Positions 1 through 64,000 of a stretch of 64,000 bases of DNA are shown piece by piece. The stretch comes from Pelagicoccus sp. SDUM812005 (GTDB lineage: Bacteria; Verrucomicrobiota; Verrucomicrobiia; Opitutales; Opitutaceae). The notes under the pieces were generated by a model. That model saw nothing but the letters and a program-made list of their open reading frames with translations. It searched no databases and had not been told where the DNA came from. Each line of letters opens with the position of its first letter. Within the stretch, counting starts at the first letter, position 1. Position numbers and translations under genes: made by a program. The stretch covers positions 1-64,000 of the forward strand of contig NZ_JARXIA010000015.1 of assembly GCF_031127875.1 (NCBI RefSeq), given 5' to 3'.

Positions 1-141
1 AGCATTTTTCGTTTGATCATTCGCATAAGGTAGGGCGGGACCGCCGGGCACGCCGCGTTTCCCTCATCACACAGTACGACTAACTAAACGAAAAAGGATC
101 TAGTCTCCACGGTCGCTGGCTAAAGCACAGCGCTACAAACC
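1..141. other. Intergenic edge with GC-rich palindromic stretch
   Basis: No coding sequence is supported here. Around positions 29-58 there is a GC-rich run (GTAGGGCGGGACCGCC followed by GGGCACGCCGCG) that looks like a small intergenic palindromic element. No second copy was seen in the window. The rest is unremarkable. Confidence 0.4.
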
Positions 142-516
142 CTACAGTCCCCGCTCCTCCACTTCCTCCTCGTCCCAACCAAAATGGTGGCCGAGCTCGT
201 GCAGGAAGGTTGTCCTGACCTCGTCCTCGAAATCGAGATCCTCGTCCTCGCAGTACCACGCGATCGCGCCCAGGTAGAGAGCGATCACGCCGCTGCCGTC
301 CACGCTGCCCGTATCGTCTCCGTAGGCAATGTATTCACCCAGCATATACATCGCTTCCGGATCGATATGCGGAGCATTCGGATGGTAGCGCTTGTAGAGG
401 CAAGGCACCTTCTCAGCTGCCGGACGGATTTCGTCCGGCAATTCGCTCAGGCAGGATTCAACGATTCCCGTCGCAATGCGTTCGAGTTCAGGCCAATCGT
501 ATCGAGGAAGTTTCAT
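142..516 (-). CDS. Zincin-like metallopeptidase family protein (DUF1025/PF06262 type)
   Basis: About 124 residues, the usual size for this small cytosolic family of putative zinc metallopeptidases. The C-terminus carries the zinc-binding motif HELGHHFG followed by an acidic WDEEEVEE stretch, which fits the family's HExGHxxG signature with a downstream acidic ligand. The frame stays open to a TTG at 555, but the ATG at 516 (MKLPRYDWPELERIA) gives the expected N-terminus and is used here. The substrate is unknown for the family. It is co-directional with the large M16 peptidase gene upstream, from which it could be co-transcribed. Family assignment is confident, proteolytic activity is not shown. 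Confidence 0.85.
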   Translation of the reverse strand: MKLPRYDWPELERIATGIVESCLSELPDEIRPAAEKVPCLYKRYHPNAPHIDPEAMYMLGEYIAYGDDTGSVDGSGVIALYLGAIAWYCEDEDLDFEDEVRTTFLHELGHHFGWDEEEVEERGL

Positions 517-573
517 TCGGGCAACAGGGTCGGCGCGAGCGCCGCTCCTCGTCAAGCAAGACCGCAGCGAAAT

Positions 574-3477
574 CTAGTCCACGAAGATTTCGTCTATTTC
601 GACCTGACGCAGCTCCCCATGCTTCTTGAGCTCCTCCATATCGATCGCCGCAGACGGACCGAGGATCGAAATCATCTTAGGCTGCCCCTTGATCTTTTCG
701 TTGTAGAATTCGAACAAGCCGTCGAGGTCGCCCGCCATGATCCGTTCGTAGCGCCGCTCCCGCGGATCTCCTTCGAGTCCCACGCGTTCCCACGCCTTCA
801 CCGCTCCCAAGACGTCGCGGAAGCCGATTTTGGATACGCGGAACTGGTTATCGAGCGACTCCTTCACCACAGTGAAACGATCTTCCGACCGCGGCATGGT
901 ATTCCATAGGTCCAAGTAGGCCTCCAAGGAATCCACCGTCTTGTCCGCCTGGGTTCCGATGAATCCCATCACCAGATTTTCGCCGCCCTTAAAGCTGGAA
1001 ACCAAGTAGTGGGCCCAGACCGAGTACGCCAAGGCCCGCGCCTCGCGCATCTCCTGGAAGACGATGCCGCCCATGCCTCCGTAGAAGTATTCGTTGAAGG
1101 TTTCGATCAATGGCCGCTGCGCTTCGTCGTAAATTCCGCCGGGAAACTCGATGCGGATCTGCGACTGAGCGGTTTCGTAGTCCACGTAAACGATCTCGTT
1201 GGCTTCCGGCTCGTGCAGCTTCGGGAGCACCGGCTCCGGAGCAGGCCTCAAGGCGCGTTTGGTCTTGGACAGCTTCTTCAGTTTCTTGGCCACTTCCTTG
1301 ATCGGCATCTTTCCGACGTACAGGTAGTCGTGCTGGTATCCAGAAAGTCGATTCAACTGCCCCATCAAGTCTTCGACGCTGAGAGCCTTAATTTCTTCCG
1401 AGGAAAGCGCCGTCAAAAACGGCGACTCCTCCCCGTAGCGCGTGTAGTTGCGCAAGGCGTTGAAGATCATGTTTGGCTCCTTCATCGCATCCTGCTTCTG
1501 CTTGAGCTGGATCGCGACAAGCTCCTCGAGCACTTTGGCGTCGCCTTGCGAATCGTTCAGCACCTCCTGAAACAAGGAGAGCGACTTGTCGAAGTTCTCC
1601 TCCAGTCCACTCACGCTCAAGGTCGTATTGTGCTCGCCCACCGAAAATCCGAAGTCCGCTCCGATGGCGTACCAAGCCTTCTTCAGCTCCGGCGGCGACA
1701 GCCTCGAAGTGCCCGACTTGTCGAGCAAGGCCGCAGTCATCGGCAGCTCGCGAATCTCGCGGCTCCCCATCTCGTACACCTTGGACAAGGCAAAGAGATC
1801 GTTGGCCGGATTCTCCACGTAGAAGAGGCGGATCCCCTTGGCCAGCGTCATCACCTGGTAGTCCTCCCCTTCCTTCAGGAACTCGGGCTCGATCGGCTCC
1901 GACTCCATGGCGAGCACCTTCGCCGCAAACTCCGAGCGCTTGCTGCGATCGATATCGATCGGGTCAAACTCGGGCTTGGGCACTGTGGGCGGCGTGTAGT
2001 CTCCATCTTTCCGATACGCCACCACATAAGGCTGCGAGAAATACTTGTTGGCCACGCGTACCAAGTCCGCCTTGGTCAAGGCGTCCATGCGGTCGATCTC
2101 CGCCACGACATCCGCCCAGTCCTTCTTTTCCCCGAAGGCCGTGCTGATGATGCGCAGGCGGCCCGCGTTGGTTTCCATGGCGAGCTTCTCGTTCTTCTTA
2201 AAATCCGTGACGATGGCCGGCAGGATCCACTCGTCGAAGTCGCCCTGTTTGATGATCTCCAATTGCTCCAGCAAGAGTGCTTCCACCTCCTCTAGGCTCT
2301 GCCCTTCCTTGGGAGACCCGTAGAGGAATTGGCTGCCCGCATCGTTGCGAATGTAGGGAAAGGAACCTGCCTGGGCGACGCGTTGCTGCTGGTTCAGGTT
2401 CAGGTTGATCAAGCCGGCATTGGCATTGTCCAGGATCATATCGATCAGCTTGAGCGCGGGCTCGTCCTCATGCCCCGTAGGAGCCGTATCGAAGCCCAGC
2501 ATCACGTTCTCCTGCCCCGGATAATGAACGGTCACGCTTTTCTTTTCCGTGATGGGCGCAGGCATGGGACGCGTAAACTCCGGGACGTCTCCAGATTTCC
2601 ACGACGAGAAATGCTTATCGATCACCTTGATCGCTTCCTCCACCTCGAAGTCGCCCGCCAGAGCGATCGCCATATTGTTGGCCACGTAGTGGGCATCGAA
2701 AAACTCGTGAATCTTCTTGAGCGAGGGCTTCTTCAAATGCTCGACCGAACCGAGCGCCGTTTGGGAGCCGTAGGGATGTTCTCCATACAATAGCGAGAAA
2801 AGCGCTTCCTGGATCAAGCGATCCTTGTTGTCCATGGCTCGATTCTTCTCCTCGTAGACGATTTCCAGCTCCGGCTGAAAAAGGCGGAAAACCGGATTCT
2901 GGAAACGGTTGGACTCGATCATAGCCCACTGCTCGAGACGGTTCGACGGCAGCTCCTCCAAGTAAACCGTGCGGTCGGGAGCCGTGTAAGCGTTGATGCC
3001 CTGCCCGCCGAGACTGGAAATGAGGGTGTCGAATTCGCTGGGGATCGCGTACTGGGCCGCCAATTGCGACTCCCGATTGATCTCGGCATAAATCTCCGCT
3101 CGCTTCTCCGCATCCTCCTCCCGGAAATGCTCTTCGTAGAGCTCCGTGATGCGATCGATATGCGGCTTCTCCTTTTCCCAGTCCGAAGAACCGAGCTTGG
3201 CGTTGCCCTTGAACAGCAAGTGCTCGAGGTAGTGTGCCAGTCCGGTGGCGTCCTCCGGATCGTCCTTGGAGCCCGCCCGAACCGTAATCTCGGAGCGGAA
3301 GGTCGGTGTCTCGTGATTCTCGGTGAGATAAACCGTCAGCCCATTATCCAGCTCGTAGATGTGAACCTGCATGAGGTCGTCTTCAAGCGGAGCCTGCACC
3401 AGCTTATAGCCGGCCTGCAGGGAAAAGATGGGCAGTAGGAGAAGCGCCAGAAGAGCGTGCTTTGCTTTCATAGTCAT
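574..3477 (-). CDS. M16 (insulinase/pitrilysin) family zinc peptidase, exported
   Basis: About 967 residues. A hydrophobic N-terminal signal (MKAKHALLALLLLPIFSLQA) predicts export to the periplasm. The first M16 domain has the inverted zinc motif HYLEH near residue 85 and the third ligand in ELEIVYEEKNR roughly 75 residues later, which is the classic HxxEH-x76-E arrangement. The second half (from about residue 520) has the inactive M16-like fold including the YxxG and Arg-Tyr regions expected from pitrilysin-type enzymes. The length equals full-size M16A/B fused peptidases. Start is the ATG at 3477; a second ATG at 3471 is also possible and no strong ribosome site discriminates. It lies directly after the peptide importer genes, so a role in degrading small peptides in the periplasm is plausible (inference). 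Confidence 0.93.
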   Translation of the reverse strand: MTMKAKHALLALLLLPIFSLQAGYKLVQAPLEDDLMQVHIYELDNGLTVYLTENHETPTFRSEITVRAGSKDDPEDATGLAHYLEHLLFKGNAKLGSSDWEKEKPHIDRITELYEEHFREEDAEKRAEIYAEINRESQLAAQYAIPSEFDTLISSLGGQGINAYTAPDRTVYLEELPSNRLEQWAMIESNRFQNPVFRLFQPELEIVYEEKNRAMDNKDRLIQEALFSLLYGEHPYGSQTALGSVEHLKKPSLKKIHEFFDAHYVANNMAIALAGDFEVEEAIKVIDKHFSSWKSGDVPEFTRPMPAPITEKKSVTVHYPGQENVMLGFDTAPTGHEDEPALKLIDMILDNANAGLINLNLNQQQRVAQAGSFPYIRNDAGSQFLYGSPKEGQSLEEVEALLLEQLEIIKQGDFDEWILPAIVTDFKKNEKLAMETNAGRLRIISTAFGEKKDWADVVAEIDRMDALTKADLVRVANKYFSQPYVVAYRKDGDYTPPTVPKPEFDPIDIDRSKRSEFAAKVLAMESEPIEPEFLKEGEDYQVMTLAKGIRLFYVENPANDLFALSKVYEMGSREIRELPMTAALLDKSGTSRLSPPELKKAWYAIGADFGFSVGEHNTTLSVSGLEENFDKSLSLFQEVLNDSQGDAKVLEELVAIQLKQKQDAMKEPNMIFNALRNYTRYGEESPFLTALSSEEIKALSVEDLMGQLNRLSGYQHDYLYVGKMPIKEVAKKLKKLSKTKRALRPAPEPVLPKLHEPEANEIVYVDYETAQSQIRIEFPGGIYDEAQRPLIETFNEYFYGGMGGIVFQEMREARALAYSVWAHYLVSSFKGGENLVMGFIGTQADKTVDSLEAYLDLWNTMPRSEDRFTVVKESLDNQFRVSKIGFRDVLGAVKAWERVGLEGDPRERRYERIMAGDLDGLFEFYNEKIKGQPKMISILGPSAAIDMEELKKHGELRQVEIDEIFVD

Positions 3478-3516
3478 CAAGGGGTTGGCTGTTGGAAAAT
3501 TGGTTTTTGCTCGGAA

Positions 3517-4533
3517 CTAAGAGCGTACGAGGAAGCGTTCATGGTTCGCCACCGTGGCAGGATGGACTTCCACCCAGTGCCCAGGAGAGACCTCAATATA
3601 CTCTCCAGGTTGCGAAGCAACGTCCTCGGAAACTTCGATAGGGCTGCGCCGAGCGAAGGCGCAACCGGGCGGGGGATCGATAGGAGACGGAACGTCGCCC
3701 CGCAAGACCACCCGATCCTTCCGGACCGTCGGGTCCGGAACCGGGATGGCAGAGATCAACGCTTTCGTGTATTCATGCATCGGATTCGCGAAGAGCTCGT
3801 CGCCATCCGCAAGCTCCACGAACTTCCCCAAATACATGACCCCAACCCGATCGGATATGACGCGCACCACCGAAAGGTCATGGGCAATGAAAAGGTAGGA
3901 AATCCCCATGTCGCGCTGCAAATCCATCAATAGGTTCAGAATCTGGCTCTGCACCGATACGTCCAAGGCCGACACCGGCTCGTCGCAAACGATCAGCTTC
4001 GGCTCCAAGGCGATCGCTCGGGCGATGCCGATTCGTTGCCGCTGGCCGCCAGAAAATTCGAAGGGATACTTTTCGAGCGAAGATTGCGGCAGGCCGACCT
4101 TGTCCAACAACGCCCGCACGCGGCGGATACGTTCCTGCGCATCCCCAATCTTGTGGATGATAAACGGCTCTTCCAATATCTGCCCCACCGTATGGCGGGC
4201 GTTGAGCGATTCGGCTGGGTCCTGGAAGATGATCTGCAGATCCCGTCGGAAGGGCCGCATTTGCGACTTCGACAGGGATTCGATCGACTCGCCTTCGAAG
4301 CGTATCGAGCCCGCCGTCGGTTGCAGCAAGCGGCAGATCGCTTTGCCCAAGGTCGATTTGCCACAGCCCGACTCGCCTACCAAGCCCAGCGTTTCGCCTG
4401 GCTTGATGCTGAAGCTCACGTCGTCGACGGCCTTGCAGAAACGTTTCGCACGAGCGAACACGCCTTCCTTCACAGGAAAGTGAACCTTGAGGTTTTCGAC
4501 CTCCAACAAGGGAGTACAATCAGATTGCGGCAT
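3517..4533 (-). CDS. Peptide ABC transporter ATP-binding protein (OppF/YejF C-terminal-half type)
   Basis: ATPase of an oligopeptide importer acting at the inner membrane. It has Walker [10 protein letters not shown], the ABC signature SGGQRQR, Walker B LIVCDEP and the H-loop AHDLSV, followed by the C-terminal oligopeptide-transporter extension (ISAIPVPDP, GDVPSPIDPPPGC). Usual OppF length. The frame begins at 4584, overlapping the preceding oppD-like gene, but MPQSDCTPLLEVENL from the ATG at 4533 matches family N-termini and leaves a 14-base gap. The conserved Cys of the C-terminal cluster motif is only partly kept (GCAFARRSP where FxxRCP is usual). It is last of five co-directional importer genes. 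Confidence 0.95.
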   Translation of the reverse strand: MPQSDCTPLLEVENLKVHFPVKEGVFARAKRFCKAVDDVSFSIKPGETLGLVGESGCGKSTLGKAICRLLQPTAGSIRFEGESIESLSKSQMRPFRRDLQIIFQDPAESLNARHTVGQILEEPFIIHKIGDAQERIRRVRALLDKVGLPQSSLEKYPFEFSGGQRQRIGIARAIALEPKLIVCDEPVSALDVSVQSQILNLLMDLQRDMGISYLFIAHDLSVVRVISDRVGVMYLGKFVELADGDELFANPMHEYTKALISAIPVPDPTVRKDRVVLRGDVPSPIDPPPGCAFARRSPIEVSEDVASQPGEYIEVSPGHWVEVHPATVANHERFLVRS

Positions 4534-4547
4534 AGGTATTCGGAAAG

Positions 4548-5567
4548 TTAAGACACTCGCACGTAAGGACAGTCCTCGACCCAATGCCCTTCGCCCACTT
4601 GCACCAGCCCCGGCTTCTCGCTGCGGAACGCTTCAGATTTCAAATACTCCTCGATTTGCGGGTGCGGCGAACGGGGCGCGAATCGAGCGCCGACCGGCAT
4701 GTCCGCAAGCCCCGGAACAGTTCCCTCAATCGTATTCAATTTCTCTTTACGCGGCGAATCCACCCGCGGGATCGAATTCAGAAGTCCCTTGGTGTAGAGG
4801 TGCTGCGGGTTTTCGAAGATCGACCGCACTGGTCCCTTCTCAGCGACCCGGCCCGCGTACATAACCACCACTTCATCGCAGGTTTCCGCGATGACTCCTA
4901 GGTCATGCGTGATCATGATGACCGACATGCCCAAGCGATCTTGCATCGACTTGATCAACTCCAATATCTGGGCCTGAACCGTCACGTCCAAGGCAGTCGT
5001 CGGCTCGTCCGCAATCACGAGCGAGGGATTGCACGCGAGAGCGATGGCCACTACCACGCGCTGCCGCATTCCCCCGGAAAGCTGGTGAGGATACTCGCTC
5101 ACTCGAACCTCAGGAGCAGGGATTCCTACCAGGCGGAGCAGATCGACAGCCCGCTGCAAGAGCTCTTTGCTGGACAATTTCTCGTGCAGCGAGATGGCTT
5201 CCATCAACTGAGGCCCGATGCGGTGCACAGGATTGAGAGCCGTCATGGGCTCCTGAAAAATCATGCCGATCTCCCCTCCCCGAATCTTCCGTAGTCTCTC
5301 TTCGGATACCGTTGCCAGATCTTCCCCCTTGTAGAGGATTTGTCCGGAAAGAATATTTCCAGCCGGCTGCGGCAGCAGGCGCATGATCGACATGGCCGTA
5401 ACGCTCTTCCCGCATCCCGATTCGCCTACGATGCCAAGCGTCTTTCCCGCTGGCACGTCGAACGAGACTCCGTCGACCGCGACCACGCGGCCCGCATCCG
5501 TATCGAATGCGGTTACGAGATCGCGAACGGAAAGGAGCGGATTTCCTTGGTCCATGTTAGATGCCAT
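4548..5567 (-). CDS. Peptide ABC transporter ATP-binding protein (OppD/YejF N-terminal-half type)
   Basis: The 339-residue partner ATPase has Walker [12 protein letters not shown], signature LSGGMRQR, Walker [13 protein letters not shown] and the H-loop in ITHDLGV, then the OppD C-terminal region ([24 protein letters not shown]). Its ATG directly abuts the stop of the solute-binding-protein gene; an in-frame ATG 12 bases downstream is an alternative. In Escherichia coli the corresponding Yej transporter uses one fused ATPase, YejF; here the two halves are separate genes. Together they energise the YejB/YejE-like permeases encoded upstream. Confidence 0.95.
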
Positions 5568-7634
5568 CTAGTCGGCCGACTTGTATTGATCGTAGACCTT
5601 GACCGACTTCTCGAACGTCTTCCCCTTCTTGAGAGCATCCAAGATTTCGCGCTTTTTCTTAGGATCCATCCAGGACAAGCTAAACTCGGAGGGCGAATCG
5701 CTGGTCATGACGTTAAAGTCTTCCGGATACTCTCTCCAACTCCAGTAACCCGCGCGATAGAACGGTATGTAGAAAGCGGGTACGAAGACAGCTTCGTCGT
5801 GGATCAGCTGCTCCATCTGATGGGCGAGCTTAATCATCTCGCCGGTGTCGGAGGAGTTGCGATACTTTTCGATCATGGCGTCCAGTTCCGGTACCGCCAT
5901 GGAGTTCAAGTTGTTGGTCTGCACCTTAATCGACCCGTCGGGATTGTAGGCGTTCAAGGAATGGAATGTTTCCCAGTATCGTGGATACATCTCCGCCCCA
6001 TACCCCCAAGCCATGAAGTGGATATCGTGCTGCTTCTCGATCGCGCGCTTGTATCCAGCCGTGCTGTCGAGTACCTGCAAGCGGAGGTCGAGCCCAGCCT
6101 TGGCTGCCTCTTCCTTGATGATGGTAAGCGGCTCCTGGAAGGTTTGGTAGCCAGTGGTCAAGGAGAAGGAGAGCTTTTCGCCCTTGCTGTTCTCTAGGAT
6201 TCCGTCGGAGCCACGCTTGTCGAAGCCTGCCTTCGCAAAGGACTCAAGCGCCTTCTCGATGGAAAAGGGACGCGCCTTGATGTCCGGGTTCGTAAATTCG
6301 CCGTAGCCTACGGCCGTGTGGTTGAGGCGCTCGTAGTCGCCCCGGAAATACTTGTCGATAACGAGCTCCCAATTCGAAGCATGCTGGATGCCGATACGGA
6401 TGTTGCGATCGTTCAAGAGGGGCTTAGCGGTATTGATCCACATGCCATAGGGCGGACGAGGGCGCTGGTTGTAGAAGACCGCTTTCTTTATATAGCCGCC
6501 TTCGACTAGCTTATCGTCATCCGGCAACTTGTCGTACCAGTACTTCGGGAGCGAAAGGCTCGCGGCGTCTAGCTCCCCCTTCTTGAACATTTCAAACGCC
6601 TTCTCCACATCGCGCACCACTTGGAGGCGTCGCTTGTCGTAGTTGTAGCGGTAGCGAATGTTTCGCTTGTCTTGCGCCCACCAGTCCTTCTGGCGAGTGA
6701 AGACGATAGACTCTCCCTTGCGCACATCCCCTTCTTCGATGACGTAGGCGCCCGTCGTCGGCTCGAAGCGCCACTGGTAGCGCTCAGGGAAATCGTCTCC
6801 CAGCTCGCCGTAGAAATGCTCCGGGCGAGGAGAGAGGCCAAGAGCGTAGGTAGCGAAGTCCGGCTTCGCGATCGATACCTGAATCGAAAAAGTCTGGTCG
6901 TCGTACTTGGTGATGCCGCGGTAGGAGCGGTTGTAGAAATTGTTGTACCAGGGAGCCTTGATGTAGGAACTCTGCATGAAGAAGAACATGAACAAGAAGT
7001 CGTCCGCCGTGACCGCTTTCCCATCCGACCAGCGGGCCGAAGGATCGAGCTTCACGTATACCGTCTGGTTCTCCTTGTCCACGGCCCACTCTTCCGCCAA
7101 CTCGGCAAAGAAAAGCGGCCCGTCCTCGCCCAGCTCGGTGGAGTTCGGATGCTGGCGGGCGATCTGCAGGGCATTGTAGTCGAGCAGGTAGGTGCGGAAG
7201 CTGCCGTTGGCGTCCGGGCCGATGGTGCGGAGCGTGCGCGGAAAGTCTTGGATCGAGCTGTAGGACGTGCCGCCCTTGACCGCTTTAGGCGAGCCGATCT
7301 CCGGCAGGTCCGAGCCGTCCTTCCAATTCAATCCGTCCGGCAGGTCGGCAGGCGTCTTGAAGTTGAAAAACTTGGGGAATTCGCCAGCGGCGATTCTCTT
7401 ATCGACCTCCTCTTGCGTCACCCGCCCCGCTTCCAGGTCCTCGAACAGCTCCGGAGGCAGGGAAACCTTGGTCTGGTAGTACTCTTGCACCTCCGCCTTC
7501 ATGGCTTCGATGCGCGCTTGCGTTTCCGGATCCGCAGGAGTCGCAGACTCGTCTTTCGACGAACAGCCAGCAAGCAGTCCTCCCAGCAAAAGAATCGGCA
7601 AAGGGGTGAATTTGAGAAGGTTGAAATGCTTCAT
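5568..7634 (-). CDS. Peptide/microcin-type extracellular solute-binding lipoprotein (family 5, YejA-like)
   Basis: A 688-residue substrate-binding protein. The N-terminus is a lipoprotein signal with lipobox LAGC (Cys near residue 24) and then SSKDES, so it should be anchored to a membrane facing the periplasm. From about residue 110 the SBP_bac_5 fold is recognisable (PLFFAELAEEWAVDKENQTVYVKLDPSARWSDG, split here by eye into the usual family blocks, and ADDFLFMF). It is longer than typical OppA/DppA and resembles the YejA branch, fitting the YejB/YejE-type permeases next to it. Residues about 30-110 form a charged N-terminal insertion of unknown role. It lies between permease and ATPase genes in one operon. 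Confidence 0.92.
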   Translation of the reverse strand: MKHFNLLKFTPLPILLLGGLLAGCSSKDESATPADPETQARIEAMKAEVQEYYQTKVSLPPELFEDLEAGRVTQEEVDKRIAAGEFPKFFNFKTPADLPDGLNWKDGSDLPEIGSPKAVKGGTSYSSIQDFPRTLRTIGPDANGSFRTYLLDYNALQIARQHPNSTELGEDGPLFFAELAEEWAVDKENQTVYVKLDPSARWSDGKAVTADDFLFMFFFMQSSYIKAPWYNNFYNRSYRGITKYDDQTFSIQVSIAKPDFATYALGLSPRPEHFYGELGDDFPERYQWRFEPTTGAYVIEEGDVRKGESIVFTRQKDWWAQDKRNIRYRYNYDKRRLQVVRDVEKAFEMFKKGELDAASLSLPKYWYDKLPDDDKLVEGGYIKKAVFYNQRPRPPYGMWINTAKPLLNDRNIRIGIQHASNWELVIDKYFRGDYERLNHTAVGYGEFTNPDIKARPFSIEKALESFAKAGFDKRGSDGILENSKGEKLSFSLTTGYQTFQEPLTIIKEEAAKAGLDLRLQVLDSTAGYKRAIEKQHDIHFMAWGYGAEMYPRYWETFHSLNAYNPDGSIKVQTNNLNSMAVPELDAMIEKYRNSSDTGEMIKLAHQMEQLIHDEAVFVPAFYIPFYRAGYWSWREYPEDFNVMTSDSPSEFSLSWMDPKKKREILDALKKGKTFEKSVKVYDQYKSAD

Positions 7635-7648
7635 ACGTAGTTGAACGA

Positions 7649-8722
7649 TTAACGGTAAACGGTGAATTTCTTAGGATCAAAGGCTTCGCGGATCGCCTCT
7701 CCAACGAAGGCTACCAAGGTGAGAATCGTCACCAAAGTGAAGAAGGACGAGACCACGATCCATGGAGCGGTGGTTAGGTTATCGGTTCCTTGCTTGAGCA
7801 ATTCCCCAAGGCTGGGCGTAGGGGGCGGCAGGCCGAAGCCGAGGTAGTCCAGCGCCGTAACGGCCGTGATGGCGCCCACGATGGTAAACGGCATGAACGT
7901 CACCAAAGTCGCTAGCGTATTCGGAAGGATGTGACGGAAGATCACGCGCGTCGTGCTGGCGCCTATCGCTTCCGCTGCCGCGACATAGTCCCGAGCCTTC
8001 TCCTTGTAGGCTCCCGTGCGCATGTAGTAGGTCATTCCCATCCACGAGAACATCACCATCACGGTAAGCAAAATAATGATACGGGCCGAAACGGGAACCG
8101 AACTCGGCACCACCGAAAACACGATGATCACCACGTAGAGGAACGGAAGATTGGACCAGATCTCGATCAAGCGCTGACCGATCAAGTCGAACAAGCCGCC
8201 AAAATAGCCCATCAGGCATCCGATCGCGATTCCGATCAGGTAGGTCAGGATGAGGAACGCGAAAGAGAAGAAGATCGCGATCCGAAAGCCGTAGAACAAC
8301 CGAGCCACGATATCGCGGCCTGTCGTATCCGTCCCCAACCAATGGCCCTCGGAAAAGCTCGGAGGAGCCGGCTTGAAAACCCCTTCGTATTCGTTGTTCT
8401 CATACGGATTATAGGGGATGATCGGAAGCAGGACCCAGTTATCGCTCCCCTCTTCCTCGAAGCGCTCCTTAAGCTCCCGGTAATTGGTCTCGTACGAATA
8501 GCCCAATCCAAAGGTATCTCCCGGAATCACGGCGCCATAAGTCGGAAAGTACAATTCACCCTCGTAGGAGACGACGATGGCGCGGCTGTTGATAAAAAGC
8601 TCCGCAAAAAAGCTAAACGCGACCAAAGCCAGTATCGCCAGAAAGGAGTAGTAGCCGCGCCGGATCTGCTTGAAGCGAGCTACCTTCTTGGCCGTCAAGG
8701 GATTGAATTTGAAAAGTCTCAT
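7649..8722 (-). CDS. yejE: Peptide ABC transporter permease, YejE-like
   Basis: Inner-membrane permease of about 357 residues. After TM1 there is a long periplasmic segment (YEGELYFPTYG, then LLPIIPYNPYENN) that is characteristic of YejE rather than OppC/DppC. Next comes HWLGTDTTGRDIVARL, typical of the OppC_N to permease transition, and the EAA-type loop (DYVAAAEAIGASTTRVIFRHILPN). The frame opens at 8773 within the upstream gene, but the ATG at 8722 (MRLFKFNPLTAKK) is the expected start and leaves 22 bases after the yejB-like stop. It works with the YejB-like permease and the two ATPases in uptake of peptides or peptide-like antibiotics (family knowledge). Confidence 0.92.
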   Translation of the reverse strand: MRLFKFNPLTAKKVARFKQIRRGYYSFLAILALVAFSFFAELFINSRAIVVSYEGELYFPTYGAVIPGDTFGLGYSYETNYRELKERFEEEGSDNWVLLPIIPYNPYENNEYEGVFKPAPPSFSEGHWLGTDTTGRDIVARLFYGFRIAIFFSFAFLILTYLIGIAIGCLMGYFGGLFDLIGQRLIEIWSNLPFLYVVIIVFSVVPSSVPVSARIIILLTVMVMFSWMGMTYYMRTGAYKEKARDYVAAAEAIGASTTRVIFRHILPNTLATLVTFMPFTIVGAITAVTALDYLGFGLPPPTPSLGELLKQGTDNLTTAPWIVVSSFFTLVTILTLVAFVGEAIREAFDPKKFTVYR

Positions 8723-8744
8723 CTCTCGTATTCGTGGGCTGCGT

Positions 8745-9776
8745 CTACTTAAAACGGATACGTGGATCCACAAGGGCTACCAAAGCGTCGGAAATTACGT
8801 TCCCCAGCAAAAGCAAAAGGCTGGACAGAAAAACGATGCCCATCACCACCGGATAGTCGCGGTCGAGCACCGCGCTGATCCCCAGGAGCCCGATCCCATC
8901 GATATCGAAAATCGTCTCGATCAAAAACGATCCCGTCAGGATCAGGGATACGTTTTGCCCGAATGTCGTCGCGATGGGAATCATGGAATTGCGCAAGGCG
9001 TGATGGAAAACCGCTGACTTGAAGGACACGCCCTTCGCCACTGCCGTGCGCATGTAGTCCGCCGCCATGTTATCCATCAAGTGGTTCTTCATGAGCAAGG
9101 TCGTTACCGCGAAGCTCCCCACCAAATAGCAAATCAAGGGCAGGACAGCGTGGTCCACGATATCGACCGCCTTTTCCCAGAGGCTGAGCTCCTCGAAGTA
9201 GATGCTCTTGAACCCACCCATCGGAAACCAACCCAGCTCCACCGAGAAGAACAGAAGGAGCAGCGAGCCCAACGCGTACCCAGGAATCGCATACCCGCAA
9301 AAGACCAGAATCGACGAATAGGTATCCAAGGCGGTGCGGTGCTTCAAGGCCTTCAACATCCCCAGCGGAATACAGATCCCGTAGGTGATGATCATCGTGG
9401 TCAGGCCGTAGAAGATCGAAATCGGAAAACGTTGGGAAATTTGCGACCAAACCGAGTCCTGGTAACGGGTCGAAACGCCAAGGTCTCCGCGCACCAACTT
9501 GCCCAGCCAGGAAAAGTAGGCGACAATCATCGGCTTATCGAAGCCGTAGTAAGCCTTCAGCTCGTTCAGTTGGTCTTCCGAAAGCCCGGTCCCCTCGCCT
9601 CCGCGAGCGCCTCCGCTCCCTCCGCCGCCTTGCGAGGCATCGGCGATCTGCGCCTCCATGATCGCCCTCTCCATAGGCCCTCCCGGCACGAAGCGAGTGA
9701 TAGCGAAGACAATCAAGGTCACCCCGATCAGAGTCGGTGGAATGAGCAGAATTCTTCGGAGAAAGTAGTCACGCAT
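8745..9776 (-). CDS. yejB: Peptide ABC transporter permease, YejB-like
   Basis: The 343-residue first gene of the importer operon. The N-terminus (MRDYFLRRILLIPPTLIG, then FVPGGPMERAI) and a Gly-rich insert before LKAYYGFDKP are hallmarks of YejB-type permeases. The cytoplasmic EAA loop is DYMRTAVAKGVSFKSAVFHHALRNSMIP, written here only to identify the site. Six membrane segments are apparent. The Gly-Ser stretch near residues 48-60 is low complexity. No strong Shine-Dalgarno sequence precedes the ATG. The 131 bp between this gene and the divergent methyltransferase must contain its promoter, but I could not pick one convincingly. Confidence 0.93.
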   Translation of the reverse strand: MRDYFLRRILLIPPTLIGVTLIVFAITRFVPGGPMERAIMEAQIADASQGGGGSGGARGGEGTGLSEDQLNELKAYYGFDKPMIVAYFSWLGKLVRGDLGVSTRYQDSVWSQISQRFPISIFYGLTTMIITYGICIPLGMLKALKHRTALDTYSSILVFCGYAIPGYALGSLLLLFFSVELGWFPMGGFKSIYFEELSLWEKAVDIVDHAVLPLICYLVGSFAVTTLLMKNHLMDNMAADYMRTAVAKGVSFKSAVFHHALRNSMIPIATTFGQNVSLILTGSFLIETIFDIDGIGLLGISAVLDRDYPVVMGIVFLSSLLLLLGNVISDALVALVDPRIRFK

Positions 9777-9907
9777 AACTGGGTACAGGCGAAAGGTACG
9801 AAAGTAAAAATAAGGGAGGGCATTTCCCCAAAAAGCAAGTCCGGTAAGTCAGCAAGTACCGCACCACCCTGCTTCCAAGGCTTGCTACAGCTAGACAGGA
9901 TTCCAAG

Positions 9908-10630
9908 ATGCATCAAATGTACGATCGATCCGCTGCATATTACGACCTCATCTATCGGGAGCTGAAAGATTACCGGTTGGAAGCGGAGAAGATCGACACC
10001 CTGCTAAAGCGCTTCGACTCATCGGCCTCCCGGCTGCTCGACGTCGGCTGCGGCACCGGCGAGCACGCGAAGCGCCTTTCCCAGGATCACGGATACAAGG
10101 TCGACGGCGTGGACATCGAACCGACGTTCGTCGAAATCTCACAAGAGAAAAATCCCGAAGGCCGGTTCGTCACCGCGGACATGAAGGACTTCGATCTGGG
10201 ACGCAGCTACGACGCCCTCCTCTGCCTCTTCAGCTCCATCGGATACTCCGGATCGCTCGAGGGGCTCCGCCAGAGCTTCCGCTGCTTCGCCCGCCACTTG
10301 AAGCGAAACGGACTGCTCCTTTGCGAGCCATGGGTCGACAGCGACCACTGGTCCCCCGGGCTCATCGACACCACCGAAACCCGCGACCCCGCGAGCGGCC
10401 TCGAAATCAAGCGCGTACGGGAGGCCAGCACGGAGGGAAAGCAATCCGTCCTATCGATAACCTACACCGTCGCGGTCGACGGACGGAGCGAATCCTTCGC
10501 CGAAACCCATCGCCTCGGGCTTTTCAGCAAAGCGGAAACGAACGAAGCGCTCGAGCAGGCAGGCTTCGAATTGCTCTCCGACAACTTCGACCCAATACGA
10601 GGCCGGCTCTTCGTCGCCACTAGGCGATAA
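9908..10630 (+). CDS. Class I SAM-dependent methyltransferase
   Basis: 240 residues. Motif I is RLLDVGCGTGEHA near residues 38-50 and the acidic motif II is VDGVDIEP, giving a canonical Rossmann-fold SAM-binding site; LLCLFSSIGY lies at motif IV. The N-terminal MYDRSAAYYDLIYRELKDY resembles the small N,N-dimethyltransferases of the sugar-modifying DesVI/TylM1 type, but the same opening occurs in many uncharacterised enzymes, so the substrate is unknown. The ATG at 9908 is used; an internal ATG three codons on is equally plausible. The gene stands alone on the plus strand, divergent from the peptide importer. Confidence 0.88.
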   Translation: MHQMYDRSAAYYDLIYRELKDYRLEAEKIDTLLKRFDSSASRLLDVGCGTGEHAKRLSQDHGYKVDGVDIEPTFVEISQEKNPEGRFVTADMKDFDLGRSYDALLCLFSSIGYSGSLEGLRQSFRCFARHLKRNGLLLCEPWVDSDHWSPGLIDTTETRDPASGLEIKRVREASTEGKQSVLSITYTVAVDGRSESFAETHRLGLFSKAETNEALEQAGFELLSDNFDPIRGRLFVATRR

Positions 10631-10998
10631 TCTCCATGCAGTTGGCATCGGATCAGAGTCAGCTACAACAAATACAAGTCGCCGCGCCGAAGCAGGATCG
10701 CTCTGAGCAAAAATAAAGCCCGGCCCCCGAAGAGGCCGGACTTCTCCCAAACAACATAAAGAAATTCGAGCTTTGCCGAGCAGGACTCACATCCTTCTAA
10801 GCAATAATCTTTGCATAGAAACAACCAATAGGGATATCGGGATTTGGAGCAAATCGATTGCGATTCGAGTTGTAAAAAATTTGATATTTTACAGGATTTT
10901 TAAGCTTTTTACGCCCTACTTAAGGGTTAAAAATCACGGCAAAAAAGAGTAACCCTATCAGGTTTTGGCGATCGCCGCAGCGCAGCCGCCCAAGAGCC
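10631..10998. other. Non-coding interval with inverted repeat
   Basis: No gene supported. Contents: a minus-strand terminator hairpin (listed separately), an AT-rich block around 10870-10910, and a perfect 7-bp inverted repeat AGGGTTA (10923-10929) / TAACCCT (10950-10956). The mscS stop codon is at 10999, so up to 255 bases lie between mscS and the only clear terminator in its direction. Confidence 0.5.
10716..10743 (-). terminator. Rho-independent terminator (minus strand)
   Basis: A GC-rich stem AAGCCCGGCC / GGCCGGACTT (one mismatch) with an 8-base loop. Read on the minus strand it is followed by TTTATTTTT, while the plus side has no T-run, so it acts in the mscS direction. It lies about 255 bases beyond the mscS stop. 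Confidence 0.8.
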
Positions 10999-12246
10999 CT
11001 ACTTTTCCGCCGAAAACGGCAGCGAACCGCCCTCGATATGCACTGTGCGGGTCGGGAAAGCGATGGACGAACCGCGGGCCTCCACGGCCTTCATGATCTT
11101 CAGGTTGATCCGCTGGCGGATGTCCATATGGGCCAGCCAGGCGGTCGTGGAAGTGAAGTAGTAGACCAGGATTTGCAGGGCGCTTTCCCCGAAGTCGGTG
11201 AAGTTGACCAAAATGAAATCCTGGTTCACGCCCTCGTCCTCGCGAAGCAGCTGGCGGATATCTTCCACCAGCCCCTCCATGTTTTCCGGAGAGGTGCTGT
11301 AGGTCACTCCCACGTACTGCTTGACGCGCCGCTTGGGCATGCGGCTCCAGTTTTCGATGATCTCGTTGGCCAGCACCTTGTTGGGAATGGTCAAGAGCGA
11401 CTTCGACCAAGTCCGCACCTTGGTGGAGCGCAGGCCGATCTCCTCCACGTCGCCGTCCACCCGGCTGCCCACCTGGATCCAGTCCCCCACCTTGAAGGGA
11501 CGGTCCGCCACGATGCTCACCGACCCGAAGAAATTAGAAAGCGACTCCTGAGCCGCCAAAGCCAAGGCTAAGCCCCCGATCCCCATGCCGGCCAGCAGCG
11601 AGCCGACCGAGTAGCCCAGGTTCTGCACCACCAGCACCACCGCGACCACGATGAGGAAGATGCGGGCCGTCTTCTTGATCAGCGGGATAAAGTGGTAGAC
11701 CCCCATGTCCCTCTCCCGCGCCACGTCGACCATCACTTCGGCCATCACGTCCACCACCCGCAAGAGGCCCCAGAAGAGCACCGTCATGGTCGAGGCCTGG
11801 AAGATTCTTAAAATCACGATATCCATCCCCGGCGACAAGCTGAGCACCGAGATGGAGAGGAAAAAGCCGATGACGTAAGCCATCGCTCCGATCGGACCGG
11901 TCAAGGCAGGAATCAGCTTGTCGTCGAAGGCCCACGAAGTCCGCTCCGCCGCCCGGTGAAACCAACGAACATAGATACCCAATACGATCTTGCGCACCAC
12001 GAAGGTGGCCAGCAGCAAGATGAAAAACACCGCGAGGCGAGCCCCGGAATTGCCCCCGAAGTCCAAGTCGGTCAGCTGGCTGAGCTGATCCATCATCTGC
12101 TCCCGAGCCGAAGCAAATTCGTTCGCCCCCAACACCGGCTCCACTTCCGCGGGCTCGCTCTCGGCCTCCGCCTCCTGCCCGAGAGCAAGCGAAGCAAAAG
12201 ACAGACTTAGGAACCAAAACGCCAGGGCTAGGAATTTCCGAATCAT
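10999..12246 (-). CDS. MscS-family mechanosensitive ion channel
   Basis: About 415 residues from the ATG at 12246, which directly begins a signal peptide (MIRKFLALAFWFLSLSFASLALGQ); the frame remains open to 12336 but that extension has no signal logic. Three membrane segments precede the MscS pore helix (SLLAGMGIGGLALALAAQESLSNFFG, near residues 210-235, rich in the Gly/Ala packing pattern) and then the beta domain begins with VADRPFKVGDWIQV. The cytoplasmic vestibule domain follows. It should open on hypo-osmotic shock in the inner membrane. It is preceded by a terminator from the hsp20 unit, so it is probably its own transcription unit. Confidence 0.93.
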   Translation of the reverse strand: MIRKFLALAFWFLSLSFASLALGQEAEAESEPAEVEPVLGANEFASAREQMMDQLSQLTDLDFGGNSGARLAVFFILLLATFVVRKIVLGIYVRWFHRAAERTSWAFDDKLIPALTGPIGAMAYVIGFFLSISVLSLSPGMDIVILRIFQASTMTVLFWGLLRVVDVMAEVMVDVARERDMGVYHFIPLIKKTARIFLIVVAVVLVVQNLGYSVGSLLAGMGIGGLALALAAQESLSNFFGSVSIVADRPFKVGDWIQVGSRVDGDVEEIGLRSTKVRTWSKSLLTIPNKVLANEIIENWSRMPKRRVKQYVGVTYSTSPENMEGLVEDIRQLLREDEGVNQDFILVNFTDFGESALQILVYYFTSTTAWLAHMDIRQRINLKIMKAVEARGSSIAFPTRTVHIEGGSLPFSAEK

Positions 12247-12290
12247 CGCCACAAAGCACAAAAGCCCGGAGACACTCGACACAAGCACGA

Positions 12291-12322
12291 AAAAGCCGGC
12301 CCCGCTTCCGCAGGACCGGCTT
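12291..12322 (-). terminator. Rho-independent terminator after hsp20 unit
   Basis: Stem AAGCCGG / CCGGCTT with a 16-base partly paired loop. On the minus strand the stem is followed by TTTTT (CCGGCTTTTTCGTG). It sits 32 bases beyond the stop of the distal hsp20 gene and upstream of mscS. Confidence 0.85.
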
Positions 12323-12353
12323 CCCTCCTGATCCATCTACCCCTGACGGACCG

Positions 12354-12761
12354 CTAAGCGATAGCGATCCGGCGAGGCTTCTTTTCCTCTGCTTTTCCAA
12401 AAGTGAGCTTCAACACCCCGTCCTGCAGTTCGGCCGAAATTTTGCCCGCATCCACCGCGTCGCCCAGCTCCAGATTCAGGCGATAGGTCAAGCCGTCCTC
12501 CGCCACGCCGGCCAGCGGGCTCCAGTCCGCGCGATCCTTCCAGCCGCGAGCGGCGGAGATTTCCAAAACACCGTCCGCAACCGAAAGCTCGACCCCGTCC
12601 TTGGGCACGCCCGGGAGATCAACCTCCGCGGTATACTGCGTATCCAATTCGCGAACACGGTACTGAGGTCGCGCGAAGCGTCGCTTTTCCCCCGAGGTCG
12701 CATCGCGCGACGCGGTCGAGCATTCCGGTTGCTGAGTTTTGGTGATGTTGAGTAAAGTCAT
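12354..12761 (-). CDS. Hsp20/alpha-crystallin small heat-shock protein
   Basis: 135 residues. The alpha-crystallin domain spans roughly residues 32-130: EVDLPGVPKDGVELSVADGVLEISA is the first half, with the usual A-x-L-x-DGVL-x-L signature as AELQDGVLKLTF near the end. ATP-independent holdase that limits aggregation of unfolded proteins. It lies 49 bases after a second hsp20 gene, probably in one operon, and has a short C-terminal tail ending RRIAIA that carries the I-x-I motif used for oligomerisation. N-terminal 30 residues are divergent from its neighbour, so the two probably form different oligomers. Confidence 0.95.
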   Translation of the reverse strand: MTLLNITKTQQPECSTASRDATSGEKRRFARPQYRVRELDTQYTAEVDLPGVPKDGVELSVADGVLEISAARGWKDRADWSPLAGVAEDGLTYRLNLELGDAVDAGKISAELQDGVLKLTFGKAEEKKPRRIAIA

Positions 12762-12810
12762 GATAGATAGATTTGGTTTCGATTTAGTATTCGTTTCTTC
12801 GAGACGGAGC

Positions 12811-13266
12811 TTAGTTGATTGAAATGGAGCGCGGCTGAGCCTTTTCGGTTTTCGGCAAAGTCAGGCTGAGCACTCCATCTTCGAAGCGCCCGGAGATGCC
12901 CGCTTCCGACACTCCTTCCGGCACGCGAAAAGCCTTCTCGTAGCGAACTTCCTTCGCCTGCTCCGAGCCCGCGGCTTCCAGCTTGCGCACCGCGGAAACC
13001 GTGACCGTGCCGTCCTCCAGCTCGATGCTCGCGTCTTCCTTCTTCACTCCCGGCAAATCGACGCGGACCAGATAGGCATCCGCCTTCTCGTACCAGCGAA
13101 GCTTCGCGTCCTGAGCTCGCTGCCCTTGGGCAGACACGCCTTCCTGCACGTCGAAGAAAGAAGGCAATCCAGCGAAGATGGTATCCAGCTGCTTTTCAAG
13201 GTCTCCCAAGCCGAGCGGCCAGTGGAGAGCGTTAGGACGAGTATTGTTTGTTCTTAGGTATGTCAT
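12811..13266 (-). CDS. Hsp20/alpha-crystallin small heat-shock protein
   Basis: 151 residues from the ATG at 13266, which follows a strong AAGGAGGAAAAAACA ribosome site; the longer reading frame to 13338 is rejected on that basis. The alpha-crystallin domain covers about residues 50-148 (RVDLPGVKKEDASIELEDGTVTVSA, then GRFEDGVLSLTLPKTEKAQPRSISIN in outline), ending with an I-x-I motif. First gene of a two-gene hsp20 unit, divergent from the PatB/MalY gene. A 253-bp divergent promoter region with a perfect 8-bp inverted repeat lies upstream, but no CIRCE element was seen. Confidence 0.95.
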   Translation of the reverse strand: MTYLRTNNTRPNALHWPLGLGDLEKQLDTIFAGLPSFFDVQEGVSAQGQRAQDAKLRWYEKADAYLVRVDLPGVKKEDASIELEDGTVTVSAVRKLEAAGSEQAKEVRYEKAFRVPEGVSEAGISGRFEDGVLSLTLPKTEKAQPRSISIN

Positions 13267-13406
13267 TGTTTTTTCCTCCTTATTAAATTCAAGCGAGTGA
13301 TGTGATGCCGCCACTGTTGCACATCCAATACCAACCACCTAAAAGCGCTCTCCCTATTAACCTTCAACGACTTGCAAAACCCACCCCAGAACAAGCGAGT
13401 CAGAAT

Positions 13407-13436
13407 GTCCCACTTAAACCAACATTCGAGTGGGAC
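13407..13436. promoter_or_regulatory. Inverted repeat between divergent hsp20 and patB genes
   Basis: Perfect 8-bp repeat GTCCCACT (13407-13414) / AGTGGGAC (13429-13436) with a 14-base spacer, in the 253-bp divergent interval 13267-13519. It is not a CIRCE sequence. It could be an operator or a leader hairpin. A second short palindrome GCCCCC-CT-GGGGGC follows at 13449-13462. Confidence 0.45.
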
Positions 13437-13519
13437 AGTCCCGCCAATGCCCCCCTGGGGGCGGCCCACGACTTTCCCATTTACAAGCTCCCCGCGATTC
13501 TCCTCTTTGCTCAGCAGAT

Positions 13520-14674
13520 ATGAGCACGCAGCTATCCATTTTCGACACCGTCTACGACCGCACTGAAACCGACAGCCAGAAATGGCAAAAGTACGAGGGC
13601 AAGGACATCCTGCCCATGTGGGTGGCCGACATGGATTTCCACGCACCCGAGGTCGTGCTCGACGCCCTGCACGAGCGCATCGACCACGGCATCTTCGGCT
13701 ACGCCCGCCCCGAGCCCTCCTGCACCGAAGCCGTCATCGAAATGCTGGACCGCGAATACGGTTGGAAAATCGATCCTAGCTGGCTGGTCTGGCTTCCCGG
13801 CCTGGTAGTGGGGCTCAACATCGCCAGCCGTGCCTTTTGCGAGCCGCAGCACGAAGTGCTCACCACCACCCCGATCTACCCGCCCTTCATCTTCGGGCCT
13901 AAATTCCAGAAGCGACCTGTAGTCAAAGCCCAGATGGCCCTCGACGGCGACCGCTACGTGATCGACTGGGACGCCCTCGAAGCCGCCGTCACTCCCGAGA
14001 CCAAGCTCTTCCTCTTCTGCAATCCGCACAACCCTTGCGCCCGCGTCTTCGAGCGCGAGGAACTGCTCAAGGTCATCGACTTCTGCGAACGCCACGACCT
14101 GATCTGCTGCTCCGACGAGATCCACTGCGAACTGGTGCTCGACGGCCGCAAGCACATCCCGCTCGCCTCCGTATCGGAAAAGGCCAAGGAGCGGGTCTTC
14201 ACCTTCATCGCCCCGAGCAAGACCTACAACCTCGCTGGACTCGGCTGCTCCATCGCCATCATCCCCGACGAAAAGCTGCGCAACCGTTTCGTCACCGCGA
14301 GCCGCGGCATCATGGCCGAAGTCAACAACCTCGGCTACGTCGCCTGCGAAGCGGCCTACCGCTACGCCCAGGACTGGCGCGACGAGCTACAGGCCTACCT
14401 CGCCGGAAACCGCGACTTCATCCACGACTTCGTCAAGCGCGAGATCCCCGAGATCGGGCTCTACCAGCACGAAGCCACTTACCTCAGCTGGATGGACGTA
14501 TCCAAGCTCGACCTACAAAACCCGATCGCTCACTTCGAAAGCCACGGCATCGGCCTCAGCGACGGCGTCCCCTTCGACAGCAAGAAGCACGTGCGCCTCA
14601 ACTTCGGTTGCCCACGCTCCACCCTCGAAGAAGGCCTACGTCGCCTCAAAGCCGGCGTAGACGCCCTGCGGTAA
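13520..14674 (+). CDS. PatB/MalY-type pyridoxal-phosphate C-S lyase (cystathionine beta-lyase family)
   Basis: 384 residues from the ATG at 13520 (MSTQLSIFDTVYDR). Fold type I aminotransferase-like enzyme. The N-terminal DILPMWVADMDF block is diagnostic of the PatB/MalY subgroup, CNPHNPCARVF is the substrate/PLP Asn-Pro-His-Asn motif, CCSDEIHCELV holds the PLP-ring Asp, and SKTYNLAGLGCS holds the Schiff-base Lys. Expected reaction: beta-elimination of cystathionine or cysteine conjugates to pyruvate, ammonia and a thiol, in the cytosol. The frame extends upstream to 13430 but without homology-like sequence. Single gene, divergent from hsp20. Confidence 0.93.
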   Translation: MSTQLSIFDTVYDRTETDSQKWQKYEGKDILPMWVADMDFHAPEVVLDALHERIDHGIFGYARPEPSCTEAVIEMLDREYGWKIDPSWLVWLPGLVVGLNIASRAFCEPQHEVLTTTPIYPPFIFGPKFQKRPVVKAQMALDGDRYVIDWDALEAAVTPETKLFLFCNPHNPCARVFEREELLKVIDFCERHDLICCSDEIHCELVLDGRKHIPLASVSEKAKERVFTFIAPSKTYNLAGLGCSIAIIPDEKLRNRFVTASRGIMAEVNNLGYVACEAAYRYAQDWRDELQAYLAGNRDFIHDFVKREIPEIGLYQHEATYLSWMDVSKLDLQNPIAHFESHGIGLSDGVPFDSKKHVRLNFGCPRSTLEEGLRRLKAGVDALR

Positions 14675-14683
14675 GAGCCTCAC

Positions 14684-14730
14684 CCCGTAGCGCGGTGCTT
14701 TAGCCCGCGACCGCGCTGCAGGATCAATCG
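14684..14730 (+). repeat. REP-like palindromic repeat, copy 1
   Basis: Starts GTAGCGCGGTGCTTTAGCCC and continues GCGACCGCGCTG up to GATCAATCG. The core CGCGG-x-GCT-TT-AGC-CCGCG can fold into a hairpin. It lies between the convergent patB and 14745 genes. Related copies are at 42486-42530 and, inverted, at 58636-58677. Confidence 0.6.
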
Positions 14731-14744
14731 TCGAAACCAACCGC

Positions 14745-15389
14745 TCAAAGCTCCACGCTCGGCGTCGCTTTCCGTTCCGCCATATATAGCGACAGAGCGT
14801 CGCTAACGCAGGCAAGCAACAAGATCGCCTCCTGGAAGCGCAGGCGCTGCGGCTCGTGCTCCATGACGCCGAGCTCACGGTACTCGATAAAGCCCTTGGA
14901 GAGACGAATCGCTCCTGCGCGTTCCTGCTTCGCCAGAAACGGAAAGCGACGCGCTACATTATCGTCGCGCCACACCCGCTCCAAGTTTTCGGAGGAACGC
15001 AAAAGCACGCCCTCGTTTTCGAGGGCGAACGGCAACTCCTCGCCTCCCGAGAAACGCGCCCCCTCTTCCGTGCCCGGAAATTCGATACGAAATTCCAAAT
15101 CTTCGGCAAAAAGCGTTTCGAAAACGAGGGATGTCCAATCCGTCCGCACCTTTTCCTTCTTCAGAAAATGGCTGTAAAGGGAAAGCGGATACCCTCTGCT
15201 TTCCCCATGCAAGGAAAAGCGCTCGCCTATTCCCTTTCCCCAACGGCTTTGGGAAACACGACGCGCGAGGCCGAACCGCTTCTCGAGCACGTGGTACTGC
15301 TTGAGCATGCGTTCCTGTTGACGCCCCAGAAATCGAGGCAGCAACAATAGGATCGCCGCCGCGACCAGACCTGCGATAAGGATCGGCAT
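14745..15389 (-). CDS. Unrecognised membrane-anchored protein
   Basis: 214 residues, function not recognised. One N-terminal membrane segment (ILIAGLVAAAILLLLPRFLG) followed by a basic linker places the rest most likely in the cytoplasm. The remaining region is mixed alpha/beta with charged residues, no Cys motif and no catalytic signature I can name. A hydrophobic helix-like stretch near the C-terminus (EAILLLACVSDALSLYMA) may be amphipathic or membrane associated. It is the last of three small minus-strand genes downstream of flagellin (gaps of 13 and 9 bases upstream), so it may be co-transcribed with them. Confidence 0.75.
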   Translation of the reverse strand: MPILIAGLVAAAILLLLPRFLGRQQERMLKQYHVLEKRFGLARRVSQSRWGKGIGERFSLHGESRGYPLSLYSHFLKKEKVRTDWTSLVFETLFAEDLEFRIEFPGTEEGARFSGGEELPFALENEGVLLRSSENLERVWRDDNVARRFPFLAKQERAGAIRLSKGFIEYRELGVMEHEPQRLRFQEAILLLACVSDALSLYMAERKATPSVEL

Positions 15390-15402
15390 CTAGGAAACCG
15401 CT

Positions 15403-15612
15403 CTAGCGGCAATTCGCCACGAACATGCGGCTGCTGGTACCGCCGGCGCCGACTCGCACCGCGAAGGACGTATAGCACTTCGGGCAACGGCCCACGTAAG
15501 CGCCGCCGTCGTCGTTGAGGTAGAGCCGCCCGTAGCAATTGCAGCTGGCGAAACGCACTCCCAAAAATTTCTTGTTCTTATTCGTCGTCCTAAACGATGG
15601 CTGCATGGACAT
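15403..15612 (-). CDS. Small zinc-ribbon-like protein, unrecognised
   Basis: 69 residues with four Cys in two pairs: CNC near residue 24-26 and CPKC near residue 43-46, plus a further C near the C-terminus. The spacing suggests a zinc ribbon or iron-sulfur knuckle. A strong ribosome site AGGAGG lies 5 bases before the ATG at 15612, which supports that this short frame is real. The stretch GRLYLNDDGGAYVGRCPKC reads like a small beta-sheet ribbon. Function unknown; its neighbours on both sides are also unrecognised and it sits just downstream of flagellin. Confidence 0.75.
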   Translation of the reverse strand: MSMQPSFRTTNKNKKFLGVRFASCNCYGRLYLNDDGGAYVGRCPKCYTSFAVRVGAGGTSSRMFVANCR

Positions 15613-15621
15613 GATAGCCTC

Positions 15622-16113
15622 CTATTTTATAGCATATTCGAACTGGCTGGAAAGTACTTGCATGGCGCCGATGACGTTCGACCAAGAGTAGTCTTCCCGT
15701 GAATACGGTTCGTAGCACTCCACTACGCCCGACTCGCCGTCTCGCTGCCAGAGCATGAGGTAGTAGTCGAGACCGGCGCGGCCGTCGCTGTAGTTTTCGC
15801 AGGACGACAAGGTACGACTGTCAAGATAGTCGAGCGCGGGGTGCTTACGGTCGACCTGCGCTTGCAAGGCGTCCAGTTCGGGCTTGCTCGCCCCATCCGA
15901 ACCGAGGGTTTCAACCACTTCCCAAACCGCGCTCTTGTAGGCAGCGACCGTGAGGAGCGGTTGGTTTTCGTCCAAGACGAGCGAGTAAACCTTTTCCGGC
16001 CCCACCGCTGGCACGTGAATGAGAGCGATGTAGTCCTTGGTGAATCGGTTCGCAGCATTGCGAGGGACGAAGGTGAGGAGTGTCTTAAGATACTGGTCGA
16101 CTGCTGAAATCAT
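15622..16113 (-). CDS. Unrecognised soluble protein downstream of flagellin
   Basis: 163 residues without signal peptide or membrane segment. Mixed alpha/beta, with YIALIHVPAVGPEKVYSLVLDE in the first half and a Cys/Tyr/Trp-rich second half (SSCENYSDGRAGLDYYLMLW, VECYEPYSREDYSW). No family recognised. It begins 39 bases after the flagellin stop on the same strand with no clear terminator between, so read-through from fliC is possible. A flagellum-linked role is only a guess from position. Confidence 0.75.
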   Translation of the reverse strand: MISAVDQYLKTLLTFVPRNAANRFTKDYIALIHVPAVGPEKVYSLVLDENQPLLTVAAYKSAVWEVVETLGSDGASKPELDALQAQVDRKHPALDYLDSRTLSSCENYSDGRAGLDYYLMLWQRDGESGVVECYEPYSREDYSWSNVIGAMQVLSSQFEYAIK

Positions 16114-16152
16114 AAAAACGTGGGGATCTAGGTTACGAGTTGAGCCGAACGA

Positions 16153-17007
16153 CTAGTTCAACAGACGGAGCACCGTTTCCGGCAGCGAATTCGCTTGCGT
16201 AAGCATGGAGGTACCGGACTGCACGAGGATCTGGTACTTGGCCAGACGAGTCGATTCTTCCGCGACATCCACATCTCGGATACGCGAGTTTGCAGACTCG
16301 AGGTTTTGGCTTTGCGTCACCAATTGGGTATCCACAAACTCGAGACGCGACTGCAAGGAACCAATCTCGGAGCGGTTCTCGGCGATCTCCTGAATCGTCG
16401 CGGTTAGGTGAGCGATGGTCGAGGTTCCGGCTACAGACAGACCGTTGCTGTCAGTAAGCAGCTGAGCGAAGTAGGAGTCGCTGTCCTTCAAGTTCATGGC
16501 CGGGATGTTCATGAACTGGTCGCCCGTAGCTCCAACCACGGTCGGCAGGTCGCCACGATCGCCGAAGAGGCTGATTCCATTGAAGGTGCCGATCGGCTCC
16601 CCATCGATGGTCCAAGCAGGTTCATTGGCCCCAACCACGCTACGAAGCTGGTCCTTGAGCTGATCGAATTCCTGGGTGTAGAGCGCCTTGTCGCTGTCGT
16701 TCTTAGTGATGTCTCGAGTCATCATCGAGAGCTCACTCATACGGTTCAGCGTTTGCATCATACCTTGCAAGAAGCCGTCCGTGGTATGCAGCATGGACAT
16801 GGCGTTTTGCGTGTTCGTCCTTGCCGCCAAGACACGGGCGTTTTGCGCCTCGAGCTTTTCGGATACCGCTAGTCCGGCGGCATCGTCGGACGGGTTGATG
16901 ATTTTCGATCCTGAGCTTAGGCGAGCTAAGCTCTTGCTGAGCATAGCGGAGCTTCTTTGAAGACTGCTCGCCGCCTCAACTGCATTGGTGTTTGTATTAA
17001 TAACCAT
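16153..17007 (-). CDS. fliC: Flagellin
   Basis: 284 residues. Conserved N-terminal D0/D1 helices (SLQRSSAMLSKSLARLSSGSKI, INPSDDAAGLAVSEKLEAQ) and C-terminal D1/D0 (LESANSRIRDVDVAEESTRL, then QANSLPETVLRLLN) are both complete, while the exposed middle is only about 60-80 residues. It is therefore a short flagellin with a small or absent D2/D3 domain. Exported by the flagellar type III system to form the filament. The leader before the ATG contains AATGGAAGAGG, where ATGGA fits the ANGGA CsrA-binding core and overlaps the ribosome site. csrA and fliW lie immediately upstream, consistent with FliW-CsrA control of flagellin translation. Confidence 0.97.
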   Translation of the reverse strand: MVINTNTNAVEAASSLQRSSAMLSKSLARLSSGSKIINPSDDAAGLAVSEKLEAQNARVLAARTNTQNAMSMLHTTDGFLQGMMQTLNRMSELSMMTRDITKNDSDKALYTQEFDQLKDQLRSVVGANEPAWTIDGEPIGTFNGISLFGDRGDLPTVVGATGDQFMNIPAMNLKDSDSYFAQLLTDSNGLSVAGTSTIAHLTATIQEIAENRSEIGSLQSRLEFVDTQLVTQSQNLESANSRIRDVDVAEESTRLAKYQILVQSGTSMLTQANSLPETVLRLLN

Positions 17008-17071
17008 GATACGACCTCTTCCATTAGGTTAGTTGGGTTTACTAGCTGTGGCTGAACTTCTCGCGAACGCA

Positions 17072-17374
17072 TCATGCGTCCTGGTTGTGCGAGAGGCCTG
17101 CCGTTTGTTTTGACTGCTTCTTCGATGCCAGGCTTTTGGCCAGACCGGAGAGCTTTGGCTTGGCTGGCTGGACGCCTGCCGCCACGACGGGTGTCGCGAT
17201 CGCTTCCTGGTTGGTCTTTTGCATCTCTTCGAAGAGTTCTTTGCGAACGATCGGTACGGAACGCGGAGCGTCTATGCCGATCTTCACGGTGTCCCCGTCT
17301 ATACGGGTGATCTTTATCTCGATGTTCTCGGCGATGACGATCGCCTCGTTCACTTTGCGGGAAAGTATTAGCAT
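17072..17374 (-). CDS. csrA: Carbon storage regulator CsrA with C-terminal extension
   Basis: 100 residues. The first 55 or so are canonical CsrA ([14 protein letters not shown], then [29 protein letters not shown], cited in parts), including the Arg/Val region used in RNA binding. The usual CsrA length is about 60-75; here a 40-residue tail rich in Ala, Lys, Gln and Ser follows ([18 protein letters not shown]). RNA-binding regulator expected to block flagellin translation until FliW titrates it. The ATG is preceded by AAGGAAGGA, a strong ribosome site that also contains AAGGA, compatible with autoregulation. It sits between fliW and fliC. Confidence 0.97.
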
Positions 17375-17407
17375 GTCGGAGTCCTTCCTTGGGGGCTGCT
17401 GTTTCGT

Positions 17408-17857
17408 TTAGGATGCCACGGCGCTCTCTGACAGCAACGGATGTCGGGCAGAGAACTTCATGTAGTTGGCGGCGATCAGCTGCTTGCCCGTGAGGGTCCG
17501 GCGGTTGAGTACGATAGGTCCGACTAGATTTACGGTAGCCGACTCGATGTCGTCGTCCTTGAGGGTGACGATATTGAGGATGAGTGCGTCTTCGGAGCAG
17601 TGGATGTCGAGCTTGTCGGCGTCCGCGTCCGCGATCTCCACGTCGTAGTCGTTGAGAATCTTGGAGGGCTCGATGACCACGAAAGCGAGCTCGTGGCGGT
17701 CGATGCAACGGATCCACATGAAGGGCTCTTCTTCTTCGTTGATGAGCAACTCGAAGCGAGTAGCGTCCTCCAAACCGATCAAGCCTGCAGGGAGCTCAAA
17801 CTCCATCGGCTTGATCCAAACTTCTTTTTCCGTCCGGGATTCGGGTGCGACTTTCAT
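17408..17857 (-). CDS. fliW: Flagellar assembly factor FliW
   Basis: 149 residues of the FliW family: LPAGLIGLEDATRFELL is the typical opening block, PFMWIRCIDRHELAFVVIEP the central one, and TVNLVGPIVLNRRTLTGKQLI the C-terminal one (quoted as markers). FliW binds CsrA allosterically and flagellin, linking flagellin secretion to translation. Its place directly before csrA and fliC is the standard arrangement. It follows flgL by 40 bases with no terminator, so it is likely part of the flgF-to-fliC unit. Confidence 0.95.
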   Translation of the reverse strand: MKVAPESRTEKEVWIKPMEFELPAGLIGLEDATRFELLINEEEEPFMWIRCIDRHELAFVVIEPSKILNDYDVEIADADADKLDIHCSEDALILNIVTLKDDDIESATVNLVGPIVLNRRTLTGKQLIAANYMKFSARHPLLSESAVAS

Positions 17858-17897
17858 GAATAAGGTGGTCTAGGTGGGTGTTAGGCGTCGTGGACTA

Positions 17898-18902
17898 TTA
17901 GAGGTAGTCGAGCAGTGACTGGTTGAGAACCTGGCCGGCGCTCTTGAGCGAGGCCTGGTAGGCGTTTTGCACTTGGGTTAGCCTAACCACAGTTTGGGCA
18001 ATGTCCACGTCGGCCTCGGAAGAGATGTTTTCTTCGAGGTCGGTGTAGCGTTGTTGGTTGAGAGTGAGGTCGAACTCGATACGCATCTGGACCGAGCCTT
18101 GGCGGCTGAGGGCGAAGATCAGCTCGTCTTCGGAACTCTCGAGGCTATCGCGCATTTCCGGGGTCACCGCAGTGACCTCGCCCGTCTCGAGGGCGTCGCG
18201 CAGCTCGACCATCTTGTTGATGAAGTCCGCGAATTGCTGGTTGGTCGTTCCGTCGGTGTAGGGGCGAATCTTGCCGGTTTCCGAAAGGTGAAACTCAGGT
18301 CCGGAGGCTGCTCCCTCGTAGGAAACGGAAACGATTTTGCCGTTGCTCGGAAAGCTATGGCCTTCCGCCGGCGCCGCGACCACGTTGCCGCTGCTGTCGG
18401 TTTTGACAATGTCTCCGGTTCCCGCGTCCCTCGCGTACCGGTTTCCGTCAGCGTCCTCCATTACCATCTCGAAGGGCTGGGAACCGGTATCCATGCCACC
18501 GAAAATGTATTCGCCGTTGAACTTCGCATTGGCGCTTTGCATGGCGTGCTCGATGAGCTCGTCCACTTCCTCGGCGTAGGCCTTCATCCCGTCCGGTCCC
18601 TTGAGCCCGTCCGCCAAGATCGCGAGCTCGCTCACGCGGTCGGATATCTGCATAAAGTTCTGCAGCTGCGAGATGGTGGTGTTGTTGATGTTCTGGGCGC
18701 GGGCCGCGTTCTTGGAAAACTGCGTGATGCGGCCCTTTTCTTCCTGCATGTCCAGGATGCGGTTCGCCGATGCAGAGTCTTCGGACACCTTGGAGATGCG
18801 CTGTCCGGTCGACACCTGCTCGTTGAGCTTGTTCATGTCCTTGGTGGTCCGCTGCAGGTGACCAAGAAGGGTGTCGGGAAATGTGTTAGTGGTGACTCTC
18901 AT
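17898..18902 (-). CDS. flgL: Flagellar hook-filament junction protein FlgL (HAP3)
   Basis: 334 residues. The N-terminal flagellin-like coiled coil (RVTTNTFPDTLLGHLQR, LNEQVSTGQRISKVSEDS) and the C-terminal one (DVDIAQTVVRLTQVQNAYQASL, LNQSLLDYL) identify FlgL; the middle is the family-variable domain. Second hook-associated protein, joining FlgK to the filament. It follows flgK by 41 bases. Exported substrate of the flagellar type III system, probably chaperoned by the FlgN-like protein encoded two genes upstream. Confidence 0.95.
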   Translation of the reverse strand: MRVTTNTFPDTLLGHLQRTTKDMNKLNEQVSTGQRISKVSEDSASANRILDMQEEKGRITQFSKNAARAQNINNTTISQLQNFMQISDRVSELAILADGLKGPDGMKAYAEEVDELIEHAMQSANAKFNGEYIFGGMDTGSQPFEMVMEDADGNRYARDAGTGDIVKTDSSGNVVAAPAEGHSFPSNGKIVSVSYEGAASGPEFHLSETGKIRPYTDGTTNQQFADFINKMVELRDALETGEVTAVTPEMRDSLESSEDELIFALSRQGSVQMRIEFDLTLNQQRYTDLEENISSEADVDIAQTVVRLTQVQNAYQASLKSAGQVLNQSLLDYL

Positions 18903-18943
18903 CGTTGTGGGAATGTGAGATTATTTCGTATTCAAAAATTGGG

Positions 18944-20413
18944 TTAAACGAGTCGGTTCACGATAACATCCAGCATCTCGTCGATAGCGCGGATGAGCTT
19001 GCCGGTCGCTTCGAAGGCTCGCTGGTACTTCATCATATCCGTCATTTCCTCGTCGAGCGACACGCCAGAGACGGATTCCTGCTGCTGCTTGAGCATATCG
19101 AAGACGATGTTTTCGTCCTCGAGGCGAGCGTCGACCTTGGCCACGTTTTCGCCGAGGTCGGTTACGACCGAACGGTAGAAGGTGGAGAAGCTGCGGTTTC
19201 CAAGAGAGGCAATCCGGTCGTCGTCGAGCTCAGCGATGGCGAGCGTGAGAGAGTTGTCTCCCAAGTTTTGGTCCGGATCGTTAGTGGTGCGCAGGGTGCT
19301 GGAAGTCAGGTCCGCCGCCAGCGTAATTCCGGCTGCGGTGAACTCGGCCGCGTTTCCGGTATCGGCAAAAAAGTTGGTGGTCGCCGGAGCGGTCCCCGTA
19401 TTGTACAAGCCATTGATCTGCGTTACGAGCTCCTTGGCGAGCCCATCGAGCCCGCGACGGTATTCCGCGATCGCGCCATCCCTTGCCTTGAGGGAACCTT
19501 CGATGCTGCCGCTCTTGATCTCGATCTGTATTTGATCGTCCCCTACCACGAACTGGTAGTTCGGATTCGAGCTGGTGGAGTCGATGAAAGCAACTTCCTG
19601 GAAGCGGCCGCGCTCCACGAGATTGAGCTGTGGCGAGTCGCCGCCGACCGTGGGAACGTAAACGCGAATCTGTCCAGAGCTGTCGGGGATTTCCTCGACC
19701 TTGACCTGCATCAGTTCGGAAAGGTCTTCCAGAACGCCTTGGCGCTGGTCCCGCAAGCTGAGAGCCTGACCGGCCCGGCTAGACTCGGCGCGAGCGATCT
19801 CGGAATTCAGGCGGGCGATCTCTTCGATCATCTGGTTCGCCGAACCGAGATCCGTACGCACCTGCAAGCCGATGTCTTCGTGCAGGTCGCTGAAGCGTTC
19901 CGCGGTGACGTTGAGCTTTTCGGTGAGGATGTCTGCCTTTTGCAGGAGGGATTCCTTTTCCGCGTCGGACCCGGGATTCGCGGAGAGGGAATGGAAGGCA
20001 TTGAAAAAGTTGTTGAGGGTTTCGGCGATGCCGCCGCTGCCGCCGCCATTGGCCGTAGCGCCGTCGATGAAGGGAGAATCTCCGGTACGGTCGATCTCCT
20101 GGCCGAGGCTGGATTCCGCCTTGGCAAGGGCCGCTTGCTGAGACGTGAGCGATGCGTTCAAGCTGGTTTCCCGCAAAACCTCGCGGTCGAGCACGGCGTC
20201 GCGCATATGCTCGAAGCCTTGCACCTCGACACCCAAGCCGCGCGGGCCGCCCACCGTCTGCACATAGCCATCCTCCCCGATCACCACCCTCTGGCGAGCG
20301 TAGTCGGGGTTGTTGACGTTTGCCATGTTGTTGCCAGCAGTGGTCACCCCAAAGCGGTGGGCAGTGAGCGCTTTGCTAGCGTTGGCAAGTTCGCCTAAGA
20401 TGTTTCCGGACAT
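18944..20413 (-). CDS. flgK: Flagellar hook-associated protein FlgK (HAP1)
   Basis: 489 residues. N-terminal rod/hook signature (ALTAHRFGVTTAGNNMANVNNPDYARQRVV in outline) and C-terminal VSGVSLDEEMTDMMKYQRAFEATGKLI, which is the standard HAP1 ending, flank a long middle domain. Forms the first ring of the hook-filament junction. Encoded between the FlgN-like chaperone and flgL. Size is normal for the family. Confidence 0.96.
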   Translation of the reverse strand: MSGNILGELANASKALTAHRFGVTTAGNNMANVNNPDYARQRVVIGEDGYVQTVGGPRGLGVEVQGFEHMRDAVLDREVLRETSLNASLTSQQAALAKAESSLGQEIDRTGDSPFIDGATANGGGSGGIAETLNNFFNAFHSLSANPGSDAEKESLLQKADILTEKLNVTAERFSDLHEDIGLQVRTDLGSANQMIEEIARLNSEIARAESSRAGQALSLRDQRQGVLEDLSELMQVKVEEIPDSSGQIRVYVPTVGGDSPQLNLVERGRFQEVAFIDSTSSNPNYQFVVGDDQIQIEIKSGSIEGSLKARDGAIAEYRRGLDGLAKELVTQINGLYNTGTAPATTNFFADTGNAAEFTAAGITLAADLTSSTLRTTNDPDQNLGDNSLTLAIAELDDDRIASLGNRSFSTFYRSVVTDLGENVAKVDARLEDENIVFDMLKQQQESVSGVSLDEEMTDMMKYQRAFEATGKLIRAIDEMLDVIVNRLV

Positions 20414-20458
20414 ATGGTGTGGGTATCCAAATTTTGAATTCGCGTCGCCGAGAGGCTA

Positions 20459-20968
20459 CTACACGAACGCTTGATAGCGGGTTGGGAGCTTGGTCTTAAC
20501 TCCGACGCGTCCCTTCTTGGTGTAGGTACGGTTGTAATTTTCTGGCTGCAGCTTCTGCATGGTCTCGTGGTTGATCTCCATGGTACGGGAGAGCAGCATG
20601 AAGTTCTGGCGCGCCTTCTGGCGGGTGCGGCGGATCATGTGGTTGATCTCGTCCACCAGGGCCTGCAGCATGGGCTGCATGAAGTCGGGGAAATGCTCGA
20701 TGAGTTGGGAAAGCGGCTTCTCCTCGTCCGCTCCGCAACCGCGGGCCATCTCGCGGACGAACTCCTCGCGGCGTTCGCGCAGGCCGCCCATCTCGGACAT
20801 GTAGCCTTCGATCTCGGAATTGGTGGCAAGCACCAGCTCCGGGTCGCGGCTGAAGATCTCCTCCTGCTGGCGCTCGAGGAGATTGTACAAACCTCCATAC
20901 TCCTGCACCTCGTTGCGAAGGAGCTCTACCAGCGGGTTCCAATCCTTTTCTTCAAAGTTATTACTCAT
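20459..20968 (-). CDS. flgN: FlgN-family export chaperone
   Basis: 169 residues, largely alpha-helical with two long charged helices (PLVELLRNEVQEYGGLYNLLERQQEEI as the first) and no membrane segment. Position immediately before flgK and flgL, and the FlgN-type N-terminal helix, support a chaperone for those two hook-associated proteins. Its start overlaps the end of the upstream rod-binding gene by 8 bases, indicating translational coupling. Family similarity is moderate, so the assignment leans partly on context. Confidence 0.8.
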   Translation of the reverse strand: MSNNFEEKDWNPLVELLRNEVQEYGGLYNLLERQQEEIFSRDPELVLATNSEIEGYMSEMGGLRERREEFVREMARGCGADEEKPLSQLIEHFPDFMQPMLQALVDEINHMIRRTRQKARQNFMLLSRTMEINHETMQKLQPENYNRTYTKKGRVGVKTKLPTRYQAFV

Positions 20969-21299
20969 GGGAATCTGTTCCCTTTCCTTCGTTTAGTTCT
21001 TGAGGAAACAGCTGGGCCTGCAGCACCGAAGAGAATCCGAGGGATCCGCTCTGGGTGATGCTCGAGGCCAAGGAGTCCTTGATTAAGTGTTCGTACATGG
21101 GGGTCGATCCGGCTCCGAAGAGTCCGTGTTCCGGGTCCATCGGCTTAAGGGCTTCATCGAGAAATTGACGCAGGAGAATACCTTCGAACTCTCCACCGAG
21201 CTGCTGCATCTGCTCGGCTCTCGAGGTCTCCCCGGTGAGCATCTGCTCTTTCCAGGAAGCGCCGGTGAGGCCTGACATCGCTGTGCTTGTTACGTCCAT
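20961..21299 (-). CDS. flgJ: Rod-binding protein (FlgJ N-terminal domain only)
   Basis: 112 residues matching the rod-binding domain: QLGGEFEGILLRQFLDEALKP and SPMYEHLIKDSLASSITQSGS-type blocks, with GLFGAGSTP between. The C-terminal muramidase domain of enteric FlgJ is absent, so wall penetration must use another hydrolase. Acts in the periplasm as a scaffold or cap for rod assembly. Encoded between flgI and flgN, overlapping the latter by 8 bases. Confidence 0.9.
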   Translation of the reverse strand: MDVTSTAMSGLTGASWKEQMLTGETSRAEQMQQLGGEFEGILLRQFLDEALKPMDPEHGLFGAGSTPMYEHLIKDSLASSITQSGSLGFSSVLQAQLFPQELNEGKGTDSHE

Positions 21300-21341
21300 T
21301 TCGTTTATTGACTAGTTCTAAAATTAAGGTGCGGGGCCTGC

Positions 21342-22439
21342 CTACTTGATGATGAGCTCGGCCTGGAGGGCGCCGGCGCTTTTCATGGCTTGCAGGATAG
21401 ACATCATTTCACGGGTCGAAACGCCCATGGCATTGAGAGCGTTGGTCACTTGCTGGATGGTCGGGTAGTCGGGGATCATGTGGAAGGCGCCGAGCTCTTC
21501 GGTAACCTCCACTTCCGTACCCTGAGTCACTTCCGTATTTCCGGCCTGGGCAAAGGGTCCCGGCTGGGAAACGTTTTGCGAACGGGCAATGGTGAGGCTG
21601 AGCGAGCCGTGGCTCACTGCGACGGTCGAGACGCGCACGCCGGCCGTCGCCACGATGGTGCCCGTACGTTCGTTGATGATGATGCGAGCAGGAGTGTCCG
21701 GCTCGATGCTGATCCCTCCGATCGAGGAAATGAAGTCGACCTCGCGGCCAAGGTAGATCTCCGGGATGGTGACCTGTACGGCGGCAGCGTCGACAGCCAT
21801 GGTGCTCGCCGGGAAAATGACGTTGATCCCTTCGGCCAACTTGGAAGCCGTGTTGTAGTCGGGATTGCGCAAGAGGAGCTTCACGCTTCCGCCCTTGCCC
21901 ACTTCCATCTCGATCTCGCGCTCCACGATGGCACCGTTGGCGATCTGGCCGACGGTCGGATGGTTCTTCTGAACCGTCGCTCCCCCTGCTCCGCCGTTTC
22001 CGCCCAAGTAGCCCCCGACCGCGATCTGGCCCTGGGCCACCGCGTAAACCATGTCGTCCGCACCCAAGAGCGGGGTCTGCAACAGCACTCCGCCCTGCAA
22101 GCTTTCCGCATCGCCGATCGAAGAAACGGTCACGTCGATGCGAGTGCCCTCGCGAGCGAAGGGCGGGATGTCGGCCGTGATCATGACTGCAGCCACGTTC
22201 TCGGACTTCAATTCCTCCGCGTCCACGGTGAGTCCAAAGCGACGCAGCGAGTTCGCCACCGCGTTGATGGTCATAGGAGAGGCGCTATCGCCGTCGCCCG
22301 CCAAGCCGATGACAAGACCGTAACCCACGAGCTGATTGTCCCGCCCGCCGTCAACGATTACGAGGTCCTTAACTCGAGCCGCTTGTACCGAAACTGCGGA
22401 TACAGCGAGAAATAAAAGTGTGCGTGCTAGGAATTTCAC
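21342..22439 (-). CDS. flgI: Flagellar P-ring protein FlgI
   Basis: 365 residues with a cleavable signal peptide (MKFLARTLLFLAVSAVSVQA) that begins at a GTG start codon at 22439. The FlgI core is clear: VDGGRDNQLVGYGLVIGLAGDGDS, then NVAAVMITADIPPFAREGTRIDVTVSS in outline, and the C-terminal NALNAMGVSTREMMSILQAMK. Forms the periplasmic ring around the rod. Presence of this gene together with flgH shows a Gram-negative type basal body. Confidence 0.96.
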   Translation of the reverse strand: MKFLARTLLFLAVSAVSVQAARVKDLVIVDGGRDNQLVGYGLVIGLAGDGDSASPMTINAVANSLRRFGLTVDAEELKSENVAAVMITADIPPFAREGTRIDVTVSSIGDAESLQGGVLLQTPLLGADDMVYAVAQGQIAVGGYLGGNGGAGGATVQKNHPTVGQIANGAIVEREIEMEVGKGGSVKLLLRNPDYNTASKLAEGINVIFPASTMAVDAAAVQVTIPEIYLGREVDFISSIGGISIEPDTPARIIINERTGTIVATAGVRVSTVAVSHGSLSLTIARSQNVSQPGPFAQAGNTEVTQGTEVEVTEELGAFHMIPDYPTIQQVTNALNAMGVSTREMMSILQAMKSAGALQAELIIK

Positions 22440-22475
22440 GATGCGAATGAGAGTATTGGCTGGAAGCTTTACTTA

Positions 22476-23084
22476 TTAGAGTACGTTAGTCACATCGACT
22501 AAGCGCTGGATCCAGCCCTTGGTTTGAGCATTTTTGAGGTCACCTTCACTAAATAGCTCAATCGAAGCGTTGAGAACATGGAAGGAGGATATCGTATTGT
22601 CCGACTCAACATCATCCCCCCTAACAATACCTCGGACAACGAGGTACTGCGCTTCACCAGACGACTTGATTTTACGCGCCCCTTCGATCAATAGGTTGCC
22701 GTTTGGCTGAACATCGACGACCATAACCGCAATCTTCGACTGAAGCAGATTGGAATCTGCGAGCGACCCCGAACCATTGAAGCTCTCTTGAGGATTACCG
22801 AGATTAACCGAAGGTAATGTCTCATTGGCAGAGTTAAACACTCGAGGAATTACAATCGAATCGATGGCGTGGTTTAAGGTAGAACTCGTGCCTGATGACT
22901 TAGAAGTTGATCGATTCGCAATCGTTTCTTCATCAACTTCAACAGTTAGAATATCTCCGATGCCTGCGGCCGTGCGATCCGCGAACATGCCGCGCTCGGT
23001 ATTGCGAGGTGATTCCCAAAGAGACTTGCCAAAAACAGCCCCTGCAAAAACGAGGGCACATGTAATTAAAATTCGTATACGCAT
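22476..23084 (-). CDS. flgH: Flagellar L-ring protein FlgH, without lipobox
   Basis: 202 residues. Family blocks: SLWESPRNTERGMFADRTAA, GDILTVEVDEET, SLADSNLLQSKIAVMVVDVQPNGNLLIEGARKI (outline), YLVVRGIVRGDDV and the C-terminal KGWIQRLVDVTNVL. The signal sequence (MRIRILITCALVFAGAVFGKS) has its only Cys in the hydrophobic core at residue 9 and none at the cleavage site, so the usual FlgH lipoprotein anchor seems absent. Base composition is visibly lower in GC (about 47-50 percent in sampled lines) than the neighbouring flgI (above 65 percent in sampled lines). Forms the outer-membrane ring. Confidence 0.94.
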   Translation of the reverse strand: MRIRILITCALVFAGAVFGKSLWESPRNTERGMFADRTAAGIGDILTVEVDEETIANRSTSKSSGTSSTLNHAIDSIVIPRVFNSANETLPSVNLGNPQESFNGSGSLADSNLLQSKIAVMVVDVQPNGNLLIEGARKIKSSGEAQYLVVRGIVRGDDVESDNTISSFHVLNASIELFSEGDLKNAQTKGWIQRLVDVTNVL

Positions 23085-23107
23085 TTCAGTGAGGTGCTAG
23101 AGTTGGC

Positions 23108-23971
23108 TTAAAAGATGACTTCGACACGGTTTTCCCCGATAACACGGGCTGAGAACTGCTTGGAGGAATCTAGGTTTTGCAGGAGAATCAGGTCGCCATC
23201 GCTGCCGTCCTGGCGGGCCACCGCTCGCATGGTGATCGCGAGCAGGCCGCTCACGGCGGAAACCTCCACAACGTCTCCCTTGCGAACCAAAGAGCGCTCT
23301 ACCAGGTCGCTCCACTTGAGCGGCTTGCCGGGAACGATATCCCGAGCGTACTCGTGGCGAAGCAGGCTTTCGAGGCTCGCGGGAACCGCGTTGGGCTCGC
23401 CGAGCAGGTCGACGGGACGGCTTTCGAAATCGGATGGCGATGCCAGTTCGCCGCGGCGCAGGTGCGTGCGCGGATACCAGACCTCGCTGAGCAAGTGGGC
23501 GCGAAACGGTACCGTCCACTCCCCTAGCACGCCTTTGGCATTTTCAACCTGGAAGCGCAGGAGGATGTTTCCGCGAGAGAGATTGGCCGGCGCGTTGTTG
23601 AGCTGCACGACGAAAGGGTGCGAGTATCCTGAAAGGTCCGGCAAGTCGCGCAGGGCGACGAGCGAAAGGTCGCCTGCGATTCGCAAATGGGCTGCCAGCT
23701 CCTTGGTGATGGCCTCCTGCACTTCGGAAGCGAGAATCGCGTCTTCGGAATAAGTCTTCTCCGCTGGAGCGGCCGCTTCCGTTCGCGCTTGAACGGTGGA
23801 TACGCTTCGCATTGGCTTCACGGACTGTACCTTCTGAGTGGATACAGAAGCCACTTCCGCCATAGGAAGCGGAGCGAGAATGTCGTCGAGCGAGGCGCGG
23901 AGCGCGGAAGCGAAAATGAAGATCGCGATGCCGAGACCGAACGAGAGGCGTAGGAAGATGGAGATTTTCAT
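23108..23971 (-). CDS. flgA: Flagellar P-ring assembly chaperone FlgA
   Basis: 287 residues, longer than the roughly 220 of enteric FlgA. Signal-anchor or signal peptide at residues 5-26 (IFLRLSFGLGIAIFIFASAL). An N-terminal extension of about 60 residues precedes the FlgA region. The C-terminal SAF domain is evident: VVEVSAVSGLLAITMRAVARQDGSDGDLILLQNLDSSKQFSARVIG in outline, with the typical S-K-x-x-x-A-x-V ending. Helps FlgI polymerise in the periplasm. Lies between flgG and flgH. Confidence 0.9.
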   Translation of the reverse strand: MKISIFLRLSFGLGIAIFIFASALRASLDDILAPLPMAEVASVSTQKVQSVKPMRSVSTVQARTEAAAPAEKTYSEDAILASEVQEAITKELAAHLRIAGDLSLVALRDLPDLSGYSHPFVVQLNNAPANLSRGNILLRFQVENAKGVLGEWTVPFRAHLLSEVWYPRTHLRRGELASPSDFESRPVDLLGEPNAVPASLESLLRHEYARDIVPGKPLKWSDLVERSLVRKGDVVEVSAVSGLLAITMRAVARQDGSDGDLILLQNLDSSKQFSARVIGENRVEVIF

Positions 23972-23973
23972 GA

Positions 23974-24756
23974 CTAGCGCTTGAGTTGGCTGACCTGCTG
24001 CATCATGGAGTCCGAAGTCTGGATCGACTTGGAATTAATTTCGTAAGCTCGCTGAGCGAGGATCATGTTCACCATCTCTTCGACGATGTTCACGTTGGAA
24101 GTCTCGAGGTAGCCTTGCTGCAAGGTACCGGTTCCGTTCTCACCCGGAGCGCCCACGGTGGGAGTACCGCTGGCTTCCGTTTGACGGAAGAGATTGCCTC
24201 CCAAGCCCAGCAGACCCGCTGGATTCGCGAAGCGCGAAAGCGTGATCTCGCCGGTGCCGAGGATATCTCCGTTGTCGGAGGTGAAGGTCACCCCGCCATT
24301 AGAGTTGATGGAGATGTTATTGAAGCCGGCTGGCGGAGTCGGAAAGCCGACGATGGGCATACCTTGGGAATTGGTGACTTGCCCGTCCGGACCTACCTTG
24401 AAAGCGCCGTCGCGCGAGTAGAGCGAATCTCCATCCGGCCCCGTGACCTGGAAAAATCCGTCTCCCACGATCGCCACGTCCATGTCCTCGCCGGTCTGGG
24501 AAACCTGACCTTGGGTGAAGACCTTGGAGGTGGAAACCACCTGCGTACCGGTGCCGACCTGAATGCCGGTGGGAACGATGCTGCCGCCCGCGTCGGCTCC
24601 GACCGACTTGGGCACTTGGTAAAACATGTCCTGAAACTCGACCTTGCTCTTCTTGAAGCCGGTCGTGCTCACATTCGCTATGTTATTGGAGATAACATTG
24701 AGATTGGTCTGCTGGGCCTCCATGCCGCTCGCTGCGGAGTATAGTGAAATGCTCAT
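23974..24756 (-). CDS. flgG: Flagellar distal rod protein FlgG
   Basis: 260 residues, the normal length. N-terminal LYSAASGMEAQQTNLNVISN then NIANVSTTGFKKSKVEFQD, and C-terminal YLETSNVNIVEEMVNMILAQRAYEINSKSI (outline), which are the diagnostic FlgG blocks. Forms the distal rod through the P and L rings. Encoded 42 bases after flgF. Confidence 0.97.
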   Translation of the reverse strand: MSISLYSAASGMEAQQTNLNVISNNIANVSTTGFKKSKVEFQDMFYQVPKSVGADAGGSIVPTGIQVGTGTQVVSTSKVFTQGQVSQTGEDMDVAIVGDGFFQVTGPDGDSLYSRDGAFKVGPDGQVTNSQGMPIVGFPTPPAGFNNISINSNGGVTFTSDNGDILGTGEITLSRFANPAGLLGLGGNLFRQTEASGTPTVGAPGENGTGTLQQGYLETSNVNIVEEMVNMILAQRAYEINSKSIQTSDSMMQQVSQLKR

Positions 24757-24798
24757 GTTCTTGGGTCGTTTGAGTTTTAGGAAATTCGATTAGTTGGC

Positions 24799-25551
24799 TT
24801 AGTGGCCGCCAAGGGATTGGATCGCCTTGCCGAGCACCTCGTCGTGCTGCTGGATCACCTTCTGGTTGATCTGGAAGGAACGGGAGACGTTGATCATGTT
24901 GATCATTTCGGTAGTAGCGGAGACGTTGCTCTGCTCGAGAGCGCCGTGGCGGAGCAAGGGAGCGTCGACGTTGCGATTGTAGCCTACGTCATTCGGACCC
25001 ACTACGAATCCGCCGTGCGAACGGACCATCTGGTCCGGATTTTCGATGTCGCGGATGCTGAGCTTGGCCAGAGGCGCCCCACCTTGGCTGATGGTTCCGT
25101 CGCTAGCGGCGGAAAACGCGCCGAGGCCGCGACGCAGCTTGATCGGGTGGCGCGTGTCGTCCAGGACGTGGAAGCCCTGCTTGCTGACGAGCTCGCCTTC
25201 GTCGTTCACCTTGAATTGGCCGTCGCGAGTGTAGACGAGCTGGCCGTCGTCGGTGCGAAGCTCGAAGAAGCCCTTGCCCTCGAGCGCGAAATCGTACTCG
25301 CCGTTGGTGGTGACGATGGATCCGCTGGAAAAGTCTACCGCCCCGACCCCCTTGGTCTGGATGGTCGCGTGCTGAAGGATGTTTCCGAAGTCGTTCTTGA
25401 TTCCAACCTTGCCCGCTTCGACGCCTTCGAAGGACAGCACCGCCTTCTTGTAGCCTGGGGTAGACGACTGGGAAATGTTCTGGGCAATCGAATTGTTCCA
25501 GCTTTCCAGGCCCGTCATGGCCGCTGCGTTTTGGTAGACTCCGTTCAACAT
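24799..25551 (-). CDS. flgF: Flagellar proximal rod protein FlgF
   Basis: 250 residues from the ATG at 25551 (MLNGVYQNAAAMTGLESW), which aligns with FlgF/FlgG starts; the frame opens six codons earlier. NISQSSTPGYKKAVLSFEGV, EYDFALEGKGFFELRTDDG and the C-terminal EQSNVSATTEMINMINVSRSFQ identify a rod protein, and the place before flgG indicates FlgF. First gene of a new unit: a terminator and a sigma-54-type promoter lie just upstream. There is no Shine-Dalgarno sequence and the predicted transcription start is within about 3 bases of the ATG. Confidence 0.93.
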   Translation of the reverse strand: MLNGVYQNAAAMTGLESWNNSIAQNISQSSTPGYKKAVLSFEGVEAGKVGIKNDFGNILQHATIQTKGVGAVDFSSGSIVTTNGEYDFALEGKGFFELRTDDGQLVYTRDGQFKVNDEGELVSKQGFHVLDDTRHPIKLRRGLGAFSAASDGTISQGGAPLAKLSIRDIENPDQMVRSHGGFVVGPNDVGYNRNVDAPLLRHGALEQSNVSATTEMINMINVSRSFQINQKVIQQHDEVLGKAIQSLGGH

Positions 25552-25561
25552 TTGGGTGCAA

Positions 25562-25581
25562 CAAAGCAACCCACATGCCAG
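25562..25581 (-). promoter_or_regulatory. Sigma-54-type promoter for flgF unit
   Basis: On the minus strand CTGGCATGTGGGTTGCTTTG, matching TGGCAY-N5-TTGCW with GG and GC ten bases apart. Predicted start about 25554, only 3 bases before the flgF ATG at 25551. A perfect inverted repeat CTGCAA-TAAC-TTGCAG lies 18 bases upstream at 25599-25614 and could be an activator site. Confidence 0.75.
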
Positions 25582-25634
25582 ATCTACAAACAGCTAAACT
25601 GCAATAACTTGCAGCTTTCTTAAAATCATACGGC

Positions 25635-25659
25635 AAAAAATGCCCCAAAGGACAGGGCA
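25635..25659 (-). terminator. Weak rho-independent terminator after orf84
   Basis: Short stem TGCCC / GGGCA with a 9-base loop, followed on the minus strand by TTTTTT. It closes the motor unit 14 bases after the orf84 stop and precedes the flgF promoter. Confidence 0.6.
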
Positions 25660-25672
25660 GTATCTGCAGCGG

Positions 25673-25927
25673 CTACTCCTCGTAGCTGCAGTCGATCTCC
25701 GTCACCTGTCCGCAATTGCAGGTGACCACGATCTTGGTGACGCGTCCGTCTTCGGAGACGTAGGCGACCTTGCTGCCGCCCTCTCCGCAAACTTCGCTCT
25801 CCTCCCGGTTCTCCGACTCGGGAGCCGCAAGCTGCCCAAAGCCTTGGGAAACCGCGGGGAGCTTCATGGAGTCCTTGGCTTTCTTGGACTCTCCAAGTTG
25901 TTCTCTGCCTGAAAGATAGCTATCCAT
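25673..25927 (-). CDS. Small unrecognised protein downstream of motB
   Basis: 84 residues. The N-terminal half is polar and looks disordered (SGREQLGESKKAKDSMKLPA); the C-terminal half is a predicted beta ribbon with CNC and a further Cys (VTKIVVTCNCGQVTEIDCSYEE, cited as a marker), plus one Cys at about residue 47. It could be a metal-binding knuckle. Its start is two bases after the motB stop, so it is almost certainly translated with motA-motB. No family recognised. Confidence 0.75.
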   Translation of the reverse strand: MDSYLSGREQLGESKKAKDSMKLPAVSQGFGQLAAPESENREESEVCGEGGSKVAYVSEDGRVTKIVVTCNCGQVTEIDCSYEE

Positions 25928-25929
25928 TC

Positions 25930-26709
25930 TTAATCGGGAAAGGCAGGAGGAGCTCCCTCCTTTTCACGTTCATCCAAGATGTTGTAGAGCTCCGACAAGA
26001 CAAGGCTTATCGAAACGCGATCGTTCGACTCCGCCGTCGGATGCATGAAGGGAAGCGGGTCGCGGGTACCGTGCGCGGTGACGGACTCGAACTGCCCTGC
26101 CCTCACCCCGTAGCGCTCGAGCAAGCGGCGGGTCGAGTTCGCCCGGTCGCTGGAAAGCTCCCAAGCGGTGTAGTCCCAGCCATCGCCTTCGAAGCCTTCC
26201 GAGACGTAGCCGTCCACCCGCACCATGAAGGTGTGGCGTTGCACCAGCCAAGCCAAGGTTTCGATCACGAAGGATCCCCAAGGGGTGTAGTCGGCAGAAT
26301 TTTCTACGAAAAAGGGATGGGCGTCGCGGTCGTAGAGCGTGACGCGGAGGCCGTCGCTGGTCACGTCCAGATCGATCGGCTTCTGGTCGGGATTGGCGCT
26401 TTCGATATTGAGCAGGCGCATGAACTCCTGGGCCATGTCGTAGAGCACCTTGAAGTCCGAGATCTCGGACTTGCCCTTGGCCTGACCTTCCCGGTTCGAA
26501 GGCTGCCCCTCGCTCTTGGTCTCGATCACTCCCATGGAGTTGTCCATCGGCGTGTTGTACGGGTCCTGGAAGTACTTGGCCAAGTCGCGCTTCAGGTTCT
26601 CGTCCTGGGAGGTGAGCCAGAGTACCATGAAAAGCGCCATCATCGCGGTCACGAAGTCCGCGTAGGCTACCTTCCAAGCGCCGCCATGGTGTGTCCCCAT
26701 TTGCTTCAT
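25930..26709 (-). CDS. motB: Flagellar stator protein MotB
   Basis: 259 residues. The single membrane segment contains the proton-channel Asp (WKVAYADFVTAMMALFMVLW, Asp18) in the H+-type YADF context. A plug/linker region follows, then an OmpA-like domain (about residues 120-240) with TAWELSSDRANSTRRLLERYG. The usual peptidoglycan-binding GHTDN motif is replaced by DGYVSEG, which is unusual. Forms the stator with MotA, 9 bases upstream. orf84 follows two bases later. Confidence 0.94.
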   Translation of the reverse strand: MKQMGTHHGGAWKVAYADFVTAMMALFMVLWLTSQDENLKRDLAKYFQDPYNTPMDNSMGVIETKSEGQPSNREGQAKGKSEISDFKVLYDMAQEFMRLLNIESANPDQKPIDLDVTSDGLRVTLYDRDAHPFFVENSADYTPWGSFVIETLAWLVQRHTFMVRVDGYVSEGFEGDGWDYTAWELSSDRANSTRRLLERYGVRAGQFESVTAHGTRDPLPFMHPTAESNDRVSISLVLSELYNILDEREKEGAPPAFPD

Positions 26710-26718
26710 CGCCGCGTC

Positions 26719-27579
26719 TTAGCCTCCCGTGGAGGACTTGAGGATGTTTTCCAAATCGTCCGCGCTCGGAACCATGCCGGCTTCCAGGCTACGGCGAGCG
26801 AGCTCGACGGCCATGATGGGAGCCAGTCCGCGAGCGAAGGCGCCGATGGAGCGGGACATACAAATATAGTAGGTTTCTTCCGCCTCGTTGCCGAACTCGA
26901 TCAGGTTACAGAGGGGATTGATAAAGCCGTAGGCCACGAAGATACCGAGGAAGGTACCGGTCAAAGCCGCAGAGATGCGTCCGCCGATCACCATAACGCC
27001 TTGGTCCAGCACGCTCATGGTCAGGATAATACCCAATACCGCCGCAACGATCCCGATACCTGGGAGCGAGTCGCCGAGCAGGTGGAGTACGTTGATCGGA
27101 CCGTGGGCCGCGTGCTTCTTGGCGTCGATCTCAGCCTTGAGCAAGGGCTCCAGCTGGTCGGGCTTGATCTTGCCGTCGATGATCGGACGCAGCGCCGAGC
27201 AGAGGAAGGACACCTTGTCCTTGTCGGCGAGAAAATTGGGATAGTTGGAGAAGATGGAGCTCGATTCGGGCGAGCTGACGTGCTCGTCGAGGGCTAGCAA
27301 ACCGTTTCTGCGGCCCAGCATGAAGAGCTCGTACATCACCTTCATCAGGTCCAGGTAGTCGTCCTTGTTCGGTCCGGAACCTTTAAGGGCGCCGATAGTG
27401 GCGTGGATGGTGTGGATCAACACATCCTTCGGGGCACAGATAATCGCTACCCCTGCCGTGATGCCGAAGATGGCGACAAATTCAGGCGGGTGCATCAGCA
27501 GGCCCATATTGCCTCCTGACATGATGAACGCGCCAAAAGTCGCGGCCAAAACAATTACTGCTCCGATTATTACAAACAT
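26719..27579 (-). CDS. motA: Flagellar stator protein MotA
   Basis: 286 residues with four membrane segments: two near the N-terminus (FVIIGAVIVLAATFGAFIM and FVAIFGITAGVAIICAP) and two after the cytoplasmic domain (LPGIGIVAAVLGIILTMSVL and ISAALTGTFLGIFVAYGFI), in the MotA arrangement. Conserved Pro and Gly residues of the ion path are present. The cytoplasmic loop has acidic and basic residues that would contact FliG. A FliA-type promoter lies upstream (27595-27621), overlapping the AGGAGAG ribosome site, so this gene may be transcribed both from that promoter and by read-through from fliA. Confidence 0.96.
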   Translation of the reverse strand: MFVIIGAVIVLAATFGAFIMSGGNMGLLMHPPEFVAIFGITAGVAIICAPKDVLIHTIHATIGALKGSGPNKDDYLDLMKVMYELFMLGRRNGLLALDEHVSSPESSSIFSNYPNFLADKDKVSFLCSALRPIIDGKIKPDQLEPLLKAEIDAKKHAAHGPINVLHLLGDSLPGIGIVAAVLGIILTMSVLDQGVMVIGGRISAALTGTFLGIFVAYGFINPLCNLIEFGNEAEETYYICMSRSIGAFARGLAPIMAVELARRSLEAGMVPSADDLENILKSSTGG

Positions 27580-27594
27580 GATTCGTGGTCTCTC

Positions 27595-27621
27595 CTATCG
27601 GTTGCCCGGCGGAGAACTTTA
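27595..27621 (-). promoter_or_regulatory. FliA (sigma-28)-type promoter for motA
   Basis: On the minus strand TAAA (27621-27618), 15 bases, then ACCGATAG (27602-27595), against the consensus TAAA-N15-GCCGATAA: full -35 match, six of eight at -10, exact spacing. The -10 overlaps the AGGAGAG ribosome site, so transcripts from it would have a leader of about 8 bases lacking that site. Confidence 0.65.
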
Positions 27622-27639
27622 CTCACGCGGTGAATTAAA

Positions 27640-28449
27640 CTACTTATGCATCACGGTCGTGATGTAGCTTCTCAAGCTGATGATCGCCTGGGAGTGGATC
27701 TGGCAGATGCGAGATTCCGTCAGGCCAAAGACTTCCGCGATTTCCGCGAGGCGCATGTCCTGGAAATAGTACATCGCCAAAACCTTGCGCGGCGTTTCCG
27801 GCAGCTGGTTGATACGCTCCGCTACCAGACGCGTGACCTCGTCCTTCTCCATCTTGGAGGTGACGGGCACCACGTTGTCGTCGGGAATCACTTCGTAAAG
27901 GTCCGCCCCTTCCCCGTCGTCGCCGCCAGCGGCCGCGTTGTCGAGAGGCAGGAAGCTCACAGGCCGCGTTTCCGCCATCAACTGGTCGTACTCCTTGCGG
28001 CTGATGCCGAGCTCGGCCCGGATCTCCTCTTCCGTAGCCGGACGTCCGAGACGCTGCTCGACCTCCTCGATGGTGGCTCGCAGCTTCTTGAAATTGGTGC
28101 GGGCGTTGCGCGGCATCCAGTCCATGCGACGCAGCTCGTCGAGTATGGAACCGCGGATACGCATCGCCGCGTACGAGCCGAAAGACTTCTTCTGAGCCGG
28201 GTCGTACTTCTTGAGCGCCGCAATCAGACCGGTGATGCCGACGCTGTGCAAGTCTTGCTCGTCGATGTGAGGCGGCAGGTTGATTTTGATGCGGGCCACA
28301 ATGGAACGTACAAGAGGCATGTACGTCTCAAAGAGTTCCGCGTTCTGAACAGCAGGCACCGAGGAACCGCTAGCGCCGTAAGCCTTAGCGGCCTGCGCCT
28401 TCTTTCCCTTTGAACTGTCTTTCCTCTCCTTCACGTTAATATCATTCAT
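27640..28449 (-). CDS. fliA: RNA polymerase sigma factor FliA/WhiG (sigma-28)
   Basis: 269 residues with region 2 (ARIKINLPPHIDEQDLHSVG, IRGSILDELRRMDWMPR), region 3 and region 4 (PETPRKVLAMYYFQDMRLAEIAEVFGLTESRICQIHSQ in outline), all typical of the FliA/WhiG group. A basic, probably disordered N-terminal extension of about 30 residues (VKERKDSSKGKKAQAAKA) precedes region 2. Expected to direct transcription of late flagellar genes; two matching promoters are seen in the window (motA, chemoreceptor). No anti-sigma factor FlgM was found here. Confidence 0.96.
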   Translation of the reverse strand: MNDINVKERKDSSKGKKAQAAKAYGASGSSVPAVQNAELFETYMPLVRSIVARIKINLPPHIDEQDLHSVGITGLIAALKKYDPAQKKSFGSYAAMRIRGSILDELRRMDWMPRNARTNFKKLRATIEEVEQRLGRPATEEEIRAELGISRKEYDQLMAETRPVSFLPLDNAAAGGDDGEGADLYEVIPDDNVVPVTSKMEKDEVTRLVAERINQLPETPRKVLAMYYFQDMRLAEIAEVFGLTESRICQIHSQAIISLRSYITTVMHK

Positions 28450-28463
28450 AGTTGGTTGAGTAG

Positions 28464-28736
28464 TTATACGGGTTTTGAACCGCGCTCTTTAGCGTCTCGC
28501 TTTTTTCTTTCTTCAGCCTCAGCCATCGCTGCGACTGCGGCTTGACGCTTTTCCATGAGCATCTGCCGAACGTTTTTTATCCAAATTTGACTAACCCACA
28601 GGAAGAGCAGGCCGCAAAGCAGGCTTCCTACGCTGGCTTGCCCCAGGGCGCTGAGCGGGTCCTTCCCCACTCCCAAGGCCACGAGGAAGATCGAAACGAA
28701 ACCGAGCATCCCCCCTAATAGCATCGTGTACATCAT
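28464..28736 (-). CDS. Small membrane protein between flhF and fliA, unrecognised
   Basis: 90 residues. Two hydrophobic segments (MLLGGMLGFVSIFLVALG and VGSLLCGLLFLWVSQIWI) followed by a charged, Ala/Glu/Lys-rich cytoplasmic tail (KRQAAVAAMAEAEERKKRDA). Its ATG overlaps the flhF stop by 4 bases (ATGA), so it is translationally coupled to flhF. In many bacteria flhG occupies this position; this protein has no ATPase motif and is not FlhG. Function unknown; a role in placing or tuning the flagellum is inference from position. Confidence 0.8.
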   Translation of the reverse strand: MMYTMLLGGMLGFVSIFLVALGVGKDPLSALGQASVGSLLCGLLFLWVSQIWIKNVRQMLMEKRQAAVAAMAEAEERKKRDAKERGSKPV

Positions 28737-30076
28737 GAGCTATACCCTGCCTCCCCGGTTTGAGCTGCAGCCATCGGCTTGCCCCGCTTGGTAGCGGCGG
28801 CGAGCTGTCGACCGTTCGGGAACGATCGCTCCAAGAGATAGCTATAGGTTTCCATCGTGTATTCGCCAGCTGGATTCGGGCCTTCGCTGAAGAAGAGCGG
28901 CTCCATGCGGCGGTTTAGCAAAAACTTCCAAAGCTTGCCCGCCTTGCGGGTTTCCTCGAGATGGGTGAAAATGACTTTCGTGGCGCCGATCGACTCGCCC
29001 GTGGCCAGCATGTCGGCGATCAGCTCCGTCTCGTAGGCGGCATTCACCACTACGATGCGCTCATCGATCCCCAGCTCGTCGAGAGTCGCACGACAAGCGA
29101 CGACCGAGCTCGAATCCGCCAGCGAATAGCCGGGCAGGTCGACCAGGAGCGGCCTGCTCTCGTCGGTCTCCCCTACTTCCTGGGCGGAACGGGCCAAGCC
29201 CACGCCCATGATCTCGCAAAAGACCTCCAGCCCGTCGCTGGGATTGGGCAGTTCCGAATCGACCTTCAAGACCGTGGGAGCGAGCCCGTTCACGAACACG
29301 TCGGCGGAAAGCATCTTGCAAAGAGCGGAGGTCTTGCCGACTCCGCTGCAGCCGATAAAGGCGCGCCGCGCCCCTAGCTGAGGCTTGGACGTATGAGGAA
29401 AACGACTACGCAGCCAATCGCAAATCTTGGCGTAAAGGTCCATGGTCGGCAGCGAGCCGATATCGCGGAAGTCCACTTCGGAGCGGATGCGCTCGATCAG
29501 CGAACGGTCGAAGCCCACGGATTCGAGCATCGAAATGGCCCGCTGCACCGCTTCGAGGGTGCCTCGCTTAACCGGATTGGCGGCAGAGCCGAGCGGAGCT
29601 TCCTGGACGTCAGCGGCATCCTCCGCTTTCGGAGCAGGCTCCTCTTCCTCGAACTGGGAAAAGTAACCGCCCGAATCGCTTTCGGATTTGCTTTTCGAAT
29701 ACAAGTCGCCGATCGGGCTCTTGTTCAAAGGAGCTTGCTTTTGCGGCTCGGCTTGGGCCGCGGGGCTTGGAGCGGGAGCTGGCGTATCCTTTTTCTGAAT
29801 ATCCTGCTTCTCTTCCGCTGGAGCGGACGCTTGGGGAGCTGGAGGGCTAGGCTTCTTCGCGGGGGCCTTAGGCTGCGGCGCCTGCCCCAGCACTTCGACG
29901 ATCACCTCCAAGCGCGGCTTGCTGACCAAGCGCTTCAAGCCACCCGCTTCCACTTGCTTGACCGAGAGCACGCGGGCCTGTTCGCCATACTTCTCGCGTA
30001 TGACGTTTACCGCTTCGCTCGCGGTATTGACGAGGAGCTTGATCTGCGTGCCTGCTGGGGTCGAATTTTGGCTCAT
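28733..30076 (-). CDS. flhF: Flagellar biosynthesis protein FlhF, divergent GTPase
   Basis: 447 residues. Begins with the FlhF B-domain start (IKLLVNTASEAVNVIREKYGEQARVLSVKQV, outline), then a Pro/Ala/Lys-rich linker (about 80-150) and the NG region. The P-loop is present (GCSGVGKTS, near residue 240). Other SRP-GTPase motifs are altered: DTAGR is DLPGY, TKLDE is THLEE, and no DTYRxGA block is seen after the P-loop. Known role of the family: polar placement and assembly start of the flagellum. Encoded between flhA and orf90. FlhF identity is supported by the N-terminus and the flhA neighbourhood. Confidence 0.88.
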   Translation of the reverse strand: MSQNSTPAGTQIKLLVNTASEAVNVIREKYGEQARVLSVKQVEAGGLKRLVSKPRLEVIVEVLGQAPQPKAPAKKPSPPAPQASAPAEEKQDIQKKDTPAPAPSPAAQAEPQKQAPLNKSPIGDLYSKSKSESDSGGYFSQFEEEEPAPKAEDAADVQEAPLGSAANPVKRGTLEAVQRAISMLESVGFDRSLIERIRSEVDFRDIGSLPTMDLYAKICDWLRSRFPHTSKPQLGARRAFIGCSGVGKTSALCKMLSADVFVNGLAPTVLKVDSELPNPSDGLEVFCEIMGVGLARSAQEVGETDESRPLLVDLPGYSLADSSSVVACRATLDELGIDERIVVVNAAYETELIADMLATGESIGATKVIFTHLEETRKAGKLWKFLLNRRMEPLFFSEGPNPAGEYTMETYSYLLERSFPNGRQLAAATKRGKPMAAAQTGEAGYSS

Positions 30077-30106
30077 GGGAGAAAGGTACCTAAATAGTGA
30101 GGATTA

Positions 30107-32344
30107 TCAATTAGGCTGGAAACTCGCAGCCATCGGGCCGTTCGCGGAGGCGTCGGCCGCGCCGCTCGCCTGCGCCCGGGCCTGCATTTCCTGCTGAGCG
30201 AAATCCGGGAACAGTATGATAGCGTGATTCATAATCTCGGTGCTCGACGGGAGCTCCTGGTAGCTCAGGATATTGAGCTTCGGCAGCGAAGGTTCGAAGA
30301 ATCTCTTGAAGGGCAAGCGTATTTCCGCAGCGGTTACAAGAATAGGTAATAGACCATTTTCGATCTGGTCATTAGCCTTTATCGCCAGCTCTCGCAGTAG
30401 GTACTGCGCCAGCTTGGGATCTAGGGAAAGCGTGTAATCCGTATTTGTGCGTTGCACCTTAGAGGCCAATACCTGCTCGAGGCGCGGATCCATGGTGATC
30501 GCCTTAAGCACGCCCTTTTCCGACTCATATTCGGCCACGAAAAACTCGCCGGTGCGACGGCGAACGTACTCAGACAAATCGTCGGGGTTCTTAGAGATCG
30601 GAGCGAAATCCCCTATGCCTTCCAGGATCAAGGTCAGGTTGCGGATCGCCACGCCTTCCTTGAGTAGATTCTGGAAAACGCGATGTATCGTACCGATGGA
30701 TACGAGATCCGGCATGAGCTCTTGCACCAAAGCGGGGTGAGTCTCTTCCACATGGTCCACCAGCTTCTGGGTATCCTGGCGACTGAGCAGGTGGTGAGCA
30801 TTGTTCTTCAAGCATTCGGAAAGGTGGGTGATGAGCACCGAAGCGGAATCGACCACGGAGAAGCCATTGATCTCCGCGCTCTTCTTTTCGTCCTCGTCGA
30901 CCCAAACCGCGTCGATGCCGAAAACAGGCTCCTTGGTCGGGATCCCCGCGAGCTCCACCTCGCTGCCGGAAACGTTCATCGCCATCCAGCGATGCGGCAT
31001 CACTTCGCCGCGGGCCACTTCCTTGTCATGCAGCAGGAAACGGTACTCCTGGCCCTCGAGCTCCATGTTGTCGCGTACCGCGATCGGCGGGACGACGATG
31101 CCTAGCTCGCGAGCGAGGGTCTTGCGCACTCCGGTGACTCGCTCCAGCAAGTCCCCGCCCTGGGCCTTGTCGGCGAGCGATAGCAGGTTAAATCCAATTT
31201 CTAGGGCAAACACATCTACTTCGATTAACTTTTCAAACTCAGCAGGCAGGTGCTTCGAACTGTTCGGGTCCTCCGCATGGCCTCCCTGGGGTCCGCCCTT
31301 CTGGCGCGACTGAGCCTCCTCTTCTAGTTCCTTCATCTTTTCCTCCGCCTTCTTCTTGTCTTGGGCGCGGTTCAGGGCCACGGCCCCTGCTCCGACTCCC
31401 ACAGCCATGATGAAGAAGGGAACGAAAGGCATTCCCGGTATGATCCCGAACATGCCGAGCATGCCTGCCAGCACGCCCAACGCCTTCGGGTAAGCAGCCA
31501 CCTGGCCACCGATTTGCGAACCGAGATCCTCGTCTTCGCCCGAGTTACGGGTAACGAGAAGACCGGCTGCCAATGAGATGACCAGCGCCGGAATCTGGGA
31601 AACCAGACCGTCACCGATCGAAAGAAGAGTGAAGCGCTGCAGCGCCTCCTGGAAACTCATGTCCTGCTGCCACATGCCGATGGCGATGCCGCCGAGCACG
31701 TTGATCACCGTGATCAGGATACCCGCGGTGGCGTCACCGCGCACGAACTTGCTGGCACCATCCATCGAGCCGTAGAAGTCCGCCTCCTTCTGCACCTTCT
31801 CGCGACGCTTGGTAGCCTTGACCTCGTCGATGATGCCAGCGTTCAGCTCGGCATCGATCGCCATCTGCTTACCAGGCATGGCGTCCAAGGTGAAACGCGC
31901 CGCGACTTCCGCGATACGGCCCGCGCCCTTGGTGATAACGATGAAGTTGATCGCGACCAGGATCAGGAAGATAACCGTTCCCACCAAGTAGTTGTTTCTC
32001 ACTACAAAGGAACCGAAGGAATCGATCACGCTACCTGCGTATCCATCGAGCAGGATCAAACGGGTCGAAGCCACGTTCAGCCCCAGCCTGAAAAGCGTCA
32101 CGCCCAAGAGCACCGTCGGAAATCCGGAGAACTCGGAAGGCTCCTTCACGTAGACGATGATCAGCAGGATCAGCAAGGACGCGCCCACGCTGGCGGCCAG
32201 CAGCACGTCCAGCATCAACGGCGGGAGCGGCAAGACCAGCAGGAGAACCGTACCGAACAAGCAAGCGACGAGCGCCGTGTCTCCACGCTTGAGGAAAGCG
32301 AGAGCCTTGGCTGGAGAAAATGACTGTGATGCGGAATCGCTCAT
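30107..32344 (-). CDS. flhA: Flagellar export gate protein FlhA
   Basis: 745 residues, somewhat longer than the usual 690. The N-terminal half has seven to eight membrane segments with the FHIPEP-type loop (FVVRNNYLVGTVIFLILVAINFIVITKGAGRIAEVAARFTLDAMPGKQMAIDAELNAG in outline). The C-terminal cytoplasmic domain is a docking platform for export substrates and chaperones (VVPPIAVRDNMEL, ARGEVMPHRWMAMN). A charged linker near residues 335-370 and a 35-residue Ala-rich tail account for the extra length. The ATG shares one base with the flhB stop (TAATG). Confidence 0.97.
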   Translation of the reverse strand: MSDSASQSFSPAKALAFLKRGDTALVACLFGTVLLLVLPLPPLMLDVLLAASVGASLLILLIIVYVKEPSEFSGFPTVLLGVTLFRLGLNVASTRLILLDGYAGSVIDSFGSFVVRNNYLVGTVIFLILVAINFIVITKGAGRIAEVAARFTLDAMPGKQMAIDAELNAGIIDEVKATKRREKVQKEADFYGSMDGASKFVRGDATAGILITVINVLGGIAIGMWQQDMSFQEALQRFTLLSIGDGLVSQIPALVISLAAGLLVTRNSGEDEDLGSQIGGQVAAYPKALGVLAGMLGMFGIIPGMPFVPFFIMAVGVGAGAVALNRAQDKKKAEEKMKELEEEAQSRQKGGPQGGHAEDPNSSKHLPAEFEKLIEVDVFALEIGFNLLSLADKAQGGDLLERVTGVRKTLARELGIVVPPIAVRDNMELEGQEYRFLLHDKEVARGEVMPHRWMAMNVSGSEVELAGIPTKEPVFGIDAVWVDEDEKKSAEINGFSVVDSASVLITHLSECLKNNAHHLLSRQDTQKLVDHVEETHPALVQELMPDLVSIGTIHRVFQNLLKEGVAIRNLTLILEGIGDFAPISKNPDDLSEYVRRRTGEFFVAEYESEKGVLKAITMDPRLEQVLASKVQRTNTDYTLSLDPKLAQYLLRELAIKANDQIENGLLPILVTAAEIRLPFKRFFEPSLPKLNILSYQELPSSTEIMNHAIILFPDFAQQEMQARAQASGAADASANGPMAASFQPN

Positions 32345-33453
32345 TATTTAGTCTTCTTGAGGGCGGCGCGACGGGCCTTGAGCTTATGGAAGTAGTAGCG
32401 GTGCGTCTTGTAGACGAACGCGAGGATTTCAGCTACCGACTGGAACATCTCCATCGGGATGGCCGAACCAACCTGAGAAACCTTGTAGAGCATGCGGGCG
32501 ACCATCTTGTTTTCCACCACGGGTACGCCATGTTCCGCCGCCACTGCCTTGATGCGCTGGGCAAAGGCGTTCTCGCCCTTGGCCAATACCACCGGAGCGG
32601 AGTCCACCCCGCGCTCGTACTTCAAGGCCACCGCGTAGTGTGTTGGATTTGTCACTACAACGTCTGCCGTAGCCACGTCGTCGAGCATCTGGCCTTGCAT
32701 GAGACGCATCGCCATCTGCATACGAGCCTTGCGGACTTCCGGACTCATGTCCTGGTCCTTGCGCTCCTGCTTGACCTCCTCCTTCGTCATCTTCAGCCCG
32801 TCCATGGTCTTCTTGTGCTGCCAGAGATAGGAGAGGATCGCGATGATGCCCACCGCGATCGTCAGGCGGATGAAGACATAAACCATGGTATCGGTGATGA
32901 AGAGACCGACGTGCGTGATGTCGATTTCCGCATAGAAGATCGGATCCTTGATGATCTTGCGCATCGCCACCCAAAGGATAAGCCCCATGGCCGCCATCTT
33001 CAAAAGGTCGATGCCGAAGCGTACGAAGACGTCCTTGGAGACGAGCTGCTTCGCGCCGTTGATCGGGTTCAGTTTGTTGAACTTGATGCCCAAGGCCTTC
33101 GGCGTCAGGCGGAACTTCGTCTGCAAGCCGCCCGCGATCACGCCTGCCACCATCGCCGTGAGCAGGAACGGAGCGGACAAACGGCCCAGCATCATAATGA
33201 TCTCGTTTAGGAAATAGCTGATGTTGTCCACGGACAGGTCCACCGAGGACAAATTCCCAAACATGGTGGAGGAGATGCTAAAGACTTGGTTCGCGATCGA
33301 GCGCCCGGCAAACATCACCACCAGCAAGCCCGCCAACAGCGTGAAGGTTACTCCAACCTCCTGAGCTTGAGGCATGTTGCCCTCGCCCCTTGCCTGCTCC
33401 AACCGCTTCCCGGTTGGCTTTTCAGTCTTCGAATCCTTATCCGTATCAGCCAT
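32344..33453 (-). CDS. flhB: Flagellar export switch protein FlhB
   Basis: 369 residues. N-terminal KTEKPTGKRLEQARGEGNMP and four membrane segments, then a cytoplasmic domain with the autocleavage motif NPTHYAVALKY near residue 266. The Asn-Pro peptide bond breaks spontaneously and switches specificity from rod/hook to filament proteins, together with FliK. The gene overlaps flhA by one base and follows fliR by 4 bases, so coupling is tight. Confidence 0.97.
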   Translation of the reverse strand: MADTDKDSKTEKPTGKRLEQARGEGNMPQAQEVGVTFTLLAGLLVVMFAGRSIANQVFSISSTMFGNLSSVDLSVDNISYFLNEIIMMLGRLSAPFLLTAMVAGVIAGGLQTKFRLTPKALGIKFNKLNPINGAKQLVSKDVFVRFGIDLLKMAAMGLILWVAMRKIIKDPIFYAEIDITHVGLFITDTMVYVFIRLTIAVGIIAILSYLWQHKKTMDGLKMTKEEVKQERKDQDMSPEVRKARMQMAMRLMQGQMLDDVATADVVVTNPTHYAVALKYERGVDSAPVVLAKGENAFAQRIKAVAAEHGVPVVENKMVARMLYKVSQVGSAIPMEMFQSVAEILAFVYKTHRYYFHKLKARRAALKKTK

Positions 33454-33457
33454 CTGG

Positions 33458-34222
33458 TTACGCCTCCGGTCTGAACAAAATGAAGCGAAGCATCATTTCT
33501 GGGGTTTCGGAAATGTAGTTTACCGCATAGTGCGCGATAAGGCCTACCGTGAGGACCAGCACCGTAGTGCCGAGAAAGATACGAGCCGAGAAGCTCAGGA
33601 TAAAGACGTTCAACTTTGGAACGACCTTACCCAGGACCGCAAACACGAGGTTCACCAAAAAGTTTACCGCAATGATAGGAGCCCCCATCAAGATGCCGAT
33701 CTTGAAGATATCCGCCGTCTTGAGGATGATGTAGTCCGCCGCGTAGGAATTCAGTCCGAAGTAGCCGACCGGAGCGATCTCGAAACTACGCATAAAGGCG
33801 ATCAAGATATCGTACTCGCTGCCTGAAAGCAAAATCGCCAAGCCGAGGAAGTAGATAATCGTGCCCAGCGGATTTCCTTGGCTCGCGGATCCGGGGTCGA
33901 AGGCTTGGCCCGGCTGCAGGCCGATTTCCACCGTGATCACGTGCGAAGCGAAATCGAGCACGAAAAAGATCATGCGAATCGCAATCCCCATCAAGGCGCC
34001 CACCACGAGCTCCTTGGCGAACCAGAGGGCAAGGCTCCAAACGTCCGGCGGCATCACGATGTCGAGCTCCACCATGGGCAGCGCCATCATGGCGAACGCG
34101 GAGGCCAGAGTGATCTTGGCCACCGCTGGGATCGAGCCATGCGAAAAGACAGGAGCTGCCAAGAAGAGCCCGAGCACGCGCGTCAGGATCAACAAGAATA
34201 CAGCTATATCGTCTATCGTCAT
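33458..34222 (-). CDS. fliR: Flagellar export gate protein FliR
   Basis: 254 residues, about six membrane segments, with family blocks GHPGQAFDPGSASQGNP-like (here VEIGLQPGQAFDPGS) and the C-terminal LGKVVPKLNVFILSFSARIF. Forms the export gate core with FliP and FliQ. Placed between fliQ and flhB, the usual order. Confidence 0.96.
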   Translation of the reverse strand: MTIDDIAVFLLILTRVLGLFLAAPVFSHGSIPAVAKITLASAFAMMALPMVELDIVMPPDVWSLALWFAKELVVGALMGIAIRMIFFVLDFASHVITVEIGLQPGQAFDPGSASQGNPLGTIIYFLGLAILLSGSEYDILIAFMRSFEIAPVGYFGLNSYAADYIILKTADIFKIGILMGAPIIAVNFLVNLVFAVLGKVVPKLNVFILSFSARIFLGTTVLVLTVGLIAHYAVNYISETPEMMLRFILFRPEA

Positions 34223-34253
34223 GATTCAGTGGATACGTATTTCCGTTTACTTC

Positions 34254-34523
34254 CTAAAATGCGACCTCGGGGATCTTCTGGTAGATTTCGATGGTGAATC
34301 CCATCAAGGTTTTGAGCAGCCATGAGGATCCGATGATCAAGATCCCGCCCACCGCGAAAAGCTTTGGAGCGAAGGAGAGCGTCTGCTCTTGGATACTGGT
34401 GACGGACTGGATCAAGCTGATGACCAAACCGACCACGATCGTGGTAATGAGAATCGGGCTGACCAGCATGAGCGCGTTGGTCACAGCCTGACGGAAAAGT
34501 TCGATAGCGGTTTCGAGGTTCAT
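34254..34523 (-). CDS. fliQ: Flagellar export gate protein FliQ
   Basis: 89 residues with two membrane hairpins and the conserved SIQEQTLSFAPKL motif. Its ATG overlaps the fliP stop by 4 bases (ATGA). Part of the FliPQR pore. Normal length. Confidence 0.97.
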   Translation of the reverse strand: MNLETAIELFRQAVTNALMLVSPILITTIVVGLVISLIQSVTSIQEQTLSFAPKLFAVGGILIIGSSWLLKTLMGFTIEIYQKIPEVAF

Positions 34524-35296
34524 ATGTTGAAGCTTTGTACCAGAGATTTAATTACGAGCGTCCAGCCGTCCACGAGGACGAAGAGCAGGAGCTTAAAAGG
34601 GAGAGAGATTACGACCGGCGGCATCATCATCATACCCATCGCCATCAGCGTGGTACCGACCAGGAAGTCGACCATGATGAACGGGAGGAAGATCAAGAAG
34701 CCCATCTTGAAGGCCGTGCGGATCTCGCTCATCACGAAGGCCGGCACCACCACCCGCATGGGCAGGTCGGAAGCCGTAGTCGGACCGTAGTCCGCCAGGT
34801 CCAGGAAAAATTCGATATCGGTCACCTGAGTTTGCTTCAACATGAAGTCGCGCAAGGGACCCGAGCCCGCTTCGAAGGCTTCCATGGTCGTGATCTCCTT
34901 CGCCATCAGCGGCTGCAGCGCATTGTCGTTCACATTGCTGAGAACCGGCTGCATGATGAAGAAGGTAATAATCAAGGAAAGGCCTACGATGATCTGGTTG
35001 GAAGGCGCTTGGTGAACGCCGATCGCGGTACGCACGAATCCGAGCACGATGATGATGCGGGTGAAGCTGGTCATTAGCACCACGATCGATGGTCCCAAGG
35101 TGAGCAAGGTCATCAGGAGCAAGACCTGAATCGCCGCTCCCACGTCCTGCGTTCCGCCGTCGCCGCCCATGTTCACGCTGAGCTGCACGCCAGTGCCGCC
35201 GATCGAACCGGCGTCTTGGGCATCCTGAGCCGACAGCCCGCCCACGAAGGAGACAGCCAACAAAAGTATCCAGATAACGGATAGACGATGCTTCAC
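34520..35296 (-). CDS. fliP: Flagellar export gate protein FliP
   Basis: 258 residues from a GTG at 35296 that overlaps the fliO stop (GTGA) and follows an AGGAGGG ribosome site. The longer open frame to 35542 lies inside fliO and is rejected. Signal peptide (KHRLSVIWILLLAVSFVGGLSA), then FliP blocks: LLMTLLTLGPSIVVLMTSFT, RTAIGVHQAPSNQIIVGLSL and the C-terminal MVDFLVGTTLMAMGMMMMPP. Pore-forming gate component in the inner membrane. Confidence 0.95.
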   Translation of the reverse strand: MKHRLSVIWILLLAVSFVGGLSAQDAQDAGSIGGTGVQLSVNMGGDGGTQDVGAAIQVLLLMTLLTLGPSIVVLMTSFTRIIIVLGFVRTAIGVHQAPSNQIIVGLSLIITFFIMQPVLSNVNDNALQPLMAKEITTMEAFEAGSGPLRDFMLKQTQVTDIEFFLDLADYGPTTASDLPMRVVVPAFVMSEIRTAFKMGFLIFLPFIMVDFLVGTTLMAMGMMMMPPVVISLPFKLLLFVLVDGWTLVIKSLVQSFNI

Positions 35297-35781
35297 GCCT
35301 GCCCTCCTAGATTCGCGGCGTCCTCGGGAGCTTCCACTTCCGGGAACTCCTCGCTGCTGTTCTGCAAAGTCGTCAGGTAGTCGATCTTGCCCGGCCCGAC
35401 CCCGATCAGGATCTTTTGGCTGCCGTATTCGACCACGGAGAGAAACTGGCGATTGCCCAGCATGCGCGTTTCCGCGATCTTCAGCTTCCCTTCCGACTTG
35501 GAAAAGTTCTTCCGAATGATGCCGCTGCGGAAGAGAAACCAAACCACCACCGCCAAGGCCCCGATGATGACGGCGTAGCCGAGCAAGGTGATCAAGGCGC
35601 CCGAAGAGGCCGAGTCCCCGGAGAACAAGCCCTGCATGGCCTGAGTCGACGACTCGTCACCCGCTTCTCCCGCAGGACGAGGACCGCCAATGACCTCGTC
35701 TCCGTCGATTGCGGAGGCGAACTGGCAAAGGGCTGAAGCCGCTGCGATAGAGAGCGCGGCAATGGTTTTGCGGAATGACAT
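35293..35781 (-). CDS. fliO: FliO-like flagellar export assembly protein
   Basis: 162 residues from the ATG at 35781. Signal peptide (FRKTIAALSIAAASALCQFASA), a periplasmic segment, one membrane helix (LITLLGYAVIIGALAVVVWFLF) and a short cytoplasmic FliO domain (KLKIAETRMLGNRQFLSVVEYGSQKILIGVGPGKIDYL in outline). Helps FliP assemble. First gene of the export-gate unit, with a sigma-54-type promoter about 32 bases upstream. The frame opens 16 codons earlier but without an ATG. Confidence 0.88.
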   Translation of the reverse strand: MSFRKTIAALSIAAASALCQFASAIDGDEVIGGPRPAGEAGDESSTQAMQGLFSGDSASSGALITLLGYAVIIGALAVVVWFLFRSGIIRKNFSKSEGKLKIAETRMLGNRQFLSVVEYGSQKILIGVGPGKIDYLTTLQNSSEEFPEVEAPEDAANLGGQA

Positions 35782-35812
35782 AGGAAATAGGTGGTTGGTG
35801 CGCCCATAACTT

Positions 35813-35829
35813 AGCAACGCAGGTGCCAA
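35813..35829 (-). promoter_or_regulatory. Sigma-54-type promoter for fliO unit
   Basis: On the minus strand TTGGCACCTGCGTTGCT: perfect TGGCAC-N5-TTGCT. Predicted start near 35802, giving a leader of about 20 bases to the fliO ATG at 35781. It would drive fliO-P-Q-R-flhB-flhA-flhF-orf90-fliA. Confidence 0.82.
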
Positions 35830-36013
35830 CCAAACCTACCCGAAGCTAACCCACTTCTAACCAATAAGATAAAAAACAAAAAAAGATTTAAGTTATTCGA
35901 AAAATGGTCGTGTAGGCAGATATTTCCTAGGGCAAGCCCGAGCCCCCGGGCAACTGCCTCCTAGTCCCGTTTCCGCCCCCCGACAGCTCCAGAAATGGGA
36001 GGAAAATCCTTCA

Positions 36014-36045
36014 AAAAACCGGCTTCCGGACTCCACAGAAGCCGG
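36014..36045 (-). terminator. Orphan rho-independent terminator (minus strand)
   Basis: Perfect 8-bp stem CCGGCTTC (36019-36026) / GAAGCCGG (36038-36045), followed on the minus strand by TTTTTT (36019-36013). It lies upstream of the fliO promoter and no minus-strand gene ends before it, since the next minus gene upstream, fliN, already has its own terminator. It may end a small RNA or an antisense transcript of the chemoreceptor gene. Confidence 0.75.
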
Positions 36046-36094
36046 GGACCGCAGGTTTTAATACGGTGTTGATAAGTATCAGACTCGGCCCCCG

Positions 36095-36121
36095 TTAAGC
36101 GATAATCGCAGGGGACGATAG
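36095..36121 (+). promoter_or_regulatory. FliA (sigma-28)-type promoter for chemoreceptor
   Basis: TTAA (36095-36098), exactly 15 bases, then GACGATAG (36114-36121), against TAAA-N15-GCCGATAA: three of four and six of eight matches. Predicted start near 36129, about 54 bases before the ATG at 36183. Confidence 0.6.
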
Positions 36122-36182
36122 TTTTTAGGAAGCGAGGAACCCCTTCGCCCCTCCCCCAGAAACACCCCACCCGAGCACGCAC

Positions 36183-38042
36183 ATGAGCCTCTTCGGAAAG
36201 AAAATTCATACCAAAATCACCGTCCTATCCATCTCGCTGGTCGCCCTAGTGGCAACCTTCGGACTCATCCTCACCGTCAGCGCCTGGAAACGCACAAGCC
36301 AGCAACGGGACTTCGAAATCCTAGCGAAGCTATCCGAAAACACCGCGACCCTCTACTCCAGCTTGAACAACGCGAAGCACTACACCTCGGCTTACGCGCG
36401 ATCGAAAGGGCTCTACGACGACCTCAGCCTCTTTAGGACGAACATCTACACCAAGCAGATCGACAGCGTCCGCAAGGAGTTCGCCAGCATCCAACCCCTT
36501 CTCGAACAAGTTGGGGAAAGCGTAGGCTCTCAGGATTTCCAGCAAGCCATCCACGAACTACGCGATGCTTCCCGGCTCATCGAAGACGCATTCGCGTATA
36601 TTGAAGGGCTCCGCAGCTTGGAGGATCGAAAGGTAAGGCCAAATCGCAGCCAGTTCGAAGAAGCCGAGGATAAGATAATCGAGTTCTACTCAATCCTCAT
36701 CCGCGAAGCGAACCAGCCTGACCTCGTACGCCAGATGGTTTGCATCCAGAGCGCCCTCCGCATGAAGCGTTTCTTCATGCTCTCCCGCGGCACCTTCATG
36801 GCCGCCTATTGCAATCGAGGCAACGCAACTCCCTCGGAACGCACCAATGCCCTTTCCTCCTACGACGCCTTCGAAAACCAGACCGGCATCATTCGAAGTT
36901 TCGCGAATGGAGAAAACCTTCCCGTCCTGGAGGAGCTTCTACAAAGCGACGCCATCGCCCACTTTAGCGAACTCGCAAAAAATCTCCGCTCCCTCTCCGT
37001 CCCGGCTGGCGAGTCGCTTATTATAACGAATACCGACAAGTACGCAGCGAACACCCGCAACTATTATTATAAAGTAGACGACGATTTCCAAAAGGCTCTC
37101 AACGCCTTCGCCCGCAACGCCAGCCAGTTCAGCACCCAAGAAAGACAAAAGTCGCAAAGCGCGAGAAACTGGCTCACCAGCCTGATGCTTTTCACTATAA
37201 TATTTTCGGCAACGATCTCCTATCGGATCGGAAAATCGATCATCGACCCGATCAAGCAGGTCGTAGCGACTCTGAAGGAAAAGTCGGATCGCAGCACTGC
37301 TGCCGCGAAAAGCCTAGCCGAAGGCAGCATCAACCTCGCGAACGCATCGAGCCAGGAAGCCGCATCCCTCGAGCAAATCAGCGCCACCATCCTAAGCATT
37401 ACAAACCTAGTGGAAAACAACGTTCAGCTTATCGACGCAGCCACCCAGTCTTCAGGCAAGACCAGCGACGAAGCCGACTCCGGCCTGGAAGCGATGAAGA
37501 ACATGAACGAAGCAGTCGCCCTCATCCAGGAGTCCAGCCAAGAGGTAGCTAAAATAATGGAGACGGTGGAAGACATCGCCTCGCAAACCAATATACTCGC
37601 CCTCAACGCAGCCGTGGAAGCAGCCCGGGCAGGAGAGCAAGGAGCAGGTTTCGCAGTCGTAGCCGACGAAGTCCGCAACCTCGCCATGCGAAGCTCCGCT
37701 GCCGCTCGGGAAACCGCGAGCAAGATCAATGCGGCCCTCGCCAACTCGAACAAAGGCGCCAAGATCAACGACGGCGTAAACCAAAACCTCAACGCGATCG
37801 TCGGCACCTCCCACGAATGCCTCAGCTCCGTCGTAGAGATCCAGAACGCGCTGCAACGACAGACCGACTCGATCGCCCAAATCAATACCGCCATTTCCCA
37901 ACTCAACGGCGTCACCCAAGGCATCGCCGCATCCTCCGAGGAAAACGCCGCCAACGCAGCCGACATACGAGCGCTCGCGAATTCCCTAACCGACACCGTC
38001 GGCGTCCTAGAAGAACTCGTAACCGCCGATCCGCACGCCTAG
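36183..38042 (+). CDS. Methyl-accepting chemotaxis protein
   Basis: 619 residues. TM1 at about 12-32, a periplasmic sensor region of about 295 residues rich in helices, TM2 at about 330-350 ([17 protein letters not shown]), and a cytoplasmic signalling domain. The hairpin tip has the diagnostic [20 protein letters not shown] near residues 467-486, where CheA/CheW dock. Only about 25 residues separate TM2 from the helical bundle, so a full HAMP domain is not evident. It is the only plus-strand gene in the flagellar region, inserted between fliN and fliO, with its own FliA-type promoter. No che kinase genes are in the window. The ligand is unknown. Confidence 0.94.
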
Positions 38043-38152
38043 CCACTTATATCGTTATACGATCACCCGCTCTCTATAGCGACCGCCCCACCTTCTCCCA
38101 AGGCCCCGTCTTCCAGCCCGAGCAGCCATTCGTCGAATTCGATACAGGCACA

Positions 38153-38190
38153 AAGAAGCCGCGCCCCTCTTCACAAGGGCACGGCTTCTT
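38153..38190. terminator. Bidirectional terminator between chemoreceptor and fliN
   Basis: Stem AAGAAGCCG / CGGCTTCTT with an inner GCCC / GGGC helix. T-rich on both sides (TTCTTTG on the minus strand, TTCTTAAA on the plus strand). It lies between the convergent chemoreceptor and fliN genes and should end both transcripts. Confidence 0.8.
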
Positions 38191-38240
38191 AAACATATCA
38201 GTTATACAATCAAATACTACGGCGGCCTCAGCGGCGCCTG

Positions 38241-38495
38241 CTAGCCATTGGCCATCTCGGTTATCTTGATGCCGAAATTGTCCTCCACCACGACCACTTC
38301 CCCGTAGGCGATGAGCTTGTCGTTGATATAGAGTCCGACCGGGTCCTTGGCTTCCTGGTTAAGCTGGATCACGGAGCCAGGCACCAGTTCCATGACCTCC
38401 CGCATCGGCATGCGGCAAGATCCGAGCTGGACCGTGAGCTTCACGCGCACGTCCATCAATAGGCCGAGGTCCTTTGTTTCTTCTAGCATGTTCAT
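38241..38495 (-). CDS. fliN: Flagellar motor switch protein FliN
   Basis: 84 residues, essentially the SpoA/FliN C-terminal domain only: LLMDVRVKLTVQLGSCRMPMREVMELVPGSVIQL in outline, then DPVGLYINDKLIAYGEVVVVEDNFGIKITEM, all standard. It lacks the N-terminal extension seen in enteric FliN. Its ATG overlaps the fliM stop by 4 bases. Lower C-ring component; last gene of the flgD unit. Confidence 0.95.
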   Translation of the reverse strand: MNMLEETKDLGLLMDVRVKLTVQLGSCRMPMREVMELVPGSVIQLNQEAKDPVGLYINDKLIAYGEVVVVEDNFGIKITEMANG

Positions 38496-39514
38496 TCTTC
38501 AGGCAATTCCTCTTCTACTTTTTTATTAAGTTTCACGCCGACCCGGTTGTTCTCCAAGCCGATCTCTCCAGTAAATTTTATCGTATTCGAAAGTCTAACA
38601 CGCGTGTTCTTAAGCACGCTCTTGGGGAAGCGGATCACGTCGCCCGGACGCAAGTTCAGCACTTCCTTGGTGGTAAGGCTATCGCCGTCCCACTCCGCTT
38701 GCACAGGGATGTCGATCTGGTTGAAGCTCGACTGCCAGCTGCTCTCCGACTGAGCCAAGTCCAAGCCGAGATCCTTCTCCTTGGCCTCGTGCATGCGCTT
38801 GATGATCGGCTCCAAGGTGTAGTAAGGCAGGCCGATCTGGATCGTTTCGGAGCAGTCCCCCACTCCCGCTTCCATAGAAAGCACCAGCATGATGGCATCC
38901 GCCGGAGACGTCTCCAAGAAACGTCCGTTGCTTTCGTGCCCGATGATAGTGGTATCGAGCTCCTGCTCGGACTTCCACTGGCGGCACCATTCCTCGAGTA
39001 CGATGCTCACCACGTCGTCGACCAAGTTCGTCTCGATCTCGGTCAGGTAGCGCTCGCCTTGCACGGAGTGCCCCTTGCCCCCGAGCATGCGGTCCACCAT
39101 GGTGAGAGCCAAGCGCGGGTTGATATCGATAACGCCTACCCCGAAGAGCTGCTCGATCTTGAAGAGCACCACGTGGGCCGGGTTCGGGATCGTCTCCGTG
39201 AACTTGCTATAAGTCAGCGTCGAGAGACGGGACATCTTCAGCGAGTATTCCAGACGGAGGAAAATGGAGAGACGAGCCGCGAGGTAGCGGATAAATTCCT
39301 CATGGCGGATACGGACGCGACGCAGCTCCACTTCCGTCAGGAAGATCGGGTTGCGGAAGTCGTAAGGCTCGATGCGAGTCCCCTTCGGGGTCTTAACCTT
39401 GTTACCTTCGGGATCGTAAATGATCTCCTCCGGTTCCTCCATCGCCTCTTGGATAAGAGCGTCGATGTCGGTTTGGTTTAGCAGTTCGCCTTCTGTCTGG
39501 TCGTCGTCAGCCAT
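38492..39514 (-). CDS. fliM: Flagellar motor switch protein FliM
   Basis: 340 residues. The N-terminal CheY-P docking peptide is recognisable as LNQTDIDALIQEA, followed by the FliM core (YDFRNPIFLTEVELRRVRIRHEEFIRYLAARLSIFLRLEYS in outline, GKGHSVQGERYLTEIE) and a C-terminal FliN-like SpoA domain (VLNLRPGDVIRFPKS). Joins FliG to FliN in the C-ring and receives the chemotaxis signal. Confidence 0.97.
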   Translation of the reverse strand: MADDDQTEGELLNQTDIDALIQEAMEEPEEIIYDPEGNKVKTPKGTRIEPYDFRNPIFLTEVELRRVRIRHEEFIRYLAARLSIFLRLEYSLKMSRLSTLTYSKFTETIPNPAHVVLFKIEQLFGVGVIDINPRLALTMVDRMLGGKGHSVQGERYLTEIETNLVDDVVSIVLEEWCRQWKSEQELDTTIIGHESNGRFLETSPADAIMLVLSMEAGVGDCSETIQIGLPYYTLEPIIKRMHEAKEKDLGLDLAQSESSWQSSFNQIDIPVQAEWDGDSLTTKEVLNLRPGDVIRFPKSVLKNTRVRLSNTIKFTGEIGLENNRVGVKLNKKVEEELPEE

Positions 39515-39537
39515 GTTTTATCGGTATGCAGTTCCTG

Positions 39538-40065
39538 CTACTGCGTTACGAAGGAGTCGAAATAGATTTCCTCGACGAGCGGCTTGCCGAGGTGGTGGTT
39601 GAAGCCTTCGCGCAGCTGGTTGCGCACGATGTTCTTGATCTCGCGCTTCTCGAGATCGGCCAAGGTTAGACCTCCCAAGACGCTGTCCGCATGGTCGCGC
39701 AAACGCACCTTCTTCGCTTCGATCAAAGCCACGAAGTCCGGATGCTTGCCGTATACGGTAAACACGGCCTGCACGAATCGCGTTTGGCTGGTACCCAACA
39801 CATTGGCGATAACCGGCTCGAAGGAGTACTCGAGCTGAGCCCCGGACTCGTCGTACGTGATCGAGAGATCTTCCGCCGTAATCGGAGCGGCCTCCCCTGG
39901 TTCGGGAAGCTCGGCCTTGATCATGGGGATGATCATGAACTTGAACATAGCGAAGGAAATCACCGGCATGAGCACGATAACGAGGAGGGCGGGAATCATC
40001 CCGCTACCTCCTCCACCTTTCGCGGACTGTTGTGGGGCTTCTGAAGCTGCTTGTTCTTCTGCCAT
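39538..40065 (-). CDS. fliL: Flagellar basal body-associated protein FliL
   Basis: 175 residues: a short cytoplasmic tail, a single membrane helix (MIPALLVIVLMPVISFAMFKFMI) and a periplasmic stomatin-like FliL domain with the final block IKNIVRNQLREGFNHHLGKPLVEEIYFDSFVTQ in outline. Surrounds and supports the stator ring. Encoded between flgE and fliM, its common place. Confidence 0.93.
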   Translation of the reverse strand: MAEEQAASEAPQQSAKGGGGSGMIPALLVIVLMPVISFAMFKFMIIPMIKAELPEPGEAAPITAEDLSITYDESGAQLEYSFEPVIANVLGTSQTRFVQAVFTVYGKHPDFVALIEAKKVRLRDHADSVLGGLTLADLEKREIKNIVRNQLREGFNHHLGKPLVEEIYFDSFVTQ

Positions 40066-40122
40066 ATTATTCAGTCTTCGAGGTTATTACTACTATTTTA
40101 GGTTAGGTTACCTAGTTGTTGG

Positions 40123-41658
40123 TTATCGCTTCAGGTTTACGACTTCCTGAAGAATATCATCGGATACCGTGATGATACGGGATCCCGCCTGGAAACCACG
40201 CTGCGTGGTGATCATGTTGGCAAATTCGTTGGTGAGATCCACGTTGGAAAGCTCAAGGGCCCCCTGCTTGATAACACCCAGGCCACTGGTTCCTGCGACC
40301 TGCAGGCCTTCGGTGTTCTCTCCATACGGATTCTCCTTCAGACCGGCGGCTCCAAAAGCTGAATACAAATTCTGGCCTTCGCGAATAAGGGCGGTCTTAT
40401 CGTTGAAGTCTACGAGTTGGATCTGGCCGCGGCTAAAGCTGTCACCGTTGTTCAAGAAGTATACGATCCCTCCCTCGTCATCGATGGAGAAACGGCTGAG
40501 TTCCGGCGTTTGCTCGCGAGTGACCGCCGATACGACCGCCTTGGCTTCGTCCAATGATTGCGGGAAAGTCGCCATTATCGATTCAACGGTACCCGCTGCA
40601 TCGATATTCGCCGCCCAAGACAACTCGCCTCCGGACGATAAATCCGCGAACAAATCTCGAACTGCGTTTCCATCTAGAGTGATGGCGTCATTCGCATCGA
40701 TGTCCGCACCGTACATAGCATAGAAGAAATCGCTGCTCACCGCCTGTTCGATTTCAGCATCGGTTACGACTCCCGAAAGACTTCCCTGGTCGCTCACGTT
40801 CCTTAGAGTCTTCAGATTCGTCACCGCATCCTCCATGAAAGCATGCCAACCAGTGACACCCGTGATTTCAGTCGGAGTATCCAAATCGTCAAAAACGAAA
40901 GCGCCCACTCTATGCGGATTCTCAGCATCCGCTCCATATACGACCGAACTCGTATCGATGGTGCCATCACCATTGAGAGTCGCGCTTCCCCAAGTGGTCG
41001 AGCCCGATGAGGTTTCACCGATAAGGTGATTCGTATACATCACTGTATTACGCTTCTGACCGCCACTCTGGAACGCTTCATCGTACACTTCAGCATCGCC
41101 CACATTATAGTCCAAGCGAATATAATCATATTCGGAAGGGCGGATCGTTCCCGTCTGCGTATCCTCGTTGACGACGAAGTTCATCTTACCGTTTGCGTCT
41201 ACGTCAACTTCGTAGCCGATAGAACCACCGGTCAAACCTCGCACCCGCATGCCGCCACTGGTCACCAAGTAACCTTGGTCATCGATACGGAAATCGCCGC
41301 CACGAGTCGCGTACTGGGTGTTCGTTTTCGGGTCCTCTACGAGGAAGAAACCTTCACCCTGGATAGCGAGGTCGGTCAATTGGTTGGTCGAGGAAAGTCC
41401 ACCTTGGTGGAACTGGCCCACGATGCCTTCCACCTGCACGCCCAAGCCCACTTGGGACGCCTGCACGTTCGAGCGATCGCCGCTTGCCGGCGACGGAGCG
41501 GATTGCTTGAGGACCTGATTGAACGTCTCCGAATACTTGATACGGGAAGACTTGAACGAGACGGTGTTAACATTCGCGATGTTGTTACCGATGACCTCCA
41601 TCCCTTTCGAGAAACTGTTGAGGGCGCTGATTCCGCTGCTGAGTGCTCCAAATGCCAT
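40123..41658 (-). CDS. flgE: Flagellar hook protein FlgE
   Basis: 511 residues. N-terminal SGISALNSFSKGMEVIGNNI then ANVNTVSFKSSRIKYSETF, and C-terminal GALELSNVDLTNEFANMITT then QRGFQAGSRIITVSDDILQE, are the FlgE signatures. The middle (about 150-400) is the exposed hook domain and is larger than in enteric FlgE (about 400 residues overall). This central part is lower in GC than surrounding genes (about 50 percent in one sampled line). Polymerises into the hook under the FlgD cap. Confidence 0.95.
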   Translation of the reverse strand: MAFGALSSGISALNSFSKGMEVIGNNIANVNTVSFKSSRIKYSETFNQVLKQSAPSPASGDRSNVQASQVGLGVQVEGIVGQFHQGGLSSTNQLTDLAIQGEGFFLVEDPKTNTQYATRGGDFRIDDQGYLVTSGGMRVRGLTGGSIGYEVDVDANGKMNFVVNEDTQTGTIRPSEYDYIRLDYNVGDAEVYDEAFQSGGQKRNTVMYTNHLIGETSSGSTTWGSATLNGDGTIDTSSVVYGADAENPHRVGAFVFDDLDTPTEITGVTGWHAFMEDAVTNLKTLRNVSDQGSLSGVVTDAEIEQAVSSDFFYAMYGADIDANDAITLDGNAVRDLFADLSSGGELSWAANIDAAGTVESIMATFPQSLDEAKAVVSAVTREQTPELSRFSIDDEGGIVYFLNNGDSFSRGQIQLVDFNDKTALIREGQNLYSAFGAAGLKENPYGENTEGLQVAGTSGLGVIKQGALELSNVDLTNEFANMITTQRGFQAGSRIITVSDDILQEVVNLKR

Positions 41659-41719
41659 GATTAATTAGTGAGTTTTAAATTGTTGCTGGTTGGAAAATGA
41701 GGGTGATCGAAAATGCTGC

Positions 41720-42283
41720 CTAGTCGGAGCTCTGCTCGCCGACGAAGGGTTCGGTAATTGTCTGGGCCGCCTGGGTGATCGCATCCGCTACCGCTTGAGC
41801 GATATCGCTGGATACCTGCTTGGAAGAGCTGACCGCGCCAGTGTCTCCACCGCCGGGAGCGACTCGGAAGATATTGTCGACGCTACGCCCGTTGGTGTTG
41901 CTACCGTCTAGAAATACAATGGTCTCGCCGTTCTGGCGCTCCACCGAAGTGACCATGCCCTCCTCGCCGGTTGAGAGGCTCACTGTCTTGCCGATGTAGC
42001 CGTGGGCAGAAGCGAACTGCTGCACCTGGCTCATCTTGTCGAAGCTCTTGGTCATTTCAGAAGTCATCTCGAGCTGGCTGAAGCTCGCCATCTGAGCGAT
42101 AAAGGCCGTGTCTTCCATGGGCTCGAGCGGGTCTTGCGACGCGAGCTGAGTCGTAAGCAACTTGAAGAATTCGTCCTGTCCGAGGGCCTGTTGTTCAACA
42201 CGGTCCTGTCCCGAGCTGCCCGAGCTCGTCGTCGTGACTCCGTCAAGAGTCTGTGCTGTACTGCCTATTGCGTCTACTGGCAT
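41720..42283 (-). CDS. flgD: Flagellar hook capping protein FlgD
   Basis: 187 residues. The FlgD N-terminal motif LGQDEFFKLLTTQLASQDPL and EDTAFIAQMASFSQLEMTSE are clear, followed by SAHGYIGKTVSL; the C-terminal beta domain is short. It caps the growing hook. First gene of the flgD-flgE-fliL-fliM-fliN unit, with a sigma-54-type promoter 58 bases upstream and no obvious Shine-Dalgarno sequence. Confidence 0.95.
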   Translation of the reverse strand: MPVDAIGSTAQTLDGVTTTSSGSSGQDRVEQQALGQDEFFKLLTTQLASQDPLEPMEDTAFIAQMASFSQLEMTSEMTKSFDKMSQVQQFASAHGYIGKTVSLSTGEEGMVTSVERQNGETIVFLDGSNTNGRSVDNIFRVAPGGGDTGAVSSSKQVSSDIAQAVADAITQAAQTITEPFVGEQSSD

Positions 42284-42340
42284 TGGGTTGGGTCAATATG
42301 GAGGTTCTTGTTGTTCGCGTACGTTTTTGACTGACCTCTT

Positions 42341-42360
42341 CTAAGCAACAGCGATGCCAA
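42341..42360 (-). promoter_or_regulatory. Sigma-54-type promoter for flgD unit
   Basis: On the minus strand TTGGCATCGCTGTTGCTTAG, matching TGGCAY-N5-TTGCT. Predicted start near 42333, leader about 50 bases to the flgD ATG at 42283. Confidence 0.8.
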
Positions 42361-42485
42361 CTTCCCACAAACACACGCAACCCACTATTTATCAGCATCT
42401 TAAAATGTAACATTTATTCCCGCTAATCCCTTTTTCCCACAGCGGCAAGAACTGCCCAGAAGGAGGGAAAAGCGTGCCTGCGGCA

Positions 42486-42530
42486 CCCGTAGCGCGGAGC
42501 TTCAGCCCGCGACCGCAGAGAACAGATCAA
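42486..42530 (+). repeat. REP-like palindromic repeat, copy 2
   Basis: Starts GTAGCGCGGAGCTTCAGCCC and continues GCGACCGCAGAG up to AGATCAACG. 25 of the first 27-28 bases match copy 1 at 14684-14730. The core CGCGG-A-GCT-TC-AGC-CCGCG is palindromic. Confidence 0.6.
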
Positions 42531-42569
42531 CGACCGCTACGGCGCGCCGCCCCCGCTCAGAAAAGAAGA

Positions 42570-42597
42570 AACGGGGACCCCGCATGGGATCCCCGTT
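42570..42597 (-). terminator. Rho-independent terminator of flgB-fliK unit
   Basis: Perfect 8-bp stem AACGGGGA / TCCCCGTT with a partly paired loop. On the minus strand it is followed by a pyrimidine run (TTTCTTCTTTTC). It lies 46 bases after the fliK stop. Confidence 0.8.
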
Positions 42598-42642
42598 CCA
42601 GTCTCGAACAATGTACGCGTGTTCGAAAAGTTATGTTGTCGG

Positions 42643-45054
42643 CTAAGCGTAGGTCTTGAGCTCCTTGTCGGAAATGACTTCCGCCGCTTGCTCGGTTCCC
42701 CGTTCGCGGGTTTCGCCTTGCTCGGAGGTCCCGCTGGAGAAACCGCGAGCGCCGGAATTCTGTCCGGCTCCACGACCGCGTCCCTCGCCCATACGTCCTT
42801 CGCCCTGGCGTTCCTGCTTGGAGGCAAACTCGCTGAAGTTTTCGAAGGAGGAGTCCTTGCCAGATTCGGAATTCTGGAAATGCGGCGTGGCGAGCTTCAC
42901 TCCCTTTTGATTCCAATCGTTGGCCAACTCTCCCCAATTCGCCTTGATGGCGCCTTCGAGTCCGACCACATCGGTCTGCATGGAGGTGGCTACCTTTCCG
43001 CCTTCCATGGAAATGCTGAGCTTGAGGCTGCCGCCCCCTTCGAAGTTGATCTTCAAGTTCATCGCTCCGCTCTTGTCGGTGACGAGGCGATCGATGCTCT
43101 TGGTCAAGGTAGCGACCACTTCCTTCACCTCGGCTGCGGTCTTGCTGACGTAAGAGGTTTGGCGAGCCTTGCTGGCCGCTTCGGAACGGCGGTTCGCGGC
43201 AGCTTCTACCTTGGCATCGAAGGATTGCCCTCCGTCCAACGGCTTTTCGCTCCCCTTGCTCGTGGAAGCCTGCTTCAAGGCCGCGCCGAAATCTTGCTTG
43301 GCGGCGGGATCGCCCTCCGAGTTTTGAGAGTTTCCGCGTTGGGAATTCTGGGCAGCGGGACCGCTAGCCAAGCCTTGTCCACCCGAGACGCCCGTCACAC
43401 CTGCCGGAGCGGGAGCGTTGGTCGCGTTCGAGCCCGCCTTCGCTTGGGCAGCGACAGGTTGGCTTCGATTAGCAGCCGCTACGGCCGACTCGCGAGCGAA
43501 TTGGTTGGCATTCGCTTTGGCGGCTGCGGCGCCCTGAGCCAGCTTCGCGTCGAAACCAGCCCCTTCCTGAGCTCCGCTGCGAGCGGGATTGGCGTTCTCG
43601 TTAGCCGCCTTGGCTGTGGCGGCGCGTTGCTGGGCGCCCAGGCTTTGATCGCGCTTGGAAGCGTCCGTCGCGGCAACATCCTTCGCTTCAGCGTTTGCAG
43701 CTTCCAGCGTACGAGACGCGCCCAGGTCTCCCATAGGAGCTGACTTAGGCGATGCATCGGCGGCTGACTGGGCTGCTGAAGACGCCGACGCTTGCTGGGA
43801 AACGGTCGCCGGCGCAGGAGCCGCGGTCTTAGCGGCGGCCTTCGACAGCCCTTCCGCCACGGCTTCCTTTGCCTTCGCTAAGTCGAAGCCAAGACTATCT
43901 TTCGCTGCGGCCGCGTCCTTAGCAGGAGCGCCCTGCTCCTTGCTCAAAATCTGCGTTTCGGAAGCCGACTTGGCAACCGGAGCCTCAGTGGCGGCGGGAG
44001 CCATCGGCTTTTCCGGCTTAGGCGCCGACTCGGCTAAAGGCAGCTGAGCTTTCTCGCCTTCCGGCTTCGCGACTTGCATAGGCTTCGTCGCAGGCGCGGG
44101 ATTCACTGGCGTCTGCTCCTTCACCTCGCCGCTCTGGGCCGGCGCAGGCGTTGCAGCGGAATTGCCTGCCACGGGAGACTGGGCAACTGCTTGGCCCTTC
44201 GCTTGGGACTGAGCTGCTGCCTGCGTAGTTGCGGCAGCGCTACTCGCTTGAGTTTGAGTAGCGGTTGCCTGCTGGCTAACGGCTACTGGGGTGGCAGGAG
44301 TCTGAAGCGTTGCTGGGGTTGAAGATAGATTCGCAGACGACTCCGTGGTTGCTTGAGCCACCGACGCGGTGATATTTTGCTGAACCGCAGCCGCTGCCAC
44401 CGTTTCAGCGATCACCGGCGATGGCGTGACCAGAGGAGGAGGAGCGACGGGAGCTGAGCCAGCAGTCCCCTTCCGAGCGAGCTTGGCCGCGCTCGCATCG
44501 AGGGCCTTACCCTTGTTCGAGGCGGCATCCTCTTCGGACAGGTCCTCGACTGCCACCTTCGCCTTTTCAGGCGCTTCGGAAACTTGCGGCCGTTCCTGAG
44601 CGACTTCCTTTTGAGTGTAGTCAGCTTTCGCCTTCGGAGCGTCGAAGGAGGAAGCGGGCTCCATTTCGTTGCGATTCGTATCCGCTGCAGCGCGGGAAGT
44701 CGCCACCGATCCAAAGGTGTTCCCGCCAAACGCCGCGCCGCCGAAGCTGCCGAAGCGACGACCGGAGAAACCGCTGGAGGTATCAAAACTTTGTTCGCCA
44801 CCCGAAGCTCGAGCGGAGCTCGATTCGGAGCTTTCTTCCTGTTCGCCCTGCTCGTCGAGCATGGCCGATCCAGACTTGTCTGAACCAAAAAGCTTCTGGG
44901 CGCCATTGATGGCTTTTTCCCAAAGGCTGTTAAGGGGGCGATCCTTGCCTCCGGTAGAGCTTCCTTGCATGGACGTCCAAGTACCAAAGTTGGCGGACGT
45001 CGATTCGACTTCGCGTATCGCTGGTTTAGATACGCTGGTAGGCTCTATTGGCAT
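42643..45054 (-). CDS. fliK: Flagellar hook-length control protein FliK
   Basis: 803 residues, about twice the enteric length. Most of it (about 100-620) is low-complexity Ala/Gln/Lys/Pro/Ser sequence suited to an extended molecular ruler. The C-terminal Flg_hook domain is recognisable near residues 650-725 (MNLKINFEGGGSLKLSISMEG, cited in part, and VVGLEGAIKANWGELANDW). A Gly/Arg/Glu-rich tail follows. Measures hook length and triggers the FlhB switch. The identification rests on the C-terminal domain and on position next to flgD; the extra ruler length may mean a long hook. Confidence 0.88.
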   Translation of the reverse strand: MPIEPTSVSKPAIREVESTSANFGTWTSMQGSSTGGKDRPLNSLWEKAINGAQKLFGSDKSGSAMLDEQGEQEESSESSSARASGGEQSFDTSSGFSGRRFGSFGGAAFGGNTFGSVATSRAAADTNRNEMEPASSFDAPKAKADYTQKEVAQERPQVSEAPEKAKVAVEDLSEEDAASNKGKALDASAAKLARKGTAGSAPVAPPPLVTPSPVIAETVAAAAVQQNITASVAQATTESSANLSSTPATLQTPATPVAVSQQATATQTQASSAAATTQAAAQSQAKGQAVAQSPVAGNSAATPAPAQSGEVKEQTPVNPAPATKPMQVAKPEGEKAQLPLAESAPKPEKPMAPAATEAPVAKSASETQILSKEQGAPAKDAAAAKDSLGFDLAKAKEAVAEGLSKAAAKTAAPAPATVSQQASASSAAQSAADASPKSAPMGDLGASRTLEAANAEAKDVAATDASKRDQSLGAQQRAATAKAANENANPARSGAQEGAGFDAKLAQGAAAAKANANQFARESAVAAANRSQPVAAQAKAGSNATNAPAPAGVTGVSGGQGLASGPAAQNSQRGNSQNSEGDPAAKQDFGAALKQASTSKGSEKPLDGGQSFDAKVEAAANRRSEAASKARQTSYVSKTAAEVKEVVATLTKSIDRLVTDKSGAMNLKINFEGGGSLKLSISMEGGKVATSMQTDVVGLEGAIKANWGELANDWNQKGVKLATPHFQNSESGKDSSFENFSEFASKQERQGEGRMGEGRGRGAGQNSGARGFSSGTSEQGETRERGTEQAAEVISDKELKTYA

Positions 45055-45056
45055 GA

Positions 45057-45677
45057 TTATCTTTGTGCTAAGTTATCCTTCGAAGTGTCCGTGAAGAGAC
45101 GGAGCATATCGGAGATTTTGGCAGCGCGGCGCACCTGCTCCGCAATCCCGCCGTTCGCAGTAGCCATCTCTTGGAGGACAGCTCCCACAGTGTCGGATTT
45201 CATGAAAAAGAGGATCTTGACGACGGTTGCGTCGTCGAGGTCGCGAAAGATATTTACGGTAGCGTCCGGAGTCAGCGTCGCATAGACCTTGGCCAAGCGC
45301 TTGAGGTTTTCCACCTCGTCCGCCTCGAGCCTTACGACCCCCTCCAAGAGGTTCTCGCGCATGAGCTCCACCTCTTTTTTGATTTCCTCGATCTCAGCCC
45401 GGTCCGAACCGAGGCGAGCTTCGTAAGCGTTGAGCTCCTCTTCCCGCGCATCCAACATCATGATACGCTTGTGCAGCTCCCGCTCGAGCTGCGAAATGTA
45501 TTCGGAGGCGAAGCCCCACTCGAAGGGCTTAGGCTCCTCGCGCTTGACCACGAGGGCGGTTGCCTGCGGCTCCGGAAAGAGTTCCGTCCAGTACATCTTC
45601 AAGGCTACGAATTGCGTCCCTACCATCAGGACGAGGGCAAGCAGCGCGATTACCAGTGGTTTGGATAGCATTTGCAT
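45057..45677 (-). CDS. MotE-like flagellar protein with MgtE N-terminal-type domain
   Basis: 206 residues: one N-terminal membrane segment (KPLVIALLALVLMVGTQFVAL), a long coiled coil (about 55-130), and a C-terminal MgtE_N-like domain with LAKVYATLTPDATVNIFRDL and DDATVVKILFFMKSDTVGAVLQEM (outline), which resembles the FliG/MgtE helical repeat. This architecture matches MotE, a periplasmic chaperone for MotC in alpha-proteobacteria, and related proteins found between fliJ and fliK in many phyla. I place it as MotE-like from domains and position. The exact function in this organism is not known. Confidence 0.8.
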   Translation of the reverse strand: MQMLSKPLVIALLALVLMVGTQFVALKMYWTELFPEPQATALVVKREEPKPFEWGFASEYISQLERELHKRIMMLDAREEELNAYEARLGSDRAEIEEIKKEVELMRENLLEGVVRLEADEVENLKRLAKVYATLTPDATVNIFRDLDDATVVKILFFMKSDTVGAVLQEMATANGGIAEQVRRAAKISDMLRLFTDTSKDNLAQR

Positions 45678-45682
45678 AACGA

Positions 45683-46123
45683 CTAGATAGCGCTCCTCCG
45701 CGCGTTATAAATGTCTTCGATCTCGGTTGCTTCCTGCTTTTCAACCTCAGCAGTGTATTCCTTGAAGCGCTTTTCCTTCAGGTTGGTCACGATCTTGCGG
45801 TTACGGGTCGCTTCCTGCAGCGCTTGCATGGCCTTGGAGCGACGCTCCTGGGCCTTTTGCATCAACTTGCGGGCTTCGTCCGCCTGCCGCTTCAAGTCGG
45901 CCACCTGATGGGACAAGCCCATGCGATCCATAGGCGAAAAGCGTCGACCGCTCTGTCCATCCCAGGACGCGTAGGTCCCGGTCACCGAGTCTTCGAGTTT
46001 CGCGATGTGCTGGTTGATCCGCTCGACCTGGGCGTTGACTTCCGAAAGAGCATTGCGGGCGTTTTGCTCGTCGCGTTCCCTAAGCGCGAGCAGCGGGTCT
46101 AAGTTGAAGCTAAATTTTTTCAT
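45683..46123 (-). CDS. fliJ: Flagellar export protein FliJ
   Basis: 146 residues forming one long antiparallel coiled coil (FNLDPLLALRERDEQNARNALSE at the start), the FliJ pattern. Its ATG overlaps the fliI stop by 4 bases. Central stalk of the FliI ATPase, which couples it to FlhA. Confidence 0.92.
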   Translation of the reverse strand: MKKFSFNLDPLLALRERDEQNARNALSEVNAQVERINQHIAKLEDSVTGTYASWDGQSGRRFSPMDRMGLSHQVADLKRQADEARKLMQKAQERRSKAMQALQEATRNRKIVTNLKEKRFKEYTAEVEKQEATEIEDIYNARRSAI

Positions 46124-47442
46124 CGGATCAGAGCAGAGAGTTTCTGGTAACTTTCTTCCCGAGGGACGTTCTCGGTGTACCCTTGTTTCAAGTAGTTCAT
46201 CACGCGCTCGTTGGCGATGATGGCGGCATCGATCCTCTGGTTGGTACCTCGCACGTAGGCGCCAAGATTTACGATGTCCTCATTCTTTCGATACAGAGCG
46301 AGGTAGTCGCGAGCGAGTCCCGCAGTGGCGAGTTCCTCTTCGCTGGAAATGTCGTTTCTCAAACGGCTGATGCTTTCGAGCACGTCGATGGCAGGGAAAT
46401 GGTTCGCCGTAGCCAGCTGGCGCGAAAGCACGATGTGCCCGTCGAGGATACCGCGCACGGTGTCGGCAATCGGCTCGTTCAAGTCGTCGCCTTCCACCAA
46501 GACGGTGTAGAAAGCGGTGATCGAGCCCTTGTCGGAGTTTCCGGTGCGCTCGAGCAAACGAGGCAACATGGAAAAGACGGATGGCGTGTAGCCGCGGCTG
46601 GCAGGCGGTTCTCCCACAGCCAAGCCGACCTCGCGCTGAGCCATCGCATAGCGCGTAACGGAGTCCATCAGGAAGAGGACTTTTTTGCCGGCATCGCGGA
46701 AGTTCTCGGCGATGCTCGTCGCCATGTTCGCCGCCCGCAAACGCATCGGCGCCGACTGGTCGGAGGTCGCCACTACCACCACCGTGCGAGCCATGCCTTC
46801 CGGACCGAGATCCTTCTCGATGAATTCGCGCAACTCGCGACCACGCTCACCCACGAGGGCGATCACGTTGACGTCCGCCTTGGAACCGCGAGCCAGCATG
46901 CCGAGCAAGGTCGACTTGCCCACGCCGGAGCCTGCGAACACGCCCATGCGCTGCCCCTCCCCTACCGGAGAAAAGAGGTCGATCGCCTTCACCCCCGTGT
47001 TGAAGGGTTCCGAAATGCGACGACGCAAAAGTGGATTCGGGATCTTGCCGGTCTGCGAACTGGGCGTCTGGTAGTGCATCGGGCCGATTCCGTCGATCGG
47101 ACGCCCTAGGCCATCCACCACGCGACCGAGCACTTCGTTGCCAGCAGGGACTTTGTTGAAGCCGCTGCTCAGCTTCACGTCGCAGCCCGGGTGCACGCCC
47201 GCGACATCGCCCAAAGGCATCAGCAAAATACGTTGTTCGCGGAAGCCGACGACCTCCGCATAAACCTTGACCGAAGTTCCCGGCGAAGTGATTTCGCAAA
47301 CCTCGCCCAAGCTCGCCTGCGGTCCTTCGGACTCGACGATCAAACCAGTCACCTGGGCAACCTTGCCGAGGTGGCTAAGCGTATCCAAAGCGCCAACACG
47401 AGCTCCGATATCGGAGGCCCAATCTGGAAGCAAGCGGTTCAT
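46120..47442 (-). CDS. fliI: Flagellum-specific ATPase FliI
   Basis: 440 residues with Walker A GVFAGSGVGKSTLLG near residue 168, Walker B in VLFLMDSVTRYAMAQREVGLAVGEPPASRGYTPSVF (outline), which is the hallmark of type III ATPases. Hexameric ATPase that unfolds export substrates below the gate. Overlaps fliH (4 bases) and fliJ (4 bases), so the three are translationally coupled. Confidence 0.98.
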   Translation of the reverse strand: MNRLLPDWASDIGARVGALDTLSHLGKVAQVTGLIVESEGPQASLGEVCEITSPGTSVKVYAEVVGFREQRILLMPLGDVAGVHPGCDVKLSSGFNKVPAGNEVLGRVVDGLGRPIDGIGPMHYQTPSSQTGKIPNPLLRRRISEPFNTGVKAIDLFSPVGEGQRMGVFAGSGVGKSTLLGMLARGSKADVNVIALVGERGRELREFIEKDLGPEGMARTVVVVATSDQSAPMRLRAANMATSIAENFRDAGKKVLFLMDSVTRYAMAQREVGLAVGEPPASRGYTPSVFSMLPRLLERTGNSDKGSITAFYTVLVEGDDLNEPIADTVRGILDGHIVLSRQLATANHFPAIDVLESISRLRNDISSEEELATAGLARDYLALYRKNEDIVNLGAYVRGTNQRIDAAIIANERVMNYLKQGYTENVPREESYQKLSALIR

Positions 47443-48035
47443 GAGGGACGCAAGCTCTCCCCTAGCTTTTGAAGTTTATTGGAAAGCGTTCCATCGATCT
47501 TGCCGAAACGGCTGGAGAGGACGCAATCGCCTCGACGCAGCATGTCGTCCGGCACGAACTCGAGCCCCGGGTGCTTGGCTCTCAGGTCGGAGTCGAGCTC
47601 GGACAAGAGCGCGATATCCGCCGAGTGCAGGCGTACCTGCATGCGCTCGTCTTCGAGCCCCGCTTCCTTAACCACGCCTTCCACGACCGCTTCCACCGCT
47701 TCGGCCGGCATCTCGAAGCCGCCCAGCGTTTGCTTAACGCATTCGTAAGTGAGCGTCATGAGCGCTTCGCGGGCTTCGCCGACGATGGTGGCGAACTTGT
47801 TTTCCAACTGCGAGAAGGTGCCTTCCCGCAAGGAATTGATCTCGGAACGAAAATCGATGATCTGCTGATTGTACTGGGAGCTCGCATCCTCGTATCCGGT
47901 CTTATAGGACGCGTCCACCTCTTGCTTGTGGGCCTGGCTATCCACACGCGGCATGCCGTCGTAGGCAACCGAGAGGGATACCAGCTTATCCTCGAGTACG
48001 AGGCGATGTTGCTTAGACTGTTTGGCCGCCACCAT
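47439..48035 (-). CDS. fliH: Flagellar assembly protein FliH
   Basis: 198 residues, mainly helical, with the stalk region (SYKTGYEDASSQYNQQIIDF) and the C-terminal globular FliH/V-ATPase E-like domain (ADIALLSELDSDLRAKHPGLEFVPDDMLRRGDCVL in outline). The usual GxxxG repeats are weak. The start ATG lies inside fliG (23-base overlap). Stator-like regulator of FliI. Confidence 0.9.
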   Translation of the reverse strand: MVAAKQSKQHRLVLEDKLVSLSVAYDGMPRVDSQAHKQEVDASYKTGYEDASSQYNQQIIDFRSEINSLREGTFSQLENKFATIVGEAREALMTLTYECVKQTLGGFEMPAEAVEAVVEGVVKEAGLEDERMQVRLHSADIALLSELDSDLRAKHPGLEFVPDDMLRRGDCVLSSRFGKIDGTLSNKLQKLGESLRPS

Positions 48036-49020
48036 CGAGTGAGATCTCCTCTTGTTCTTCGAGTCTGCGCACCACTTGGATAACGCGTTCCTGAGCTGCT
48101 TCCACTTCGGTCAGCTTGACTGGGCCCATCATTTCGAGCTCTTCCTTCAAGGTCTCCGCAGCCCGCTTCGATACCGCCTCCATGACGGAGTCGCGCAGCG
48201 ATTCGGTCGCGGACTTGAGCGCGATGATAAGGTCGCCGGAATCCACCTCGCGCATGATGCGCTGCAAGTCTGGGAGCTCGAGGCGAGACAGGTCCTCGAA
48301 GCTGAACATCTTCTTGCGAATCTCGGCCCCGAGAGATGGGTTGCGCTCTTCGATATTGGTAAGGATAGACTTGCTGTCCTCCTTCTCGAGCGTGTTGAGC
48401 AAATCCGCCACCATACGAATGCCGCCGCTCTTGTTGAGCGTGGTCTTCTGCTTCGTATCCAAATTCTTAGAGAGAGCGTTGGCTACCTTGTTGATCAATT
48501 CCAAGGACGTTGGCTCCATGATGCCAAGGCGCTCGATCACTTCCTCGCGCACTTCGTGATTGAACATGCCGAGAATCGGGCCGGCCTTGTCTCGTTCCAG
48601 ATAGGAAAGCACGAAGGCGATGGTCTGAGCCTGTTCGGTCTTGATCATATTAAAGATCTGACGCGGCTCCATCTGCTCGATCTCCTTGATAACCTCCGCC
48701 GAGTTGCTGGTCGGCGCGATACGCTCCAAGATGCTGGTCGCCTTAAAGTCGCCCTTGGCGATCTCGAGGGCGCGGCGCGTGTAGAGCGGGCCGCCCAGCA
48801 AGGAGCCGTAGCTCGAGAGAATGAAGCTCGAAAACTCCTCGACCGCGGCCTTTTGCAGGTCGGTCTCGATCGCGGAGATATTGGTCATCTCCTTACAGAT
48901 GATCTCGATGGATTCGTCGTCGAACTCCTTGAGGACATGGGCAGCGGCTTCCGGACCGATCACCACCAGAAAGGTGGCGAGGCGTTGCACGCGTGAAAGG
49001 CTTTTGTAATCAGCAGACAT
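48013..49020 (-). CDS. fliG: Flagellar motor switch protein FliG
   Basis: 335 residues with three domains: N (SLSRVQRLATFLVVIGPEAA), middle (EQMEPRQIFNMIKTEQAQTIAFVLSYL, including the EHPQ-like turn as EQAQ), and C-terminal motor domain (MFSFEDLSRLELPDLQRIMREV). The C-terminal helix carries charged residues that contact MotA. Rotor protein. Overlaps fliH by 23 bases. Confidence 0.97.
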   Translation of the reverse strand: MSADYKSLSRVQRLATFLVVIGPEAAAHVLKEFDDESIEIICKEMTNISAIETDLQKAAVEEFSSFILSSYGSLLGGPLYTRRALEIAKGDFKATSILERIAPTSNSAEVIKEIEQMEPRQIFNMIKTEQAQTIAFVLSYLERDKAGPILGMFNHEVREEVIERLGIMEPTSLELINKVANALSKNLDTKQKTTLNKSGGIRMVADLLNTLEKEDSKSILTNIEERNPSLGAEIRKKMFSFEDLSRLELPDLQRIMREVDSGDLIIALKSATESLRDSVMEAVSKRAAETLKEELEMMGPVKLTEVEAAQERVIQVVRRLEEQEEISLDGGGQTV

Positions 49021-49025
49021 AGGAA

Positions 49026-50603
49026 CTACTTCTTATTGACTTCCTCTCCAATCCATTCGCGCAGCGATACGCCGATGTTGGCGGGCTTCTGGCGAATGAG
49101 TTCGTTAAGCATCTCTGGGGTAACCACGCTGGTGTCTTCCATCTTGCGGGTCTCAAGCATTTGATCGGGCTGCAGCACCTCGATAGAAATCTTCTCGGGC
49201 TTGTAGCGCTTGAGCATCTGCATGAAGAAGAGAATAACTCCTAAACCGAGCAGCGCTCCCACGCCGTTCTTGCCCATTTCGAAATAGCGCTGGAAGTTCG
49301 CTTCCTCCTTCAGCAGCTCGCCGTGATCCTCGAAAGGATCCGCCGCGAAGGCCATTTCCTTTACGGTGACAAAGTCGCTTGCCTGCTGCCCGGGGGCGAG
49401 TTGGATGCCTAGAGCGGTCAGAACGATGTCGGTCAATTCCTGGAGCTCTTCCGGGCTACGGGTTACGAAATCCATCTTGCCGCCGACGTCCTGCATCCGC
49501 TTCGCAACTACAAGGGAAGCGGTCAAGCGCTTGATCGAACCGGGGCTTTGCACGCTGCTAACCACGCGCTCGTTGATCTCGTAGTTTTCGGTGCGGGTCT
49601 TGTTCTTGTCCTCGCGCTCCTTAATCGTCGAAAACGAGCCACCAGCGCCGCCTGTCCCTGGGGTGTTGGCAGTGATCCCCGCAGCGGTCGTAGAACCGTC
49701 GCCCGAAGTCTCGCGCTCGATCTGGGAGTCGTCATCCGTAATGAGCGAGCGAGCCACTTGGCTCTCGGGATCGAATATCTTTTCCGTGGTCTGCACCGAG
49801 GCGGTATCGATATCGACCGCGACCCGTACTTCGGACTGGTTGGGCCCCAACACCCGATCGAGCATGGACTGAACCTTGTTCGTGAAGTAGCTCTCCATCG
49901 ACTTGCGGTACTTCATGACATCGCTGCTCATGCCGCCACCCAGTCCGTCGCTGCGTAGTTCCTCGCTCAATACAGTGCCCATGCTGTCGACGACAACCAC
50001 GTCATTGACGTTGAGGCGCTGGATGGCGTTGGCCACGAGGTGGCGAATGGAATTTACGGTGCTCGTGGTCAAGCCGCCGCCGTCTACGAAAACCGAAGCG
50101 GTCGGACGGTCCTGGCCTTCGCTACGGGAAAGCAAACGATTCTCCGGCATGACCACCATGACGCGGGCGGACTCGATACCGTCAAACTGGGAGATGGTAC
50201 GGGAGAGCTCTCCCTGAACGGCGCGAAGGAAATTGGTACGTTGCACGAAATCGCTGATGCCGAAGCTACCTTCGTCGAAAAGCTCGAAGCCCGGGCCGCT
50301 TCCGCCAGCGGGGATGCCCTCGGTCGCGAGCTCCATGCGGAGGCGATGCACTTGGGAAGATTCCACGTAGATGGAGTTGCCTCCAGCTCCGGTCTCGAAC
50401 TTGATTCCCTTTTGCTCGAGCTTGGCCACGATCTTGCCCGCCTCCTCAGGCGAAAGCTTACCGTAGAGCAGCTGCAGGTCCGGCTGGGCCGCCCAGATCA
50501 TCATGCCGATCATGGCGAGGACTACCAGGCCGGAAGCAAGGATGAGCGAGATGCGTTGGTTGGCTCCCAACGACTGCCAGATTTCTTTAAATTGTTTTCC
50601 CAT
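49026..50603 (-). CDS. fliF: Flagellar MS-ring protein FliF
   Basis: 525 residues. TM1 at about 18-37, ring-building motifs (KLSPEEAGKIVAKLEQKGIKF, TNFLRAVQGELSRTISQFDGIESARVMVVMPE in outline), a central variable region with a Gly/Thr-rich linker (about 300-330), TM2 near 446-462 and a C-terminal FliG-binding tail. Inner-membrane ring and base of the whole structure. Confidence 0.97.
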   Translation of the reverse strand: MGKQFKEIWQSLGANQRISLILASGLVVLAMIGMMIWAAQPDLQLLYGKLSPEEAGKIVAKLEQKGIKFETGAGGNSIYVESSQVHRLRMELATEGIPAGGSGPGFELFDEGSFGISDFVQRTNFLRAVQGELSRTISQFDGIESARVMVVMPENRLLSRSEGQDRPTASVFVDGGGLTTSTVNSIRHLVANAIQRLNVNDVVVVDSMGTVLSEELRSDGLGGGMSSDVMKYRKSMESYFTNKVQSMLDRVLGPNQSEVRVAVDIDTASVQTTEKIFDPESQVARSLITDDDSQIERETSGDGSTTAAGITANTPGTGGAGGSFSTIKEREDKNKTRTENYEINERVVSSVQSPGSIKRLTASLVVAKRMQDVGGKMDFVTRSPEELQELTDIVLTALGIQLAPGQQASDFVTVKEMAFAADPFEDHGELLKEEANFQRYFEMGKNGVGALLGLGVILFFMQMLKRYKPEKISIEVLQPDQMLETRKMEDTSVVTPEMLNELIRQKPANIGVSLREWIGEEVNKK

Positions 50604-50635
50604 AGTAGTTAATCTCTATCGTATTTGTAGCTTAA

Positions 50636-50983
50636 CTACACTGGCATCTTCATCAGTTCCTGATAGGACTGAACGAGTTTGTTGCGAACTTCGACCATCA
50701 TGTTGAAGGCGACTCCTGCCTCCTGGCTGGCGATCATGGCTTGGTGAACGTTGTCGGCTTCGCCGAGTAGAACCCTGTTTGACTCCGCTACCGCGACCTT
50801 GTGCTTGGCATCCACCTCGCCCACGAACTTGCCGACAATGCCTTCGAAGGACTTTGCCTCGGAAGTCCGATTGAGGGATTCGGTTGGATTGGGAAACTCA
50901 ACGCTTTGCAGCTTCTTTTGATGCTCTAGCTGGTTGGTTTTGAAAAGCTGTTGCGCTGCTAGATTGGATACGGAGTCTATCAT
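50636..50983 (-). CDS. fliE: Flagellar MS-ring/rod junction protein FliE
   Basis: 115 residues with the conserved FliE C-terminus (ADNVHQAMIASQEAGVAFNM followed by MVEVRNKLVQSYQELMKMPV). Links MS ring and rod. Between flgC and fliF, its usual place. Confidence 0.95.
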   Translation of the reverse strand: MIDSVSNLAAQQLFKTNQLEHQKKLQSVEFPNPTESLNRTSEAKSFEGIVGKFVGEVDAKHKVAVAESNRVLLGEADNVHQAMIASQEAGVAFNMMVEVRNKLVQSYQELMKMPV

Positions 50984-51032
50984 GTGGAGTGGGCGCTATC
51001 GGTATAGGAAAGTGGTATTCGGAAAATGATTA

Positions 51033-51464
51033 CTAGTGCTTGCCGATCTTCAGAGCTTGCTGAGCCATTTGCTTGGAAGTGCGGACAACTTGCAGGTTCG
51101 CTTCGTAAGAGCGGGAGGCGGAAATCAGATCAACCATCTCATGAGTCAGGTTTACGTTCGGCAGACGAACCATGCCTTTATCGTCGGCGTCGGGATGGCC
51201 GGGATTGAAGACGAGCGGCCCGGCGGTCTCGTCGGTGACGATGTTGCGGACGTTAACGCCCTGAGCCGTTTGCATCTGTCCGTTCTGGTCGCGACCGAGC
51301 TCCAAGAGCTTCGCTTCGAACTGAACCGTCTGGCGCTGGTAGGGCTTTCCGTCCGCTCCACGGGTGGTGTGGGCGTTGGCGATATTTTGCCCAATGATGT
51401 CCATGCGAAGCTTCTCTGCCTGCAGGGCAGAAGAAGTTGAGTCGATTCCTGGCATTAAGTTCAT
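51033..51464 (-). CDS. flgC: Flagellar proximal rod protein FlgC
   Basis: 143 residues. IDSTSSALQAEKLRMDIIGQ then NIANAHTTRGADGKPYQRQTV, and C-terminal LPNVNLTHEMVDLISASRSY, are FlgC signatures. Rod subunit exported by the type III system. Follows flgB by 30 bases. Confidence 0.97.
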   Translation of the reverse strand: MNLMPGIDSTSSALQAEKLRMDIIGQNIANAHTTRGADGKPYQRQTVQFEAKLLELGRDQNGQMQTAQGVNVRNIVTDETAGPLVFNPGHPDADDKGMVRLPNVNLTHEMVDLISASRSYEANLQVVRTSKQMAQQALKIGKH

Positions 51465-51494
51465 AGCGCGTATCTATCTAAGAGAGGTGATCGT

Positions 51495-51875
51495 TTAGAT
51501 TCTGCCGGAAATGGCGGTCTGCAGACGGTTGAGCGAAGTAGAGGTATAGGTCGCGAGAAATTCGTACTGGATGGCGTTCTTCTGCATAGCGAGCAGCTCC
51601 TGGTCGATCTGCACGTTGTTTCCGTCCGCTCGCTGGTTCGGCGAGTTCAGGTCCTGCACAGTGCGGAACTCGAGGTCGCGGATCCCCTGCACGTCGTTCG
51701 ACGCGGCCGCCCGCTTCAGCTGGGCATCGAAACTGGTCTCGATGTCCATGCGCTTGTAGCCCGGGGTCTCCACGTTCGCCAGGTTCGAGGCGATCGCGTT
51801 CTGCTTTGCGTGGGATACGTCCAACAGCTTTTTAGCTAGGACATAATTTTCGCGCTGCATCAGATCATCAATCAT
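51495..51875 (-). CDS. flgB: Flagellar proximal rod protein FlgB
   Basis: 126 residues from the ATG at 51875; a GTG three codons earlier (51884) is possible but lies upstream of the predicted transcription start. SHAKQNAIASNLANVETPGY and C-terminal QKNAIQYEFLATYTSTSLNRLQTAI mark FlgB. First gene of the large flgB-fliK unit. The sigma-54-type promoter immediately upstream would start transcription about 1 base before this ATG. Confidence 0.95.
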   Translation of the reverse strand: MIDDLMQRENYVLAKKLLDVSHAKQNAIASNLANVETPGYKRMDIETSFDAQLKRAAASNDVQGIRDLEFRTVQDLNSPNQRADGNNVQIDQELLAMQKNAIQYEFLATYTSTSLNRLQTAISGRI

Positions 51876-51886
51876 GCCTCGCACTA

Positions 51887-51902
51887 AGCAAAGCCTATGC
51901 CC
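51887..51902 (-). promoter_or_regulatory. Sigma-54-type promoter for flgB unit
   Basis: On the minus strand GGGCATAGGCTTTGCT: GGCAT-N5-TTGCT with the invariant GG and GC correctly spaced; only the leading T of TGGCA is G. Predicted start near 51876, one base before the flgB ATG at 51875. Confidence 0.68.
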
Positions 51903-51949
51903 ACACGAAAAATTGAAAGGCTTAGCAATTCACAATCAACGACTTAAAA

Positions 51950-51967
51950 TTTAGAATAAGTTCTAAA
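51950..51967. promoter_or_regulatory. Perfect inverted repeat upstream of flgB promoter
   Basis: TTTAGAA (51950-51956), spacer TAAG, TTCTAAA (51961-51967). It lies about 48 bases upstream of the flgB -24 element. It could be a binding site for the sigma-54 activator, or, read on the minus strand where TTTT follows, a weak terminator for the sulfatase-like gene. Confidence 0.45.
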
Positions 51968-52000
51968 GCCGAAGCGAAATCAGCCGAGGGCAGAAATTGC

Positions 52001-53212
52001 CTAGGCCTCGAATTCCCAGTTTCCAGCGTGCTCGAGCGTGAAGCTTTCGCCGGACTCGGGAAACACTTCCGTACGCTCGGCGACGCGATTAGCCGACCAA
52101 ACGTAAGGGCATTGCTTGGCGAAGGGAGGCACGCTCGGCATCGAAATCTCCTGCTGGGCAGGCCCCGACTCCGCGCCTGAGAGGGCCCCGGAAAGGTCCA
52201 TACCATCCTCGCCGCAACCGCCGCCGGCTCCGGCCAACGCCAGCAAGCTCGGCCCCAAATCCACTAGGCTCATGAGCAAGCCCTCGTCCACGCCGCGCCG
52301 GCCGCAACCGGAAATCAGCAAGGGCACCCGCACCGCCTCCTCGTGGGGCCAGCCCTTGCGAAACTTGCCGTCCACCCCGTGCATATCTCCATGCACGGAA
52401 CTGAAAGCGAAGAGCCCGCCCTCCAAAGCGCCCGCTCGTTCCAAACGCCCGATAGCCCGATCGGTCGCCTCGATGTGAGCGTAGTAACCTGCCAGCTCGC
52501 GACGGGCCGTAGCCCTGTCCTCCGGGTCTTCCGTCGTGCCCGCCAGCAGGCGCAGCGCTTCCGGACTCGGGGCCGTGATTCCCGAGGCGTCCGCGGCATA
52601 GGGCGGATGGGGAGCATCCAAGCTCAAGACCGCGAAAAGCGGCCGCTGCGAATTCCGCTCCTCTCGAAACCGCAGAAAGCGCTCTACCAGCACGTCGCTT
52701 TGGTAGCCTTCGAATCGAGTCGGCTCCGGCAATTCGCTTCCATGCAAAAGAGGATCGTTCAACAAAAAGCCGGACTCGAAGCCCTCCCAATAGCCGAAAC
52801 CGCCGCGCCGTTCCTTCGGCACCACCACCCGAGCATGGGGCTCGCCCACCACCGGATCCGCCGGGTTCCGCTCGAAGAGCTGCCACTTGCCGAAAAACGC
52901 CGTATCGTAGCCCGCCTCGCCAAAGGCATGGGCCAAGGTGCGGGCATCGGCGGGCAAGGTATCGTAATAATCTCTCAAGCCGTTCGCCGGAGAGCGCGTT
53001 CCAGTCAAAAACGCGGCCCGGGCAAAAACGCCGAACGGGTGCGGCGTCACCGCCTGCTTTACCCAGAGCGAGCGGGCAGCCAATCGATCGAGGCAGGGCG
53101 TGCGAGCATTGGGGTCGCCGGCAAAGCCGAAGGCGGAAGCCCGCCATTGCGAGGTCAGGACGACCAAGACGTCGGGCCGATTCGAACGGGTTTGGGACTG
53201 CTCAAGCGGCAT
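52001..53212 (-). CDS. Sulfatase-fold protein lacking catalytic residues (probable pseudoenzyme)
   Basis: 403 residues from the ATG at 53212 (MPLEQSQTRSNRPDVLVVLT). The alkaline phosphatase/sulfatase fold is clear: ARTPCLDRLAARS, AFLTGTRSP, FGEAGYDTAFFGKWQL, LSLDAPHPPY, GYYAHIEATDRAIGRLE and WPHEEAVRVPLLI. Three active-site motifs are altered. The formylglycine motif C/S-x-P-x-R reads GVFAR (residues 61-65); the first metal site TDD/TDQ reads TSQ (20-22); the second, SDHGD, reads SVHGD. No signal peptide is visible. Frame is intact over the full length, so this looks like a kept non-enzymatic protein and not decay. It lies upstream of flgB on the same strand. Start is uncertain; the frame opens to 53344. 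Confidence 0.82.
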   Translation of the reverse strand: MPLEQSQTRSNRPDVLVVLTSQWRASAFGFAGDPNARTPCLDRLAARSLWVKQAVTPHPFGVFARAAFLTGTRSPANGLRDYYDTLPADARTLAHAFGEAGYDTAFFGKWQLFERNPADPVVGEPHARVVVPKERRGGFGYWEGFESGFLLNDPLLHGSELPEPTRFEGYQSDVLVERFLRFREERNSQRPLFAVLSLDAPHPPYAADASGITAPSPEALRLLAGTTEDPEDRATARRELAGYYAHIEATDRAIGRLERAGALEGGLFAFSSVHGDMHGVDGKFRKGWPHEEAVRVPLLISGCGRRGVDEGLLMSLVDLGPSLLALAGAGGGCGEDGMDLSGALSGAESGPAQQEISMPSVPPFAKQCPYVWSANRVAERTEVFPESGESFTLEHAGNWEFEA

Positions 53213-53334
53213 GCCTTCATTCCTGAGCAGGCGCCCACGCTTTGCCAGTCGGAAACGCGGCCCGGGCAAATTTCGACGGTTGTCCGAATCTCGCTCGCCT
53301 GCCCTGCCCAATTCCCTTTCATAGGCCGGCATCC

Positions 53335-54099
53335 ATGCTGGCACGACTCAAATGGCTCACCTTCCTTTCGCTCGACGCTCCCCTCGTCGCCGTCAGCTGG
53401 CAGGCCCTCTTCGCGAGGGAACACGGAACTCGCTTGTCCTGGCACCATTCGCTCATCGTATTCCTGTCGGTCTGGCTCGGATACGCGGCCGACCGCTGGT
53501 GCGACAACCTGAAGCGAGACCGCCCCGCGAGCGAGCAGCACCGCTTCTACGCCTTGCACAGCCGCCAGATCCTCGCGGTTTGGCTCGGCGTCCTCGTCAC
53601 GGCCGTAAGCCTCGCCTTCGCCTGCCTCACCGCGCCAGAGCTGGCCCACGGCTTCGTCCTGGTGGGACTCTCGCTCGCCTACACCCTCTTCGCCCAAAAA
53701 GGACGGAAGCTCAAACACTACCCCTTGCTCAAGGCCATCTTTACCGCGCTGCTGGTGCTCGCCAGCTCCCTGCTCTTCATCCCGATCGACTCCATCCCTT
53801 ACCTCGCGAGAGCTTGCGTTTGGCTCCTCTTCTCCAGCAACTGCCTTTACATCCGCTCCTGGACGCACGCCGGCGAAACGAACGCAGCATTCCAAGCCAC
53901 CCTCTTCGCAACCGCCGTCGCGACGCTAGCCGTATTCACGCTTTGGACACGCGACTCCTCCGTGGCTGCCGCAAGCCTCCTGGCCCAAGGCGCGATTCTG
54001 CTCCTGCATCTTTTTCGCCACCGAATCGACTCCGCGACCCTGCGCACGGCCGCCGACCTTTGCCTGCTCAGCCCCTGGCCCATCCTATTCCTTCTGTGA
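53335..54099 (+). CDS. UbiA-like polytopic membrane protein, degenerate motifs
   Basis: 254 residues, about eight membrane segments. GYAADRWCDNLKRDRP near residue 45 resembles the first Asp-rich motif of UbiA prenyltransferases, and YTLFAQKGRKLKHYPLLKAI resembles the family's YS-x-LKR-x-PLLKN block. The second Asp-rich motif is not evident. A prenyl-transfer reaction is therefore uncertain. The ATG at 53335 starts the membrane region; the frame opens earlier. Its stop overlaps the GTG of the next gene (GTGA), so the two are coupled. Divergent from the sulfatase-like gene. Confidence 0.7.
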   Translation: MLARLKWLTFLSLDAPLVAVSWQALFAREHGTRLSWHHSLIVFLSVWLGYAADRWCDNLKRDRPASEQHRFYALHSRQILAVWLGVLVTAVSLAFACLTAPELAHGFVLVGLSLAYTLFAQKGRKLKHYPLLKAIFTALLVLASSLLFIPIDSIPYLARACVWLLFSSNCLYIRSWTHAGETNAAFQATLFATAVATLAVFTLWTRDSSVAAASLLAQGAILLLHLFRHRIDSATLRTAADLCLLSPWPILFLL

Positions 54100-54704
54100 A
54101 CGGCTTCGACTCGCTCGCTAGAATTTACGAACCGCTGGAGCGGCTCAGCTTCGCGGGGCGGCTCCAGGAGATTCGCCGCTTCTGCCTGCCCTATCTCAGC
54201 AACTGCAAACGCGGCCTGCTCATCGGCGACGGCGACGGTCGTTTCTCCTCCGAACTGCTACAGCATAACACAGGAATCGAAATAGACAGCGTCGACATCA
54301 GCCCCCGCATGCTCGAAGTCGCTCGCAGGCGGGCTGGCGTACGCAGCGATCGACTGCGATCTCACGCCTGCGACGCTCTCGACCACCCGTATCCAACGAA
54401 CGCCTACGACTTTGTGGGGCTGCACTTCTGCCTCGATTGCTTTTCCCAAGATGCCATCGACAGACTGCTGCCCCAGCTCGAAGCCAGCCTCAGGCCCGGC
54501 GGACTGCTTGCCTACAGCGACTTCCAGGCAAACACCCCCTGGCAAACTCGCGTGGTCCAACTGCTCTACCTTTGCTTCCGGCTCAGCGCCGGACTGACAA
54601 CCCGCCGGCTTCCAGCAGTAAGCTGGAGCGACGACTTCGAGCCAGTCGCCCGCAAGGAATGCTTGCGCGGGCTCGTATTCAGCCAAGTCCTACGAAAAGG
54701 ATAG
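54096..54704 (+). CDS. SAM-dependent methyltransferase, GTG start
   Basis: 202 residues from a GTG at 54096 that overlaps the upstream stop by 4 bases. Motif I is unusual (RGLLIGDGDGRFSSELL, near residues 48-64, where DxGxGxG is LLIGDGDGR), with DSVDISPRMLEVARRRA at motif II and a carboxylate-like motif IV (FVGLHFCLDCFS), then SLRPGGLLAYSDFQ. Resembles the class I methyltransferases of the UbiE/biotin-synthesis type. Coupling to the UbiA-like gene suggests that both act on one lipid or quinone-like substrate (inference). Confidence 0.78.
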   Translation: MNGFDSLARIYEPLERLSFAGRLQEIRRFCLPYLSNCKRGLLIGDGDGRFSSELLQHNTGIEIDSVDISPRMLEVARRRAGVRSDRLRSHACDALDHPYPTNAYDFVGLHFCLDCFSQDAIDRLLPQLEASLRPGGLLAYSDFQANTPWQTRVVQLLYLCFRLSAGLTTRRLPAVSWSDDFEPVARKECLRGLVFSQVLRKG

Positions 54705-54729
54705 CCGCCTCTTCGAGCCGGCGACGTCG

Positions 54730-56211
54730 CTACTGCAACGGTCTCGGAAATCCGTTCAGCGTGCCGTTGAGCAGTCGGAGCGTTTTCTGGAGTTCGCCCG
54801 TATCCAGCCGCCCGCTCAAATCCAAAGTGGCTACCGGTACGAAATTATTCACCAAGGCGCAGTAGCGTCGATTCACCATCACGCCCAACAGTTCGCCTGT
54901 CTTGGACAGGACCAAATCGCCGGTCGAAGGCGAAAATTCGCCGAAGATCGAACTGAAAATTTTGGTCTGCATCTTCACGAAACCTGGCGTATCCGCATCG
55001 AGCTTAAACTCGACCTCGCCATAGTAGTCACCTTGACGATTCACCAAAACCGCTTCCGCAAATTTGAATGGCTCGATCGCAGTCAAGTACGGTTTGCCGC
55101 CGAGACGAGCCGCCTCCTCTTGGCTCAAGGGAATCACGACGATGCGGGGATCGAGGGCGAGGAACTGCATCAAATCCGAACTCACCTTTTCCCCTTGTCG
55201 GCCTAGAACCAGCTTCATTTGGCGAACCGTATCGGCCACCGTCCTCAAGCCAAAGGGAAGGCTTTCCAAGTGGGCGATGGCATAGATGTTCGTTCCGTCG
55301 CTCACCAAAACCGTGGAGGTGGACTCTTCCGTATTCACGTAACGGTTACGGAAAAGCTCGACCGCAGAAAAGTCAGCTCGAATCTGGTTGTTCTTAAAGT
55401 CACTGAATAACTGATTAGCATTGATCTCGAAACTGGACCGCAACTCCTGCCGTAGGTCCTGAGAGCTCGCAGCCAATTCGCTCACGCCTTGAGCCAGCAC
55501 GGAAGATTGCTCCTGCAGCTTCAGGCGCTCCTCGCGCTCGGCAACCACTTCGTTCTTCAAGCTGCTAACGGAGTTTTGCAAGAAGCTGTTCTCCTGCTCC
55601 TTCATGCGTACCTGCACGTCGAGCTCCTGCACCTTTTGTTGAGTCGCGGCGAGCTCGCGATTCCTCTTCTCCAAGGCCGCTTCCTTGGCGGCGATGTCTG
55701 CGAGCTTCTTTTCGAGCTCCTCCTGCAGCATGCGGGACTGGGCCTGGTTCTCCAAAGCTTCCTTCTGCGTTTCGGCGAGCTTCTGGCTCACGCTGCTAAA
55801 CTCGTTGCGCACCGAGGAAACCTGGTTCTCCAGCTCTTGGGTTTCTTGCTCCAGCTTGGCCCGAGCTGCGGCGAGCTCACGTTCGCGTCGCTCGGCTTCG
55901 GTAAGCGTTTCCTCCAAGTTTTGGATACGCTCCTGACGCTCCGCAAGCTCCTGCTCGCGCTTGGCCAGCGCCTCAGCCTTCGCTTCCAAGTCCTCCGTCA
56001 ACTCGTTGCGTTCGGCCTGCTCTTCCTCGAGCGAATACTTCAAGGTGTCGAGCAGGTCCTGCTCCATCATGGCCATGGCCGAAACGTTCACGCTTTCCGC
56101 CTCCGAGCTCGGCGCTTCGGAGGGAGGCGGCGCTTCCTCTTCCGTCTTCCACATGGAAAGGATGGTCAGCAGCAGGAAGTCGCAGAGTATGAGTAGTAAG
56201 GTCTTGTTCAT
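54730..56211 (-). CDS. ExbD/MotB-like membrane coiled-coil protein with degenerate trypsin-like domain
   Basis: 493 residues, not a recognised family. One N-terminal membrane segment (KTLLLILCDFLLLTILSMW) holds an Asp at residue 11 in a context like the D-x-x-F/L-L-L of ExbD, TolR and MotB. A Pro/Ser linker (26-45), a long coiled coil (about 50-240) and a beta-rich domain (about 280-480) follow. The last domain looks like a serine-protease fold: RIVVIPLS, then FSPSTGDLVLSKTGELLGVM, at the place of the GDSGGP block, but without a convincing catalytic Ser motif. By topology the coiled coil and domain are periplasmic. It follows, by 21 bases, a polytopic gene resembling MotA/TolQ. Confidence 0.78.
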   Translation of the reverse strand: MNKTLLLILCDFLLLTILSMWKTEEEAPPPSEAPSSEAESVNVSAMAMMEQDLLDTLKYSLEEEQAERNELTEDLEAKAEALAKREQELAERQERIQNLEETLTEAERRERELAAARAKLEQETQELENQVSSVRNEFSSVSQKLAETQKEALENQAQSRMLQEELEKKLADIAAKEAALEKRNRELAATQQKVQELDVQVRMKEQENSFLQNSVSSLKNEVVAEREERLKLQEQSSVLAQGVSELAASSQDLRQELRSSFEINANQLFSDFKNNQIRADFSAVELFRNRYVNTEESTSTVLVSDGTNIYAIAHLESLPFGLRTVADTVRQMKLVLGRQGEKVSSDLMQFLALDPRIVVIPLSQEEAARLGGKPYLTAIEPFKFAEAVLVNRQGDYYGEVEFKLDADTPGFVKMQTKIFSSIFGEFSPSTGDLVLSKTGELLGVMVNRRYCALVNNFVPVATLDLSGRLDTGELQKTLRLLNGTLNGFPRPLQ

Positions 56212-56232
56212 CGCGTTCGCGGTTGGGCGCGT

Positions 56233-57927
56233 TTACGACTTTTGCGAGAGGCTCACGATCTGCTCCTCGCTAGCCATGATGAGCTTGGTCTTGTAGGGGC
56301 GTACCAGCCGTATCTTGACGATGGCTACGCAGAGAATGCCAAACAGGTTGGAAGAATAGGCAGCCAGCAGGTTGTGGTCGACGAGGTTGATCACCTGCAT
56401 GACGAGGGCGATACAGGTGCCCGCGATGCCGACGTAGAGGCCGCTGTCGAAGAGGTTTTCCTCGTTCTCCATGAGCTTGAGCTTAACGAGCGGATCGAGT
56501 TCGCGCTTTTCGATCTCGCGCACCTTAAGCATGCAAATGAGGAAGACCAATGCCTGGAGCAGGAAGAAGAAGGCGATGGAGAGTAAGGTTGCTGGTTGCA
56601 TAGATGTGGTAGACGTAGTTTCGACTATTTGAATTTCGCCGGCGACCTGGGTCAGGACGGGCATGACAAAGCTGAAGTTATAACCTTCGAAGGAACCGGA
56701 GGCCGAGAGGTAGGGCTCGCTCAAGACGGCGAAGATCAGCACCGAAGCGGTCGCCCCGAAGAATCGCTGCGTGAAGGCGAGCGCCGGCGAAACGGTTTCC
56801 CGGTAAAAGCGGCCAAACAGGCTGACTCCCCATAGCGCCACGAAGGAGCCGATGAAAAACGAACTGTACTTGATCCCCAAGGACAGCTGCGGGTTCCGCA
56901 AGCTGAAGGGGGAAAGCGCGACTTGGATCTTGGAAACCACGGATCCCGAATCTTCGAGGGCTTCGTCTTCGATCGGCAGCTGCTCCCGCAACGCGAGCTC
57001 GTAGCCTTCCACGCCCGTCCCGAGCGCAGACTGCAGGCGCTCGAAGCCGAGATCGCCAAAGTCCTCCAAATAGGAAAAAAGGTCGCCGAGTTCCGGAGCA
57101 TTGAGGCTCATGGCAAAAACGAGAGCCTTCTGCCCGCTCTTGCGGTGGAGCAGGAATCGCAAGCGCTTGAGGGCGTCCGCTGACTCCAGCTTGGCGAAGG
57201 CTTCCTTGAGCTGCCCCCAGTCGAAGGCGCGCATCAGCGAAAGCGAATCGAGATAGAAATCCTCCAGCGAGCCGATGCTTCCCGTGGCCTTGGCGTCCAG
57301 GATTAGCCCTCGCAACTCGCTGCGCAGCGAATCGGTGAAATGGTCTCCCTGCGCCAAAAGGCCCAGTCCGAGGAGGGTCACTTCCAAGGGTCGCCCAGAG
57401 GTGCTGGAAACCGGAAACAAGCGGCGATAGGTCGTAAACTCGCCGGTCGCCAAGAGGTCTTTAACCAGCGGGTTCTTGGAATTCCCCAGCAAGTTAGCTA
57501 CCGAGGAACGGCAGGGCTTCGCCAACAAAATGCCTAGCACGCCGGGCTCGGAAGAATAGGAATCCAGCGGAATGTCCTTCAAGGCCGCCTCCAGAAACGG
57601 ATCCCACGCCCCCCAGCGAGCCAGTTGCGGATTCGCCTCCAGCTCCATGCTTACTTGGGAAAGCAGCAGCGACGCCTTGGCCTCTCCCAGCTCCTGCGAA
57701 GCCTCCGCCACGAGGCGGGCCGCCCCGAAATTGCCATCCAGCAGAAGGTCGCGTCCTCGCTCCGACAGGCTCTCCCCCGACTGGCCCGCTTCCCTCACCA
57801 CCCCGAAGGGCACCGACTTGAAGCGGGATGGGACCACCCAACCGACGCCAATAATCAACACGCCCAGCAACAGCAGCAAACTGCCGGCGAGAGCGTGCGA
57901 ACGGAAAGGTTTGGAGGGATTCGACAT
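56233..57927 (-). CDS. Polytopic membrane protein with MotA/TolQ-like C-terminal region, large periplasmic domain
   Basis: 564 residues, not a recognised family. TM1 at about 13-32; a soluble, helical-repeat-like domain at 33-350; then TM2 (354-373), TM3 (385-405), TM4 (445-467), TM5 (492-513) and TM6 (521-540). By the positive-inside rule the large domain is periplasmic and the C-terminus cytoplasmic. The last two segments (GLYVGIAGTCIALVMQV and AAYSSNLFGILCVAIVKI) have the Gly/Ala/Ser pattern of MotA TM3-TM4 and TolQ/ExbB TM2-TM3. Its partner gene encodes an Asp-bearing single-pass protein, as in all such ion-driven pairs. Similarity is by pattern only. Confidence 0.72.
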   Translation of the reverse strand: MSNPSKPFRSHALAGSLLLLLGVLIIGVGWVVPSRFKSVPFGVVREAGQSGESLSERGRDLLLDGNFGAARLVAEASQELGEAKASLLLSQVSMELEANPQLARWGAWDPFLEAALKDIPLDSYSSEPGVLGILLAKPCRSSVANLLGNSKNPLVKDLLATGEFTTYRRLFPVSSTSGRPLEVTLLGLGLLAQGDHFTDSLRSELRGLILDAKATGSIGSLEDFYLDSLSLMRAFDWGQLKEAFAKLESADALKRLRFLLHRKSGQKALVFAMSLNAPELGDLFSYLEDFGDLGFERLQSALGTGVEGYELALREQLPIEDEALEDSGSVVSKIQVALSPFSLRNPQLSLGIKYSSFFIGSFVALWGVSLFGRFYRETVSPALAFTQRFFGATASVLIFAVLSEPYLSASGSFEGYNFSFVMPVLTQVAGEIQIVETTSTTSMQPATLLSIAFFFLLQALVFLICMLKVREIEKRELDPLVKLKLMENEENLFDSGLYVGIAGTCIALVMQVINLVDHNLLAAYSSNLFGILCVAIVKIRLVRPYKTKLIMASEEQIVSLSQKS

Positions 57928-58000
57928 CAGCTAAGGGGCGCGAAGAAAGAAATTGATCTAGATTTGGCCTAAGTGTTGGTTAGGTCAAAAACGAAGACCT

Positions 58001-58576
58001 ATGCTACTACAAATAGTTCAATACGGAGATAAAGTGCTGCACCAAGCGGGCGAGCCAATTACGGAGTTCGACGAAGAGCTGCGCACCCTCTTCCAGGATA
58101 TGGTGGACACGATGTACGAAGCAGAGGGCATCGGACTCGCCGCCCAACAGGTCGGACTCGCCAAGCAATTCTGCGTGGTGGACCTCACTGGCTGCGATCC
58201 GGATTTCGAATACACGCTCGACGGAGGCAAGCCTCCCCTCGACCTCTTCATGCCCATCGGCATGTGCAATCCCAAGGTGGAGATCATCAAGTCAGAGCCG
58301 CTCGTCTACGAAGAAGGCTGCCTCTCCTTTCCCAATATCCGCGGCGACGTGGAACGCATCGAGTCGATCCGTTGCGAGTACCAGGACATCGAAGGCAACC
58401 CGCACGTGATCGAAGCCGACGGACTCCTCGGGCGCTGCATCCAACACGAAGTCGACCACCTCAACGGTATCCTCTTCACCGATCGCATGAAGAAAAAGGT
58501 CCTCAAAAAGATCCAACTCCCCGTAAACGCCCTGAAAGCGAAAACGCTCCAACGCCTGAAGCGGCGCGGAGCGTAG
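58001..58576 (+). CDS. def: Peptide deformylase
   Basis: 191 residues with the three diagnostic motifs: GIGLAAQQVG, EEGCLSFP (metal-binding Cys) and QHEVDHLNG (HExxH). Removes the formyl group from nascent protein N-termini in the cytosol. Between motif 1 and 2 it has a slightly longer loop (YTLDGGKPPLDLFMP) than E. coli Def. Single plus-strand gene; no fmt gene follows in the window. Ribosome site weak. Confidence 0.97.
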   Translation: MLLQIVQYGDKVLHQAGEPITEFDEELRTLFQDMVDTMYEAEGIGLAAQQVGLAKQFCVVDLTGCDPDFEYTLDGGKPPLDLFMPIGMCNPKVEIIKSEPLVYEEGCLSFPNIRGDVERIESIRCEYQDIEGNPHVIEADGLLGRCIQHEVDHLNGILFTDRMKKKVLKKIQLPVNALKAKTLQRLKRRGA

Positions 58577-58635
58577 AAAAAGTACAGCGAGTTCGGGAAT
58601 CGAGCGACCCGATCGCGCAGGGCCAGGCAAGATAG

Positions 58636-58677
58636 GATCCTACCGCCGCGCACGCGAGCCGAAGCTCCGCGTCACGG
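58636..58677 (-). repeat. REP-like palindromic repeat, copy 3 (inverted)
   Basis: On the minus strand GTGACGCGGAGCTTCGGCTC then GCGTGCGCGG and GGATCC. It matches copy 2 at about 22 of the first 28 bases. It lies between the convergent def and phoH-like genes. Confidence 0.45.
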
Positions 58678-58690
58678 CCTTGTTGGAAAT

Positions 58691-60178
58691 CTAGAGCAGG
58701 TCGGCAGCCAGTTCCGCCAGCAGCGAACGTTCGCCCTTGGTAAGCTGCACGTGGGCGGCGATCCCTTGATCCTTCATCCGGTTCGAACAGTAGACCAGCC
58801 CGTTGCTTCGCGAATCCACATAGGGATTGTCGATCTGGGCCGGGTCGCCGATCAGCACGATCTTCGATCCCTCCGAAATGCGAGTGATCACCGTCTTTAC
58901 CTCGTGCGGCGTGAGCTGCTGCGCTTCGTCGAGGATGAAAAAGCGATTCGAGATCGAACGGCCGCGTATGAAACAAAGAGCCTCGATTTCGACCAAGCCG
59001 CTGTCCAACAGCTTTTCGTAGGGCTTCTGCGGCCCCTTGCCCGGAACCGAGGTTTCCTTGTCCTTCATCTTGTTCCGCTGGCGCTTGTTTTCGAACTGCG
59101 GATCCTTCGGCTCGCTGCTCGGAATCAAAACTTCCAAGGCATCGTAATAAGGCTGCAACCAAGGATTCATCTTCTCCTCCAGCGTGCCCGGAAGAAACCC
59201 GATCTCCTTGCCGACGCCGATCACCGGACGCGAAATAGAAACCCCGTCGTATTTGCAATCCGAGGACGAAACGGCCTGGTGAATCGCGCAAACAGTAGAG
59301 AGCAAGGTCTTGCCCGTACCCGCCTTTCCATAACAAGTGATCAAGGAAATCGTATCGTCCAGCAAGGCATCCATAAAGAAGCGTTGCTCCAGGTTTCGCG
59401 GACGAATCGGAACGCCGCCCGGCGCTTTGACGTACTCCGGAAGAATCAGCTTTCTCAATACACCATCCCCGTAGTGCCGAGCTGGAATGGTCTTCCCTTC
59501 TTCGGAAACCAACAGCACGTACTCGTTTACGAAAAGTTTTCCTTCCTCGTAGTCGACCAACTCGAAAGCGCCTTCGGAAGCGAAGCGCTGTAGTTCATAT
59601 TTCGATACTTCAATTTTCTTGTAAGATCGAAACTCCGGCTCTTCCGGTGCCTTGTCGTTCAGGTAGTCCTCCGACTCCAAGCCAACTGCCCTCGCCTTTA
59701 ACTGCACGTTTATATCCTTGGAAACGAGGATGGTCGGAGGCGGCAGATTCTCCTGCACAAAAAGGGCTGCCGCGATGATGCGGTTATCTTTCTTCTCGAA
59801 GTCCAGCAAGGACTTGAACTGCTTGAAGCGCTCAGGCACTTGCTTGGCGGAGTCGTGTATGTATTTATTAATTACAACCGACAAGGTTCCTCCTGTATCA
59901 AGAGTGACGCCTTCAGCCATCGACCGGGAATCCGGCAGCAGCTCCCTCAGCATTCGATGGACCCGGCGAGCATTCCTGCCTCGCTCGGAGCTTTGCTCCA
60001 TCTTGATAGAATCCAATTCTTCCAATACTTCGATCGGAATAACGAGATTGTTGTCGTCGAATTTGAAGATGCAGTGCGGATCATGAATCAAAACGTTTGT
60101 ATCCAAAACATACGTCTTTACGCGATTCACGGCAGACTTGCGTGACTTCAACTTTGAAGAACCGGCAGGTGATCCCAT
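58691..60178 (-). CDS. PIN domain-PhoH family ATPase (PhoH2-type)
   Basis: 495 residues. An N-terminal PIN domain (about 20-150) starts TYVLDTNVLIHDP with conserved Asp, and later LEELDSIK. The C-terminal PhoH/NTPase domain has Walker A CYGKAGTGKTLLS near residue 283 and Walker B FFILDEAQQLTPHEVKT, then RISEGSKIVLIGDPAQID. PhoH2 proteins are RNA helicase/RNase fusions of the cytosol, and this one stands alone without an antitoxin-like partner. Strong family match. Confidence 0.95.
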   Translation of the reverse strand: MGSPAGSSKLKSRKSAVNRVKTYVLDTNVLIHDPHCIFKFDDNNLVIPIEVLEELDSIKMEQSSERGRNARRVHRMLRELLPDSRSMAEGVTLDTGGTLSVVINKYIHDSAKQVPERFKQFKSLLDFEKKDNRIIAAALFVQENLPPPTILVSKDINVQLKARAVGLESEDYLNDKAPEEPEFRSYKKIEVSKYELQRFASEGAFELVDYEEGKLFVNEYVLLVSEEGKTIPARHYGDGVLRKLILPEYVKAPGGVPIRPRNLEQRFFMDALLDDTISLITCYGKAGTGKTLLSTVCAIHQAVSSSDCKYDGVSISRPVIGVGKEIGFLPGTLEEKMNPWLQPYYDALEVLIPSSEPKDPQFENKRQRNKMKDKETSVPGKGPQKPYEKLLDSGLVEIEALCFIRGRSISNRFFILDEAQQLTPHEVKTVITRISEGSKIVLIGDPAQIDNPYVDSRSNGLVYCSNRMKDQGIAAHVQLTKGERSLLAELAADLL

Positions 60179-60276
60179 GTAACAACAAACCTAATACAAC
60201 TCGCGGAATTGTCCACTCATAAATTCGTTACGTTCGTTTTTCATTCAAAACGAAAGCGCCACACGGACACGCAAAA

Positions 60277-60306
60277 CTCCTTGCCGGAAAGGCTTCCGGC
60301 AAGGAG
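60277..60306 (-). terminator. Rho-independent terminator
   Basis: Perfect 13-bp stem CTCCTTGCCGGAA / TTCCGGCAAGGAG with a 4-base loop. On the minus strand it is followed by TTTTG. It ends the 60395-60859 gene, about 90 bases after its stop. Confidence 0.88.
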
Positions 60307-60394
60307 CGAAAAAGACAGCGTTGCCCCGAGCTAGCAGCTCCCGCGCCGCGGCCTGCGGAAAAACGGGGTCCGCTCGAAATTGACACTACCGCCC

Positions 60395-60859
60395 CTAGCG
60401 AACCCCACCCGAAACATAGGTGGCGTAGTCGACGCCGCCGCTCGCGAAGGCTTGCCCTTGGATATCGATGAGCACCACCTGCTCCTGGATGGCACCGCTC
60501 TGCTCCCGCAGCGCCACAAACTCGTAAAAGCCAGCCCGCAAGGGCACCCCCTCCAGCCTAGCCTCCTCCGCATTGAAAACCAAGCCGAGCGGCAAGGAGC
60601 TCTTCTCCCCTTCCGCATCCTTGCCCACTGCGCACGAGACCGGCCCAGCACCTTCCGCTTCCGCAAGCTCGAAACGGAAACGCTCACCTACCCGCGCGAA
60701 AACCATAACGCAGCGCGACTTGCCGCAATCGCTCTCGCTTAAGCTAACCGCCGGACAAGGTTCCGCCCCGGTTCCTCCGTAAGCGACTGGCTGAAGCGAG
60801 CAGGCAGCCGCAGTTGCGGCAACGAGAAGAGAAGATCGGAAGTTTGAAGGTACTTTCAT
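60395..60859 (-). CDS. Secreted protein with a putative Ig-like (He_PIG-type) domain
   Basis: 154 residues. Signal peptide (MKVPSNFRSSLLVAATAAAC and following), then a Cys-rich short stretch (CPAVSLSESDCGKSRC) and a beta domain containing LPLGLVFNAEEARLEGVPLR then AGFYEFVALREQ, which follows the LPxGLxF-x-x-GTP-x-AGxYxF pattern of He_PIG domains. No enzymatic role is apparent. A Cys at the end of the signal region (AAAC) could be a lipobox, with SLQP after it. Alone on its strand with a strong terminator. Confidence 0.72.
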   Translation of the reverse strand: MKVPSNFRSSLLVAATAAACSLQPVAYGGTGAEPCPAVSLSESDCGKSRCVMVFARVGERFRFELAEAEGAGPVSCAVGKDAEGEKSSLPLGLVFNAEEARLEGVPLRAGFYEFVALREQSGAIQEQVVLIDIQGQAFASGGVDYATYVSGGVR

Positions 60860-61069
60860 TTGGGTGACGGGTATGAGCTTAGCCTAAGTTTCGATTGCGG
60901 AGCAGCGACGCTCCCGCATCGCACGAGTGACCCTTCCTCCATCGAAATTGCTCCCCGCCTTTCAACTTCCTGCCGTCGATCCAGCAGAATCTCCCTGAAT
61001 TTCGGCAATTGCGTGGTTCCCAGCGCCTAGCGCATCCCTAGGCCTTAGCCGAAACGCCCCTACTCGCCG

Positions 61070-61555
61070 CTACCCAGACAAGCCCGTACCGCAGCCTTCC
61101 TGCCCCTCGAAACCGTACTGCTCCAGCATTCCATCCACGATCTCCGGCAAGGACTGACGATTCTCCGAGCTGCCGCCAAACTCAGCGCTGCACTGGAGAT
61201 AACCCAAGATGGAACTCGCAGTCGCCCACCTGCCCTTGGTCGCCAGATGGGACTCCACGCTCTCGAAGGCGCTCAGCCAAGCTCGTAGGTCAAAGGCCGA
61301 CTCGTCCACCAGCTCCTTGAGCTGGTCCAAAAAGCCATCGATTCCTCCCGCCTCATCGGAAACGCCCACGACCAACGCATCCACGGTCCGCGAACTGTTG
61401 AAGCCGTCCAGCAACAACAGAAGCGACGCTTCCGAAGCGCCCGAGGCCCGGGCGCTCTCCAGCGAACGTTGCCAAAGAAGTGTTTGCGATACGATGGAGC
61501 CACATTTCGCCGCCAGGGCGTTTCGCAGGGCTTCAGGTAGTGCAGGGTTACTCAT
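61070..61555 (-). CDS. Unrecognised soluble protein
   Basis: 161 residues from the ATG at 61555 (MSNPALPEALRNALA). Mostly alpha-helical, acidic, without signal peptide or membrane segment, with SLESARASGASEASLLLLLD and LKELVDESAFDLRAWLSAFE as amphipathic stretches. It begins 79 bases after the large acidic membrane protein stop on the same strand, so the two may be co-transcribed. No family recognised. Confidence 0.65.
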   Translation of the reverse strand: MSNPALPEALRNALAAKCGSIVSQTLLWQRSLESARASGASEASLLLLLDGFNSSRTVDALVVGVSDEAGGIDGFLDQLKELVDESAFDLRAWLSAFESVESHLATKGRWATASSILGYLQCSAEFGGSSENRQSLPEIVDGMLEQYGFEGQEGCGTGLSG

Positions 61556-61634
61556 AGGACGCGAACCATCTGGCAAGCCGACCGCCGAAGGCGAGCCTCA
61601 AAAATGCCAAGCCGGCCCGAGGCCTAACTCCAGC

Positions 61635-64000
61635 TCACAAGCTTCGGGTGAGGCGAAACGAGAGGTCGCGAGAGTCGCCCTCCAGGCGAAACCCGTCTGC
61701 TCGCAAGCGCATGCGCGAAACGTTGTGGGCATCGAAAAAGGGCGATTCGGCGGTGGCCGTGGTCGGCGCGTCGATCGAAACCGTACGCAAGCTCAGATAG
61801 CCTTGCTCGCGACCGCTCATGCTCTTCTCGAACTCGAGCGATCCCACGAAATGCTTCGACGTCAACTGCTTGTCGCCAGTGAGCTTCACGACTCCCTTAA
61901 CGAATCCGCCGTCGTTGCGGACCTCCGTGATCACGAGCTGAACGTCCCGCGAGTTGGCGGCATCCTCGCCGAGAATGGCAAGACCATTAAAAAAGGCGCC
62001 TTCCGACAAAGCCATTTTGACCCGTTCGCGCTGACGCTCGTTCTCTCGCTTGAGAGCCAACAGGTTGCCTTCCTCGCGCGCTCGCATCCGATCGATGCGG
62101 GCCACGTAGTTCTGGGCCGCTAGCGAATAGTCCTCGTAGACCTTGGCGAACTCGGGCGAATGGATGTCATAAGCATTCTCTCCAAACGCGTACTTGGGAT
62201 CGCCTTCCGGCCACTCCAGGTCGCCCTTGTAGCCGCTCACCTTGATCCGTGTGAGAGCCCAGTCATCCGCCTCGCTCTCGCGCTGCAGACCATAAGTCAC
62301 CCGCAAAGGAAGCACTTCCTCCTTCTTAGCCGAAATCTCGTAAAGGCGATTCCAGGGACGATCCGGAAAGTGCCCGATCTCCTCCGGAAAATGATCCCGC
62401 GCGTAACCGAGCGATTCCATCAGCTTCTCTTCGTCGTAGCCCTTCTCCTCCTTGAGTCGCGACTCCAACACCGGACGGTACAGGTTCTCGCGCAAGCGAG
62501 CCCCCACCACCGCGTGCAAGCGAATTTCGTTTTCCGAGACGCGCCTCACTTCGCTGTCCACCCACTGCATGCGATAGAGCCCCTGCTCGTCAAACTTGCT
62601 CAAGGCATGTTTTCCGATCTCCTCGATCTCCAGCAACAAGGCCGAACCATCGATATCGCGACCGTCGTAGTACTCGACGATTTGCTGCTTCCAAACCGCC
62701 AGCACGCCTGCCAGCCCGACCAAAACCAAACCGGCGGCCACCGCCATCGAGTGGGTGACCCGCCAAAGCAAGCTGCGCTTGGGCATTTCGACGACATTCG
62801 CCGCAGCCACCTTCGCGTCGTCGCCATCCTCGGCGCCAATCACCTCTTCGCCGCTGATCTCCTCGGCACCGTCTTCCGCGCCTTCCTCGACATCAAGCTC
62901 GGCAAAGCCTTCGCTAAAATCATCTAGCGAGATCTCGCCTGCGAAGGGGTCTTCGATCACCTCCTCCGAATCTTCCACCTCCTCGGAGCCGGTATCGGGT
63001 CCATCGGCAATCACGGCCGCATTGCGGTCCTCTTCCGGCGGCTCGTCGTCGAGGATCTCGACCGGCGCAGGTGGAGGGGGAGGCAAGTCTCCCGCGCGAT
63101 CGGCAACATTGCCCGGAGCCGGAACGTCCTCTTCGTCATCATCCTCGATAACAGCGACCGCTTCACCGTCTTCGGTGATCAGCGAGGAAGGATCCGGCAA
63201 AGCGACAACCTCGTCGTCCTCGTCACCATCCCCTGCCGCATCCGCAATCATCTCGTCCGGGGAAGGCATGGAGATGATCTCGTCGTCGTCATCCTCGAGC
63301 ACATCGAGCAAGGCGCTGGCCCCTTCGGCCGGCTTTTCGGAATTTCCGTTCAGCAAGCTGCCTGCTTGCATCAATAAATCTTCGGCGGAAGGCGTGGATT
63401 TAACAACGCTGCTGGCCGCGGCCGCCTCTTCGGACTCCGCCTCAGGCTCCTCCTCAACTTCCACCAAAGCCGGAACCTCCGGCACTGGCAGCTCGACCAG
63501 CTCCTCCTCGTCATCGTCGAGGATGTCCAAGCCCGGAGAACTCGCCGGAGCCTCAGCGTCCGATTCCTCCCCTTCGCTCGCCTCATCGATCAAACTAGAA
63601 ATATCTTCCTCATCCAGATCTTCGTCGACCTCGACCAAACCAGGAAATTCGGCTCCAGCTGCTGGTTCATCGGAAACGAGGGCCTCCGTTTCGAGTGCAT
63701 CGGATTCTTCCCCGCCAGACACAGCAGGCTCTTCCTCTAGAATTTCCGTCAGGCCGGGAACTTCTTCCTCCTCTACTTCCACCAGCCCGGGAACTTCGGC
63801 TGCGGGCTCCGGCTCCTCCTGCTCCTCGGGATCATCCTCGACCACCGACGCCAAGAGCTCCGACAAATCTTCGTCTTCCTCGTCGTCGCCAAGGGTGGCT
63901 TCGATTTCGGGCGTTTCCGCTTCACCCGCCACGACCGGAACGTCATCGGCACCTTCCGGAGATGCGACTGAAGACTGCTCCGCTTCAGCGCTCTCCGTTT
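61635..64000 (-). CDS. Very acidic membrane protein, 5' end beyond window
   Basis: Open without a stop to the window edge; at least 788 codons. The N-terminal part (more than 400 residues) is Asp/Glu-rich, without hydrophobic segments, and repeats PGLVEVEE-like units (VPGLVEV, VPGLTEIL, FPGLVEV, VPALVEV). A membrane segment (SMAVAAGLVLVGLAGVLAVW) follows, then about 340 residues of mixed, charged sequence. The acidic tail would be cytoplasmic. A GTG at 63932 is an internal codon, not a credible start, since the same composition continues upstream. No family recognised. Confidence 0.72.
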   Translation of the reverse strand, partial: TESAEAEQSSVASPEGADDVPVVAGEAETPEIEATLGDDEEDEDLSELLASVVEDDPEEQEEPEPAAEVPGLVEVEEEEVPGLTEILEEEPAVSGGEESDALETEALVSDEPAAGAEFPGLVEVDEDLDEEDISSLIDEASEGEESDAEAPASSPGLDILDDDEEELVELPVPEVPALVEVEEEPEAESEEAAAASSVVKSTPSAEDLLMQAGSLLNGNSEKPAEGASALLDVLEDDDDEIISMPSPDEMIADAAGDGDEDDEVVALPDPSSLITEDGEAVAVIEDDDEEDVPAPGNVADRAGDLPPPPPAPVEILDDEPPEEDRNAAVIADGPDTGSEEVEDSEEVIEDPFAGEISLDDFSEGFAELDVEEGAEDGAEEISGEEVIGAEDGDDAKVAAANVVEMPKRSLLWRVTHSMAVAAGLVLVGLAGVLAVWKQQIVEYYDGRDIDGSALLLEIEEIGKHALSKFDEQGLYRMQWVDSEVRRVSENEIRLHAVVGARLRENLYRPVLESRLKEEKGYDEEKLMESLGYARDHFPEEIGHFPDRPWNRLYEISAKKEEVLPLRVTYGLQRESEADDWALTRIKVSGYKGDLEWPEGDPKYAFGENAYDIHSPEFAKVYEDYSLAAQNYVARIDRMRAREEGNLLALKRENERQRERVKMALSEGAFFNGLAILGEDAANSRDVQLVITEVRNDGGFVKGVVKLTGDKQLTSKHFVGSLEFEKSMSGREQGYLSLRTVSIDAPTTATAESPFFDAHNVSRMRLRADGFRLEGDSRDLSFRLTRSL

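Follow-up and report, generated by a model that had tools for sequence, protein, structure and literature searches.

A conserved gene pair of Verrucomicrobiota encoding a probable two-protein membrane complex, possibly a TolQR-like force transducer

The stretch of Pelagicoccus sp. SDUM812005 DNA analysed here (64,000 nucleotides, hereafter the window) contains two adjacent genes, here called A and B, whose products appear to form a conserved two-protein membrane complex found in several families of one phylum, the Verrucomicrobiota. That description holds even if the complex is no motor. The most likely reading, which we hold at about even odds, is that A and B work as a force transducer or mechanosensor driven by ions in the manner of ExbBD/TolQR; a motor is plausible. 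We put somewhat below even the fuller proposal, namely that the pair represents a motor family invisible to current MotA/ExbB models and present in several Verrucomicrobiota lineages, where a long coiled-coil rod with a dead HtrA/DegS-type head is driven by a TolQ-like core, is coupled in one family to a cytoplasmic Ser/Thr kinase, and serves as an envelope mechanosensor or force transducer. Should the pair prove to be a motor, 5:2-type machines would be a wider family than profile searches reveal. The pair is also unusually built: a probable pseudo-protease head sits on a coiled-coil rod, some lineages extend the polytopic subunit by a further domain, and others bring in a kinase gene.

Results

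Gene A (56233..57927, minus strand) encodes a polytopic membrane protein of 564 amino acids, recognised from its open reading frame and translation and from homologues in other genomes. The adjoining gene B (54730..56211, minus strand), likewise identified from its open reading frame and translation, encodes a single-pass coiled-coil protein of 493 amino acids with a trypsin-like C-terminal domain. In the window A lies upstream of B with a gap of 21 bases, which confirms the coordinates, order and spacing of an earlier note made from the sequence alone. Homologues of A were present in 43 of 57 genomes, the window's own included, and we also compared 43 named loci. B directly follows A at all 43 of these, a count that includes two loci (L035 and L038) where B is truncated at the contig end, L035 keeping 32 of its residues; the same holds for 12/12 and 20/20 loci in two further sets. 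The linkage in relatives on which the earlier note had staked its proposal is thus borne out. At 13 of the 43 named loci the genes overlap by 4 bases. Strong matches to A occur in 32 of 288 genomes of the phylum, and the identical 32 have strong matches to B. Neither protein reaches a curated family cut-off. Both are long, conserved and paired at every locus examined, so chance reading frames are ruled out. The conserved housekeeping gene def is a neighbour at 39 of the 43 named loci. In the portions of the literature that we searched, PMC12505986, PMC12204202, PMC9389320 and PMC12905483 among them, we met no description of the pair, in keeping with the earlier note, which knew of no system combining these features.

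The AlphaFold model of A (mean pLDDT 81) contains helices at residues 8-31, 346-369, 381-402, 445-474, 495-512 and 520-563. A further domain at approximately 40-326 is all-helical, with pLDDT above 90 for the most part. Confidence is lower for the membrane helices, with pLDDT of 66-85 in the core blocks and below 50 around residues 405-443. From the N-terminus, all on the minus strand, the protein consists of an extra helix predicted to span the membrane (TM1, residues 8-31; 57835..57906), the all-helical domain (residues 32-345; 56893..57834), a pair of helices, TM2-TM3 (346-369 and 381-402, together residues 346-402; 56722..56892), and a conserved membrane core of three helices (residues 445-563; 56239..56595), for which confidence in the model is moderate. 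The extra transmembrane segment and roughly 320-residue domain described in the earlier note are therefore both seen in the model. This helical domain of ∼310 residues, probably periplasmic, is present in the Opitutales and in family f36, and is missing from the short form of A (∼180 amino acids) found in other lineages. The core of ∼120 residues is common to the short homologues and is the stretch richest in invariant columns.

Several polar positions of the core are retained across 43 aligned sequences. Q458 and D494 are invariant (43/43 each); position 504 is Thr in 36 and Ser in 7, and position 527 is Thr in the 32 sequences from outside the Opitutaceae and Asn in the other 11. In what follows TM2 and TM3 denote the second and third helices of the core, as in comparisons with ExbB. 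Thr504 (56416..56418, minus strand) lies in a GxxGT motif of TM2 and, in the register given by hhalign, takes the place of ExbB Thr148, so that all 43 sequences have Thr or Ser where ExbB has this lumen residue. ExbB Thr148 sits within the TM2 motif matched by the A profiles and is called essential in a legend of a review (PMC12905483). In TM3, Asn527 (56347..56349, minus strand) is a possible counterpart of the lumen residue Thr181 of ExbB; Thr or Asn is found here in 43/43, in a register that comes from a single hhalign alignment of the core, and TM3 gives no signal alone. Position 538 in TM3 (K538) is always basic (Arg in 27, Lys in 16).

Standard searches did not place A or B among the known motor proteins. 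Neither had a Pfam match to MotA_ExbB or ExbD, these models had no match in eight proteins of family f32 either, and both were absent from the best 25 of 65 families listed for 32 A core sequences. NCBIfam searches with the same 32 sequences gave weak hits to exbB2 in two (best E 0.43) and to tolQ in one (best E 0.09). The organism's own genome yields 16 matches to PF01618 and 12 to PF02472 that include neither protein, and membership of A or B in these two families by profile was ruled out for want of matches at the cut-off. A Foldseek search with the full-length A model returned 43 matches, none with E below 1 and none a MotA/ExbB-type chain; with this model, the structural match to MotA/ExbB/TolQ that the earlier note asked of the C-terminal helices was not seen. 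Sequence searches of the PDB gave no match for A or for profile A3, and three matches, none related, for A1. The best hit outside the family in an hmmsearch of membrane ORFs from the loci collected (E 0.17, not significant) was not a MotA/ExbB protein.

Alignment of the A core by hhalign with the 16 MotA_ExbB proteins of the same genome gave the register GLLGTV / ALITT, and against the MotA_ExbB profile the core scored E 0.026, which, with a reversed control at 0.035, is not significant alone. Hydropathy-preserving shuffles reached the real core score in 5 of 300 cases with the largest query set, and in 42/300 and 31/300 with smaller sets (profile A3 alone and without Opitutaceae, respectively). 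When the A profiles were compared with 83 membrane-like ORFs, E. coli tolQ ranked first and exbB second or third in all three queries, whereas motA ranked just 21-42; this result rests on the TM2 motif region, TM3 alone giving no signal. When 53 membrane clusters from the loci collected were ranked, all five MotA/ExbB clusters fell in the top 7, which also include the A family itself (rank 1) and one unrelated cluster. Of the MotA/TolQ-like membrane segments claimed in the earlier note, what stands is similarity at the level of the TM2 motif; a match to PF01618 and a signal from TM3 did not materialise.

Packing motifs of the GxxG(T/S) type occur widely, and the TM2 motif could reflect chance helix packing in some other A-B membrane complex that is neither motor nor sensor, for example a scaffold or an assembly factor for envelope synthesis. 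The silence of TM3 and the Foldseek result for full-length A agree with this reading. We regard it as distinctly unlikely, given the ranking of A profiles in the 83-ORF and 53-cluster comparisons and an Asp in B, described next, that is fixed amid variable surroundings.

The AlphaFold model of B (mean pLDDT 80) has an N-terminal helix, coiled-coil helices at residues 49-202 and 219-260, and a beta domain. The putative membrane helix (residues 2-24; 56140..56208, minus strand) contains Asp11 (56179..56181, minus strand), which is invariant in 73/73 sequences while the residues around it vary. The Asp noted earlier in this helix is thus a constant feature, and B has the single N-terminal transmembrane helix with an invariant Asp that is looked for in ExbD, TolR and MotB. 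The ExbD-like context proposed for the helix failed at the profile level, since 147 of 200 shuffles scored equally well or better against the ExbD profile, and no ExbD or OmpA-like periplasmic domain was matched in B with Pfam. The coiled coil (residues 49-260, with a break near 203-218; 55432..56067, minus strand) is supported by the model and by coiled-coil-type library matches, and all 20 phmmer matches of B in the PDB fall in it.

The C-terminal beta domain (residues 277-464; 54820..55383, minus strand) is predicted to adopt the HtrA/DegS trypsin fold, a double beta-barrel. In a Foldseek search the B model hit HtrA/Deg proteases at a probability of 1.00 and a best E of 5.5e-6 (4fln, Deg2; also DegS, DegQ and HtrA1), upholding as a prediction the trypsin-like fold suggested earlier. 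B is not among the six Trypsin_2 matches of its own genome. The fold, and the invariance of H314 and D354 (41/41 in alignment A2), might suggest a membrane-tethered, DegS-type active serine protease regulated by A. However, the candidate nucleophile S429 is Ser in just 28 of 41 sequences (Lys in 9, Thr in 3, Arg in 1), and position 430, assigned to the nucleophile's place by an hhalign alignment that is not significant, is Arg in 28, Thr in 7, Lys in 5 and Ser in 1. The hhalign mapping of H314, D354 and S429 onto HtrA is itself not significant, and among 12 partners from family f32 no His occurs in invariant or nearly invariant columns. We consider an active protease very improbable, and it was set aside because the candidate nucleophile is not conserved. 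The head is probably a disabled protease, consistent with the degeneracy read from the sequence in the earlier note.

A Ser/Thr kinase gene lies directly downstream of the pair at 12 of 15 f32 loci (kinase domains were scanned in three). Together with the HtrA/DegS affinity of the head, this raises the alternative of an envelope sensor without a motor, in which the head, like DegS, would bind peptides or unfolded ligands, the coiled coil would signal to A and to cytoplasmic partners such as the f32 kinase, and Asp11 would be a structural charge paired with K538 of A. The invariably basic residue 538 and invariant D494, as well as the lack of a significant profile match between A and motor families, fit such a sensor. 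Against it, the TM2 motif of A picks TolQ and ExbB out of 83 membrane-like ORFs, and Thr/Ser504 and Thr/Asn527 are kept throughout. Nor does the kinase have a counterpart when the ORFs at the 43 named loci are searched, although sequence extends at least 1.5 kb 3' of B at 40 of them, so kinase signalling is not general. We rate the sensor as the main alternative, though rather less likely than not.

Discussion

In favour of a motor we count the polytopic-first gene order, the polar positions 504, 527, 458 and 494, Asp11 of B, the linkage, the profile ranks and the HtrA fold; against it stand the profile and Foldseek searches that gave no motor-family match, the results for TM3 alone and for the B helix with the ExbD profile, the low rank of motA, the short spacing between the first two core helices, and the possibility that basic K538 of TM3 pairs with Asp11 instead. 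From these features we infer the topology, oligomeric state, ion flow, motion and ligand of a putative A/B motor. Several A cores would surround a bundle of B membrane helices, probably a dimer, in the inner membrane, where Asp11 would face hydroxyl and amide side chains of A (T504, N/T527) and could take up and release ions. Motion or strain might then travel along the B coiled coil to the trypsin-fold head, which would bind, without cutting, an envelope partner. The helical domain on A in the Opitutales and f36 may offer a second, probably periplasmic, interaction surface.

Among known systems, the MotAB stator resembles the pair in gene order and in having an Asp in the partner's membrane helix, but motA ranks low with the A profiles, B lacks an OmpA-like match, and the genome has MotA_ExbB members of its own. 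The anti-phage system Zorya is also built on a gene pair, ZorAB, which accessory genes accompany. In a PADLOC search A had no match, and among the best 25 of 28 families listed only the coiled coil of B led to ZorA3 (E 0.86 and 1.9). The 43 named A/B loci differ from Zorya in having def as a fixed neighbour and no defence island; given this housekeeping neighbour at the named loci and the absence of a PADLOC match for A, Zorya was ruled out. The ZorAB pair forms a 5:2 complex, according to the abstract of PMC11890865. In vWA force transducers, as set out in PMC12204202, a TolQ-like ring drives a protein with a conserved-Asp membrane helix and a periplasmic binding domain. B has a comparable helix but carries a trypsin fold rather than vWA, and A falls outside MotA_ExbB by profile. 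B resembles DegS in its N-terminal membrane helix and the DegS/HtrA proteases in its predicted trypsin fold; in B, however, the candidate nucleophile is not conserved, a coiled coil separates helix and head, and A is a partner at all loci examined.

ExbB and TolQ have a long cytoplasmic domain between their first two core helices, whereas in A a sizeable domain is absent from this position and the spacing is only about 20-30 residues. A also differs from the TolQR/ExbBD pairs (PF01618 with PF02472) in lacking a significant profile match and, in the Opitutales, in its extra transmembrane helices and helical domain, while in B no ExbD domain was found and a long coiled coil leads to a head of HtrA-like type. 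The likeness to these systems lies in the linked pair with the polytopic gene first, an order that A-B shares with exbB-exbD, tolQ-tolR and motA-motB, in the three-helix core of A with its Thr-bearing GxxGT in the second helix, and in a partner with one N-terminal transmembrane helix and an invariant Asp.

Linkage and distribution of the gene pair

The polytopic membrane protein A (564 aa) is encoded on the minus strand of the window at 57927..56233, and the gene for its single-pass coiled-coil partner B (493 aa; minus strand, 56211..54730) follows 21 bases after it. Neither protein reached the curated cut-off of a Pfam or NCBIfam family (for NCBIfam, among the best 25 of 28 families). PADLOC gave no match for A among its best 25 of 28 families, and the matches of B in Pfam, NCBIfam and PADLOC (in the latter two, among the best 25 of 28 families) were of the coiled-coil type.

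We found A in 43 of 57 genomes, the window's own counted, and also in 43 named loci from Pelagicoccus and other Opitutales. The next gene was B in all 43 of these loci, with a 4-base overlap in 13, a gap of 3 to 22 bases in 26 and 33 to 136 bases in 4; B was cut by the contig end in two (L035 and L038). Across a sample of 288 Verrucomicrobiota genomes, the 32 with strong B matches (E <1e-50) were identical to the 32 with strong A matches (E <1e-60). Fourteen further genomes had weak B matches only, nearly all within the coiled coil, and 20 further genomes, all of family f32, had weaker A matches, mostly to short proteins. A matches with in-frame stops (G208:C30:36493-38172, G255:C2:54675-55949 and G043:C79:6937-8613) are possibly decayed copies, sequencing errors or matches overrunning the gene end.

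Twelve of the 20 weaker f32 matches were taken as loci, and in all 12 A is adjoined by a partner of 569-625 aa that starts MN[RK][SA] and carries CDF at positions 10-12. A profile of the short forms of A gave matches in 97 of the 288 genomes at E 0.01; 20 further loci, picked from these to cover the spread of lineages, each had an adjacent partner that likewise carries Asp11. Profile comparison shows the Opitutales and f32 partners to be related in their C-terminal domains (hhalign E 1.1e-5). The unit therefore consists of a core A and a rod-like B, together with additions that differ between lineages. In Opitutales and family f36 the addition is a helical domain on A; in f32 it is a kinase gene, which comes as the next gene after the pair in 12 of 15 loci (L108:5522-8188, L114:858-3422, L171:6957-9501 and nine further f32 loci). 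Pkinase and FGE-sulfatase domains were fused in all three f32 kinases scanned, and no ORF in the named loci, 43 in all, matched this kinase.

Gene neighbourhood

Of the 43 named loci, 39 have a divergently oriented peptide deformylase gene near the pair, and the other four start at most 260 bases from A. L173-L175 belong to the same order but to other families, and one of these three has the deformylase. PhoH was near the pair in 23 of the 43, and a sulfatase-like gene in 19. The window's sulfatase-family gene (52001-53344, minus strand; PF00884, E 3.4e-27) has Gly at the position of the active-site motif where Cys or Ser is usual, as do 18 of the 19 loci, the remaining one (L047) being cut; because of this replacement, it probably encodes no working sulfatase. 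The gene at 61635-63932 (minus strand), found in the surroundings of the pair in 11 of 43 loci, encodes a protein of 765 aa whose N-terminal part is strongly acidic and which had no Pfam match at E 0.1; a membrane protein gene (53242-54099, plus strand), which neighbours a methyltransferase in 10 of the 43, had no significant one.

Protein anatomy and proposed working

In the model of A (mean pLDDT 81), an all-helical domain predicted with confidence separates TM1 from TM2; the helices that follow it, at 346-369, 381-402, 445-474, 495-512 and 520-563, are of lower confidence. Judging by where Lys and Arg lie, both termini and the 475-494 loop probably face the cytoplasm, and the helical domain the periplasm.

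B is modelled (mean pLDDT 80) as a membrane helix, a coiled coil that is interrupted once, and a beta domain. Asp11 in the membrane helix is conserved in all 73 partner sequences (41 in alignment A2, 12 in A4 and 20 new), A2 comprising the window and 40 of the 43 loci, all but two fragments at contig ends and the near-duplicate L061; the alignment of A (A1) comprises the window and 38 of the 43, all but four fragments and L061. Foldseek groups B with the HtrA/Deg proteases: 89 of 933 matches reached E 0.001, and the best 50 consisted of HtrA/Deg chains plus two from a single IgA1 protease domain; their TM-scores were 0.22-0.26 when normalised to the query, rod included, and as high as 0.56 when normalised to the target. 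In A2, H314 and D354 are invariant (41/41); the candidate Ser is not, being present at 429 in 28 of 41, and position 430 is mostly R, T or K. The hhalign alignment of B to trypsin-type proteins of its own genome fell short of significance (E 0.036 and 0.12, against 0.28 for the reversed control), so that S429 and position 430 are both no more than candidates for the nucleophile position.

We give roughly even chances to the pair being an ion-driven force transducer or mechanosensor, in which protonation of Asp11 would cycle inside an A oligomer and the coiled coil would carry the motion to a ligand-binding pseudo-protease head. The main rival, which we think less likely, is a DegS-like sensor complex with Asp11 paired with the conserved Lys/Arg538 of A. 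For the motor reading, the best argument is the invariant membrane Asp of an ever-present partner; such working is a question separate from homology.

Possible relationship of A to MotA/TolQ/ExbB

The earlier note had likened the membrane segments of A to MotA/TolQ and the B helix to ExbD/MotB. Aligned by hhalign, the membrane core of A (43 sequences) and 16 MotA_ExbB proteins of its own genome fell in the expected register (GLLGTV / ALITT), at E 0.026 with a reversed control of 0.035. Hydropathy-preserving column shuffles reached this score in 5 of 300 cases; smaller query sets fared more poorly (42/300 and 31/300). Among 53 membrane-protein clusters from the fetched loci, the A family ranked first and one unrelated protein second or third, with all five MotA/ExbB clusters at ranks 3-7 (core as query) or 2 and 4-7 (alignment A5); the alignments covered TM2 and TM3 in two of the five, the TM2 motif alone in two and lay elsewhere in one. 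Among 83 E. coli K-12 ORFs with at least two hydrophobic stretches, drawn from seven fetched regions and including some that are not annotated genes, tolQ came top with each of the three queries, exbB took second or third place, and motA stood at ranks 21-42 with the whole core; with TM3 alone, tolQ dropped to 31-65, exbB to 18-36 and motA lay at 10-21. ExbB Thr148 falls inside the matched motif and Thr181 in ExbB TM3; a figure legend in a review lists these two residues and Asp25 as essential (PMC12905483). The matching positions of the A core hold T/S and T/N, respectively, in 43 of 43.

On the other side, hmmsearch of the fetched membrane ORFs returned no significant match outside the family (best E 0.17, not a MotA/ExbB protein), MotA_ExbB was absent from the best 25 of 65 Pfam families for 32 core sequences, and Foldseek with full-length A gave nothing relevant. 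The B helix did not match ExbD, 147 of 200 shuffles being as good. By profile, the pair does not fall within the known families. On the balance of these tests, homology to MotA/TolQ/ExbB is suggested by one motif and the architecture and is not proven. As a separate observation, the window's whole genome has 16 MotA_ExbB and 12 ExbD family matches, many close together, a rich set of Tol/Exb-type systems.

Comparison with known systems

Our literature search found no account of the A-B pair in the portions of text available to it. The words protease and trypsin are absent from the main text of a 2025 study of vWA force transducers (PMC12204202); those transducers, as the study describes them, have a conserved membrane Asp, as does B. 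Added domains on relatives of ExbB/TolQ are described in a survey of the relatives of MotAB from 2025 (PMC12505986).
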